A DNA stretch of 64,000 nt from Onthophagus taurus (lineage: Eukaryota; Arthropoda; Insecta; Coleoptera; Scarabaeidae): contig NC_091971.1 of NCBI RefSeq assembly GCF_036711975.1, forward strand, positions 10,857,501 through 10,921,500. Direction: 5' to 3'. Both the position numbers and the translations under genes were made by a program. Under the pieces are notes generated by a model. The model ran no database searches, was not told the origin of the DNA, and saw only the letters and a program-made list of their open reading frames with translations. Shown here piece after piece: positions 1-64,000 of the stretch (positions within the stretch are counted from its first letter, which is position 1; every line of letters begins with the position of its first letter).

Positions 1-439
1 GAATCTAGTGGAAAAAGTAGTTGAGGTGATAAAATACTGGTAATACTGTCTGAGAAGAACGAAGAATTAATAGATAGGAACACCTACAGCAGATGGATTC
101 CAGACTCAACACCGTGAGGTAGAATAGAGGCAAGAGAAAGAAGAAGAAGAAGCAAAATAGGATGCATCTTGTAACAGGTGTAGGAGAGAAAGTCAAGATG
201 TGTTCTAGATACAAATCAAGTAAACAACACCTCCAGTGACCATTAATATGCTAGCTACAATAATAGCACGTCTTGACGAATTGATATTGAATAACAAAAC
301 AAATATACGCAGATAGTTACTTGGAGCTGCAGAACGGTAGAGGATTTGGTAGAGATTTAGAGATTTTTTAGAGAGGATTTGGGAGAGATATGCTGAAAGG
401 TGACTGCTGGTGGAAAGAAATCCTCGAAGTACTAGGCAG

Positions 440-1190
440 GTGGTCCTGAAAAAGAGGGAAAATAGGCTGAGTGTCTATTAAGCAAGTATGCCTATCTCTT
501 AAAGAAATGTTAAGTTTTTGGAAAGATGTGGGAAAAAGAAAATTAATGTTTGAGAGCTTGATAAAAAGCGTAATGATGTATGGGGTGGAGACTTGGGGAT
601 GGAAGGAGGAAGGGCTCTTAGGGGATGTGCCGAACAGGTACTGGAGGTGGGTGTTGGGGTTGCCTAGGGAAACTCCGAGATATATAGTCAGGGAAGAAAG
701 GAAGATAGATAAGGGGATAAGTGGGTAAGTGAGCGGTTTGAGGAGAGGAAGGAAGGTAGAAGGCATTGTAAAAGTCTTGGGGGACTGCTACAGACAGATT
801 GAGGCAAGTAAGGGGCGTTCTGGGCAGCGAGAAAGGGAGGAATACTACAGAAAGGTGAGGCTGGGTTGGGTTGGGTTGGTATTCAACGGAAGAAGTGAAC
901 AGGAAAAGAAAAGGCAGAGGAGCTACCAAAGTACCTGATGATGGAGGAGGATGAGCAGGGGGACAGGTTGGTAGCTAGATTTAGGTGAGGCAATGAAGAA
1001 AGGACCAACAGATATTGGATGGTAGCCATGTGCTGGGGGAGTGTTGTGAGTTGAGGAAGAAGATGATGGATTGGAGGCAGGTGTTTGGGGAGAGGGCAGA
1101 GGGGAAGAGATAGAGAAGCTGGTTAAAGGGATAATAATTAGAAAAGTTATGGTATAAGAAATGTTGAGTTGAATTGGGTTGAGAGCGAAA
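440..1190 (+). mobile_element. Degenerate LINE (non-LTR retrotransposon) 3' coding part
   Basis: Several broken reading frames resemble the region after the reverse transcriptase in insect LINEs: SLIKSVMMYGVETWGW (about 560-600), WVLGLPRETPRYIVREE (about 648-695) and, near 970-1022, VARFR-stop-GNEERTNRYWM, where TGA replaces what is usually a Cys codon. Frames change between these blocks and stops are frequent, so it is dead. The reverse transcriptase proper is not seen, and positions 1-440 upstream show nothing recognisable. The clade cannot be assigned from this part. Confidence 0.65.
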
Positions 1191-1199
1191 TAGTAACAA

Positions 1200-4100
1200 C
1201 GTTATTGGCAGGATAAATTAGTCCATACTTGACACAACCACTCTTGACATACTTGAATCTCGGGTTGAACATAACAGTTTCACTTCGCAAATCCATTACT
1301 TGATGCCGACTATAAAGTTATTGCAGTTGATGTCGACATGGAACCATTTCGAAATTTTGAAGCAATTTTATTCAATCGAAATGCAATCAGAAATATTTTT
1401 ATCCTAAGGCGTTGAGCAAATACATAGGCGTTTGAAAGAGAAGGTTCCATTACAGATAACGATTGATTACAATATTCCGCCAATCCTTAGCTTATAAGCT
1501 ATGAGCTTATAAATGAGCTTATAAAAATCAATCAAAAAGAATTAAAAAAGGGGTTTGAGGAATCAAGAGAAAGCAATGTTACAATCCCAAAACATAATTT
1601 AATATCTAATTATTACTAAACACGATTATTCATATTGTTATAAATAATAAAATTTTAATGCCAATTACAGAAAATACTAGTTCATTATGAATTGATATGT
1701 TAAATAGGGAAAAGTGGGCGTTTTCAATTCAAGCTATGCCATTAATAAGTATCGAATGGTTGAAACGGTCTCTTTTCAAATTAATAGCATCCGCCCAGTC
1801 AGTAAATTTAGTCGGAATTAAAATTCGAAAGGTGTGCATCGAGTATATCTGCAGGGCAAACCGAAAACCCGTCCATTCGGCCTACTCCGCATACGAAGTA
1901 GTAACAAATACAGAAATCCGAACTTTATTTATCGCCCCATCACGTCTCGAATAGGAGAATTTTCACGGCGACGTTTCTGCGTGACTATTTCTGCGACGTT
2001 TCGAGTTATTTACGAGGATAAAATTCACGGTTACGTTCACACTTTAAAAACAATTTTTTGGTCTTTTTAAGAAAGGTGTGAAATTTTATTGGATGAAACC
2101 TTTGAGTTAATTAAAAGTGGGCTGGAGTTGGGGAGGAACTGTGTATATATCAAATAGCCCCCTCTGATAAATAGTATCCCTTTAAAGGTAAATAGATATT
2201 CAAATAGTCCCCAGTCGAATTAGTCCTTAAGGATTCACGTGGAGTTGAACGAAGTTCAATAGGAATTCTAATTAACCAAGACTGGGGCTTATCCAGGATA
2301 TCAGGTGTACCTTTATCCCGAGATTAAAGTATTTGTGCGTTGGGAACAATGCACAACCGGAGCTTCAGGAGCTTTCTAGGATAAACTACTTGACCCCTGA
2401 TCGTAGCTGGCAGGTTAGCTTTAACCCAAATACCGTTGTCAACCACTCGATAAATTTTACCTTTCGTAATAACTTTAACTTTGAGATGTAATTTCAAGTT
2501 TAATAAAAAAAGGGTATTAAATCGTTTTTAATTTGAAGGGTAAAATTAATCCGGGGCTTCTTTAATTAATTAATTTTTACCCTTTCGAGAGAGGAGCCGG
2601 TTTGATCAAAGCAAACGCATTTCTGGTTAACACCTGCTTTAGCTGTAATGACTGAACTTTTTGCCGTCCATATACATATTAATTAGGATGTTTCTAAACG
2701 AAATTCCGACGAAGTGCGTTTTCTAATTTATTCTGATGTTACAGCTTCCCTCCGGACATCCAAAAGCCACTTTTAAACCAAATTTACATATTCATAAATT
2801 TTAGGTCGCAACGACAAAGTTTTGTATTTTTGATGTTCAAGACTCTACTTACTTTGCAAACGGTAAACAGAAACAAGCCAGTTTCACAACAAAAATTATA
2901 CCATTTCAGTTATATCAACATTCCATATTTCTTGGACGGTAACTCTAATATAACTTTACACCTTCCTTGTTGACATTCTGCAACAGCTTCAGTTGTATAC
3001 ACTACATCTACAAGTTAGTTCGACGTTATCGATTTGTTTACGCATATTTCCTTAGGGTGCACGAGGGTTCGGACAACTGGAGTGAGTTTCATACCTCCAG
3101 GGAATTTAACCATATTACTGTCTCCTACAAGAACATCTACATATTAAACCATAAATTGATTAAATTAATATTACAGCACCATAACCAAAAATACCATTTT
3201 CAGTCTCCTTCAAATCGTATATCTTAATCTAACCGTGTGTTTAGGATACCCTTCGGACATGGTTCCATTACCATTTCTCCCCTTTCAGCGCCCACTTCCA
3301 ACATTACCTGAGGGATCTAATTACATGCCACGTTGGTCTCGCTTTTGTAGGACGATTGGAAAAAATCTTGTTAGGTCATGTCGAGTGCATGTTGGGTTTG
3401 TTTGGAAGTGACATCGTCGCGTCATCGAAATTTAGTTAGCTATCTCGTAACTCATCACTTATTTTGTTAACACAGTTACCAGAGAGGGGAATCTTAATCT
3501 AAACGAACGCCCCAAAAAAAAAAAGAAAAAGAAAAAAGTAACGTGGGATCGTAATAATTGAATGGCAGATGTGTAATACGGGAAAATTTATTGATACAAG
3601 TGTTTATCGTGTTAAAGTTCCCATGTTCAACCCTAAGCTTAATGGAAATCTAAATTGCATACGAGGTTAAGAACAAAAAGAATTAACTGCATAAAGAATA
3701 ACTAATAAGACTAGAATTGTGTAATTTTTGATCAAAAGATAAGTCATCATTAACATCCCCTAATTACACATATGTTGGGACTCTAACAGGAAAAATTCAA
3801 CTCGATGTGATACTGTAATATACGGTTGAATTAGCGGTCCGATGATTTATTAACATGTTCAGGAGGTACATTTTTCCATTTTTCCAGTCCCGTATATCGT
3901 AGTTACGTTTCGAATTATTAACGAGGATTTATATTTCAACACGTGAAAGGTTTCACAGGCGAACTTAAACACGCCCACCACTTTCCTTTCGTCCTGCTGA
4001 CGTGCAATTTCTAGAGCTAAGGCGTTATTTTTCAAAATTACACTTCTCCATCCCACGTATATGCTCGATAAACATACCTACCAATGGGAAATAGTAATGA

Positions 4101-4490
4101 TACGTCAGAATCTATTTTCGTCTGATCGATTTTCGCTTCTCCACCGTGTAATTCTTTGGATTGAAAAGGAACCTCATTCGAAAATCACAATGGGACAAGC
4201 GCAAGTGTGGAAGATCTCATACCTATAAGTGTATATGACGTTCGAATAGAAACGTATTAGGGGAATTGAAGTTTCGGGTTGTTTGGCTGCTAAACCCAAG
4301 ATGATATTTTCAGTTCTAAATCGTAAAATGATCGTAAATTACTTAAATGTTGAAGTTTATACAATACTATTACCACTTTATAAATGATTTAAAGGCCAAT
4401 TTTAAGAACAATAAAGTTCCCAGTTAGGAGATGATTTATATGAATTTATCTATTTATCATTTTTCATAACTCAACGGCTACACCCGAATG
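1200..4490. other. No gene recognised
   Basis: Only short chance reading frames on both strands. A segment of higher complexity at about 2070-2650 (dinucleotide composition unlike the AT-rich flanks) could be an old repeat, but no terminal repeats or coding similarity were recognised. A pure A/AAG tract lies near 3510-3540. Confidence 0.5.
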
Positions 4491-4796
4491 TTTTTAGTTC
4501 TAGATCTAGTGATAGTTCTAATTAGTGATGGAACGGATAGTGATTTTGCGAATAGGCGGATACCGGACATTCGGATATCCCCTTCGGCCGGATATCCGGT
4601 TATCCGGCATATCTATCTGGCCATTATGGTTATGATTTTTGGTGCATTTCTGAAGTGATACCCTATATTGCCACATTATTGCCATAATTGAATAAAAATG
4701 AAATTAATAAGAAAGGTAATAAAATATGTCAACTTATATGGATCCAAGATACAAAATGAACTTTTTTGATGCTAATTTAACTAACGAAGCAACTTT

Positions 4797-6543
4797 AAAA
4801 AGAGGATACTTTAATTAATAATTGGTGATATTTCCACAAGGATCCTTCAATAAATGAATTTTATAGCGAATTTTGAAAGTTATCGATGAAAATTGGAACA
4901 TCGAAAATTTTATCAAAACTTCAAATATTGTTTTCTCAAAAACTAAACGCTATTTTTCAAAATGGGTTGGTTCCTTGGAAAAAGGACACTTTTATTAACA
5001 CTTTGAGAAATTTTCATACTCATATTCCAAGAAATCGATTTTATACGAATTTTTAAAACTTAATCGGCGGAAATTGCAAAATTCCGAAAAATTGTCGATT
5101 ACTTCAAAAATTTATTTCTCAAGAACTAAAAGTGATTTTTCAAAACGGCTTTTTGCATTAAAAAGAGGATACTTTAATTAATAATTGGTGATATTTCCAC
5201 AAGGATCCTTCAAGAAATGAATTTTATAGCGAATTTTGAAAGTTATCGATGAAAATTGCAACATCGAAAATTTTATCAAAACTTCAAATATTGTTTTCTC
5301 AAAAACTAATAGTTATTTTTCAAAACGGGTTGGTTCATTGGAAAGAGGACTCTTTTATTAACACTTTGGGAAATTTTCATACTCCTATTCCAAGAAGTTG
5401 ATTTTATACGAATTTTTAAAACTTAATCGGCGAGAAATTGCAAAATTCGAAAAAATTCTCGATCATTTCAAAAATTTATTTCTCAAAAACTGAAAGTGAT
5501 TTTTCAAAACGGTTTTTTGCATTAAAAAGAGGATACTTTAATTAATAATTGGTGAAATTTCTACAAAGATCCTTCAAGAAATTAATTTTATATCGAAATT
5601 TGAAAATTATCGATGAAAATTGGAACATCGAAAATTTTATTAAAATTTCAAATATTGTTTTCTTAAAAACTAAAAGCTATTTTTCAAAATGGGTTGCTTC
5701 ATTGGAAAGAGGACACTTTTATTAACACTTTGGAAAATGTTCATACTCATATTCCAAGACATGGATTTTATACGAATTTTTAAAACTTAATCGACGAAAA
5801 TTGCAAAATTCGAAAAATTGACGATTATTTCAAAAATTTATTTCTCATGAACTTAAAGTGATTTTTTAAAACAGCTTGTTGCATTAAAAAGAGGATACTT
5901 TAATTAATAATTGGTGATATTTTCATAAGGATCCTTCAAGAAATGAATTTTATAGCGAATTTTGAAAGTTATCGATGAAAATTGCACCATCGAAAATTTT
6001 ATCAAAACTTCAAATATTGTTTTCTCAAAAACTAAAAGCTATTTTTCAAAACGTGTTAGTCCATTGGAAAGTGGACACTCTTATTAACACTTTGGGAAAT
6101 TTTCATACTCATATTCTAAGAAATGGATTTTATGCGAATTTTTAAAACTTAATCGGCGGAAATTGCAAAATTCCGAAAAATTGTCGATTACTTCAAAAAT
6201 TTATTTCTCAAGAACTAAAAGTGATTTTTCAAAACGGCTTTTTGCATTAAAAAGAGGATACTTTAATTAATAATTGGTGATATTTCCACAAGGATCCTTC
6301 AAGAAATGAATTTTATAGCGAATTTTGAAAGTTATCGATGAAAATTGCAACATCGAAAATTTTATCAAAACTTCAAATATTGTTTTCTCAAAAACTAATA
6401 GTTATTTTTCAAAACGGGTTGGTTCATTGGAAAGAGGACTCTTTTATTAACACTTTGGGAAATTTTCATACTCCTATTCCAAGAAGTTGATTTTATACGA
6501 ATTTTTAAAACTTAATCGGCGAAAATTGCAAAATTCGATAGTT
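4797..6543 (+). repeat. Dimeric tandem repeat, about 363 bp per unit, nearly five copies
   Basis: Each unit has two related halves of about 183 and 180 bp. Half A starts AAAAAGAGGATACTTTAATT (starts at 4797, 5160, 5524, 5886 and 6249). Half B starts with a diverged GGACACTTTTATTAACAC (about 4980 onward). Both halves end with a run like AAAACGG-TT-G-ATT. Copies differ by scattered substitutions. The array ends abruptly at about 6543. Inverted copies are at 6623-6806 and 26650-27298. Confidence 0.9.
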
Positions 6544-6622
6544 GTTTACTTGCATTAGAACTAATGGTGGAACGGATATCCGACAACTATCCGGTATTCC
6601 GCCTATATGGCCATTTTTAAAA

Positions 6623-6806
6623 TCCTAATATCACCAATTATTAATTATAGTATCTTCTTTTTAATGCAAAAAGCCGTTTTGAAAAATCTCTTTTAGTTCT
6701 TCAGAAATGAATTTTTGAAATAATCGGCAATATTTCGAATTTTGCAATTTTCGCGGATTAAGTTTTAAAAATTCGCATAAAATCCATTTCTTGGAATATG
6801 AGTGAA
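6623..6806 (-). repeat. Inverted partial copy of the 363-bp dimer repeat
   Basis: Reverse complement of the junction between half B and half A of the array at 4797-6543. It follows directly on a CCGGTATTCCGCC-containing hAT terminus fragment. Confidence 0.8.
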
Positions 6807-6815
6807 GTGTTAGTT

Positions 6816-8820
6816 CTAGTTTTAGTTACATTCAGCGTTAGATTAGGATCTTTATTGTATATTATGAATCGTAAGTCTCAAACTAACAACATTCAAAGTG
6901 CGAAATAGTAGTTGCTTACCTATGCGTGACGTCACGAACGGTCCTTCGAGCTGTGCTCTTGTTCCCGTGTAGACTGATCGCAACGGTCTGGATTTGTCCG
7001 AATTTGTATGAATAAAATTTTTTAAAACTCTCAAAAATAGATATATCAAATTAAATAAATTTAAATATCTATTTTTATTAAATTTACAATTTTTGTATAA
7101 CGTTTCTATATCAATCATGCGCAAATTAAATCCGGAAATGTTTCACTGTTTGTGATACAAAGTAAAAATGTTTAAATCAATAAAATATAAAAAAGAGGAT
7201 TGTTCGTTTGCATTCAACAAATTTTAAATATGCTTTAAATAAATTCGGTGATGTAACGTTAAAAAGGCTTTTTGTTAACAAATGAATAAAAATTGAAATA
7301 AAATAAAAAAAAATCTTTTTAATTCGAAAATATAATTTGGTATTATTTTGAAATTTTAACAAAACTAAAATAATTTCATCACCTATATAATTATTTTACA
7401 CTGGGGTTTTAGAGTTTCACAAAGGATGGGTGTTTCTCGTTTTTACTATTAATTACGAGAAGCTTTGTCTAAAAGTTTCCCGCGTTTTACAGTGATGGAA
7501 AAAATTACGCGTAATGCAAACGGTAAACGGAGACGGAATGTATAATTTTATAAAGTGCGAAATATATGGTAATCCGGAAGGATTTGTAGACCGGAATATA
7601 AACAAGTTTGCAATATTTGCGGTACCGACGAGAATATCTCTCTCTCCCTCGGTATGTGCGGTTGTATGAGTGGAAGTTGGCAATTTTGGTTGGTTGTGAC
7701 CGTACATCAATATGCATGAGACAACGCCGCGATGGACGAAAATCGGAGACTCGTTTACTTTGCGGTTGGAATTATTTTACATGTTTAATATGGTTTTGGT
7801 AAATTTTCTATTAGAGCCATACAATGTTTTCACAATTAGTTTAACGAGATTGCTACATGGTATTTTAGGTACTATTCAATTTAGCTATACTAAAATATAC
7901 AACCAAAAACAAATTAATCAACTTAAAGTACTAAGATTTCGTTTCTTGGAAACTGAATCAGATCCACGTACCCCTTCTAACACATTTAAATATGTACTTT
8001 TTGGGAAAGTTACGGGTGACGTGAGAACTAATTGCTCCGTAAGACGGCGTAGCGCGCGACTCAGGGTCGAAATTAACAAAGTTTTCTAACTAATTAAGGA
8101 GCCGAGGCGGTGACCTCCAGAGAGCGTTCTAGGGAACGGTCCTAAGGATTTGATAGACAGAGAGAACGACTGTAAACGCTCTGGGGACGTGCGCTGTTGA
8201 GGTCGGATCAAATTATATACTGTGCGTCCCTGTGAGGTTTGCATGGTTCTCAACTTTGTCGTGGTGGACAATGCACGGACTTAATTATAATGGATCAGTA
8301 CCATCCGCGGTCACGGATGTCTTGTGTAATAGATGTTGTAACTTATATGCTCCAACGAATTGTTCATTAGGTTCAATAAAATTACATTAAAAGCTTTTGA
8401 GAAGTTAATAAAGTTATATAATTTGAAAAAACTACGTTACCTACAAGAAAACTCGTTTTTGCTTATTAATATTTAACACGCAAGAAGACGGAAATGATTA
8501 TCTTCACAAGAGTGCATAACACAGTACAACACTAATCTCATCTAGCACATTCAATTATTTACAATACCAACCTAAAAAACAACAAACCATTCCTAAATCA
8601 ACTTAACCAGAAAATATTTGAACTCCAAAGTAAACAAATTTGAAAACAACGTAACCACAAAGTAACCTAACCTAAAACCAAGCTCATAAAACTCCAAAAT
8701 ACCTGAACCACAAGGTAAACTATCTCCAAAGTAAGCCAGTTAACCCACATCAAGTCCAAAGTGACCCAACCTAATTCCGAAGCAAGTCAACCAAAAAGTA
8801 ATCCAACTTTTAACTCTAGA
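6816..8820. other. No gene recognised
   Basis: Short frames only. A GC-richer patch at about 8035-8290 stands out from AT-rich flanks but has no coding similarity that I recognise. Confidence 0.45.
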
Positions 8821-8824
8821 AAGC

Positions 8825-8976
8825 TAAACTATCGTAAAAATTACGAGTGTGTTTTTTTTGTTTAGTTTGGTTCCGTGCCTTACTGGCGCTGCTTCATCAG
8901 TTAGTGTTTGGCGCACTTCTTACAGTTTGTCATTTTCGTTCTGCTTTCGATCACTCGTAAATTTTACGATAGTTTA
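8825..8976. repeat. Inverted repeat, 25-bp arms (MITE-like)
   Basis: TAAACTATCGTAAAAATTACGAGTG at 8825-8849 is matched in reverse complement at 8952-8976 with one mismatch, around a loop of about 102 bp. No transposase inside and no clear target-site duplication. Could be a short non-autonomous element or a chance-retained palindrome. Confidence 0.65.
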
Positions 8977-9159
8977 ACTTTAACACTTGGATTTTTTATA
9001 TACCCGTTTTGTTTATAGTGGATTATTATTGATTGAAAAGTGTTAATATTTTGTTCTCATGCGCAGTTTTAGTGGTAAATGTACATAAGTTAATGTAAAT
9101 ATAAATAAGTTCCAAAAAAGAGTCGGAAGTGTACTGAAAGTAAAATTGAAAAATACTTA

Positions 9160-10130
9160 CTACAGAGTGATAGTGATAAATCTGACAACGATTCTGGATC
9201 GGATGATGAAGTAGATCATATGGTATACATATTACAGCGTTATGAATAGTGATGATACCGATGAAGACCCACACTACGACCCTGATGCAGACTTAGAGCT
9301 ATCAGACGTTTCAAGTATGAATGAAGAAGAACCTCTACCACCAGTTAGGAAGAAGAAGAGGACTGATAACGTTCATCCTGTTGTTTTTGATCCACACGTT
9401 GTGGTTTGTGATAAAATTAGTCTCGGAGGGAAAAATGGTCATCGTTGGACAAACAAGCCAACGGCTGCTAGAAATAGATCATCGATAGGCAGAAATATTA
9501 TTCACATTACACCAGGATCTATTAGGGTTATTAATTCTTTCAGCTGCTCAAAAGGACAATCATTTACTGTCAAACAAGCTGTTTAACCCAGAAATCAGTG
9601 GTAATAGATACCACGTCACCATAAGCTGCGACCGTTTTGATTATTTGTTGGAATGCATGATTATAACACTCGAGCTGATAGGAGAAAAACTGACAACTTT
9701 GCTCCTATAAGGGAAGTTTGGGATTTATTTATTGCTGCGTAGCGAAGTTCTTACAAGCCCGCTTCATTCCTGACAATTCATGGGCAATTGCTCGCATTTC
9801 GAGGGCGATGTAACTTTAGAATGTATATTCCTAACAAGCCGGATAAATACGGGCTAAAGTTAGTTTAAATGTGTGACAATACAACTAAATATACGGTTGA
9901 TGCCATTCCTTACACAAGTAAAACGTTGAACTCAAAAGGTTTGTCACAAGCCGAGTTTTTTGTGAAAAAGCTATCAACAACTTGAAATGTGGGGTTACTT
10001 TGGCAGTATATAAAAATCCTATTTGCGCTAAAGTAGGTATACGGACTGTAGTTCTTGTAGGTACGCGCCCTCAATTTTCTCTGATAGTTTCTAGGCATTT
10101 TTACTTCCTTTAGACCTGTAACAACACGTT
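9160..10130 (+). pseudogene. Broken piggyBac-type transposase
   Basis: The acidic N-terminus (SDSDKSDNDSGSDDE at about 9166, then a frame from 9242 with DDTDEDPHYDPDAD) leads into GHRWTNKPTAARNR and, in shifted frames, CDRFDYLLECM, NFAPIREVWDLF, SFLTIHGQLLAFRGR, YIPNKPDKYGLKL and DAIPYTSK. This is the order seen in piggyBac-derived transposases (DDE_Tnp_1_7 family). At least two frameshifts and several stops break it. Where the family usually has an acidic catalytic motif (TIDEQ-like), this copy has TIHGQ, so the active site is also lost. The C-terminal half and the terminal repeats were not found. Confidence 0.8.
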
Positions 10131-13100
10131 AATAATAATAAAAAAATATATATAAATACATGATAAACTGCCAAAGTAGGTCAACCCAACATATAAGTCA
10201 GAATTTTGACTTCGCAAACCTCCAATATATTTCCAGTTACCACGACAAGAATCAGCTACAATTTTTCTAGCGATTTAAGATACCTTTGTTGTTTTGGATT
10301 GAGTTTTTATACTTTGAGTTTCGGTTGACTTGCTTTGAGAATTGGTTTGCTGTGGGAATTAGTTAGGTTGGTTTGAAATTGGTTTGCCTTTGTCAAGTCT
10401 CAACTTTGAATTAGAATGAGTTGAGCTGTTCTGAGATTGTATTGATTTGCCTTACTACTGCCAAGGGGTTGACTTACTTTTTGGATAATTACTTTTAGAA
10501 ACGCAAATCTTTAAAATTGAAAGCATTGCTACAGGTTTGGATTCGGTTATTTTGGGATTAGGTTGGCATGCTTTGGGTTTGAGTTGTCTTGCATTGGAGT
10601 TTGTTTGGTTAGGATTTAACTTATCTTATGTGTCAAATTTGAAATACATCTTTTCTGACTATAATTCTGATATGGAGGTTCTTTGTATAAACTCATCCAA
10701 TACTGTTCATGTATGGTGTTCATTCATGTCTTTCTGATAAATTCGATTTTATTTTCTTTCTAAACCACAAATATTTAGAGTCTGAAAGATTATAAATATT
10801 ATTGTTTATTTTTGATATCAATACATTATTATGTGTAGTTAAAATAATGGTATAAGTCACAGGCACATCCAATGTATTATCTTAAAGACGTGTTGTAATC
10901 TTCATTTTTCATTACATAATGTTTCATCTTGAAAACTCGGGAACCCTTTATTAGTTCAGTCATCAGAAAAGGCGTAAACAACATCTGCAACTGATGGTCT
11001 TAAAGGAGGTATTAATTAATCAAGCCCTCTTTGCTGCGTAAAAGTAAGGCCTTAATCGAGTAAAAGGGCCCTTTTATCTTACACGCCCTGTTGTCGGCAT
11101 TTCCCGTCGTTGTAACCTATGGTGAATTGGCGTGGTTGTCGCCAGCAGCTGACCCGTCGCGACGCCGACGTCGGTATAGGTCGTTGGTAGCGAGAAAGAA
11201 CGTGCCTTGAAACTGGTACACTCCGAAAAATGACACTAATTTTTTACCAGCTCGTGTTTACGTGGTCCTTCTTTCGAAGTCCTTCCGGTCGGTGGTGTTG
11301 GGTTCATGCCGTCACACCGGTGTATTTCACTTGATATATATCCGATGGATGCTATTTTTGAAAAAAAATTCTTTTTGCTGTCGTATAACGAAGTTCACAG
11401 CGAAAATCGATAACTCGAACTTGCCAAGTAGAAAAATTGAAATACGATTATTAGATACGATCTTAAAATGCTTTTAAGTTGCAACAACCCTATTTAAATT
11501 TTCAAAAATAAGGCCAAATCAGTAACAACTCCGTTGCGATAAACCTCTACAACACCTTCTGTTACAAATAACCCATAACTTTTTGAACCAAGATCCGGAA
11601 CACGCCATAAATCGACATAAATCCAACTGGTTGTAAGTAGTTACTCGTTTCTTCCGTGACTTTCAAGATGGGCGGTATCGCTACGTGTTGATTTAAAACC
11701 CACCACCCTGTATTTTCTCGTTGGGTGTGTGCGTTAAAAAGCGTTTTCATGGGGCGCGGTTCGTTTTCCAGCGATTTTTCCCCGCTGTGCGGTTAGGTAG
11801 CTTTTGGAGAAAGGGACCGGAACGTAAATTCATGAAATCGTTACCTTTTCGACCCTTTCATTCCGTACTCTCTTTCTCTTGAAACGTTTATTAGATTTAA
11901 AGGGGGTTGTAAACATGATACGGTCAATAATCACTGTGATGATGTCTGAGTTTATGTTACTTTTATCTTAACTCTTATTATTCGTTGGATGTTTTCTATC
12001 TTTATTTATTTTTCTTTTAGGGGGATAAGAGAAAAAATAAAGGAGATTTGTGTTTTATTGGAATGTGGGGATGTTGAATGAACGTTTATTTGCATATCAC
12101 GTATTTCTGTTATTGTTGTTTTTAGTTTGTTGTGTTAATTATGAATTAACAGATATAATTGGACTTCTTTTTCGCATTATTTTAAATTTTTCAACGATTA
12201 CAGCAGTTAAACGATCCTATTAACAACAGATAAAAGTCTCTTTATAACTTTATGAGTTTTTACGCGTTCCATAAACGCTTTCCATATTAATTCTTCCACC
12301 CTCACGTTTTAACGACACCATTTAAACGTTGTCAGGTTTTTTATGGTCAAAAATCCGCGCGTATGGGAGGGTGAAAATTTTTATATAAATTGAAGAAATT
12401 TCGCTGCGGTTATATTAATTATTCTATACGATGTATTTTAGAATTTATTGCAATATTTATGTTAGTTCGTGGTTGTAGATTTTATGTTTGACAAACAATC
12501 GAATAGGTTTTGCCAACATAGTGATTGATACCGATCGTAAATTGTAATGATTTGTATGGGTACAAATCATGTTTCGGCAGAGATAAATAATTAATACCAG
12601 AATACAAGAACTTATAACTATTTAGGTAATCCTTAATTTTGAAGAAATTTGATAATAATATATTTACATTTTGTTGTTTTTATTTTTACGGTTAATTTAT
12701 AACACCGCTCGCAAATTTTTTATTAGAATAGTTTGTAATCGATTAAAATAACTGATTCAGGGAATTAATAACCATTTTATATATTCATTATGGTAATATT
12801 CGTATCAAACGTCATTGGAAAGTTTTAATTTCATTATATAAATCAGTACTCGAAATACATTTTAATAATTCATGAATAAGTTGACACAATCTATTTCTAA
12901 CTGCATGTCACATATACGCTTTAAAAACTTTCATCACTACTATAACTATTTAAAAATCAAAATTAAGATTATAAATAAATGTTTATAAATAAATATTTGT
13001 TGTTGAAAAGTAGCGGTTATCGAAAAGTGATAGGTCATAAAAATAATCGCGTAATATTTACTATGAGTTAAAATAACATGATTGGAAATACCCAATTTCA

Positions 13101-13290
13101 ATACTTGATAAACATAAAAAACCCTCAGACCAAAAAGACATAGTGGAACCATCAATTATATAAAGAGGATCTTATACTACTTAAATATAAATTACTTTAT
13201 CTAAAACTATTTATCGAAAAAGATATGATAACGTATTTCCCAGAATTAATAAATTTTAATTAATGTGGTTTTTGCGAAATAACACAACAA
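10131..13290. other. No gene recognised; GC-richer island at 11030-11880
   Basis: No frame resembles a known protein. The segment 11030-11250 and again 11560-11880 is richer in GC and CpG than its surroundings and lacks repeats, which would fit conserved regulatory DNA. That is only an inference from composition. 11880-13290 is AT-rich and featureless. Confidence 0.4.
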
Positions 13291-13299
13291 ATCCAAACG

Positions 13300-13336
13300 T
13301 ATAAATAAAGAAGTCTTCGTGCATTCACTCATCAGT
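13300..13336 (+). promoter_or_regulatory. Core promoter of OBP-A (TATA box and initiator)
   Basis: TATAAATA at 13300-13307 and TCAGT at 13332-13336, 34 bases apart (TATA start to initiator A), 21 bases before the start codon. The sequence between (AGAAGTCTTCG) is shared with the OBP-B promoter. Confidence 0.8.
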
Positions 13337-13356
13337 GTACAAACAATTCTGTCAGG

Positions 13357-14172
13357 ATGAAAATCGTGCTTTTTGCTTGCTGCATCATTTTAGGCATAAA
13401 CGCCTATGAATTCGACGATGCCCTTTATAGTAAGTTATCGCTTAAAGTATATCTTTATTTTCCATTTTTTTTGGTAACTAATTCCATTTTATTTTTACAG
13501 ATCAATACCTTGCAAAGGATTTCGAATCTCTGATTGATGATCAAGCATTAACTCACAGAATACGAAGACAATCTGAAGATCCGAGATGTCGTAAACCGCA
13601 AGGTCCACCTGTATGTTGCGGAAAAGAAGATTTTCTCTCAATTGACAACGATTTGCGCGATCTCAAAAAACAATGCTACAAAGAAGTTACTGGACAAGAA
13701 ACGTTCCATGGGAAACCATTCGATCCTTTCAATTGTGATGATGTCGAAAAACTTAAAAAAGATCTAATTGTAAGTTTTAAACCTTTAAACTATGAGTACT
13801 AAATTCATTTTCTTATATTTGTAGTGTGTTAAACAATGTGTGGGTAAAAAGAAGGGTTGCTTAGATGCGCAAGGAAATCTTGTGGAAGATGTTGCTAGGA
13901 AATTCATGACCGAACATACCACGATGGAATGGTTGAAACCAAAACTCAATGATATGATGACAAAATGCTTCGCAGAAGCTAAAAAGGCAACGGAAAATAT
14001 GAATAAATCTGTTGATGATGCCTGCAATCCGGCTCTTACCAAATTCGAGCACTGTATGTTTAGGGAAACTCAATTCGCTTGTCCAGCAGATCAAATTCAA
14101 GATCAAAGAACATGCGCAATCGTTCGGCAATTTGCTAAACACTCAACTTTTCTCCCAGTTGTTGGTCATTAA
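13357..14172 (+). CDS. OBP-A: Plus-C-type odorant-binding-like secreted protein
   Basis: Three exons: 13357-13429, 13501-13769, 13825-14172, GT-AG introns in phase 1 and phase 0; 229 residues. The signal peptide is about residues 1-16 (MKIVLFACCIILGINA). Next comes an acidic segment starting YEFDDALYN and ending in HRIRR, an R-x-R-R site for a furin-type protease. The cysteine domain follows: one Cys, a CC pair, KQCYKEV, FNCDD, CVKQC, then KCFAEA, ACNPA, HCMFR, ACPAD and TCAIV. The Pro after a late Cys and the CC pair fit Plus-C odorant-binding proteins, which bind small hydrophobic ligands outside cells. It has 13 cysteines, one more than most neighbours (GC-LDA). First of six tandem genes. 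OBP family membership is well supported; the ligand and tissue are unknown. Confidence 0.88.
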
Positions 14173-14202
14173 ATATTTTTAAAAATGTATCGAAAATTGT
14201 TT

Positions 14203-14208
14203 AATAAA
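14203..14208 (+). terminator. Polyadenylation signal of OBP-A
   Basis: AATAAA 31 bases after the stop codon. Confidence 0.75.
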
Positions 14209-14439
14209 ATATATATTTTTAAAAGGATTGGTGTATAGATGTTTTTCTCAAAAATTGTTAACAATTGTTGAAAGATTCAGTATCAGTAATCAAGCAATGA
14301 ATTAAAGGGGATAAAATAGGTGTTACTCCATCTATAGAGATATACACCTTTTTATAAGCCAGAAATAATAATAATTATTATGAAAATCCAATGAATAAAT
14401 ATGGAAAATGTTCTAAAATTCTTGAGACTGAAGAATGTC

Positions 14440-14965
14440 GCAATGTTTTAAGACTTGAAATCGGTCCACATTAATTTTGCATTACGGCGAACAAATAGCA
14501 ACCTAACTGTGTCTCTTGAAAGATGCTCCATTCCTCAATCAGCATCAACAAAATATGTTGATCTCCATTTTGATGGCAGTGGAAGCATCATGTTAGATAG
14601 AAAGCTAAGCAGAGTAGATTCGAAAGTAGGCAAAATACTGGTTAGTCGGTACATGATTCCAACTTGATTTGCAATTAAAGAGACTAGTTTATCAGTTCAT
14701 GATTAATCCTATCTGGACTTACGGGAATCAGATCTGGGATTGAAAAAAGTGATCTAATCAATTGATCATCTCAATACAAATTCTTTGACTGATTACCAAT
14801 GCTTATTGTAATATAACCAATTAAAAACTACATGATGATCAAATAGGTCTACGAAGTAATTCAAGAGTCCGAAGCGAAGCATGAAAAAAGACTGCTGCGA
14901 AATCCAACGTTGAAGCCACTTAGTTCCTGTGGCTCAGTTACCCAGGAACTCAAAAGATTGAGGTT
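14440..14965 (+). mobile_element. Degenerate jockey-like LINE fragment
   Basis: Frames with stops and shifts read FALRRTNSNLTV, SIPQSASTKYVDLHFD (about 14470-14570), NPIWTYGNQIWD (about 14705-14740) and TLKPLSSC (about 14905). Together they match the order of the region behind the reverse transcriptase core in jockey-type LINEs. The 5' part is missing. It lies between OBP-A and OBP-B. Confidence 0.7.
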
Positions 14966-15119
14966 ACAGGATATTATTAATTAAAAGATTGTTGTATAGC
15001 TGATGTATTATGAAAGAGAAGGTAGCCTGAATACAGCTTTCCGTTGTATAGGGGCGAAGAATGAAGGATTTACGTTTATGAAATCGATGCCGCTTTCGGT
15101 TGAGACACTGCAATAGTGG

Positions 15120-15680
15120 CGTACTGCAAGAGTGGTGTACTTTTCGTGTTTTCATGCGATGGCTGGGTACGGTGTTCTGGCCTGGGGGTCGGCTACTGGA
15201 TTAAAGAGGGTTTTCCGTTTGCAAAAGCGCTGTATTCGAGCGTTAGACGGCCTAACTGCCGTCGTAAGTTGTAAATCATCTTTTAAAAAACACAAGATAC
15301 TAACAGTGCCATCTAACTACATATTAACGTGTCTAAATTACGTTCATAATAACAAAAGCGAATTTAGAACAAACTCTCAATTACATTTCTACGACACATG
15401 TTATAAATCGTTTTTTGAATTGCCATCACATAGACTCAAATTAACGCAGCAACATGTCAAAGATCTAACTATTAAGAAGTTTCACATATATGTAAAAAGC
15501 CTATTACTCGTAAAATGTTTCTATAATATAGATGAATATTTAAATTGTAATGAATTGGACACATTTAATTAGTGCTAGTACTGTTTTTTGTGTTAGATGT
15601 AAACCTTTTTTGTAACACTAATTGTTTTTTGTTTTGACGTTTTTGCTCGACTTTGTATCAGCAGATAAATAAAAAATATG
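15120..15680 (+). mobile_element. Second LINE 3' fragment (jockey-like) with 3' UTR
   Basis: An uninterrupted frame of about 146 codons (15132-15572) reads AGYGVLAWGSA, VFRLQKRCIRALDGL, SCKSSFKKHKILTVPSNYIL, the usual end of the reverse-transcriptase polyprotein of jockey-like LINEs. It is followed by a T-rich 3' UTR with AATAAA near 15668. It starts abruptly, so it is 5'-truncated, as LINE insertions commonly are. It differs in sequence from the fragment just upstream, so it is a separate insertion. Confidence 0.75.
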
Positions 15681-17570
15681 GATATGAATGTGTGTTGCCT
15701 AAATTTGAATTGAAGCTTAACCCGGTAAAACTGAATATTTTCAGTTGATTAAGCTCGGTTATATCTTTGATCTCACATCTATATAAAATTGGACAATACA
15801 TATTATACTGTCTCGGCCGCAAACAACCCTCAACTTTATTGGGCGAAATCTTAGGCACTGAAATACGTGTTGCCTAACTGTGTATGCATTGCAGTGGGAT
15901 CAATTGTGGGGATTCTTCATGTTTCATTATACATCAAAAACGACTAATAGCATATTATATCTCGCCGAACGTTAGCTAGATAGTAAACATAATACAAATA
16001 TGACCACTCGAATGAGTTGGTAGAGTGTAGATTGCCTTAAAAAGTAAGTAAAACGTTTCATAATAAACATGTAATCGTATTGTTGAGTTCTATCTAACAC
16101 TGAGTTGATTTTTGGTTGCAAATTTGCCCACATGCTAAATAATGGTGTGTTATTAATGGAATCTCTGGCAACTACAACACATTTTTAAATATTGAAGGCT
16201 GTGTATCGAAGGATACGTCCAAATTAGTGTTAGTATACCGGTTAATCTAATATTGGGAGTAAGCATCGGTTTGAAATAGAGCCCTGTTATGGTGGTACGA
16301 AAGCCTTGTTTACTGACGAGGGTATTGCAACGATTCAAACTAGACGGGCATCGTGATATTTGATGTTTACACAACTTCGTCTGTGGGTAATAATGTTCCC
16401 ATTGTTTCAACGAGATCCACCACTCAACCAATTATGAAAAAAACGGCTAGTTGAGTTCTGGGATTACTGACTGCAAACATTCATTGAGATGTTTCATCAT
16501 AAACATCCATAATAGGTCAATAAAAAGATTAAGCGTACTGCGACGTTTCAATTATAAGTGAGCTCGACGATTATTTCTTCCGCCCATTAAAAATTAAATA
16601 AAATCACAAATTGTTTTTTCCAGAAATGAGCAAATCACATTACAACCAAATACATTCATTAAATCGATGCGTTTCATAATCGATAACTCAACACAAAGAG
16701 TTTTCGTCAATTACATAAAGAGCAATTTTTGTTACAATTTATGAAACTGCCATTATTTTCGGTCACTGTATATTTATGGATTTTATTACTATTCTAATGA
16801 GAATGATTAATTGATGATGCATTAGCGGAATAATTCTTCATTGTTTTAACATTTATCACAATGCTACTGGAAATTTCCAATATCATTGCATAAATCAGTA
16901 TTTCAAATACAGTTGTAGGTAAATATTCATGAACGAGTTCACACAATCAGTTTCTAAACAAAGGCGCGCACTCACACCTTCAAATCAAACCATTACATAA
17001 AGATTTATAAAAAGAAAGAACAAAATAAAAACTAGAAATAAACTCGACAAAAGAAAGAAAGTTTTGTTTAATAGAAACAAGACTGATTCATCTTGATTAA
17101 ACAATAAGTAAATATTTTTAACAATATAACCACACGTTTCGTTGTTAACACGAAATACATTAATCATAGGTGTAGTTCCCCTTAACGTTTTGTTATGCTG
17201 TACTAATGATATTTAGACATCACAAACATTAAAACTCAAACAAAGACAATTCAAAGAAATAATTTTGTTATTGAAAAACACATATTTAATTATCTAGAAA
17301 ATGAAACGCACTTCCCTTTATTATATTTGATTGTTTATTTTGGTTATTAAAACGCTATTATATAGATCAAAGCTAATTACAGATGATGACCAACGAAGGT
17401 CAAAGCGATTTTTTACAATTGCCACCGCAAAGATAAATCTTGAACATCTTATGTAACCAAAAACCGATTAAAATCATATCAATTTTAACGATTTAACACC
17501 AACTCTAAAAAAAAGTAACCAGAACATAGCGTGCTACCTCCCATTAAAAAAACTGTGGAGACAAGGAATG
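15681..17570. other. No gene recognised
   Basis: AT-rich. Frames on the minus strand at 15658-15858 and 16153-16431 have no recognisable family and no gene context. Confidence 0.45.
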
Positions 17571-17577
17571 CAGCGGA

Positions 17578-17614
17578 TATAAATAGAGAAGTCTTCGCGA
17601 AACCGGTCGTCAGT
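17578..17614 (+). promoter_or_regulatory. Core promoter of OBP-B
   Basis: TATAAATA at 17578-17585 and TCAGT at 17610-17614, with the same 34-base spacing and the same AGAAGTCTTCG between as OBP-A, so the promoter was duplicated with the gene. Confidence 0.8.
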
Positions 17615-17635
17615 AACAAGAACAACTTTGTGAGG

Positions 17636-18456
17636 ATGAAAACTTTACTTCTTGTTTCTTATATCATTTTGGCTGTAAATGCCTATCAATTTGATGATGC
17701 GATTTACAGTAAGTTATTTTATTTTAAAACAATCTTATTTCTTATCTTTTTCTTTTTGTTTAGATCAATACCTTTCAAAAGATTTTGAATCTTTGGCTGA
17801 TGATGAAGAAATAACAATTTTAAATCACCGAGCACGCAGAGAAACCGAAGACCCGAAATGTCATCATAAACATCATCATCACCATCACTTATGTTGTGGG
17901 GCTGAAGACCTTGAAGCTCTTCATAACGAATTACGTGATATCAAAAAAGAATGTTTCAAAGAAGTTACTGGGAAAGAAACGTTCCATGGTAAACCATTCG
18001 ATCCTTTTAATTGCGATGATATTGAACAACGCAAAAAAGAAATGATTGTAAGTTAATTGTTATTTTAATAACGATTCTTTTTATTAATTAATTTATTAAT
18101 TTTTGTAGTGTGTTAAACAATGCGTTGGTAAAAAGAAGAACGCCGTTGATGAAGAGGGAAATCTTAAGGAAGATGTTATTAAAAAATATGTTACGGAGCA
18201 TACTTCAATGGAATGGTTAAAACCGAAACTCGATGATATGTTAACTAAATGTTTTGCAGAAGCTAAAGAAGCTGGAGAAAAAACGGATAAATCTGATAAA
18301 AATGCTTGTAATCCAGCCCACATCAAATTCCAACACTGTATGTTTAGAGAAACTCAACTCGCTTGTCCAGAAGATAAAATTGAGGATCCAAAAACTTGCG
18401 AAATTGTTCGGCAATTTGCTAAACATTCAAGTTTCTTCCCACATCCTCCACATTAA
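17636..18456 (+). CDS. OBP-B: Plus-C-type odorant-binding-like protein with His-rich insert
   Basis: Exons 17636-17708, 17764-18047, 18109-18456; 234 residues. The signal peptide is about residues 1-16 (MKTLLLVSYIILAVNA), followed by YQFDDAIYN, an acidic stretch and the basic site HRARR, then the cysteine domain with 12 Cys. It is closest to OBP-A in exon layout and sequence (for example TFHGKPFDPFNCDD is shared). Unusual: between the first Cys and the CC pair it carries HHKHHHHHH (about 17862-17888), absent from the others; such a tract could bind metal ions or respond to pH. It lacks the third intron present in OBP-C, -D and -F. Secreted ligand carrier by family; the ligand is unknown. Confidence 0.88.
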
Positions 18457-18521
18457 ATGTTTTAATTAAAAAAAAAGTTGCTGCTTAATGTTTGATAAAT
18501 ACGTATGTTTTTAATGCTGCT

Positions 18522-18527
18522 AATAAA
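18522..18527 (+). terminator. Polyadenylation signal of OBP-B
   Basis: AATAAA 66 bases after the stop. Confidence 0.7.
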
Positions 18528-18772
18528 AGTATTGTAACTTCACACGCACTTGGGTTTTTTATTCAATATCATTTATTTAAATTTGTTTATTGTGTGCGAC
18601 ATCCGTAAATTACAGAAAAATAAATTATATACCTAAATAATATTGTGATAGAAATACAAGGTTAAAATAATTTTCAAATTCTATTATACAATTAAATCTA
18701 TTGTGATTTAAAACTTATTAAATACGTCGACACAACCATTTTTCATAACAAAAATTAAAAATACACCTCGCG

Positions 18773-21700
18773 ATGGTTATGTTAATAATAGTTTTGAGTG
18801 TATTTCATACTATATTTGCTTATAATTTCAACGATGCTCTTTACAGTAAGTTTCGTATTCTTATTAAAAACATAATTGTATCGATTTTATTTAAAAAATT
18901 AATAACAGATCAGATTCTTGCCGAAGATTTCGAAACATTTTCTGAAGATTTAATTCATTTAGAAAGAATTAGGAGAGATGTTAAAAATATGAGTTGCTAC
19001 AGACCATCAAAACTTCCATATGCTTGTTGTGGTGGAAAAGAATTCCAAGAAAAACGAAAGGAATTTGTACCAATTGAAAGAAAATGTTATCAAGAAGTAA
19101 TGACAGGGAGGAAGAATGGTACATTTGATCCATTCAGTTGTGAGGATCTTCAAAAACGAAAAAATGATATTGTTTGTGTTAAACAATGTGTGGCACAACA
19201 AACAGGATGGGTATATATATTTTTCTTGTATTATGTATTATATATAATATATAGACACATAGGTCCGATAACCCATACAAATCATATTATAAAGCTGGGT
19301 TGGAAATCTTTATTATTATTGCTGCCGGGATGAGAGGAGCGGCCCCTCTCGTTACCCCGACCTATAAGATCTATTGTAACAAAGGTTGAACTCCAAAGGT
19401 TTAGGGTAAATGTAGGTCCTTAATAAACCTTAGTATTGCTCTGAGGTCTTGAACCTACCTGTCGGTAGGTGTCAAGAGAGTTTTACCGAAAATATTGTGT
19501 CTTAGACGGCCTCTGGTAACGCAATTGCACAGTATATGTTCAGCTGTTTCTGACTCATCGTTGCTAAGTAGACAAGTTTGATCCTCAGCTTGTCCAATGT
19601 GGAAGAGGTGGCATTTTAGGGGCGAATGGAGTAACCTGAGAGCGTTCTTAGATTTCCTCTGCTGAGGCATAAAACCTCTTTGGTTTTGTTTTGCGACGGA
19701 GTTATCAACTCTTGGCTTGTCTGTGACCTGGAAGTTCTTTCCAGCGTAAGGCTACCTTTGAGACCTTTGTTTTAAGTGGCTTTTTTGTAGTCCACAGCCA
19801 GGTTGGGATCCAATGAAGGGTGTGTTCGCTGCTTCTTTGGCCCGCTTGTCCGCCTTCTCATTGCCTTCAATGTTGCTGTGACCTGGAAGCCACCATAGGG
19901 TAACATCATTGCCCCTAGCGAGTTCTCTCAGGTTGCTGGTACAGTCTCTGATCAGTGCGGAGTCACACGTGTAGGCCTCAATTGCCTTTAAAGCGGCCCG
20001 ACTGTCTGTGAAAATGTTGATGTATGCACCTTTCTGTCCATTCTGTAGGTTCAAAGCGGTACAGAATTTTATAGCAATAACTTCTGCTTGGAAAACTGTT
20101 ATGTCCGAGCTGAGTGACAGTTTAATGCTGCTGTTCGGTCCATTGATGCCCATACCTACTCCGGATCTAACTGTCTTTGAAGCATGGGTGTACCACGCTC
20201 GGGCTCCTCTTTTTAGACCCTTCGCCCAATCATCCCTGCTTCTAAATATGACCTTATACTGCTGATTGAAACTGTATTCTGTCGGTATAAGGTCCGTTTT
20301 AATTTCAATCAGGTGATTAGACATAGGTCCTTGACGATTTCGAGGTGTCCTGTGAGGTTGCCCTGCATCAACTTGAGTGAACAAACTATTTTCAGTGATA
20401 AGGCACTTGAAGCCTCCTTTTGTATATATAAATGAAGCGGTGTGAGACTGAGTAGGGCTTCTAAAGCAGCCGTCGGACAGGATTTCATTGCACCAGTTAT
20501 GTTAAAACATGCTAACCGCTGGATTTGTGCCAGTTGTTGTTGTGCTGTCTTATGTTTTGTTTTTAGCCACCAAACCAATGAGGCGTAGGCGATCATGAGT
20601 CTGATTATTGCTACGTTGGCCCAATGAGCCATTCGTGGTTTGAGACCCCAGTTCCTTCCTAGGAGCCTGCGGCAGATCTGGTTTGCCATGATGGCCTTTT
20701 TCCTCACCTTATCTAAATGTCAGTTCCATGTTAGTTTACTGTCTAGTATTACCCTTAGGTATTTAACTACTGTTTTGAGGTTGATAGTTCTGCTTTCAAT
20801 GGAGGGTGCTTTTATTTGTAGCTTCCTTCTCCGAGTGAAAGGGACTATTTCGATTTTATTTGGATTGATGCTGAGCCCATTGCTTCTACACCAAGTACTG
20901 GTGAGTAGTAGGGCTTTCTGCATTAGTTGAGTTATGATCGTATCATATTTACCTCGGATTGTGATTACCAGGTCATCAGCATATCCCTGAATCTTGAATC
21001 CGTTTTTTGTGAAAGTGCTAGTCAAAGCATGGGGAGCAGTAATTGTTGATTTTGCTTTTTGGTAAACATGTTTGCTAGGGTGGAGTGGATTAGTGATACT
21101 TTGGAAACCTTTCTTGAACCTGAAAGCATTGTTTCTGTTATGGAGTACTTGACCATACAATCAAAAAAGTTTTTTTGATATACCGATTGTGTTGGGAGCA
21201 ATTCAATCAGTTGCGGTGTTAATATGAGATTTGTTCTATAACACTTATCATCAAATTTATAATTAAATCGTTATTTTCTTAATTGATTAATCAGTAACAC
21301 TAAACTTAATAACAATAAACATTAAAACTTTCTTCCTAATAAAAAGAGGAAACTTCAGCTTTATTATAATAATCACAGTAATCAGCACATGAAATTGCCT
21401 CCTAAACACCTCGTTCGTGTTCATAAACGTATTCACACTTGCTTATTATAACTTTTCTAACAGCTAACACCCACGAAACTTATCGTGTCAAAAGTTTTTA
21501 AAGTTTCTTTCCTGCAACTGTCACATATTTTAGACAAATCTAAATGCAACTCATTTAAATCATTAAAAAAGTTTAATTAGTACATGATTCATGTTGCTGT
21601 CCCTCTTTACTCATTCAGTTTAGGTCTTACTTATAAGATAATATTTGTGATAAGGTTTTCATCGATTTTTTGATATTACATAAACAAACACGATTATAAA

Positions 21701-22032
21701 TAACATACATTTTTTTTCAGGTTGATTCAAAAGGTGATTTAAATGAAACCAATGTAAAAAAGTTTGTAACAGAACAAAACAACTTAGAATGGTTAAATCC
21801 AAAATTGGATGATTTAATAACGAAATGTTTACGTGAATCAACGGAAATAATTAAAACCACTGAAAGTCCAATTAAAAATTCTCCTTGCAAATCGACCGCA
21901 TTAAATTTTTCGCATTGTATGTTCAGAGAAACACAGGCTGCTTGTCCAAGTGATCTAATTGAAAATCCCGAGAAATGTACCAAATTTTTGAATGCTTTAA
22001 AAACTAACTCTTCGTATTATAAAATATTTTAG
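18773..22032 (+). CDS. OBP-C: odorant-binding-like protein split by a LINE-bearing intron
   Basis: Exons 18773-18845, 18909-19210, 21721-22032; 228 residues, all phases consistent. The signal peptide is about residues 1-16 (MVMLIIVLSVFHTIFA), then YNFNDALYN, basic site ERIRR, and 12 Cys (SCYRP, ACC, KCYQE, FSCED, CVKQC, KCLRE, PCKST, HCMFR, ACPSD, KCTKF). I chose 18773 rather than the Met two codons later because it gives the same 73-base first exon as OBP-A and OBP-B. The second intron of the family is absent here: KNDIVCVKQC is continuous in one exon. The last intron (19211-21720, phase 0, at the position also used in OBP-D and OBP-F) is 2.5 kb because it contains an antisense LINE. All exons are open, so the gene may still work if the long intron is spliced. 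Confidence 0.8.
19311..21165 (-). mobile_element. 5'-truncated I-clade-like LINE inside the OBP-C intron
   Basis: Read on the minus strand: reverse transcriptase end with IQGYADDLVITIRG (about 20965-21000), a C-terminal RT part (20309-20707), an RNase H domain (19752-20384; FQAEVIAIKFC, FTDSRAALKAIE, WLPGHSNIEGNEKAD) and a Cys/His knuckle CLLSNDESETAEHILCNC (about 19500-19570). The end carries CGGCAGCAA followed by TAA repeats. An RNase H domain with a (TAA)n tail fits the I clade. Frameshifts separate the blocks and one RNase H catalytic Asp appears as His (WYTHASK), so this copy is dead. Confidence 0.8.
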
Positions 22033-22062
22033 GTTGCTTAATTTTAAAACTGTATTGATCAT

Positions 22063-22068
22063 AATAAA
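22063..22068 (+). terminator. Polyadenylation signal of OBP-C
   Basis: AATAAA 31 bases after the stop codon. Confidence 0.7.
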
Positions 22069-22178
22069 AAATATTACCTACATATTAAAGAATGTTATCA
22101 ATTACGCATTTTTTCTTTGTTAATCCTTAAGTTATTAATCAACAGAAATTCTTAAAACATTTATTCATTCTGGGCAAG

Positions 22179-22187
22179 TATAAAAAG
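22179..22187 (+). promoter_or_regulatory. TATA box of OBP-D
   Basis: TATAAAAAG 56 bases before the OBP-D start codon. No TCAGT initiator as clear as in OBP-A, OBP-B and OBP-E. Confidence 0.6.
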
Positions 22188-22234
22188 GAAATGATTCAAT
22201 TAAAATTTAACAAAATTTTGGTAAATATCCAAGG

Positions 22235-22987
22235 ATGAAGTTGTTTCAATTAATAATTTTTGTTATGTTTAGTTGGTTGATTTTATCTTCGAAAATACGT
22301 AGAAGTGAGTAAAAACAATTTCCAGATATTCCTTAATACAATAATATTTTAGATCATGGTATTAAAAGAATTTCAAATGGTACTAAATCAATTCGCAATA
22401 AACGTGATATAACTTGTATTGATGTTCATTCTTGTTGTTCCGTCGACTTAGAGAATAGAACATCATTGGATGTTATTACTAATCAATGTATGAATGAGAT
22501 AATTTTGGGGAAAACAAAGGCAAAATAAAAAATTTAATATTTCTAATTATTGTATTAATAATTTACTTTTTTAGTGTTTTATGGATTGTGTTGCAGAAAA
22601 ATTAGAATTTGTATGTGCTAAAATGTATTGGTTATGTAACAATATTAATTTTATTATTTTTAGTATTCCCCAAAAGGAAATATTATTCTTACGAATTTAG
22701 AAAATTACATGTACGAGAAAATAAGGATTCAGTATTCATGGGTTAAAGAGGAGATGCGGTCAAAAATTATCAATAAATGTTTAGACACAACAAAACTTTA
22801 CTCCGAATTAGTCGAATCAACAAAAACGGGGTGTAACAATCTTTTAACTCCGCTAGGAGCTTGTGTTTTTAGGGAATCTCAACTCGATTGCCAAGATATT
22901 TTTGTTAAGGATCTAAGCTCTTGCATTCAACTCTTAAGTTACATGTCAACCCATAAAAGATTACCTCCCATAAATAAACGGTGTTGA
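22235..22987 (+). CDS. OBP-D: divergent odorant-binding-like protein with a probable GC-AG intron
   Basis: Proposed exons 22235-22304, 22353-22519, 22575-22610, 22664-22987; 198 residues. No GT donor keeps the frame at the second intron; the frame would otherwise hit TAA at 22526. An AG|GCAA site at 22520 (GC-AG intron) restores phase 0 exactly into CFMDCVAEK, so I infer a GC donor. The alternative is a pseudogene. The signal peptide is weaker (MKLFQLIIFVMFSWLILSS); the YxFxD segment of the other copies is missing but the basic site IRNKR remains. The Cys of the family's FNC motif is lost while an extra Cys ends the protein (NKRC), keeping 12. The domain otherwise shows SCC, QCMNE, KCLDT, CVFRESQLDC and SCIQL. 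The most diverged member of the cluster. Confidence 0.7.
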
Positions 22988-23367
22988 ATTAAAAAATGTA
23001 ATTAATTATTGATGCAAATATAGCATTTGAGAAGCATATTTTTTTAAATTTTATTCTCTTTCGTATTACCTTTTACCTGGGTTGTTACATCATTAAGTTC
23101 GAGTTCGTACAGAAAATTAATCACGCAAAAACGTAACTGTAGCATCATAATAAAAAATTTGAGAATCCATCATTGTCTCTCTGCAAAATCTCCGTAACGA
23201 AAAAATGGCAAGCAAAAATCCGTGATGATGAATAGACATGCCAATCATTTTCTCTACATGGGAACAAGCCCGTTAAGTTGAACTCCTAACGCTCTTTCAA
23301 TGTCATACCTTTTGACGAAGAGATAATTACATCGCGTTTTTTGGTCCTCGCAAAAAATTCACAACAG

Positions 23368-23403
23368 TATATAAACTCCACCACAAATCTCCAAGAAGTC
23401 AGT
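23368..23403 (+). promoter_or_regulatory. Core promoter of OBP-E
   Basis: TATATAAA at 23368-23375 and TCAGT at 23399-23403, 33 bases apart, 37 bases before the start codon. Confidence 0.75.
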
Positions 23404-23439
23404 GTACTCAACTTAAAAGTATCAGAAGTAACATTTAAG

Positions 23440-24230
23440 ATGGGACTCTTTAATATTTTCGCTTTTATTTTCGTTATTGCAACAACCCAAGCTTATAATT
23501 TTGAGGACTCTATTTACAGTAAGTTCTTTTATATTCAAATTCTTTTTATATAATAATAATATATAATATTTTAGATCACATTCTCATAAACGAATTGGAT
23601 CAACTCCAATGGGATAGCAACAAATTGTTCGACCCAAGAAGTAAACGCGAAACAGATTCTAAATGCAAAAGCGATTTATTTAGGAGTTGTTGCGAAGAAG
23701 ATTATTTTAGAGAGCTTTACGAAGAAGATAAAGCTTACAAAAAAGAATGTTATAGAGAATTAAAAGGTAAAGATTTAGAAGATTCTTTAATCGATTTATT
23801 AAAATGCAACAAAAATGAAGAAATTAAGAACGATATTGGAGTAAGTAATTTCATTCTAACTTAATTATATTAATAATGAGTTAATTTTAATTAGTGTCTA
23901 GCCGAATGCGTAGCTAGAAAGAGGGGATTAATCGATGATGAAGGGAATCTTAAAGAAGCTGAAGCCAAGAAAAGTTTTGAAGAAAAATGTGCTAAAATCG
24001 AATGGTTCGCTCCAAAGGCAAATGAGATTTTCGCGAAATGCTACTCTGCATCCGTTGAAGCAGGAAAAGCTTCAAGAGAAAAGGGTCAATGTAATCTGGC
24101 TTCCATCAAATACGGACACTGCCTTTGGAAATCAATTCAAGCCTCATGTCCAGCTGATCGCGTCACAGACGAAGCTAAGTGCAAGAAAATTAGGGAAAAT
24201 ATTGATTCGTTAGAGGAATTTACATCGTAA
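23440..24230 (+). CDS. OBP-E: Plus-C-type odorant-binding-like protein
   Basis: Exons 23440-23518, 23575-23840, 23895-24230; 226 residues, intron phases 1 and 0. The signal peptide is about residues 1-18 (MGLFNIFAFIFVIATTQA), then YNFEDSIYN, an acidic segment containing DQLQWDSNK, basic site PRSKR, and the Cys domain: SKCK, SCCEED, ECYRELKGK, LKCNKN, CLAEC, KCYSAS, QCNLAS, HCLWK, SCPAD, KCKKI. An extra Cys (EEKCAKIEW) makes 13. LQWD and the HC-[IL]-W-K motif are shared with OBP-F, so these two form a subgroup apart from OBP-A, -B and -C (HCMFR). The third intron is absent. Short intergenic distances on both sides indicate recent tandem duplication. Confidence 0.87.
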
Positions 24231-24286
24231 AGAGGCGCTTTATCTCAAATTTTCTAGTTATTTTCTATTTAACATATTTAAAACTC

Positions 24287-24292
24287 AATAAA
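24287..24292 (+). terminator. Polyadenylation signal of OBP-E
   Basis: AATAAA 57 bases after the stop codon. Confidence 0.65.
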
Positions 24293-24571
24293 CTACTTAA
24301 AAACTTACAAACCTTAATTTTATTCTTAATAAGATTTAAATTACTTACGTTAACTTTAAAAACAAATGATCTAAAACTAAATACCTACTTTCTTAAAATC
24401 AATATTTAAACTTAAATAATAGCAACGTTAAGAAGAATAACGTTAATTGAAGATATTTATTTAACCGTTACTTATCGTTACCGATGCTTGACCCAGCAAA
24501 AGCGACCACTTAAATAACTGCGCAGTTCCAAATTGGTCAGTTTAACGAAGATCTTCAACGAGATCACGAAG

Positions 24572-25548
24572 ATGAGTTTTTCAACCTTTTCCTCATTATT
24601 TTTTTTAATCTGCGCTGTCGGTGCTTATGATTTTGAAGATACCGTTTATAGTAAAATCACATCAATTTAATAAAAATTAACCTAACAAAATTATTTTTAG
24701 ATCAAATCTTAGCCGAAGAATTAACCGACTTACAATGGGATAATCACTTAATTAATCCGAGAACAAAACGCGATGAAGAAGCTGTTATTAAAGAAGATAA
24801 ATGTAGAAAAAAACATTTTCGAAGTTGTTGCGACGAAGAATACTTTAGTTCCTTAAGGGAAGATGAAAAACCAATGCGGAAGGAATGTTATAGGGAGATA
24901 ACCGGGAAAGAATTAGCCGAAGTGTTTCTTGATCCCTTTAAATGCGATAGAGGAGATAAACATAAAAAAGATATAGCGGTAAGTTTTTGTTTACAACTTA
25001 CATCAAGGAAGTAATCCAAAACTTATTTTTAGTGCGTAGCTCAATGTGTGGGGAGAAAGAAAGGATTGGTAAGTAGCCTTGCCTCAAAGTCAAGGTCAAT
25101 AACCATATTATTCAATCTCTGACATCCCGTTATGCGTCGTTTTGCGCAATGTTTATCCTGTTATTATCACATCACAGCAATTACCGTTTCAGGAACGGTA
25201 ACGAGGAAATTAAAAATTTTAATTTGTTGCTAATTTCAGATTGACGACGATGGTAATGTAAACGAACCAACCGCAAGAAAAATAATTAAAGAGAAGATGT
25301 CCAAGGTTGATTGGTTAAAACCAAAATCCGAAGCCATCTTCAATAAGTGTTACACCGCAGCGAAAGAAGCAGCTATAAAACAACGGGATAAGAACAGCTG
25401 TAATCCTGCGGCGTCGAAACTGGGTCATTGTATATGGAAAGAAATCCAATTAAATTGTCCAGCAGATAGGATTATCGATGACAAGAAATGTACAAAGATA
25501 AGGGAGGATATCAAACGAAATCAAAACCAAACACACGATGAGGATTAA
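24572..25548 (+). CDS. OBP-F: Plus-C-type odorant-binding-like protein, four exons
   Basis: Exons 24572-24650, 24701-24978, 25033-25068, 25240-25548; 233 residues. The signal peptide is about residues 1-18 (ends CAVGA), then YDFEDTVYN, an acidic segment with TDLQWDNH, basic site PRTKR, and 12 Cys (DKCRKK, SCCDEE, ECYREI, FKCDRG, CVAQC, KCYTAA, SCNPA, HCIWK, NCPAD, KCTKI). It keeps all three introns, including a 36-base exon 3 between introns two and three, so it shows the probable ancestral layout. A TCAGT initiator-like site lies at 24537-24541 with only a weak TATA-like sequence upstream. Last gene of the array. A secreted carrier of small hydrophobic molecules by family; the ligand is unknown. 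Confidence 0.87.
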
Positions 25549-25605
25549 CACGTTTATCATTAATTATAATTTATTTGTTAACTAACCGACTGGTATTTAT
25601 AATTC

Positions 25606-25611
25606 AATAAA
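25606..25611 (+). terminator. Polyadenylation signal of OBP-F
   Basis: AATAAA 58 bases after the stop codon. Confidence 0.7.
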
Positions 25612-25929
25612 GCGTTATTGTTGTTCCTAATTCGAATATCGATGGCGAAATTAAATCCTCCTACTCAGCCAAAATGGATAATGCTATTAATATCGTATGC
25701 GGTTGGGGTGGTTAGGATACAAATCAATTGTACAATAACAAAATAAATTCAAGCGTAAACGCGACAAACGCAGAGGCTGCGATTACTAAAGGCAACCGTA
25801 TTGAAATTTATAGGATTACTCTACTGATCAAACATTATTAATAAAGGAGTAATTATATTCAAATTCAATGTAGTTGAGAGGAATAAGCAAATTGTTTAAT
25901 ATAAATCCATTTTCTTTCTTTCTCCAGAT

Positions 25930-26140
25930 TATTTACTGCTTTCCTCCTGTTTGTTTGATCATAACAAACGTGGTGGAAGACTTTAGAAGAAAGTTGATCT
26001 CTATACAAAGAGTAACTCTCATGGCCACTCTACAAATTTGCAGAATAATCTATATCGAAGCATCCCAAATATTGTCTGGACGTGCACTTCTAGAAACAGT
26101 GATTAAAAATTCGATAGGTAGCTTTTTGACAGTTTAAAGA
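25930..26140 (+). mobile_element. LINE reverse-transcriptase C-terminal scrap
   Basis: The frame 25874-26137 contains FRRKLISIQRVTLMATLQIC and YIEASQILSGRALLE, resembling the stretch after the RT core of many insect LINEs (pattern R-L-x-x-x-Q-R ... Y-R-T-x-S-x-E-A-L-x-x-L-A-G). It has no neighbouring RT or tail, so it is only a scrap. Confidence 0.5.
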
Positions 26141-26649
26141 TGTCGATAAGACAGATTTAGGTATTGTTGGGAAATGACTAAGTGGCAGCTAAAAGAGTAG
26201 GCAGCAACTTTGTTTCTGATGAAATGGCAGGTAGAGTGAGAGGGTAAGGAGAGCTTTCCTTTTTATCCCCAAAGTTAGGGAAAAGTTACCATAATTACAT
26301 TACAGCGAGATTGCATGTGGGATACATACAGTAAGTTATACAAATTGGAATTTTAAAAGTTAGAGTGTAAACAAAGAAAGTATCTAGAGGAAATAGAGGT
26401 ACTTTCCGGCCTACCCGGCCATTATTTTTGGACGGATATTAAAAACCTATTACTTAGTACTCCATAATTCACAGGAATTAGTATCTCTTTTAGGTGCTGG
26501 ACACTGCAGACAATAATCAAGTTCAACCCCAATAGGACTTTTTTCATATATTATGTATAAAATCTCTTGTTGCAGTTTCGTAGTTTCCTTCTCTTCGCTT
26601 GTAATTCATCATCACATTCATTATTATCAGAAATGTCGCTGTTATCACT

Positions 26650-27298
26650 TTCGATTATTAATTAAAGTATCCTCTTCTTAGTTCAAAAAGCCATTTTGAA
26701 AAATCGCTTTTAATTTTTGAGAAATAAATTTTTGAAATAATCTACAATTTTTTCGAATTTTACAATTTTCGAAGATTAAGTTTTAAATATTCGTATAAAA
26801 TCCATTTCTTGGAATATGAGTATGAAAACCTCCCAAAGTGTTAACAAGAGTATCCTCTTTCCAATGAATCAACCCGTTTTGACAAATAACTTTTAGTTTT
26901 TAAGAAAACAATATTTAAAATTTTGATAAAATTTTCGATGTTGCAATTTTCATCGATAATTTTCAAAATTCGCTATAAAATTAATTTCTTGAAGGATCCT
27001 TGTGGAAATATCACCAATTATTAATTAAAGTATCCTCTTTTTAATGCAACAAGCCGTTTTGAAAAATCACTTTTAGTTTTTGAGAAAAAAATTTTTGAAA
27101 TGATCGACAATTTTTTCAAATTTTGCAATTTTCGCCAATTAAGTTTTAAAAATTCGTATAATATCCATTTCTTGGAATATGAGTATGAAAATTTCCCAAA
27201 ATGTTAATAAGAGCGTCCTCTTTCCAATGAACCAACCCGTTTTCAAAAATAGCTTTTAGTTTTTGAAAAAATAATATTTGAAGTTTTGATAAAACTTT
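26650..27298 (-). repeat. Dimer repeat array, about two 363-bp units, reversed
   Basis: Reverse complement of the array at 4797-6543, with matching half-unit landmarks (AAGTATCCTCTT at 26667 and 27029; the half-B GTCCTCTTTCCAATG landmark at about 27215, with a diverged half-B copy, ATCCTCTTTCC, at about 26850). Confidence 0.85.
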
Positions 27299-27382
27299 GA
27301 TTAAAGCAACAGTTTTTGATTGGATTAACAAATTTTCTACAAACGTGTTTTTCTTAAAAACTATTGCTTTGATCAAAGTTTT
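27291..27382. repeat. Small inverted-repeat element, 27-bp arms
   Basis: The arm at 27291-27317 (AAAACTTTGATTAAAGCAAC...) matches the reverse complement of 27356-27382 at 25 of 27 positions around a 38-base loop. It abuts the end of the dimer array. Confidence 0.65.
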
Positions 27383-27610
27383 GTAAGAGACCAATTGATA
27401 GGTAATTGATCACTTTACACAAATATACTGCCCGTTTGACAAAATTAGCAATGGCGTAGACAATATTTTTAGAAAAAGGCCTTTTATTGCAGATAATGTT
27501 TAATTTTAAAGAAACTTTAACCCGCTGTATCTAGTTAAGGAAGCATTTGCGACCCGATGTCAGCGTTTTTTTGAATCACCCTGTATATCCAGTATCCGTT
27601 CCATCACTAA

Positions 27611-30600
27611 TATAAAGTTACAACAACCACCAAAGGAGTTGCAGAGTCAAAATTGATAATTGTTTTTGTGGGTTCGTCAGATAATAGGACGACCCCATTT
27701 TGCTGTGACTAAGCACTAAAACCTTAAAAATGATCAGGATCGGGTACTAAGTGGGTTGAGTAAAAGGAGATTTGTTTACGAAAATCGTCACTTGGAACTT
27801 GTTTCTGAAGAAGGTTGCAACATGACATCCAAAATGTCAAATACTTTTTCAAAAGACGGTCGGCTTAACCCGAAAGTTTCTAGGTCTAGTGTTAGTTCTA
27901 GTGATAGTGCTAATATTAGTTCTAGTTTTAATTTAATATAACAAATTAAATAGAAAGTTTTTACCATCTAGTATAAATTGATGTTTTGCTTCAATTTGTA
28001 AAAAACAGTTTTTGAAGAGTGGAACTTTTCAGTTAATAACAGTAATACCATTTATACGTTTTCTTTATTTATATAAGAATTTGTATCTCATTTCCATTTT
28101 TTTCGTTTTCACAGTTTGTACTCCGACAGAAAATAAATAAACAAGTACAAATCCGTCCTTGTTCAAGGACACTTACGATTACACAGAGAGGACCACAAGG
28201 CCCCTTGAAGGCCCATCTCAAACTTTTCAAGGTTTGCTTTTGATCTCCAAAACAACAGACGTAGGGTTGTAGCATCTCGTCCCTTACACCAAAGGGTTTA
28301 ACAACCGCGGTCACGCTTCGGTATTCGACTACAAAGAGCAATAATGGATTGGCCTATACAGACGCGACGTAGAAACACTGTTGCCTTAATCACGGAATTG
28401 CCGCGTTTGATTCCGGGAGCTTTAATATTGAATGTCGTAAATTGCAGGCTGTAATTGTTTTTGCGCCAGGTAGGCAATCGGTAGTGATTTATGTCCGTAT
28501 TTATGCCCTTTCCGGTGCCCGGAAAACCGATTACAGTTCACGTTTTACCGGCGCGAATTTTAATCGAATCTTGCCGATATAATGGCGTGACGCTAAAGAA
28601 ATCAAACTGACGGTTCTTGAAATTATTGACAGATACATAAATGAAATGCAATATGAGAGTAACCGACCCTGTCATAAATAAACAATTTTTTTAATGATTG
28701 AAGAAAAATAATGTATATTTTGAAATATATAGTGAAAGCTTTATAAATCTTTAAGTCTTAGTACTAACCAAAACTTGCTATAACACTCAACCCTCTTTAT
28801 GTCTATAAAATAAGTGTAAATCCCTTCATTTGTCTTTACGAGAGGGTCGAAAAGCTCTAACTAAGTAGAATCCGGTGGCGATCGTATTCTGACCCTGTCC
28901 CTTCTGTCCGTTACGAAAGCCATTTAACGATAGGTTCAGTTAAGAATTGTCGCTGAATTTCTGCAGTGAGTCATCCCAGATTATTTGACCAACGAGTCCC
29001 AGAAGGATCTGATTGACCCCTCTGTAAAAGTAAAGAAACCGTCAAGACAAATCCGGATGTTAGGACATTGAGCGATGAAGCATTCAGGAAAGAATTACGG
29101 GGATTGTATTTATGTACAGTTATAAAAAGAATCAGTGCTATATAAAAATTACCTTGTTCCCTAACTATAATTTATCACTGTCCGTTGTCACGAGCGACCT
29201 AGTAGCGCAAAATTGCAATGACACATATGTTTTTATATGGAGAGAGACCTGCCCGAAACGATAAATTAAAGGTGGTAAATGAGTTCGCGACAATTTATCA
29301 GGACCGTGTGCGACACGTCTACTCTATGCCACCACCAGGGCCGGCTTTTAGAGCTATACACACCAGGCGCTAGACAAAACATCCGAAACAGGGCCCAGTT
29401 AGAAACCATAAATATTTCAGGGCAATCGACAGGGGTAGGCGGACAAAGCGGCGGCGACCGCCATCCTGGCATCCCTGAATAATGAACTGGCGACCGCTAA
29501 TTAAGACTGGCCTACTGGGGATCCTCGACACCTGCCAATAGCGCCTGAGTGGATTTATGTTAACCTAAAGTTACTCTCTGCAAATAACACTGCGGCATAG
29601 AAAATAACTTTACCCAAAATAGTTCAACGAAATGTAAAAGAAACAAAAGAACGAAAAAAGTGGGGAAGCATTCAGGATAAAAGTGAAGGGACGATATTCA
29701 ACAATATTATCATCAATTAGAAATCCCAGCACGTCCTCTTATCTTTGAAACCCCGAAATTATGAGTCTACCTCAAAAGATTTTGATGCGTTCGCATCTCC
29801 TTCCCCCATTTACTTACACAAAGCGATACATAATTCAGAGGCAAGACTTTCCACGCTGCCATTAAGCCCGACCTAAATGACTTACTTGCTGGGAACGTTG
29901 AGAAGTAAATTTAGCGGCATGAAGAATTCACGCGCTTGTCGTAATGATAGCACAACAAAAACCTTCTCTCCCTGGCAAACTTTTCCCATTCCTACATTTC
30001 CGAGAGAACCACAGAGTGTATCTGAAATTACTTTTTACTCGTCATCTAAATTTATTTACCTTAGATTTAAGGGAAATTTTGTATAACATTCGGATGGGAG
30101 GGGTGGCAAAACACACCTTAAATTTGAGTCACTCGTAGCGCCTTCAAAAGACAAGTGGGAAGAAAAACGAGCAAGAAAAGTTCGAACACGGAAAATATTT
30201 CAAGGTCCCTAGCCGATCCTTCGATGGAGAGAATTCCATATAGAAACTGAGCATCTGCTCACTGGTTCTGCGTCGGTGAGGGGAACGTGGAACAGTGGTG
30301 GCGGGTGTTCGGGTCGTATATAACGCCCAGCCGCTCTAAAGCACTTTCCAACCGAGCCGCATGTATAAAAGATCCGAGCATTTTTATTTAGCAACTCGTG
30401 TTGGCACAAACTATTTGTCACATTCTATTTCCCGGGAATATTTAATGGCCCGATATTTTATTCCCCGCACGAAAGAAGTAAAGTAGGGGACCCCCTTTTT
30501 ATATATTTACGTATAAAGAACCGATTTGTACGGAACACCGAAAACAACCGATGGAGAAAGAACAAGACTTAATTTAGATCTTATCAGAAAGGAGAATTAA

Positions 30601-30885
30601 AAATGGAATATCTCAAGAGTGCGGAAAGTTAGCCCACTATTTTTTGATTTGCGAAATTTGTTGAATTTTATTGTTCTAGAAAATCAAAATTATGGGATAC
30701 ATCATTACGAAGTTATAACTAAAAATAGGTTTGGCTAAAATGTCTAATTGATTGCTGTGGCCATAGTTTTTCTATTTTCAATTCCATATTACAAATATAT
30801 TCTTATTATACCTAAAGTAATCTAGAACAGCTATTATTTTCACTTGAACAACTCTATAAAGTTATTATACCAACAATAACATAAT
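27611..30885. other. No gene recognised; GC-richer islands
   Basis: AGTTCTAG-type low-complexity DNA at 27879-27935. Segments 28330-28630, 29250-29560 and 30200-30480 have higher GC and complexity without recognisable coding or repeats. They could be conserved non-coding DNA, but nothing in the window proves it. Confidence 0.4.
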
Positions 30886-31151
30886 TATATGGCAGCGATA
30901 CGTAGATGATATTTTGGTCATTTTAAATACGAGGGATGACCACATTACAAGGAATATACACTCATACATTAACACGTTACATGAAAACATTCAATTTACT
31001 TTGGAAACAGAACAAAATAATAGAATGAATTTTTTGGACATAACCGTTATAAAAACTAACAGTTAACTCCAATTTGAAATTTTTAGAAAGAAAACACAAA
31101 CAGACTTAGTAACACCACAAGACTCAAATCATGCTCAAATCACCCCAACTA

Positions 31152-33338
31152 CAGGGTGTCCCGTTAAGCGTACGGAGCGACTGTATCTCTAGAATGGTAA
31201 GGCCAAGAGGTTTGAAAAAAAATCCTTATAAGCAAAGGGGCCAAGAGAAATAGCTGGAAATTATTTTAAAGTTCGTAATTCGACCGCTAGGGGGCGTAAC
31301 TGCCATTGAGAAACATAAAGTTGCCGCTATCTCAGAAACTTAGACGATGAGCTATAACTTTGACAACATCATTTAATAGCTTGGATAATACCGCATCACT
31401 TTTGTTTTGCGATATTTCTCATATCTGTCATAATAAGGGAGGGGGAGGCCAATGCGTTTTCATATGTTTACATTTTAATATCTCCTAGACCATTCAACCG
31501 ATTTGAATGTTTTCGGTGTTGTTTGAAAGAGCATTTTATGCTCTTTTTAAAGATATTTTCAGTAAGACCGTCTGCTTTAAAACAAATGAGCTAGAGGACG
31601 TTATCTGCAGCGATTACATATTTTTGTGATTTTTGAAGAAAAGTTAAATGGAACGATACTATTTACTTCACAGACCCTTAGTCACCTTAAAATTTGCTAA
31701 ATTTTAGTGAAAACCGCATCTCGATATCGCCACCCGTTCTCGAGTTATAGAAGAAAATGTTAAAAACTCGAGTGCCATCAATCGGATTCAGTTACCTCAT
31801 CGAGAAAAGCAAATCACATTACCATGGTAACTGTAAACATGTCATTTACTAACGCAGAAGCGTATGATAGAGCGTATGATGATTTATTTTCAATGTTTCG
31901 AATACGATGCAACTGCATGGCAAAAATGTGCAATGCAATTACGACAAAGAAAGACATTTTTCTCTAGAAGTGTTTTTAAGATTGACTTAGCGATTACGGA
32001 AAACTGGCAACGTGTAGCCCATTCAGACATCTCTATGAATTCGTAAATCATATTGGTGCGCAATGTGATCCCACATAATCTGGGAACTCCGAAAACAATT
32101 GTCCACAAGAGTTCTCAAGAGAATAATATCTCCACCACGTTGTTTTACATTAGGCCTTAACTTAATTAATTGACTTTTAAATATGATGTGGGCAAATCCA
32201 AACCTTTTATCACAAATGCTATGGATGCATGAAGCATCTGTCCACAAGCTGATGTAAACTTGCATAATATGCATTCTTGGTTCGAGAAAAACCCACATTG
32301 CTTTCACCCGTTTATCTATTGGGTAGACTAAACGACCTGACTTTTCAAGAAAAACCAATAACCAGGGAAAATATGACAAAACACTAAATACCAGTAGAAA
32401 CGTATCTAGGGCCGAGACTTAAGCAGCGCTTTTTTTTCGTCGAAACTAGATTAAATAAATGCATCGAGGTTTATGAAAGGCATTTACCACATTAGTGAGT
32501 TATTTTTGCCAAAAATTTAAGTTATTCTAAGTGTTTTGGTTTATTTTGTTTTATTATCATTGTTGATGTTTCATTGATCCGTTGGCTTTTCAACACGCCT
32601 CAAAAGTAGTTTTGAAGCAGTTCTAAGCTTGGATAACGTGTTCTAGAAGGTTCTAGATAATAAAATTATTGTTCTCTCTTATTTGTTTCTTAAGGTAACT
32701 TGATCCGATTAAGATATACGAATTTTTAACATTTTCTTTTATAATTCGAGAATGGATGGAGATATCGAGATGCGGTTTTCACTAATATTTAGCAAATTTT
32801 ATGGTGATTAACGGTCTGTGAAGTAAATAGTACCGTTCCGTTTAACTTTTTTTCAAAAATCACAAAAATATGTAACCGTTGCAGATAACGCCCTCTAGCT
32901 TATTTGTTTTAAACCAAGCGGTCTTTCTGAAAATATCTTTTAAAAGAGCATGAAATGCTCTTTCAAACAAGTCCAAAAATATTCAAATCGGTTGAATGGT
33001 CCAGGAGATATTAAAATGTAAAAATTTGAAAACGCATTGGCCTCCCCCTCCCTTATTATGACAGATATGAAAAATATTGCAAAACAAAAGCGATGCGGTA
33101 TTATCCAAGCTACTAAATGATGTTGTCAATGTTATAGCTCATCGTCTAACTTTCTGAGATAGCAGGAATTTTATGTTTCTCTATGGCAGTTACGCCCCCT
33201 AGCGGTCGAATTACGAACTTCAAAATAATTTCCAGCTATTTCTCTTGCCCACTTTGCTTATAACGATTTTTTTCCCAAACCTCTAGGCCTTACCGTTATT
33301 GAGATACAGCCGCTCCGTACGCTTAACGGGACACCCTG
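31152..33338. mobile_element. Mariner-like (TA-target) transposon with about 600-bp inverted repeats
   Basis: Ends CAGGGTGTCCCGTTAAGCG / CGCTTAACGGGACACCCTG, flanked by TA on both sides (31150-31151, 33339-33340). The terminal inverted repeats run about 31152-31770 and 32728-33338, clearly alignable with scattered differences. The inner part has broken frames: MSFTNAE (31839), LGTPKTIVHK (32080), WMHEASVHKLM (32222) and NLHNMHSWFEKNPH (32257), like the helix-turn-helix (DUF4817-like) and DDE parts of certain insect transposon proteins. TA target use and the DDE type fit the IS630/Tc1/mariner superfamily. Frameshifts make it non-autonomous. Confidence 0.85.
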
Positions 33339-33348
33339 TACACATAAA

Positions 33349-33933
33349 TTGGCAGCCTTTAGAGCCTACACACACAGAGCACTACACACAAAGTTACAAG
33401 AAAATGAAATGAAAAAAGAAATAACAATTATTAAACAAATATGCAAGAACAATGGTTATAAACCAGATATTATTGACAAAATCATAGAAAAGCAGAAGAA
33501 CAAAGAAACACGCAACAGTCTGACGACATTAAACCTAAACCAGGAAAACAAGAACAAAACATACATAACTTTAGAATATCAAGGAGACATAAATGGTAAA
33601 ATGAAGAAAATATTTGAAAAATACAACATTAAGCTAACCTCTAAGAGTAACAACACGATAGGTCAGTTATTATTGAATAATAAAGACAAAATTAATAAAT
33701 TGGATAACAACGGAATATACAAATTAACATGTGACACCTGCCAAGCAACATATATAGGTGAAACGGAAAGATCGTTGCGAACAAGAATAAAGGAACATAA
33801 GAACCAACAAAAATCAAACTTTGGCAGACACCTTATTTTCAATAAAGACCATCAATTTGACGAAAATAAAAACGCAACCATAATACACTACAGAAATAAA
33901 GGAAACGTAATGGAAACTCTAGCCCACACATAG
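33349..33933 (+). pseudogene. Penelope-like polyprotein C-terminus with GIY-YIG endonuclease
   Basis: 194 open codons. The first residues (AAFRAYTHRAL) belong to the RT-to-endonuclease linker; the GIY-YIG endonuclease occupies about residues 120-190 (GIYKLTCDTCQATYIGETER, then RTRIKEHK and FGRHL). The C-C pair inside (CDTC) is typical of Penelope-like elements. The frame is uninterrupted here, but the upstream part of the protein is cut off by the nested mariner-like element, so no full product can be made. The start at Met is arbitrary. Confidence 0.85.
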
Positions 33934-34021
33934 TATGTCTCAACGACCAAATCACGACAACAACACGACCATTGTATACTTACCTGAAAACACCATACAC
34001 CCCTCCCCGAAAACCCCCATA

Positions 34022-34338
34022 AGAACGAGGATTTACAGCCACGGTTGCAGCTTAAAATCGCAACTATCTGGGTCCCTTAGCAACCACTCCTTTCCTTTCT
34101 TATCCTTTCCTTCTCCACTTCCCTAACTAAAACATTAACTTGACTTAACATGACATTGAATTTCAAACCCTAACTCAAGCGCCAAAAACCACCAATAACG
34201 AAACTCTTTACAATGACAAAAATAATATTTATGCTAACCACAAAGACAACAATATATACTCCGTTAAAAAAAAACCCAGAAGAACGAGGATTTTAGAGCC
34301 ACAGTTGCAGCTCTAAAATCGCAACTATCTGGGTCCCA
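34022..34338 (+). repeat. Tandem duplication in the Penelope 3' region
   Basis: A block containing AGAACGAGGATTT, GCCAC-GTTGCAGCT and GCAACTATCTGGGTCCC occurs at 34022-34078 and again at 34280-34338, about 258 bases apart, with similar flanks (CTTTCCTTTC-like). Confidence 0.75.
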
Positions 34339-34837
34339 TGGCAACTTTCCCTTTCGTTTTCTTTGCTCTCTTCTCTTCACTCCTCTTTTCCAAATTCCTT
34401 TAAATTAAAATATTACAAGTTTGTTAAACCCTAATTCAAATATCTAACACTCCCTCACACCTACCTGACCATACCATAATATTTTACAACAATTTTAAAT
34501 TTAAAAATACGCGGCTATGTTCACAAAGTTGAACATAACCTAAAAATAAAAATAAAACAACCATTGTAAAGACTAACAAGATTAACATGATATAGAAAAT
34601 AAGAAAGAACATAAAATTAGAAAGAAATTTAACATCATTTAATATCAAAGAATTCAAGAAAACGGAAATAAAAGAAGAGATGAATTCAGATTATGAAAAT
34701 TAAGAGTGAAACCGACGTAAGTTAATATTTTTAAAACAACCTAAAAAACATGTGTTTTCTAAAGAACAAAATTTTATTCTGTACTTTTTAATTTAGTTTT
34801 AATTTGATTTTTGAATTATATATTAAGTGGCTATTGT

Positions 34838-34885
34838 TCCTGAAGATGATTAAAAAAGAATAGTCGAAACCGGTTGAGCCGAAAA
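34838..34885 (+). ncRNA. Possible hammerhead-ribozyme-like motif at the Penelope 3' end
   Basis: CTGAAGA (34840-34846), one extra T, a possible stem GATTA / TAGTC (one G-U pair) with loop AAAAAGAA, then GAAAC (34866-34870) and CCGGTT. Penelope-like elements are known to carry hammerhead ribozymes with CUGANGA ... GAAA cores. The extra base before stem II and the unproven stem I and III make activity uncertain. Confidence 0.35.
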
Positions 34886-35113
34886 TAAAGAAAATTCCAC
34901 CCTTCTGAAAAGCAAAGTTTTTTATTCACATAAAAACTCTATAAAGGACTCTTTGAAAATTAATGTTTTTGGAAGTTTCAGTCAGTAATTCTTGCGACAC
35001 CGGTTTTAAATTACACAATGACAATTAAAAAACATATATCGATCTAAAATAACTCAAACTTTGCTGATTTAAATTGTTCTAGGTGTGTTTTACGTTTAAA
35101 CTAGGGAGAAAAA

Positions 35114-35640
35114 CTAGGGTAGATTATTAATGTAATCATGAAAATTGTTAAGAGTGTTGATATCACCTCTCCAAATGCAAAAAATATCATTCACATATCT
35201 ATATTGAATTCTAGGATTCATAATACGTTTATTTTCAATATCATCCAAAAATATCTCAGCTAGTAATCCCCATAGGAAGACCATCCGAAAGAACAAAGAA
35301 CTCATCAATGAAACAACAATAATTTTATGAAATAACATGTTTGAAAATTGTATTAAAATCCTGGACATTAGTAACGTTATTGAAATGTGAAGCAAACAAA
35401 TTGGAAACAATCTGAAGTGTGTAATCTAAAGGTACGTTGGGATAAAGATTAATGACATCGAAGGAGATTAAAACACAATTATCAACATTAATGTTATTTA
35501 TGAAGCTTAGGCAGTGAATAAATTGTAGGTAAATTAGGGTTGATCTCTAAAAAATGGGATGCTTGAAATTTTGTATCATAATTTTTGAAAAAAGGCGTAA
35601 CTGATGTACCCCATAATTTAAATTTTCTAGAACAATAACT
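35114..35640 (-). mobile_element. Second Penelope-like RT fragment, opposite strand
   Basis: On the minus strand: VLISFDVINLYPNVPLDYTL (about 35482-35430), FVLSDGLPMG (about 35300), then RIQYRYVNDIFCIWRG (about 35205-35150). These are RT motifs in Penelope order, with frameshifts between. The active-site motif has YVND where YVDD is usual. It is tail-to-tail with the copy ending near 34930. Confidence 0.8.
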
Positions 35641-38600
35641 AGAACAATAATTAGAATAACCCAGAACAACTAAGAAAATCTGATTTTACCAAAAATGAGG
35701 GGTTTTTCGGTTTTTCTCGCCAAGTTTTTATTTTTTCTATTTGCCGCTTTGGAACAATGTAGGACAACTCTAGAACAATCTAGAACAACAATAAAAAATT
35801 TAAATGGGGGGCTAACTTCCCGTACTCATATCTCAAAGGATTTTATAAAAGCGGATTATTTTATAAAACGAACTTTTATTTAAATGTTAATTAAATCGAG
35901 GAACGTTAATATTAAATATTCAACATGTTGTATAAAATATTACGTACAAAATATCGCCGCTACAAACATGAAAACCCTTTTAAGCGATTTTACTCTTAAT
36001 AAAACTCATTTTAATTAAATAATTCCCTTGTTTATTTTTATTATTAGCATCAATCATAAATTGTAATAAAATTAATTATTAAAATAATAAAGGTATCCTT
36101 TATTTTATAATAAATCATAAATGGGGATTAGAACCCAACAAAAAAGTTTTAATACAATAATTTATTACTGCAGCAAATCGAACTTATCGTTAACAAACAC
36201 ACTCACTCGTTTCGGATGATATAGGATGGTCCTATTAACACGGAATACACCGTTTTTGGAGACTTAAATCGAAACGTTTCGTAAAAAATGTGATTGCGTC
36301 CGAGCAGCTGCGAACTCATCCGTGGTAAATAATGTAGAAGATAAATCAGTGTGGATGGTGTGTTCTCTACTACCGCGACGCCCTTTTTTCGAAAATAATT
36401 TCGAAAAAAGAAAGAAAAACATCTGATTCATGGCCGCGAAACTAGCCTGCACTTCGGTCGTAGATCATTTACTTTGTCAACGAGAGCAAGGAGCCGACGC
36501 TTTCGACTAAGGCTAGTTAATAAATCACAAGGTGGACCGCAGGTGCTAACTAAACGGGCCTCTTAACCTAACAGTCCGCGGGTAAATATTTTATTCCTTC
36601 TCTTGCTTCATCACCCGCAAAGCAAGTTCAACTATCTCTCAGAAGCGGGAATCTCAAAGTCTTCAAGAGTTAAAAGTTACTTCAGTGTTTTATTTTAAGT
36701 TTCAGGATGAAATTCTTGTGTATCTTGGTTTCTCTTAAATATTCAAATAAATCATTTTAAATTTGTGACCGTTTTAGATGTAAATTTGAAATACAAAGTT
36801 ATTAATTCATTACCTCAAAATACCTCTAAACAAATTACGTTTATACATCACGATTAAAAAAAATTGACGTCGATTTTGCGGTCGTTACTCACCGGCACTG
36901 CACCGTTCAAAAGTCCCTAAAAGCATTTTCGGGTACCATGAGTATAAACTGCAATGATTGATCGACAGTATTTAAAACTTACATAACGTTTATAACTTAT
37001 TCTTAAGTTATATATATAGGTAAATTTACGTCATGTAAAAACTTTAAGCGAATCAACATTGATTGGATTAACAATTTGAGTTTGATTGGACAAAATCAAT
37101 AATGAACTAATGAATCATTTCGATAGTCGACAAAAAAACTGAACACTGATTGTGAGTAATAACAACCAACCGGGCTGAAAATGCAAAACTGGATCAATAT
37201 AAGCATAAACGTATATTTTTGGGAACGGGATCATCGTGAAAGGGTCTGTTTATTTCCTGAAATCCAAGCAATATCGGATTTGCCTCTTGTCAATCACAAC
37301 GGCAACTCTGTTTATGACAGCAACGGTGAATAAAATCATCTGAAATAAAGACGAGACGTCATGACGTTTTGAGATGCGTGAATATATAATGAAAAGGAAA
37401 AAGCGACCCCGATATCTGATATAAAAACACTTGAATTTATTGAAATTGAATGGATGGTTTAGAAGTATAACGAAAGTGTTACAAAAGTGCTACGAAAGTT
37501 ATTTTTTTAATCAGTAAAGTTATAAAGAATAATAACTTTTATTTGCGTTGTTACAACTGTTCAAGAAACCTACGTAAAACTTCTCCAATAAGATTTTTAC
37601 TACGCGGTAGTTTTTCTTCTATTATGACTACAGACAGGGCTGGGTCATAACATTCAGTGAAATATTAGAAAGTGTTTTTGTGAAAACTACGAATATCTAC
37701 TTTTTCTAAAACCAAAAATAATTTTTTAAATTAAATTTGTATATGACATTTTTATACCAATCTACCCAGATATAATAATAATTTTTAATCACCATAGAAG
37801 CCATTTACAATAAAGTTAAAGCAGCACTTTAAAGATAATTCAAACAATAACGGCAAGTTTAATGTTTAGTTTGAAATATTATTTGTAGTGGTCAGCGTAA
37901 TAAACTCACTACGTATTTATTAGGTCAAATAAAAAATGTCATAATGATCTGAAGACTAATATATAAGATATTTGTATACAATGAGATTCCAAACAATTCT
38001 TGCAAAACTTATTATTTCATTGTGAAGGTGTTTGTCATGAATCTTTGAGAGTTGATTTAAAATATGAACGGCGATCCATAAAACATAAGTTGAATTAGCA
38101 AGAGTTTGATTGCATTCGTCTTCACCGTTCAAAGATGTTGAGCTGTGAATGATAGATAAATGTCAAATAACATAAAACTTTATTGGCCAACTAAAAATCT
38201 AATAATAAATAAAAACATTTTGGCAAATAAGATAGTTCTCACAGAATAAGATAGGTTAGAACGTACATGGTGTGGCAGAAAAGACTATCAGAATCCAAAA
38301 TGTATATGATATCAAAATTAGCTGAGAAATGGTGCGGTGGATCCTGTAAAGTTGAACGTCATGTTTTAAAAACATATTTATAAAGAAGATACAGTTTCCA
38401 ACTATATATGGACTTATGGACTATATACGACTTGTAACCAGAACTCCTGAAATATGCAAAGAACTGGTAGAGGCAAGAAAAGCAGACAACACCTCTTCAA
38501 CATGTTTTTAAGTAATACAGGTCGTAACCGAAACCTATGCCACTACAATGGTGGAAACAGAATCTGCCTATACAGGAAGATAGAGAAGACAAACAAAGTT

Positions 38601-38755
38601 CCATAACTGTTAAAGATAAAGATAATGGAAAAAATGCAAAACTATTATAAAACCCACAGAATCCAAAGTATCAAGTATCCAGAATGGCGATTTCCGCTAC
38701 TTTGCAAATCATCGAAGATTAATGAAAGTAAAACCAGGGTGTTAATCATGACAAT
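35641..38755. other. No gene recognised
   Basis: Short frames only. 36260-36700 is GC-richer. 38270-38700 may include a degraded LINE part upstream of the next fragment, but no motif is clear. Confidence 0.4.
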
Positions 38756-38760
38756 CATAT

Positions 38761-39155
38761 AAGATGTTTAGAAGCAGGAATGATTGGACGAAGGGTGAGC
38801 CTCAACTCAAAAGAGGAACCCTTGGCTGGTACAGCGATGCTTCAAAGACAGTTGGAGCCGGAGTAGGTATTAGTGGATCAAATAGCAGCATTAAGTTGCC
38901 TCTAAGCTCGGAAACAACCATTTTTCAAGCTGTGGTTCTTGCCATAAGCTTCTGCACCGGTTTGAACCTAGCAAAAGGACATCGATAAACATTTTTACGG
39001 AAAGTTTCGCCTCATACCTAGTGACATAAAGGAACAAGGCCTTGGAGCAATACTAAGGTTGATGAAGAAGATAGATTTGCTCTACACTTTTGAAAGGCTT
39101 AAGTTACAATAGATCTCTCAGCTCGGCAGCAACAATAACAGTTATAATAATCATG
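38761..39155 (+). mobile_element. I-clade-like LINE fragment: RNase H and tail
   Basis: WYSDASKTVGAGVGISGSNS (about 38827-38888) and ETTIFQAVVLAISFCTG are the RNase H start, closely related to the LINE in the OBP-C intron. The 3' noncoding landmarks are also shared: AGCAATACTAAGGTT (about 39047), GTTACAATAGATCT (about 39103) and the end CGGCAGCAA with TAA-like repeats (39124-39155). Most of RNase H and the knuckle are deleted. Confidence 0.75.
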
Positions 39156-39679
39156 AAAATATACAGTTTTGCACTTTTTACCCCCTCAGCTCCCTAAAAA
39201 TAGTACCCCAAAAAGTTACAATTATCAAACGAAACAACAAACGCATGCCCAATCCAACCCAACCCAAACCTTTTTTTCTATTTGGCGCCTCAAAAGATGT
39301 TCTTCTGGAAACTTGATTTCTTCGGCCAGGAGTGTGGCATTATATCTAGCCCCACTACTACTCACTAAAAAGTCTAGATTTAGACCGACCGGAATCGCTT
39401 TCGTTTTTTTACGTCAGGTTACCAAATGCGATTTCAGCTGTTACAACTTTTTCCTCATTTCTTCTATCTCTCATCACCAGAGCCGCGATGTTTCGGGTTG
39501 TTGATGTCACCATCTGTATAGAGCAGCGAACGGGTTATAGCGTTGTAGTAACATGCTTCTATCGAGCACATCGATGTGCCGCAACGTAACGATACTGGTT
39601 GAATGCTGGCCTATGTAAAATTTGGGGGGTTCTCTGTGGTGCAGCATTCAAAACGTGTTTGGCCGATTGTCCGACTAAA

Positions 39680-40095
39680 ACTCAACCAGTGGCGTGGTAT
39701 ACTATATGTGGCGTGATGTAGTCCATGTGGCCCGAGTCTCTACAGTAAGGCGACGAGCCGCTAATGAGTTCCCCGACAACGTCGCGGCTCTGCTCATCAC
39801 ATCCAGACCCTCGTCGTCGTTCTTCTACCTCTTTTTTCTTCATTATGGATCGTAACAGGTTCGTGATTATTTCTCCTTCTACCCTTCCCCGTACTATCAA
39901 AACGGAGATATTTTCTCCGTTGATTCCTTCCCCGATGAGTTCTTCTGCAATTCTTCTATCCTCTTGGAATTCCTTACATTCAAAGATGGTATGTCTCGAC
40001 GTATCGGGCTTATTGCATCAAAACCAGCATAGCTCTGATTCTATCTTTCCAATCTTTCTGGGATAGCTGTCGTGTCCAGTTATGGCTTGTGTTGC
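39680..40095 (-). mobile_element. R1-like LINE C-terminal fragment
   Basis: On the minus strand: AITGHDSYPRKIGKIESELC, then CNKPDTSRHTIFECKEF (about 40035-39960), a Cys/His knuckle of the type behind the RT of R1-group LINEs, then RRIAEELIGEGING and GRVEGEIITNLLRSIMKKKE (about 39900-39840). A TGA stop lies inside the knuckle. RT and tail are not seen. Confidence 0.7.
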
Positions 40096-40130
40096 ATAAT
40101 AATTTGAACCCAACCCAACCCAATTCTACT

Positions 40131-43100
40131 GATTCTAATTAAAATGTGCAAAGATTACAAAACATTGTGAACCAATTGTTAAAGTTTTGCCACTGAGGAC
40201 AAAAACGAATACTATCCAATGCTTCAAATGCCAGTCATTTAGCAACACCCAAAAAAATCGTTTATACCCCACAAATTTATAAAATGTGGTGAGTACATTT
40301 TCATACTCTACATATTTGTGTAAAAAATCTAAAACCACTACACCCAAATACACAAACTGCGATGAATAACAGTTACCCATATATGTACCTGTGTTGCAAG
40401 GTAAACTTCAATAGTCCCAACCTGTCCAAACATTAACCTACAAAACCAAAAGCAAACCCCAACATATTGGCTAAACAAGCTCAACACAACCAAGAGGAAA
40501 CCTCCTCACAAGCAAAAATTACCACAAATATAAACTACAATTCTGGGAAAGTATTAATAGTATTAAGCATCGTCAGTACCATCACCACCTAAGCACAAAT
40601 GCGAATTCATAACAATATTCAATCCTTATCGCAATGAACAGTAATAACTATTTAATAGTAGTTTACTGGACCGTTACTAACATAGTAAATAGGAAAAGAA
40701 AAGAATGAATAATCTTAGAAACACCCATGCAGTGAGCGCAAGCAAATATTCAGACAAAAAGAAATCAAGTAACTGTACTAAAGAATAAAAAACAACAATA
40801 GTAAAAATATATGCCGACCTGAACCATTAAAACAGCAAAAAAACAATGGTAAATAGAAACTGAAAGAACAAAATGAAAAGAAGTTTTGGCCCAATACAAA
40901 GAAACCAAGGGACAAGTAAAAAATGTGTTGCGTATCTACAGTATTTGTATTTTCCAACGCCTTTGCTTTGAGACTAGGTGATGTTTTCTTGATTCCATTC
41001 CTATTCCATTTTCTTGATTCCATTCATCCATTTAGGAAGATGTTTTGGTTTGAATCCTCAGGATCTATTCTTATACCCTTTTTGTACACTCTTTCTCTTA
41101 AAAGTTTTTCGCTGTTCTTGGTGTTCTTCACCGTCCTCTCAAAACTTTTCAATCACCGTTAAATTGCACCACGATATTGTAATAAATATTTTCAAAAATT
41201 TATTTTCCAAAAGTTAACGTTGATTTTCCAAAATAAATGTATTTGTTAAAAAAAACACCAGATTGTTTTGAATTCATGAAATTTTAATAGAATATATTAA
41301 AATTTGACTTAATATTACAGAAAATCTTAAAAATTGCAAAAAAAATCTCTAGAATTTCAAAATAGGTTAATCCCGTTCTAAGTCTACAACAAACCCGGTA
41401 CCATTTTCCTTTTAAGAATACAATTTCATAATAATTGCCAAACTTTTGAGTCATTTAATCCAAAGGCTACACACCAGAGGGTGGTAGTGTTCCGCAATTT
41501 GGAACTTTCATGCCATAAAAGACAAGCAATTTCGCCGCGCAACTTAAAATTACGTATTTGAATTTATATCAACTTTCTTTCGGTGGAGTCGCGAGCGTTA
41601 TGTATTCGGTTTAATTTAATTTGGACGTCGAATTTTCTGACGTCCGTACTGACAAACCAATTTATATGAAAGTTTTGTGAGCGTTTATAAACACTATCGA
41701 TTCTACGTGTCGGAAGTTTTAAACTTTACATATTTTGCTATAAACCGTGCGCTGACACTGTGGGTTTCCGATTTTCAACAGTTTTGATATAACTTTATTG
41801 AGTTAAAGGGAAAATTGTGCAATATGTACGATACGTTTAAATTTTTTTTTTCTATGATGTTTTCAGCAGTTTCATCTATATATATTTAAATTTTTCAGTT
41901 TACTCCTTACTGGTATTTCGGGTAATTTAATTCCAAACCGGAAGCCGTTCTTTTGACGACGGACTGACAGATCGATTTATATGAAAGTTTCGGAGAAACC
42001 GTTTATAACCGCTATCGACTCCGGAGGCCAGACCGATCGCATGGCGCATGTTGTTATTTTAAAGTGTCCAACTTTCCAACTTTGCATGTTCGCCTCGGGG
42101 AGACGCCTATGAAAAATTGCTATAAATTTCTTTTTCTTTTACGGCGGAATCGAAAGAGAGTTCAATATTTTGACCCAAGCCTAATCCTATTTCCGGTCGT
42201 AATGTCGAACCATTTTTGTTCAGACCTGATATTAGATTCGATTCACCCTACGGAGCAACTTGCCGAGTTGTCGATTAGTTTCGCTTCGTAGTTAGCCGCG
42301 GTTCGGTGAGAGACAAATAGAATTATAGTTACAACAAAGGGATGGTCACTTTGATATCTGAAACCTGACCAGTAATCCACAACTTCCAATTTAGATCTAT
42401 GATTATAACTCCAATTACGAACTTTCGTATATGTGATTCAAGTTTTCAATCATTATTTCACAACCCTTTCAAATTTTACTCCCCCATTTTTTTATCCGTA
42501 TTTTCCTCCCCCCTAGAGAAGATGAGGATAGAAGTATTGTACTTCCTATCCTCTTAGCTCATCAAACAACGTCAGACAAAAGGTAATGTCGCTGACTGGG
42601 CATTAAAAAATTAATGAATCGGTTTTGTCTCCGTTATCGTGAAGGTCCGTTTTGCATAAAGGCACTTGAGAAGGGATGATGAATTGATTGGCCCCAAAAA
42701 TAATCCCGAAATCCGAGGATTAGTTGCGGAGAGCTCCAGTATTTGGAGGAATATTGAATCGCAACGTTATAACCGTTGAAACCTAAAGAGCATTCGTCGA
42801 GGGCGAAACAATGTCTCTCTTAGCGCCTTCACTTACCACGACGATGATAAAATGTCCCTTACTCGCTTCTCGACGAATCGTATTGTCTCTTCTCCGTTCT
42901 AGAGAGGATAATCTCAACAAAAACGGACGAACCAACCAAGCGAACATGTCTGATACCGCTGTTACGAAGTTGGGCTTTTGTTTTAAATTAAATTTCACTA
43001 ATATAAGACATAAATGTTCCACATCAATGTCTTTGTGCCAAATACTAAAGAGCATTATGTCTCGACTTTTTATTCAAAGTAAATTAAAGACGTCATAAAA

Positions 43101-44560
43101 ATTTTTCGACTCGGTTTTTACGTATATACGGTGGCCTAATAAAGTTTTGGGGAATTTGCATATTGAAAGCGTGCACGTTCCTCTGGCACGCGTAATAATA
43201 TTTCCTTGAAGTGCGGAAACACGGTGAACGGTTGCAAGTTGAACGTAAGGAACAGCCCCGTTGGGAGGGTTGAAGCTAACTTAATTTTCATATTGGGAAA
43301 GGCGTGGGCCAATTTCTCTCGAAAGAGGAACCAAAAATTTTTCGATATGCTCCAATGTTTGTGATGGTACTCTTTATCCATTTGATGCACTTATCTTTAT
43401 TGTACAAATATTGAAATATGGATATAAAAAATATATCCATATCAAAACAAAGTTTGTATTTTATTTATTAGTAATCGGATTAACAAATACTAAAAAATTT
43501 AGTTTACAACAGAAACGCATTTGACCGGATTCATAGAGAATAATTTATGACCACAATCCAGGATTTCTAAAGTTTTATTTTTATTGTTTTTGTCGTTGTC
43601 CTTTAATCCAAATAGGGAGTTCGTTTATATTATAAAACCTGGTATACGTGCATCCACGCTAACCCTTTTATTCTTGGACCATGTACGGGGCGTTATTTGA
43701 AGTTCCATTCATCAGTCTGGGGCGTCGAGGTTGTATTATAACGAGAGTTGGAACATTGCAGTCATAAATCCCCGACAAGGAAAGCGCTAATGGTGACCGG
43801 ACTTACAAAGGATTATGTCGGTCTTAAACTGGAAGGATAGTTTGGTTCTGCGGACGGTGCTGAGGGGTAAGCGAAGTGCTCTCCCTTACCGCCGTCGGTG
43901 GAAATTCGCGGAATTTCCAGGATTTTAGACCGCAGCCATTGCACTCGAGTTTACTCTCTCGTCGCTTAACTTTCAGTTCTTCGAAATCTTTCGTTTTTTA
44001 TTTTTGTTACAAGCCGAGTTGCTCGCGTGGTAGACGTAAACATTGTGTTTAAAACTACCTTGTCAGTAATTAATTGCTATAATCTTACTCGTTTTGGACC
44101 CGTGAAAAATGACGGTCGTATTTTACATAAATCCACAAAAATAAAAATTGCGCAATTTGTTTGATAAGCCAACATATGTTTGCGAAATTTGAAAAAAACA
44201 TTAAACAAATAAACTCGAGACATTATTCGACTTTCACGCATTTTTATATGGAAATGATAGAGTGAAAAAAATTGCAAAACTACATGGTTAAAATAAACAC
44301 AATAAAAATTACGATAGTGTTTCATCATATGGTTTATAACTGCTTAATACATTATCTTTCGTATCTATTAAGATAAAGAGCAATGAATATGGCTTTACCG
44401 ACGACACCAACAAACTTTTTTCAAATACTTTACAAGCCAGTAGCTTCGTTACCTTTGAATATAGCGGAATATTAAATACACCACGAGAAAGCCTGATCTT
44501 TTCATTATCGAAAACCGTTTTGTTCTTTCGATATTAATGCCTTAAAAATATAAAGAACAT
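40131..44560. other. No gene recognised; GC-richer islands and a diverged duplication
   Basis: 41630-41720 and 41945-42030 look like diverged copies of the same sequence. Segments 41460-42310, 42640-43100, 43130-43390 and 43650-44040 are less AT-rich and non-repetitive. No coding family was recognised. Confidence 0.4.
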
Positions 44561-44825
44561 CGCCGTGTACCGAAAACATCTCAAATTTAACAAACTTCAA
44601 GCTCGTAAGGAGAAAAAATTAAAGCATCATATAGGAAATTTTCTGCTTTTTCTATCGGTATGTAACATAAATCGACTAAGAAATAAAAAAAAGCGTTTAT
44701 AGAGCTTAATACGCTCTCTCCTCGGGATCACTTTCAGATGATAACTTATACGATATACGGACAAAACTCCGAGATCATATAGAAATTATAAAAAATTTTG
44801 CGTTCTATGCGATGGTGTATATGAC

Positions 44826-45515
44826 GCAGGCAAATGGTTATTTCAGGTATACAGCTTTTTTCTAGTCAGATACTGTCTGCCTAGGCAAACAGTAGTTGGT
44901 TACAGCTTTATCATTAAATGTCTAGGCAAATACTATTGGGCAAGACAAATAGTATCTGTCTAAGCTTGTTTTAGGAAAATACCTGTTCACAATAAAATAA
45001 AGTAGTTCCTATCGCTATCATCCTATTTTTCTTAAATTAAAATCACTAATGAGTGTCAAACGAGTCAAATTATTTGTGTATCATTTATCAACTTTAATAA
45101 AAATACAAATAAACGATTTATTTCTTGAAGACTTAAATACTAAATACAAAAATTTACTTGTTTTGTCAATTGTTGCTGGAATGGCATCTACTATTGCACA
45201 ACATCTTATTTTTGAAACAAGTACATCTTTTTGTACTGCACTGAAATTTCGAAGGCTGGCACTGGCATTTTGACATCCCTTGCCCAGAAAATAGTGACTG
45301 TGAAGTGCAGGTCTCTCTTAAAGAAATGAAGCATTCCTGGGGTTGGGTTGTGTTGGGTTGGTTTAAAGAGCTATTTGCTTGAAAATATTTTAGCCATATG
45401 ATATTTGCCTAGGGAAGTTGAATTTAGACTGAAATAAATGGAATAAAACTATTTACCTAGGCAGATGGTATCTGACTAGAAAAAAGCTATTTACCTGAAA
45501 TAACCATTTGCCTGC
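44826..45515. mobile_element. 690-bp element with about 65-bp terminal inverted repeats
   Basis: The left end GCAGGCAAATGGTTATTTCA is mirrored by TGAAATAACCATTTGCCTGC at the right end; similarity extends over about 65 bp (CTAGTCAGATAC, GCCTAGGCAAA). GAC is present on both sides (44823-44825, 45516-45518), a possible 3-bp target duplication. No transposase inside, so non-autonomous. Its flanks are satellite sequence of the array that follows. Confidence 0.75.
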
Positions 45516-47035
45516 GACATATAGATTTAGTCGATGAAATGATTACAGTAACACTTTGACACAAAAACAACGAAAACTGGGTGGGGTGCATTTGCCGTAT
45601 GTAAATGTTTATGGCACCATAACTTTCTTATATGATACGTACACAACTCAGAGACCATATAAAATCCATAGGAAATTTTCCGCTCTATGCAGTGGTATAT
45701 AATATTATTAGATCGCATGGTTGCACAAGCTTTTCCCTCCAAAAACTGCAAAAACCGCGTATAATTACCATATGTAAATATTTACGGCGTCATAGCTTTC
45801 TTATATGATACAGGCAAAACTTTGTGATCATATAGAATATATAAGAAATTTTCTGCTCTTTGAAATGATATATCAGTTTAGTCGATGGAATGATTGCACA
45901 AGCACTTCCCCTCGCAAGAAACTGCAAAACCCGCGTATAATTACCGTATGTAAATGTTTATGGCATCATAACTTTTTTATATGACACGGACAAAACTCAC
46001 AGACCATATAGAATCTATAGGAAATTTTATGCTCTATACGATGGCGTATAAGTTTAGTCGGTGGCGCATAATTGCACAAGCAGTTTCATCCAAAGGCAAC
46101 GAAAACGAGGTTGAGTTATAATATGTAAATGTTTACGGCACCATAACTTTCTTATATGATACGTACAAAACTCAGAGACCATATAAAATCCATAGGAAAT
46201 TTTCCGCTCTATGCAGTGGTATATAATATTATTAGATCGCATGATTGCACAAGCTTTTCCCTCCAAAAACTGCAAGAACCGCGTATAATTACCATATGTA
46301 AATGTTTACGCCGTCATAGCTTTCTTATATGATACAGGCAAAACTTTGTGATCATATAGAATATATAGGGAATTTTCTGCTCTTTGAAGTGATATATCAG
46401 TTTAGTCGATGGAATGATTGCACAAGCACTTCCCCTCGCAAGAAACTGCAAAACCCGCGTATAATTACCGTATGTAAATGTTTATGGCATGGTAACTTTC
46501 TTATATGACACGGACAAAACTCACAGACCATATAGAATCTATAGGAAATTTTATGCTCTATACGATGGTGTATAAGTTTAGTCGGTGGCATAATTGCACA
46601 AGCAGTTTCATCCAAAGGCAACGAAAACGAGGTTGAGTTATAATATGTAAATGTTTACGGCATCATAACATTCTTATATGGTACGTACAAAACGCAGAGA
46701 CCATATAGAATTCATAGAAAATTTTCCGCTCTATGCAGTGGTATATAACATTATTAGATCGCATGGTTGCACAAGCTTTTCACCCCAAAAACTGTAAGAA
46801 CCGCGTATAATTACCATACGGGCAAAACTTCGTGACCATATGGAATGTATAGGAAATTTTCCGCTCTAGGCAGTAACATATCAGTTTTATCGGTGGTATG
46901 AGTGCATAAGCAGTTTCTCTCCCAGAAAACTGCGAAAATCGTGTATAACTGCCGTATGTAATCATGTTTGTGCAATCACTCGACCTATTAATGTTACATA
47001 CCACTACATAAAGCGCAAAATTTCCTATAGATTTC
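45516..47035. repeat. Trimeric higher-order tandem repeat (monomers about 173-178 bp)
   Basis: The landmark CACAAGC occurs at 45724, 45897, 46075, 46248, 46421, 46597 and 46770. Monomers differ from their neighbours, but every third one matches closely, giving a 522-524-bp higher-order unit (for example GATCGCATG-TTGCACAAGC at about 45713, 46235 and 46757). A more diverged monomer lies left of the inserted element at about 44570-44825. The repeat decays past 46975, where a reversed piece appears. Confidence 0.85.
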
Positions 47036-47261
47036 CTACTGCTTTAGTTTTTTGTTCCTATCAAATAAAAGATTTGTATTAAAAAATATCAATTTACCGA
47101 TTCTATGTGTAGAGTTGTTTATTAGACCTATTTTTTGGCCAACGCCGATAGATATTGACCAAACAGAACCAGTTTTATATAAAGAAAAGATGAGGCTTTC
47201 TATTGGCGTATTTAATATTCCGCAACCTCTAAAGACAACGAAAACATTGGCTTCTAAAGTA

Positions 47262-47424
47262 CAGTGTGTTAATTAATTATCATACCCGACGTCGTCATTG
47301 CAAGTATGCAATGTCACAGTATTTTTATTGCAATATGCGATTTGCGTATGATGTGTATTGCATTGTGATATTGGTTGCATATTTGCAATGATGACGTCGG
47401 GTACGATAATTAAATAACACACTG
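47262..47424. repeat. 163-bp hairpin element (MITE-like)
   Basis: CAGTGTGTTAATTAATTATC at the left and GATAATTAAATAACACACTG at the right form near-complementary arms of about 42 bp, continuing through CCCGACGTC and TCATTGCAA. The inner part is TTGCAATA-like and partly self-complementary. No target duplication is clear. Confidence 0.75.
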
Positions 47425-50400
47425 AGGTTTGTTGCTGATTATGTTTTTATATTATTCTTCCACTTTGTAATTTTAGTCAAAATCTTTCTTTTCCATTGAT
47501 TTTAAAATAAATCCCACCAAAACAAGAGCACACAATAAACTGTACCGTTCCCCGGATAACTGGAAAACACCGTCCTCTTATTTGTTCAAGCAATTTTCCT
47601 AAATATCAGTCCACCCGGGGACCAATCTCAAGGTTCGTTGTCCCTCCTCGTTTCTGGCACGTTGAAACGACCGCACGGCCATCCAGATGAAATGGGTCGC
47701 TGCAGCCCAACCGTGACAATGTGAAGAATACATCCATATGATATCCAGTTCCGGAGGTGATGTGGAGTTACGGGATGGGGAGGTTGCAGCAAAACGGACG
47801 GTCTAAGACAGGTCACGTCCGCGGCACTTGTCCATTATGAATGAGGGCGGATTTCCCGGGACAATCTGTAGCGGTCAGCGTGTGAATTATGCCCGGACGC
47901 TAACACGGTGCGGCGACGCCTAGAACCCATAATTTATTCAAATCCATCAAAACCGTCCGCACGCAACACGACCGCTTTAATTAAAGACATCGAATAGATG
48001 TCCTAGCCACGCTTCTGCTCGCCTATTTGTGCTCACGGAATATTCTCCCATCCAATACCCCCCATTTCGGAAATAATTCCATATTCGGGGAGGATTCCGA
48101 ATCGCTGAACCTGAAGCCACCCCAATGCATTGGGGTTAATCTTATGCGATCCTATGTATCTCCAGCTTATGCAACAACCAATAACTTATCACTTAGGCTT
48201 ACAACGTATAAATCTAACCCACAGAAAAGATCTTTTAAGACGCTTTATTTAGATAAGATTTTCCCGGCAACAATAAGCGTCGATCCCCTCTTCAAACGAG
48301 AAGCGAAACTAATAAAAAATGCCCTTCACGTAAACACAGACAGGAACTTGGAAACAAAGGCAATAAAGACTCTTGATGATACAGTATTAACGTTTTTGTT
48401 TTGGTTTCTCGAGCCAACCTTCTTTAGTATTTATTTAGGGAACCAATTAAAGAAATGCCTGCTAATGATTGCCCTTGTTTGGATCTTGTACAGGGTCGCA
48501 CTTACCTTGGCAAGTTAAGAACTTCCAACCCCGAAAAGTTTAACCGACGAAACACGACCCGAAAGTAGCGCAATGCCCTTAAATGTGGTCTCGTAAAATT
48601 GAAGTTTTAACAACGGGGTTGTTTATCCGCCGAAGAGAGGTTAAAAGGATGAACATTTTATAAAATTATTTCATAAATTTTATATGACGAATGTTTTAGT
48701 TTGAAATATGGAAAATAAGTTGACCGCATGAAATTATTTTAAAATCAGAATTCAGTATGGCGTAAATTCATTGTTTTCAATATTTGTTTTCGTGCTTTCA
48801 TTACGTTTTTTTAACGAACTAATATATGTGCATAAATTACCACATTTACGGATTAAATAAAATCAAATAATTGTTAGGTGAATAAAGTATTATTTTTTTT
48901 GGTAATATGATGTATGTTAACATTAAATGATATAAAACGTCAAATTCTTTTCGTCATCGACATTCAACTACAAGGATGAATTGCTTGCGATCTTTTTCCA
49001 CCTTTTTGATCACGTAAAGTTCCAGGATAACAGGGCCCCAAGTCGCGGACTCCAAGGAACCCTGGGGCAGGGTCAGCGACAAGAGACAAATGACCAGAAA
49101 GATTGATGATTGCACGCCGCCGTCCAAATTCTACAGAGAAAATAAATTAATAACGTTTCTTTCCGTCCAACAGTTCTCCGAGACGTTGCGAACTCAATAA
49201 AACTAAAAACCCTTTTTCTTCGACTTTCTACCAGAGAAACGGATACCAGCGAGAATTATGGAACCTAATTTATTACCAAAGTCAATAGTGCCCGGCAGCT
49301 ATCGTTCCACGTTCGAAAATACGTGGAAAATCGTTTTGGAGAAGCGATAAATGAAAAAAAAAAATTTGGTATTACTAAAAAAAAGAAAAGAAAGAAAAGA
49401 ATTGAAATGGGATTACAAGAAGATGAAAACTGAAAGACTACCGAAGTAATTAACATGTAAATGGTCACAAATCAAGCATTCGCCCCAGAACGGAACCATT
49501 CCCTAGTCGATTTCCGAAACATTTACCAGTCGCAACTGGTTAATAGGTTTAGACTGCGAACCCCTTCACTCCCAATGGATTAAAATGGAGATGACTTTAT
49601 TTCAATTTGAAACTTTTAAAGAAATTTTAAAAAGTTATTTTGTAAAATCTGAAAAAAAATGTCTGTCGAGAACACACTAAAACTATGGATAATCCCAAAT
49701 TTCAATCCCTCGTTGTTTTCCTCGCCATCGCACAATAAAAACAATAAAAAATCCAACTAACCGATTGAAACTCGGCTTTCGAACTCCGAACGACATGCAA
49801 ATCATTCACCAACCAATGCATATTTTACACAAATCCCAATATCCCGCAAAGTGGCTATTAGCGATCGATTAACGACCGCCGTATATCCTTTATGCCCAAG
49901 TAATTTTTAATAACGGCCACGGAGAGGTTCAAAGGCCATACTCCCAACGGCCGTGCTTTTCCGCTTTCCTCTCTCTCAAAATCGTCGCTCACTTTCCCGT
50001 TTGCGCCGGTTTTGTTTCCACGCATCCAAGCTATCCATCGAGCGAACGCGAACTCGTTTCCTGAATGTTGTTACCTACCGCAAACAAAAAAAAAACAATA
50101 CTAACGGGACCACCGCAAAACCGTTCTATACCCGCGAGCATCAACCAGAAATCATCCAAACATACACATTTGATAATGATGACTACGAGGCATATAACAT
50201 TTTTCTTTTTTCATTTACTAAACATAAAATGAATTTTTACATGGATTAAAAAAATCTTTTAGGAACGCATAATAAATCAGGGTGAATGTGATGCAATTAG
50301 AAGGGGCCGCGAAATGAAGTTCTGAACTCGGCGGAAGTTTTTAATCAAACAGGCGCTGATTCAATTCCGGACCGCAGAAACTCCATTGTCCTTTCGTGTG

Positions 50401-51157
50401 GCCCAGCATCAACGCTCAAAATTACATTCTTATCGAGTTAGCCCGTTTCTTATTTTCTTTTCGTGGCGAGGGCAGGGCGAAAGCGCTCGATAAATTTCGG
50501 ATATTGCCGTTGAATAAGCTTCCACCACCTCGATATTCCTTTACCCCATTTTAATTACAATCGCTTAATGCGGAGGGGACCAAGTTTCTTTAAGGCGAAC
50601 CGTGATAAGTTGCAACTTTGACGAAAATCATCAATCAGGTGCCTTCAACAAAAAAGTTTTAATTCAAAAAATGTCGATCGTTAAAAATATCTTTTGTATA
50701 CAGACTATACAGTTAATTTATTAACAGTAAAATATTAACCCTTTATTATTAAGCATAACACGACAGTGTATTAAACTGCAAAGGATTTTAAATTAGTGAA
50801 CGAAAATATGGGAAACAGAATTAAGATACTTGCTGAGCACTTGAATATTAACAAAAATTTAACATTCGAGAATTTAACAACCATAATTTCTTCTGCCAAA
50901 GGAATCATAAGCCATCCAAATGAAAACGTATTTTCCTATCTTTGCATAACTGGTTCTAGTACAAGCAGGAATGGTTTTTAATCTACAAGCATGCGTCTAA
51001 GAAGAATTTCCCGTGTGAATGTGGAAGCTTGAAAAGTATTACTGACCCACATTATCAGAATAAAAGTAATAAAATACAAACACGGACATAATACATTTTC
51101 AATTCGTAGAATACAAGAACTGGAAGTTATCAATATTTATCGAAGCATAAAAATTTC
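47425..51157. other. No certain gene; GC-richer islands
   Basis: A 163-codon frame at 48027-48518 (plus) is the longest here, but it matches no family I recognise and has no splice, promoter or poly(A) context, so it is not called as a gene. Segments 47560-48050, 49000-49320, 49780-50060 and 50270-50620 are GC-richer and non-repetitive. Confidence 0.4.
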
Positions 51158-53947
51158 ATATGAGAACTTGTCAAGAAAATTAAAAATTTCAAAAAATCAT
51201 ACCATCTTTATTTCTAAAGATTAGAAGATGTATTATATCTCAAATTGAAGCTCAAACACTCTAGTTTATGCTAGTATGTAGAAATAAAAAGGTTGGATTG
51301 CAATAATTCCGAGATATAAACAAAAAAATACGACATATGAGAACTTAGCAAGGAAATTAAAAATTTCAAAAAATCATACCATCTTTATTTCTAAAGATTA
51401 AAAGACGTACTATATCTCAAATTGAAGCTCAAACTTTCTAGTTTATGCTCCTATATAGAAATAATAAGGTTGGATTGCAATAATTCAGAGATATAAACAA
51501 AAAAATACAACATATGAGAACTTGTCAAGAAAACTAAAAATTTCAAAAAATCATACCATCTTTATTTCTAAAGATTAGAAGATGTATTATATCTCAAATT
51601 GAAGCTCAAACATTCTAGTTCATGTTAGTATGTGGAAATAATAAGGTTGGATTGCCATAATTTCGAGATATAAACAAAAATATGCGACATATGAGCAAGA
51701 AAATTAAAAATTTGAAAAAATCATACCATCTTTATTTCTAAAGATTGGAAGACGTATTATATCTCAAATTAAAGCTTAAACATTGTAGTTTATGTTAATA
51801 TATAGAAATAGTAAGGTTGGATTGCAATAATTCAGAGATATAAACAAAAAAATGCGACATATGAGAACTTGTTAAAAAAACTAAAAATTTAAAAAAATCA
51901 TATCATCTTTATTTCTAAAGATTGGAAGATGTATTATATCTCAAATTGAAGCTCAAACATTCTAGTTTATGCTAGTATGTAGAAATAATAAGGTTGGCTT
52001 GCAATAATTCCGAGATATAAACAAAAAAATACGACATATGAGAACTTAGCAAGGAAATTAAAAATTTCAAAAAATCATACCATCTTTATTTCTAAAGATT
52101 AAAAGAGGTACTATATCTCAAATTGAAGCTCAAACATTCTAGTTTATGCTCCTATATAGAAATAATAAGGTTGGATTGCAATAATTCCGAGATATAAACA
52201 AAAAAATACAACATATGAGATCTTGTCAAGAACACAAAAAATTTTAAAAAATCATACCATCTTTATTTCTAAAGATTGGAAGATATATCTCAAATTGAAG
52301 CTCAAACATTCTAGTTTATGTTAGTATGTGGAAATAATAAGGTTGGATTGTAATAATTTCGAGATATAAACAAAAATATGCGACATATGAGCAAGAAAAT
52401 TAAAAATTTGAAAAAAATCATACCATCTTTATTTCTAAAGATTGGAAGACGTATTATATCTCAAATTAAAGCTTAAATATTGTAGTTTCTGCTAATATAT
52501 AGAAATAGTAAGGTTGGATTGCAATAATTCCGAGATATAAACAAAAAAATGCGACATATGAGAACTTGTCAAGAAAATTAAAAATTTCAGAAAATCTTAC
52601 CATCTTTATTTGTAAAGATTGGAAGATATATTATATCTCAAATTGTAGCTCAAACATTCTAGTTTATGTTAATATATAGCAATAATAAGGTTGGATTGCA
52701 ATAATTCCGAGATATAAACAAAAAAATGCAACATATGAAAACTTAGCAAGAAATTAAAAATTTCAAAAAATCATACCATCTTTATTTCTAAAGATTAAAA
52801 GACGTACTATATCTCAAATTGAAGCTCAAACATTCTAGTGTATGCTCCTATATAGAAATAATAAGGTTGGATTGCAATAATTCCAGATATAAACAAAAAA
52901 ATACAACATATGAAAACTTGTCAAGAAAACTAAAAATTTCAAAAAATCATACCATCTTTATTTCTAAACATTAGAAGATGCATTATATCTCAAATTGAAG
53001 CTCAAACATTCTAGTTTATGTTAGTATGTGGACATAATAAGGTTGGATTGCAATAATTTCGAGATATAAACAAAAATATGCGACAAATGAGCAAGAAAAT
53101 TAAAAATTTGAAAAAAATCATACCATCTTTATTTCTAAAGATTGGAAGACGTATTATATCTCAAATTAAAGCTTAAACATTCTAGTTTATGCTCCTATAT
53201 AGAAATAATAAGGTTGGATTGCAATAATTCCGAGATATAGACAAAAAATACAACATATGAGAACTTGTCAAGAAAACTAAAAATTTCAAAAAATCATACC
53301 ATCTTTATTTCTAAAGATTAGAAGATGTATTATATCTCAAATTGAAGCTCAAACATTCTAGTTTATGTTAGCATGTGGAAATAATAAGGTTGGATTGCCA
53401 TAATTTCGAGATATAAACAAAAATATGCGACATATGAGCAAGAAAATAAAAGATTTGAAAAAATCATACCATCTTTATTTCTAAAGATTGGAAGACGTAT
53501 TATAACTCAAATTAAAGCTTAAACATTGTAGTTTATGTTAGTATATAGAAATAGTAAGGTTGGATTGCAATAATTCCGAAATATAAACAAAAAAATGCGA
53601 CATATGAGAACTTGTTAAGAAAACTAAAAATTTAAAAAAATCATATCATCTTTATTTCTAAAGATTGGAAGACGTATTATATCTCAAATTAAAGCTCAAA
53701 CATTCTAGTTTATGTTAATATATAGAAATAATAAGGTTCGATTGCAATAATTCCGAGATATAAACAAAAAAATGCGACATATGAGAACTTGTCAAGAAAA
53801 TTAAAAATTTCAGAAAATCATACCATCTTTATTTGTAAAGATTGGAAGATATATTATATCTCAAATTGTAGCTCAAACATTCTAGTTTATGTTAATATAT
53901 AGCAATAATAAGGTTGGATTGCAATAATTGCGAGGTAGAAACAAAAA
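51158..53947. repeat. 177-bp satellite array, 16 monomers, partial tetramer order
   Basis: The landmark ACCATCTTTATTT or a close variant starts at 51201, 51378, 51555, 51725, 51902, 52079, 52256, 52422, 52599, 52775, 52951, 53122, 53298, 53468, 53645 and 53822. Most steps are 176-177; four are 166-171 because ACTTGTC-type sequence is missing. Short steps end at 51725, 52422, 53122 and 53468, so two full tetramers of about 700 bp are followed by a dimer step. Monomer classes differ by diagnostic words such as GCTCCTATATAG or GTTAGTATGTGG. Confidence 0.9.
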
Positions 53948-54017
53948 CTAGTTCCTCAAAATAAAAATTTCTGGAAGTTTTATTTTATTTTATTTAAAAT
54001 TAATAATTTATAATATA

Positions 54018-54023
54018 TTTATT
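54018..54023 (-). terminator. Polyadenylation signal of the peptide-1 gene
   Basis: AATAAA on the minus strand, about 56 bases after the stop. Confidence 0.55.
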
Positions 54024-54078
54024 GAAATATTTATAATCCAACGAATGTATTAAAATATTAATTCAAAAAATTTATATT

Positions 54079-54297
54079 TTAATGATATTTAAGACCACGT
54101 TGATTATGTTTCGACATCAGGCGTTTTTCACGGTAAATTTCTTTGTTCACTAGTTCCATGAATTCTTTCAAATCGCTATTGAAATTAACTACGAATTTTT
54201 TTAAAACATCTCTTAATTTATTTCCATCTGGAGTAGCCCAACACTTTGATGCTAAAACGATGGTAAATATAGCACAAAAAATGATTAATTTATTCAT
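54079..54297 (-). CDS. Small secreted peptide 1 (72 aa), unknown function
   Basis: Single exon. The signal peptide is about residues 1-21 (MNKLIIFCAIFTIVLASKCWA), followed by a short mature chain with an amphipathic helix-like segment (LRDVLKKFVVNFNSDLKEFM) and a basic tail with EKR. No Cys in the mature part. TATAAATA lies 58 bases upstream on the minus strand and AATAAA downstream, which supports a real gene despite its size. It is head-to-tail with peptide 2 and flanked by satellite blocks. I do not recognise the family. A secreted amphipathic peptide is all that can be stated. Confidence 0.6.
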   Translation of the reverse strand: MNKLIIFCAIFTIVLASKCWATPDGNKLRDVLKKFVVNFNSDLKEFMELVNKEIYREKRLMSKHNQRGLKYH

Positions 54298-54354
54298 GTC
54301 GAATTGTTTGTTAGAGTTTGCTTTATGAACTGAATACGATCTTTAAAACACTTC

Positions 54355-54362
54355 TATTTATA
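54355..54362 (-). promoter_or_regulatory. TATA box of the peptide-1 gene
   Basis: TATAAATA read on the minus strand, 58 bases before the start codon. Confidence 0.6.
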
Positions 54363-54581
54363 CGAAAACAGAATAGCTTAAGAATTTTGTATATGCATTG
54401 CATGGAATGCAAACATAAAATAAATTAATTACCTTGGTGTTATTAAAAAAAAACATTTTGTTACTTTCTTTTTATTTCTTTATCGTTTATTGTGCTTTAT
54501 AAAGAAAAAAAAACATAAATATGGATGCGCACAGCTTTATATACTATTTAAAATCAATACAATCAAATAATTTTACATAAT

Positions 54582-54883
54582 TTATAATTTCAATTCATGA
54601 TGTAACCTTTTCCTTACTAAGTCTTCAACTGGATCGGAGATATTAAAGTATTTTTTAAATTTTTCTTTCAAATATTTTGCAATATTAAAAGCACTTTGCC
54701 AATCAAGAAGTAAATCATCTTTTTTCAATTCTATTTCCTCCCCATGTTTTTTCAAATCTAAAATAAAAAATAACTGATACAAATATAACGGAAATTTAAA
54801 AATCGATTATTACGTTTCTCCTTTTTACATAACGTGAGTGTAATCATACCCACAAGTAGCAAAAGAACGACAAACTTCGTCAT
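54582..54883 (-). CDS. Small secreted peptide 2 (81 aa), two exons
   Basis: Exon 1 54883-54814, exon 2 54757-54582, intron in phase 1 with GT-AG ends. Signal peptide MTKFVVLLLLVGMITLTLC, then KKEKHLKKHGEE, and a helix-rich charged segment (SAFNIAKYLKEKFKKYFN) ending VRKRLHHELKL. The exon 1 layout (signal peptide plus a short Lys/His-rich stretch, phase 1 intron) is like that of peptides 3 and 4, suggesting an old shared family. TATATAA at 54923-54929 on the minus strand. Function unknown. Confidence 0.65.
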
Positions 54884-54922
54884 TGTATTTAAAAATAATG
54901 GCATATGTTAAAATGTTGCTGC

Positions 54923-54929
54923 TTATATA
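54923..54929 (-). promoter_or_regulatory. TATA box of the peptide-2 gene
   Basis: TATATAA on the minus strand, 40 bases before the start codon. Confidence 0.5.
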
Positions 54930-54934
54930 CTTTG

Positions 54935-56470
54935 TATTTACCTAAGTTATTTAAGTTTCTAATAAAGCTTCTTTATGTATTAACATAAAGTTTAATAAGC
55001 TACATTAAAATTAATAACTACTTATAAATAATTATTAAAATAGTTATTTTAACGCGACGGATTCTTATACTTACAACATTATATGAGTTGCGAAATTATG
55101 TTTATTAAGAATTTCAATTAATTTTATATTTAATTGAAATTAAGATCGCCGAAAATTACTTCATGCACTAATGGATTCACCTCCCCTGCTAGTTAACTTT
55201 GAGGATAAACCTTTGTCATCCCGTAGCGAGAGAGAAGAGCAATCTTTGTTATCCTCCTTGATACCAAGGACTGCACCCTTAATCCCATAATCTCACACTC
55301 GAAACTGTACTTGTCTTTCTAAATGCAATAAACTCGGGAATGGTTAAGATTTATTCACCAAACGAATAATAGCACGGGATTTAATACAATCTTTAAATTT
55401 TCATTAAAAAGAAATCCGTAATTAAGATATTACAGTTTCAAATATAACTTTAAGTATTCAAAACGACATTTTTGTAGTTAATAGTTTTTTTTAAACTACC
55501 GTAATAAACGTCGATCATAAATATCTTAAGAGAATGGGGGTTTTTATTACGTATAGTTTATGTTGTTGCGATAAGAACACGCAACCGTTCGCGAAGAAAA
55601 ATGCGTTTGGGACTACATGAACATAAATATTTTCACGCGCCCGTTGAAGCGATAAAGTACTTAAAACGAATGTTTATGAAAATGAAGGTGTGCTAAGAGA
55701 TTGTTTTAATCGTTCAATTCTTTATTCTCAAAGATATTTTATACATACAAAAAAATTTACAACCACCCCGAAGCGATAATTACGTTTATCATGTGAACGG
55801 TTTAAATGGACACACCTTCGTGTTCATTCAATCAGAGTCATCGTTTATGTTGTCAGTACAAAAGATCTAATGAAGCCAGAAAGCACTACTGGTCGCAATT
55901 TGATCCATTAATGCTAATTTTCATTTACATAACATTTGCATTTTCAGCTCTTTGTAATTCTAATTGAGACAATTCATAGTTACCATATTTATTGGAATGA
56001 TACATATATGTATGTATAGATACGTATATGATAAAGTTAAAATTTTAAATTTGGAAAATTATCTTGCTTTAAACTACTTTAAATTCATAGTTTAATTCAA
56101 ATAAATAAGAGGCTGCCCTATTGCTGTTAAATAATGTTCCCGGAAATTCAATGAGTTCGGGAGGTTGTTAAATATATGTCAGACCAGTCAAAGAAAATGC
56201 TAGAGTATTATTTTGACTATAGTTCAGGGGAAAAGAAGTATGTTCTTTGTTGTTAGCTGCCCACAGTGTGTTATTTTCGGATAGAGGACTTCAAATTTAT
56301 GCATTATGTTCACTAAACTATATATCAAAAGAAAGCCTGAAAGAGGTGACCAATTAACTGCTCAGCATCAGCGAGGTTAAGCAATAAAACTGTAGAGATT
56401 ACATCAATCCAAAAAACTTTAAGCTTTAACATTATTGGAAAAGGTATTAAATAAGGTAGTTAGGCACTAC
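54935..56470. other. No gene recognised
   Basis: AT-rich spacer between the two satellite blocks; no coding similarity, tandem repeats or inverted repeats noticed. Confidence 0.45.
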
Positions 56471-56477
56471 TGCCTAA

Positions 56478-57351
56478 CCACCATCTCTTCTAAAGATTGG
56501 AAGACGTATTATATCTCAAATTGAAGCTCAAACATTCTAGTTTATGCTAATATATAGAAATAATAAGGTTGGATTGCAATAATTCCGAGATATAAACAAA
56601 AATTGCGACATATGAGAACTTGTCTTAAAAATTTCAAAAAATCATATCATATTTATTTCTAAAGATTGGAAGACCTATTATATCTCAAATAGAAGCTCAA
56701 ACATTCTAGTTTATGTTAATATATAGAAATAGCAAGGTTGGATTACAATAATTCCGAGATATAAACAAAAAAATGCGACATATGAGAACTTGTCAAGAAA
56801 ACTAAAAATTTCAAAAAAATCATACCATCTTTATTTCTAAAGATTGGAAGACGTATTATATCTCAAATTGAAGCTCAAACATTCTAGTTTATGTTAATAT
56901 ATAGAAATAATAAGGTTGGGTTGCAATAATTTCAAGATATAAACAAAAAAATGCGTCATATGAGAGCTTAGCAAGAAAATTAAAAATTTTAAAAAATCAT
57001 ACCATCTTTATTTCTAAAGATTGGAAAACGTATTATATCTCAAATTGAAGCTCAAACATTCTAGTTTATATTAATATATAGCAATAATAAGGTTGGATTG
57101 CAATAATTCAGAGATATAAACAAAAAAATGCAACATATAAGAACTTGTCAAGTAAACTAAAAATTTCAAAAAATCATACCATCTTTATTTCTAAAGATTG
57201 GAAGATGTACTATATATCTCAAATTGAACCTCAAACATTCTAGTTTATGTTAGTATAGAGAAATAATGAGGTTGGATTGCAATAATTTGGAGATATAAAA
57301 AAAAATGCGACATAAGTGAACTTAACAAAAAAATTAAAAATTTCAAAAAAT
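56478..57351. repeat. Second block of the 177-bp satellite, five monomers
   Basis: Same monomer as at 51158-53947 and the same orientation; landmarks at 56478, about 56646, 56824, 57001 and 57178. The first landmark is slightly altered and the last monomer decays at about 57351. Confidence 0.9.
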
Positions 57352-57889
57352 TTGTGTATAGTGCCCAAGGTAGCTTATATCTTAGATCAGGTGGAATATC
57401 ATGGAAGTAGTGGAGCTAAGCCATACTACAAAACGAATAAGGACCAAAGCAAAACTTTTCTTCCGAGTGTCAGTTCAAAAACTATACTCACTTAGGGATG
57501 CTAGCAGAACAGGGAGGTATGCATAGAAAGTTTTCATGCTGAGGATATGATCCGAACATGTTACCACATATATAAAGCAAAAATCCATTTTTGAAGTGTG
57601 TTAGATCATGAAAATATTGTAGAAACAGTTTTTGTGCATAAAACAGCCGAGCTTAATAGAAATGATTTAAGCCTGCTTACTTAACCAATATTAGTCTAAT
57701 TGATTATAATTCAAACCAAATCAGACACCTCGCACCTTGTTCAACAACTGAAAAACATCATGTTGAATCTGTCAAGTCAAGATACAGCCATGGAAGGTAG
57801 CTAGGATTTGGATTTCTGCAACATTAAAGTGATGAAGAAATAGCTATATAGTAGGTATAGAACTGGCTCTAGTATATGGTCTTGTAGTA

Positions 57890-58270
57890 CTCCTGCGTTA
57901 ATTGCTTTAAGTTCAGAATAAGCGTTATAACCTTAACAAATGTAAAAACTGGCTAAGAACGAGGTTGTTACCTCCTTATTATTACGTAGTGAAGTACTTC
58001 ATGCCATACTCTATCAATAACATGAGCTACATCTAGGAATACATTAAAACACTTTTCTTTCTTCTGGAGACTTTTCAATTATATTTGTGATCATGTGAAT
58101 CTAATCAATAGTGAGTAACTGCCTCTAAGGCCAAACTGATTGTCTGGGATTATACTTTTTTTCAACAGTTTTGAAATTACAGAAAACAGAGGTTTAGTCT
58201 ATAAGATAAAACTTCATTTGGCAGCTTTCCTGGTTTAAAAATCATTATTATTAGGCTCGCATATTATACT
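57890..58270 (-). mobile_element. Degenerate jockey-like LINE RT fragment
   Basis: On the minus strand, in shifting frames: LIMIFKPGKLPNEVLSYRL (about 58252-58195), IPDNQFGLRGSYSLL (about 58155-58105) and FLDVAHVIDRVWHEVLHYV (about 58040-57982). These match the N-terminal to central RT blocks of jockey LINEs (PKPGK ... QFGFR ... FLD-x-x-x-A-F-D-x-V-W). Stops throughout. Confidence 0.7.
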
Positions 58271-59100
58271 TTGGAAGTCCTTTATAATTCTGTATTTCGT
58301 AGCTATTTCTATCTTTACTGAGGCAAAACCCGAGTTATTACGCCCAACAATAGAAAGCAGAAATAATACATTTATTCTATTTCGATCACCTTGCACTACA
58401 GAAAATCATAACAAGAACGCCTTAGGCAAGATACACGATTATTTCGTAATATCTATGCGGAACTTGAGATAGAAAAATATGTATACCTCAATGTAGTCAA
58501 AGGCATTAGATATAAGGGAATAACCTACCCAAAGGCATAATCCCACTCTGAAAGTGCTGTTCTACAGTCAAGTATGGGTATTACTGCTATGATAGCATCT
58601 ACGTACAAAGATCTGTGCATCATCTAATGTAGATAACTAGGAACTCTCAATAAGCTTGAAATCTGCATACCCAAACGTCGGTTATTTTGGCCGTTGTACG
58701 ACGAGAATAAGATTAAAGGGTGTTTATGAGTAAACGCCAACAGTCCTTTTGTTGGAGATATCTTCCAATATCCAATTGGAAGATTTTCTGCTTCCAAATA
58801 ATATTGAAGGCAGAAGAGAGTGGTTTAAGTCATTGAGCTAACACATGTACTAACAGCTGGTAAAAACGTGATATAGGATTGCCTAAGGATATAGGAGGGC
58901 TTACTTAGGATTATGTAAGTTATTGGAATTGCTTGTAAAATTTTTATAGTTCTAAGCGGCACCAATTTAACGTTACTTTGATTTATTTCAACACTTTTTT
59001 TTGCTAATCCCCATTCAAGTAGCAATAACTCATTATATGTAGTTAAAAATATGCGGGTATACACGAAAACAGTTTTACACTATCATTTTTATTGTTGAAG
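58271..59100. other. No gene recognised
   Basis: Possibly more of the degraded LINE just downstream, but no motif is clear. A 79-codon minus frame at 58825-59064 is unsupported. Confidence 0.4.
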
Positions 59101-59107
59101 TTCGGAA

Positions 59108-59114
59108 TATAAAG
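59108..59114 (+). promoter_or_regulatory. TATA box of the peptide-3 gene
   Basis: TATAAAG, followed by CAAC, 55 bases before the start codon; the same TATAAAGCAAC occurs before peptide 4. Confidence 0.65.
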
Positions 59115-59162
59115 CAACGCTAATTACTAAAGTAAATCAATAGGTTCAAAAACAATTCAACA

Positions 59163-59508
59163 ATGAACTCAGTTAAGTATCTTCTGCTATTAGGAGTAAT
59201 TCTCGTTGCAATATCATTATGTGCTGGAGAACATCATCGCAAGAAACACGGTAATTAATGCATTTTAATAAATTATAAATTATGTTATCGTACATGTTTT
59301 AGGGGAGAAAAAAATTGCACCAAGTGGCGATATAAAGAGTAAATGTGATGGTGATGACTATGAGGATTACGACGATAGTGCTCCTAAAGTCAAATTATAC
59401 ATGAAACAATTAATTCAATTTCTTGCTGATTTATCTATAATACCAAAACCGATACCATCTGATCCGTGTGTTGAATCTAGCTCCGAATCTCCAAAGAACC
59501 AGCATTAA
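59163..59508 (+). CDS. Small secreted peptide 3 (97 aa), two exons
   Basis: Exons 59163-59250 and 59303-59508, phase 1 GT-AG intron. The signal peptide is about residues 1-22 (MNSVKYLLLLGVILVAISLC...), then a basic EHHRKKHGEKK stretch, an acidic DGDDYEDYDD run, a helix-like segment (VKLYMKQLIQFLADL), and a Pro/Ser-rich end with CVESSSES. Two Cys in the mature chain. It is a clear paralogue of peptide 4 (shared MNS-K start, H/K-rich exon end, VESS near the C-terminus, same TATA context). Family not recognised; function unknown. Confidence 0.75.
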
Positions 59509-59547
59509 AAAAATGAAAATTTTAATTTCTTTATATTTCTGATTGAA

Positions 59548-59553
59548 AATAAA
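59548..59553 (+). terminator. Polyadenylation signal of the peptide-3 gene
   Basis: AATAAA 40 bases after the stop codon. Confidence 0.65.
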
Positions 59554-59720
59554 CTATGGGAAGCAATTTTTTTCGTTATTTATTGATTTTTGAACAATTT
59601 AAAAACATTTTTTCTTGAATCCTTATTAAAATAGTAATAACTCTTTATGGTTAACAAATTCCCTGGTGTACACGACTATATTTTCACGTTTATAACCATT
59701 TTTATGGTTATTCCATAAAG

Positions 59721-59731
59721 TATAAAGCAAC
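59721..59731 (+). promoter_or_regulatory. TATA box of the peptide-4 gene
   Basis: TATAAAGCAAC, as before peptide 3, 61 bases before the start codon. Confidence 0.65.
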
Positions 59732-59781
59732 AGCAAGTTACTTAGTAATTCACTACATGTGCTTCAATACTTGAAAACAAC

Positions 59782-60139
59782 ATGAACTCACTCAAGTGCC
59801 TCTTTCTTTTAGGAATACTTTTGGTGGTAATATCGACGTGTTCCGGGTTTAATCACCATAAGAAACATCATGGTAACTAATTATATTGAATTATTTTTAA
59901 ATCTAATAATTATAAATGTATTATTAGCGAAAAGAGTTGTACCAAATGCCGATGAAAACGGTGATCATGAAGACCAGGATGATGTTGATATTTTTGGAAT
60001 AAATAAATTTATTAAAGAATTAATTGATTCAATTTTCGGTGGAATAAAGCAACAATTTAAAGGTTCATCTAAAGCACCAGAACCGGAACCTGCTCCAGAA
60101 CCACCTACTCCGTCTGTTGAATCTAGCACGAAAAATTAA
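59782..60139 (+). CDS. Small secreted peptide 4 (100 aa), two exons
   Basis: Exons 59782-59872 and 59928-60139, phase 1 intron at the same place as in peptide 3. The signal peptide is about residues 1-22 (MNSLKCLFLLGILLVVISTC...), then FNHHKKHH and AKR, an acidic DENGDHEDQDDVD run, a helix-like GINKFIKELIDSIFGG segment, and a Pro/Glu-rich end (PEPEPAPEPP) with SVESSTKN. No Cys in the mature part, unlike peptide 3. HHKKHH-AKR could be a processing or metal-binding patch. It lies about 270 bases after peptide 3, so a tandem duplicate. Function unknown. Confidence 0.75.
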
Positions 60140-60196
60140 AACTATAAATGCAAGAGTGAAAAAATTATTTTAATTTCTTTTACAATCTTATTTGAA

Positions 60197-60202
60197 AATA
60201 AA
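60197..60202 (+). terminator. Polyadenylation signal of the peptide-4 gene
   Basis: AATAAA 58 bases after the stop codon. Confidence 0.65.
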
Positions 60203-60209
60203 CGATGTG

Positions 60210-62160
60210 CACGGTGTGTTATGTTTTTCTTTTCGCTCGCCATCAATAAGAAACTTTGAAATGTTAGCGTTTTGAAAGCAAAGGAAGTGCAATTACTTTT
60301 GATCCGGTGGACTCGCCGTTTGAAAAAAATTCATTATTCCACATGCGGCGGTTACACATCTCCCCGTTCTCGTTCCGGAAATAGTATAAGCCTTGACGAC
60401 TCGTTATGCCTCTAATTAAACGCCTTGTGCACAATGTACAATAATTGCACTCGTGCAAATGATGCAGGTTGACGCAGCCATAGGATTTTTAATTAGGAAG
60501 AGTCGTTCGGACAAGGAATAACATATTCATGCAAACTTTTTTCCTACTCAACTTGTTCTAGTCAAATCTATTTGAAATGTATTAATTATTTTTTATTAAT
60601 TTACACAAAGTTATAAGAGTTTAGCAGATATAGTTCTCAGGTGATCACGTGATGGATGTTCGCAATAAGGATGCAAAGCGATAATTTCGAGAACCTCATT
60701 AGACGTAATGAAAGCTTTAGAGAGGCGTCGTCGTCCTCGACGTCGTTGTAGCTTGGGCGTCCCGCACCACTTGATGCACAACCCCGTAAATCCGTACCGG
60801 GGGAGCATTTTCCCTCCGAAGTTTGCTGTAAGGATCGGTAGGCGGAAGACGCGCATTTATCATTTCGGAGATACGGTGACGCCAATCAGCATTTTACGAG
60901 CGCCGCGACGCCCCAGTGCCTCGTAAAACCATTTCAAGGCACCTTGCAATCAGGCAGTCAGGAAAGTTTCTTTCACACGTTACCTTATCCCCTTAAAAAA
61001 CCCTTCAAAATCATACACCAAACCCACGACAAATTTTTTAAACTAAAACAATACGGTTCATTGTTTATCTGGTAATTACAACATGAACTAGCTCATTTGA
61101 TATCGAAACTTGCTATTAGTTCTATTAAGATGCAATACCTGATAATCGCGAAACTATCATCCTAATTTCCCTACCAGTCTATTACATCGTATAATGAAGC
61201 GTTCACTTAATTTGAGCTAGGCGGCGCAGGTATCCGCGTCGCGTCGCCACTTATGAGAGACGCCGACGCTCTGGCATGACAACGTCTGATTGAGAGGTTT
61301 CCCCTCCAGCGTCAAAGCGCACACCGCACTCAATGGATGTCTACATACATGGATTTCAAACCATCTCATTAATAAGCTTCCGATCGAAAACCGATCTCCA
61401 GGAAGCCCATTATCTACATTCAACGGAATCCTTTATATCCGGATTAAACTATAATCTTCATTTAGATAATTAATTAAAAATGTTACTTTAATAGTTTATT
61501 AATCAAAATTATTTCATTAAATTAGTTAATAATAATCACAATTAGCTTTAGCAAAAAAAATATTTAGTTTGGTAATTTTTGGTCACGTTTAGCCAAAACA
61601 CATCTGCTTCTTTAAGCATCTATCTTTTTGGCTCTGTTTTGACAAGGGTCTATATAAGCTGTTTTAATCAGCTCATTATTAATAAACTTTATCATCTGTC
61701 ACTTGAACACTGTACTCAGCTAAAGAAACAAAAGTACAAGCATTCGGCAATTAAGTGGTATACAAGCGCACCATCTCCTATGGTCGTAGTCCCACATACA
61801 TTGCCTTGCCAGTTTCTGCGTTTCTGCAGATCCAAATTATTAGTTTAAATTAGTATCGTGGATTTACTTTTTTTCTGCAATCTGCACCACCCCGACCACA
61901 ATCTATAACACCGTTCCATGCGCGCAAATGTAGTCTCAAACCTCTAAAACAGCTTTCTATTTTTGCCCAGCAGACACCCTCAGCAGTGCAAGAATTCACA
62001 AGATTCTCGCTAGAGATTCGGTAGAGATCACTACCCCTGGGCTCACTTAAACGGGCTGACGGTAGTTTTACGGACTCTAGCAGAGCCTCGTTAGAGCTTT
62101 TCATGAAGACTCACTTCGCATGAAGCCTCATGATTCAGCGAAGCTATTCCTTCAGCGAGC
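60210..62160. other. No gene recognised; GC-richer islands
   Basis: 60240-60960 and 61200-61430 are clearly less AT-rich than their surroundings, non-repetitive, with overlapping short frames on both strands that look like chance. They may be regulatory; unproven. Confidence 0.4.
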
Positions 62161-62189
62161 TATTCCTGTAGGCGAAGCGCCCCTCAAAT

Positions 62190-62905
62190 ACGGATGGGAG
62201 TGTGGCTAAAAAAGTCGTCACTTGCACATCCGTGGACCAGGCGATTCAAACGTTTAAGCCGTTCAAATCGCCCGGAGTTGTCTTCTCCTTGCTTTGTTAC
62301 AGCAAGGAAGGTCACTGTTGTTGCCTATTTTGGTAAAAATTTTCAGAGCGAGTGTCGCCTAGAAATATGTACCGGCAGATTGGACTAATTAGTATCTTCA
62401 TCAGCCTAACGTCATTTCTGTTGAAAACATTTGAAAAAGTTCTGAAAAGGTATATCCGTACGGTGCCATTGATATCTGGTCCACTGTGTCGCCACCAGTA
62501 TGCTTATCAAGTGGGAAAATCAGCAGAATTGGCTCTACACAACTTAGTTGGTAGAGTATCCATAAAGAAGTCTTGGTTTGTGCGTTGCTGGTATAGAAGA
62601 AGCGTTCAACAACGCAATACCGCAATGTCTTTCAATGTCTTGAAAGAGCTGCTCTTGACAGGGGAGTAGAAGCAACTATAGCGGGTTGGATCCGCAATAT
62701 GCTTGATAGTAGAATAGTTTTTACTTTACTCCACGGTGATACGATACGCTTCAGGCTGAGAGGTGGCTGCCCGCAGGGAGGAATGTTATCTCCCCTGCTT
62801 TGGTCCATCCTGATTGACGATCTGATTGCGATAGTCGAAGCCGTTGGTGTAGGAATACAAGCTTATGCTGATGACATTGTCGTTATGGTTAAAGAAACCT
62901 GTTTA
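62190..62905 (+). mobile_element. Degenerate LINE reverse transcriptase
   Basis: Broken frames carry RT blocks in order: DQAIQTFKPFKSPGVV (about 62236-62283), ISLTSFLLKTFEKVLKRYI (about 62400-62456), HQYAYQVGKSAELALHNLV (about 62495-62550), EAFNNAIPQCLS (about 62600), IAGWIRNMLDSRIVF (about 62676-62720), GGCPQGGMLSPLLW (about 62764-62805) and QAYADDIVVMV (about 62859-62890). The YADD active site is intact, but at least three frameshifts kill it. No knuckle or tail follows; it ends abruptly near 62905. Confidence 0.8.
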
Positions 62906-63104
62906 TCGAGGTATTCACATGAATTGAAATCTGCTTCATTTTCTTGTATGTTATAGTTTTCTTGTATGGTTGAGAAGTTAGTTTATGCTGTATTACAATG
63001 TACGGATATTTTTGTAGGGTACTCAACGGTGCCGATAAGACAGTTATCCGGCAGATATTTATGGTTACCAAGGTTTTTATATAAACACTGCATAGGTTAG
63101 CCTA

Positions 63105-63277
63105 AAGCCGTGTGTCCACTACCAAGTTTTCTTGCGGAAGTTGCTTCCAGAAGTGACTTCCAGAAGTTTTTGTCGTGTAAACACGCATGTTTTTGTCGTG
63201 TTTACAGGACAAAAACTTCTGGAACTCACTTCTGGAAGCAACTTCCGCAAGAAAACTTGGTAGTGGACACACGGCTT
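63105..63277. repeat. 173-bp hairpin MITE with about 70-bp arms
   Basis: AAGCCGTGTGTCCACTACCA at the left is the exact reverse complement of the right end; the arms continue through AAGTTTTCTTGCGGAAGTTG and AAGTGA-TTCCAGAAGTTTTTGTC with few differences. The near-perfect arms mean a young or recently copied element. The target duplication is ambiguous (TA/AT at the edges). Confidence 0.85.
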
Positions 63278-64000
63278 ATAACATTATTGTTAACCCTATA
63301 CGTACGTTGTGTCAGTTGTCTGTCGTGAAACATTTCTTTAAACAGTTGTTATTGTCAAAATTATAATTAGTACTTCAAAGAATGACGTTAGCGTTATAGG
63401 ACACAAATCACTAGATATGGGGAACAACTACTACCATCCGACTCTTATTTCGCCGATAGCAATCTTACCGACAAAAAACGTTTGTACAACAGCGAATATC
63501 TTTATCCTCCCGATAAGTTTATCGGTCGGATAGTTATCAGGTAGATTTAGCGACATATTGTACAACCGGCCCTAAATCTGTCATTAAATTATGTTGTCGA
63601 AGACTGAAAAATATTTTAGTAATCTTGCTAGAAGTACAGAACATAATTTTTCTCCTGGTTATGTTTTTTTGAGCGAATTGTTGTAATGTTCTTACAGACT
63701 TTAACTTCTCAAATCTCCAGAAATTTTTTTGTTATTCTTGATCTTGATGTCAATAAATATGTGTCTCTATAGAAGTAATATATCTACTAAACTTTGTAGA
63801 AGTCATAGACCAACGCAATGGTTTTATGGAAGATATGATTTTCCATATTCTTCGGGGAATATGGAAGGTGGAATTTTATTTGTCAATTTTGGAAACCTCC
63901 TTTCAACCAATCCTTCTTTTATCGAAAATACCTTCAAAACATTCATGTCTCATTTCTTAACTTCTTGAAGCACTTGCAGGATATTTTACTTTTATTTTAA
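63278..64000. other. No gene recognised
   Basis: Contains CCGATAAG / CGGTCGGATAGTTATC-like words at 63460-63545 that resemble 63030-63060, perhaps one repeat family on both sides of the hairpin element. No coding similarity. Confidence 0.4.

Follow-up and report, generated by a model that had tools for sequence, protein, structure and literature searches.

To our knowledge, insect OBPs have been treated as losing only their signal peptide. Studies of OBP binding, models and recombinant proteins usually begin at the signal-peptide cut. Among beetles, the Plus-C (C+) class has been reported as single-copy in several species, in the portions of the literature available to us; HaxyOBP26 and the single genes of Dendroctonus and Agrilus are examples. 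Tribolium castaneum has a sole C+ OBP, TcOBP5E (241 aa), which is described in the available text of its report as having six additional cysteines, a Pro after C6 and an expanded N terminus; according to the legend, the published alignment shows this protein with the N-terminal region cut short (PMC4377858). A second member is HparOBP14 of Holotrichia parallela, with 208 aa and a 17-aa signal peptide, for which the available portions of the paper contain no mention of a propeptide that we saw (PMC8151400). So far as the available text goes, the beetle OBPs whose N termini have been sequenced are a classical and a Minus-C protein (PMC4992826) and a set of 12-14 kDa proteins (PMC7826645), in both cases of a different size class. 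In the accessible parts of the open-licence (CC0/CC BY/CC BY-SA) PubMed Central literature we found no insect OBP described as having a processed propeptide. Such a prodomain is described outside the OBPs in Drosophila Neto, where Fur1 cuts at RXXR, the R-Q bond lying 9 residues before the first domain (PMC4344203, available portion).

Results and Discussion

Six Plus-C OBP genes in tandem

The window, a stretch of 64,000 nucleotides of the Onthophagus taurus genome, contains six adjoining Plus-C OBP genes, A to F, in one tandem array; the ATG of gene A opens, and the stop of gene F closes, the plus-strand interval 13357-25548. All six are predicted spliced models that rest on splice sites and translation (Table 1), the model of gene D requiring a GC donor for exon 22353-22519, and the signal-peptide ends of all six products were placed by eye. 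The protein of gene B has a His-rich stretch between its first Cys and the CC pair. Intron 2 of gene C is 2.5 kb long and contains minus-strand frames that, by eye, resemble a non-LTR retroelement.

Table 1. Predicted genes and segments of the array (positions in the window; the slash marks the predicted cut)
Feature	Position	Strand	Exons	Product	Site	Remarks
Gene A, Plus-C OBP	13357..14172	+	13357-13429, 13501-13769, 13825-14172	229 aa		splice sites and translation
Gene A product				signal 1-16, pro 17-47, mature 48-229	HRIRR/Q	signal by eye
Gene A, YEFDDALY codons and base 1 of the N codon	13405..13429	+				3' end of exon 1
Gene A, pro-segment, exon-2 part	13501..13568	+				ends in HRIRR; codon positions
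Gene B	17636..18456	+	17636-17708, 17764-18047, 18109-18456	234 aa	HRARR/E	
Gene C	18773..22032	+	18773-18845, 18909-19210, 21721-22032	228 aa	ERIRR/D	
Gene D	22235..22987	+	22235-22304, 22353-22519, 22575-22610, 22664-22987	198 aa	IRNKR/D	divergent
Gene E	23440..24230	+	23440-23518, 23575-23840, 23895-24230	226 aa	PRSKR/E	
Gene F	24572..25548	+	24572-24650, 24701-24978, 25033-25068, 25240-25548	233 aa	PRTKR/D	

A preliminary description of this DNA had treated the proteins as classical OBPs. Judged by cysteine spacing, on which our class assignment is based, they belong instead to the Plus-C class: gene A has 12 Cys and C1-X31-C2, whereas classical OBPs, as given for Tribolium in the available text of PMC4377858, have six cysteines and C1-X24-29-C2. 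Twelve Cys align in A, B, C, E and F, while gene D has no Cys between C1 and C2 and carries an extra one at its C terminus. Directly after C6 stands a Pro in the same five proteins (CP; CQ in D), and the spacing C191-X8-C200-P-X9-C211 of gene A is identical in B, C, E and F. Five of the six exceed the PF01395 (PBP_GOBP) gathering score of 22 bits (26.2-33.1 bits; E-values 7.6e-7 for B, 8.7e-7 for C, 8.9e-6 for D, 1.5e-7 for E and 6.7e-8 for F), and A lies just under it at 21.7. All six fall under the OBP47_like (PF22651) cut-off of 27 bits (A 12.1, E 12.5 and, as the best, F 19.3), F doing so despite an E-value of 0.001. A profile of the six genes matched aphid OBP3 chains best in the PDB (E 9e-6), and it also reached, over the half from C2 to C6a, 3pm2 (E 0.0015) and 4ij7 (E 0.0059), which we take to be the Plus-C proteins AgamOBP47 and AgamOBP48; with F alone, 3pm2 and 4ij7 were absent from the PDB matches up to E 10.

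The array resembles TcOBP5E in the six additional cysteines, the Pro after C6 and the expanded N terminus (PMC4377858, available text). The extra Cys before C1 is separated from it by 17-19 residues in TcOBP5E and by 18 in gene A, and the one after C6 by nine and by ten, Pro included. On the other hand, TcOBP5E is single and was reported to lie outside the PBP_GOBP superfamily, whereas there are six genes here, five of which pass PF01395. The accessible spacing of HparOBP14 (PMC8151400) has C4a-X9-C5-X8-C6-P-X9-C6a in common with gene A; it differs slightly in C2-X3-C3-X43-C4 (X42 in gene A), more in C4-X12-C4a (X18), and in having two Cys before C1 rather than three. The array is best read as a Plus-C OBP that has expanded in tandem to six genes. 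C1 stands at post-signal position 54 in HparOBP14, as counted from the printed spacing in the available text; this falls between the 67 of uncut gene A and the 36 of a cut form and so speaks neither for a cut nor against it. Before C2, gene A has 98 post-signal residues, or 67 if cut, while the match ranges give about 54 in 3pm2 and 4ij7, some 44 fewer than in the uncut protein, a difference in length that favours a cut.

A single basic site ahead of the disulfide-rich domain

The R-x-[KR]-R strings that the preliminary description had listed are all present, and they do stand shortly before the first Cys, P1 being separated from the first post-signal Cys by 3-10 residues (6 in A, B and C, 3 in D, 5 in E and 10 in F). 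Each of the six proteins contains one R-x-x-R and no more, always as R-x-[KR]-R ahead of that Cys, so that in all six the string lies where a convertase substrate should have it, between the signal peptide (placed by eye) and the folded domain. In the six-gene alignment the P4 Arg and the P1 Arg are the sole invariant columns from the signal peptide to the first Cys, and of 33 post-signal columns that contain any Arg these two alone are Arg throughout. P3 is variable (I, A, I, N, S and T in A to F), and P2 is R or K. The Arg codons vary among the genes, with AGA, CGA and CGC at P4 and AGA, CGT and CGC at P1. When signal peptides are left out of the alignment only the P1 Arg is still invariant, because D aligns poorly.

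On sequence grounds, the site is best read as a selected proprotein-convertase site that would remove 31-34 post-signal residues (22 in D). We favour this reading because the site is single, because its P4 and P1 Arg have been kept despite synonymous codon changes, because it lies just outside the disulfide domain, and because Drosophila Neto provides a precedent of similar geometry among insects, with a secretory-route prodomain and an RXXR a few residues ahead of the first domain (PMC4344203, available portion). Neto is, however, an unrelated protein, a transmembrane auxiliary subunit of glutamate receptors, and its sites are there termed suboptimal, whereas those of A to F match the full consensus. 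The earlier suggestion that these OBPs are pro-proteins is supported in part, as regards a single site, conserved at P4 and P1 and outside the disulfide domain, while cleavage itself stays a prediction. With a cutting site conserved in six of six and a leader conserved in five of six, the OBPs are probably precursors that are trimmed on secretion.

In each product the signal peptide would be followed by 31-34 pro-segment residues (22 in D) and then by the Plus-C domain with its disulfides. Late in the secretory route a proprotein convertase of the furin type, assuming that furin is encoded in the genome, would cut after R-x-[KR]-R. The mature OBP would then have 175-184 residues (157 in D) and begin with QSED in A, ETED in B, DVKN in C, DITC in D, ETDS in E and DEEA in F, and the leader, acidic in five of the six, would be set free. 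The most likely role of the leader would be to aid folding or to keep the carrier inactive or empty until cut, rather than to act as a separate peptide. We consider it likely that the tandem Plus-C OBPs are made with such a furin-type propeptide, whose leader folds or silences the carrier until it is cut. The wider proposal, that one branch of the Plus-C OBPs consists of zymogen-like carriers whose furin-removed leader, constrained above the OBP domain, plugs or folds the pocket or signals as a peptide, a single gene then giving both carrier and peptide, is tentative and at present doubtful. If Plus-C OBPs do carry a leader that is later removed, binding measured on the uncut protein could be misleading, and processing would be added as a step in carrier activity. 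The same question is raised for other beetles with a single-copy Plus-C gene; the available text of PMC4377858 notes the expanded N terminus without explaining it.

Conservation of the leader

The segment Y-x-F-x-D-x-x-Y-N does follow directly on the signal peptide in A, B, C, E and F, as had been described; the protein of gene D is without it yet retains the basic site. In those five genes the segment ends exon 1, intron 1 interrupting it between Y and N. Cys aside, the first 12 residues of the leader are the most conserved part of the secreted protein, ranking first among 178 windows of 12 residues in the five genes (joint first of 181 with 9 residues, seventh of 182 with 8). This top conservation is a new observation, absent from the preliminary description. 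Identity among the five is 0.64 over Y17-N25, compared with 0.25 in the signal peptide and 0.36 in the mature part without Cys.

This raises the question of whether the leader might itself be the product, the protein being cut by furin, the basic residues removed and an acidic YxFxDxxYN peptide of 27-30 residues acting alone, with the OBP domain accompanying it. Indeed, no stretch of 12 residues in the OBP domain is as conserved as the leader start, and the leader directly follows the signal peptide and has a basic site at its end. Against this, conservation declines toward the site (identity 0.38 over Q26-T43), gene D has lost the leader, the five leader segments have no match in Pfam and that of A, the only one compared, has none in the PDB. 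A folding or inhibitory pro-segment, moreover, predicts the identical pattern, and we regard the peptide-product explanation as improbable.

Two properties of a pro-segment were also considered. Five of the six leaders are acidic (net -5 to -7, RxxR excluded), but mature net charge varies from -5 to +5, so charge neutralization is not a general explanation. An amphipathic helix was likewise rejected: at 100 degrees, the hydrophobic moment was no higher than in shuffled sequences in five of five.

Chance, selection and shared ancestry

If the site were left uncut, the secreted protein would retain its N-terminal arm in the form of a further helix or a lid, and R-x-[KR]-R would be conserved as a basic patch on the surface. 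The description of TcOBP5E with an expanded N terminus, processing being unmentioned in the available text (PMC4377858), would agree with this. However, Arg that is invariant only at P4 and P1, with P3 free, is the pattern of a convertase site and not of a charge patch, and there is exactly one RxxR in each protein; an uncut arm appears quite improbable.

The convertase site of the preferred reading was compared with chance by permuting the stretch from signal peptide to Cys of each gene with its own composition kept. P for R-x-[KR]-R was 0.027 in A, 0.013 in B, 0.009 in C, 0.21 in D, 0.004 in E and 0.003 in F; the site of D alone is not above chance because its 25-residue stretch holds 9 K/R. 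In a simulation that presumes an ancestral motif and uses a six-tip gene tree whose inner nodes have supports of 55, 59 and 99, unconstrained retention at all tips had P of 5.4e-4 to 7.9e-4 for five genes and 9.4e-6 for six. The sample consists of six paralogues from one genome, which are not independent of each other. Over the mature part pS is 0.53-0.87 in the nine of 15 gene pairs for which it was computed, and, with differing Arg codons, the conservation is therefore not due to recent copying. At the level of these paralogous sequences, purifying selection on the P4 and P1 Arg is established. R-x-[KR]-R occurs in none of 27 other OBP-domain exons of the same genome, mostly from one tandem family and with first (signal) exons left out, and R-x-x-R occurs in one, behind that exon's first cysteine.

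That the founder's motif has merely failed to decay, by shared ancestry alone, would suit six paralogues in one tandem array with no further copy from genome protein searches, but it is highly improbable given synonymous sites near saturation, switched Arg codons, a simulated retention of 8e-4 or less and the divergence of the residues right after the site (identity 0.20).

When the genome was searched with the proteins of F, B and part of D, no further copy emerged outside the array, although distant Plus-C genes were possibly missed because only the best candidates were scored. Outside the cluster there was one match on C1 (E 1.5) and one on C7 (E 6), the latter of which turned out to be a classical OBP exon. 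The exon-1 pattern TAYNNNTTYNNNGAYNNNNTNTAYAGT was found at 16 places in the genome, compared with 15 for its reversed control: five in the known genes, six on C11 and five single. Two of the five single places, on C1 and C7, were inspected by eye as candidates for a second YxFxD gene and were rejected, having no in-frame signal peptide. The six places on C11 are spaced 708-722 bases apart and form an apparent tandem repeat.

Results

For each of the six neighbouring OBP genes A to F, a complete model with three or four exons was obtained; the products, of 198–234 residues, all begin with a hydrophobic signal peptide, its end placed by eye. All splice sites are GT-AG, with the single exception of the second donor of D, where GC would be required. 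Five of the six pass the gathering cut-off of the Pfam model PBP_GOBP and gene A falls just short (21.7 versus 22 bits); none reaches that of OBP47_like. A profile of all six matched solved OBPs, with aphid OBP3 chains at the top (E 9e-6), and also PDB entries 3pm2 (E 0.0015) and 4ij7 (E 0.0059), which we take to be the Plus-C proteins AgamOBP47 and AgamOBP48; with gene F alone as the query, both were absent up to E 10.

The preliminary description had compared these genes with classical OBPs. The cysteine spacing of A, C54-X8-C63C64-X18-C83(C1)-X19-C103-X11-C115(C2)-X3-C119(C3)-X42-C162(C4)-X18-C181(C4a)-X9-C191(C5)-X8-C200(C6)-P-X9-C211(C6a), with one additional Cys at position 126, instead matches Plus-C OBPs, and by this spacing A to F are assigned to that class. 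In the available text on Tribolium TcOBP5E, additional Cys residues lie 17–19 residues ahead of C1 and nine past C6 (PMC4377858), much like the X18 between C64 and C1 and the P-X9 between C6 and C6a in A. HparOBP14, as far as its report could be consulted, has the identical C4a-X9-C5-X8-C6-P-X9-C6a, but its spacing from C4 to C4a is X12, against X18 in A, and it has two rather than three Cys ahead of C1 (PMC8151400). The accessible portions of the literature give a single Plus-C gene for each of Dendroctonus, Agrilus, Tribolium (PMC4377858), Chrysomela lapponica and Harmonia, the first two being described as 'similar to other beetles' in this respect, and more than one for Holotrichia (PMC8151400). 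Six copies stand in tandem at this locus, and when the 290.8 Mb genome was searched with protein queries, no further Plus-C gene was among the matches scored.

A basic site ahead of the first Cys had been noted in all six proteins, and this is borne out: each contains exactly one R-x-x-R, always of the form R-x-[KR]-R, with 3–10 residues from its last Arg (P1) to the first post-signal Cys. In the six-way alignment, P1 and the first Arg (P4) are the only invariant columns between the signal peptide and that Cys; of the 33 columns behind the signal peptide in which Arg occurs, no others are Arg in all six. In a second alignment, with the signal peptides removed, P1 alone stays invariant, so that the invariance of P4 hinges on good alignment of D, whose motif is plain by eye. 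The Arg codons vary among genes (AGA, CGA, CGC at P4; AGA, CGT, CGC at P1), and the nine of 15 gene pairs computed have a pS of 0.53–0.87 over the mature part, behind the site. The shuffle probability of the site is 0.003–0.027 per gene, but 0.21 for D. In LG simulations, which presuppose an ancestral motif and use a gene tree of six tips whose inner nodes have supports of 55, 59 and 99, the ancestral site was retained in five genes with P = 7.9e-4 under linker branch lengths and 5.4e-4 under mature branch lengths, and in six genes with P = 9.4e-6.

As a same-genome control, a classical OBP exon found on C7 was used as the query, giving 28 matches (E up to 0.76); L080 was excluded as not OBP-like and the other 27 exons were accepted by eye. 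R-x-[KR]-R occurs in 0/27 of these exons, and R-x-x-R in a single one, behind its first Cys; of the region ahead of C1, the control covers the part within the main exon, and 23 of the 27 share one cluster and are not independent. That cluster spans about 96 kb, many of its members apparently have just four cysteines, and it resembles the Minus-C cluster described in the available text for Tribolium chromosome 7 (PMC4377858). At L075, a 238-residue open frame seems on visual inspection to contain two consecutive OBP-like domains.

Conservation of the leader, from the signal peptide to the site, was computed on A, B, C, E and F, excluding invariant Cys and gapped columns. Among post-signal windows of equal length, the one directly after the signal peptide takes first place at 12 residues (178 windows), shares first place at 9 residues (181 windows) and comes seventh at 8 residues (182 windows). 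Y17-N25 has a mean pairwise identity of 0.64 and Q26-T43 one of 0.38, against 0.20 directly after the site, 0.25 in the signal peptide and 0.36 in the mature part with Cys excluded. All five leaders are acidic, in agreement with the conserved acidic segment first described, which is lost in D. Synonymous codon variation is present in the segment, so its conservation is not sufficiently explained by DNA-level constraint on splicing. No amphipathic-helix signal was found in the leader, and no relatives in Pfam or, with one segment tried, in PDB. Six pattern matches on C11, spaced 708–722 bases apart, appear to be a long-unit tandem repeat.

Coordinates of the gene cluster and of other features observed
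Feature	Location	Strand
OBP genes A to F	window 13357-25548	+
Gene B exon 2	window 17764-18047	+
Gene C intron 2, region with open frames	window 19300-21270	-
Open frame	window 19752-20501	-
Open frame	window 20309-20719	-
Open frame	window 20720-21160	-
Gene D	window 22235-22987	+
AT-rich stretches	window 26650-27300	
Large OBP cluster (L053-L079)	C7:16581179-16677228	
Tandem-domain frame (L075)	C7 near 1.206 Mb	
Six pattern matches	C11:29792641-29796263	

Discussion

The sequences show a signal-like N terminus, then a leader that is conserved in five of the six, a convertase consensus kept in all, and a disulfide-rich carrier domain. A furin-type enzyme would be expected to cleave after P1, late in the secretory route. 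Drosophila Neto offers an insect precedent: according to the portion of its report available (PMC4344203), Fur1 cleaves it at RXXR sites, chiefly at an R-Q bond nine residues ahead of its first domain. Gene A likewise has R-Q at this point. In the other five, B to F, the residue directly after P1 is acidic. The pro-site of furin itself is R-T-K-R followed by Asp, so an acidic residue here is no obstacle to cleavage. Gene A has 98 residues ahead of C2 if uncut and 67 if cut, while the mosquito chains 3pm2 and 4ij7 have about 54, estimated from match ranges. From sequence, our first choice is that the leader may serve as a folding helper or a temporary lid, and our second that it may be released as a free peptide. 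The accessible parts of the papers on OBP processing and Plus-C OBPs in one open-licence library yielded no report of a processed OBP propeptide.

Gene D is the divergent member. Besides its GC donor, it has the longest branch in the gene tree, a basic stretch in place of the leader with its YxFxD segment, and about 20 residues and one Cys gone between C1 and C2. Its reading frame is open throughout; D may either be re-specialised or be heading to a pseudogene.

Several further features were observed. By eye, the frames in gene C intron 2 look like pieces of a non-LTR retroelement coding for RNase H and reverse transcriptase, around which the splice sites of C are unbroken. Downstream of the cluster, several similar AT-rich stretches are apparently repeated, as judged by eye. 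Exon 2 of gene B encodes a His-rich stretch, CHHKHHHHHHLCC, located past the first Cys and ahead of the CC pair; it was not seen in the other five genes and could possibly bind metal.
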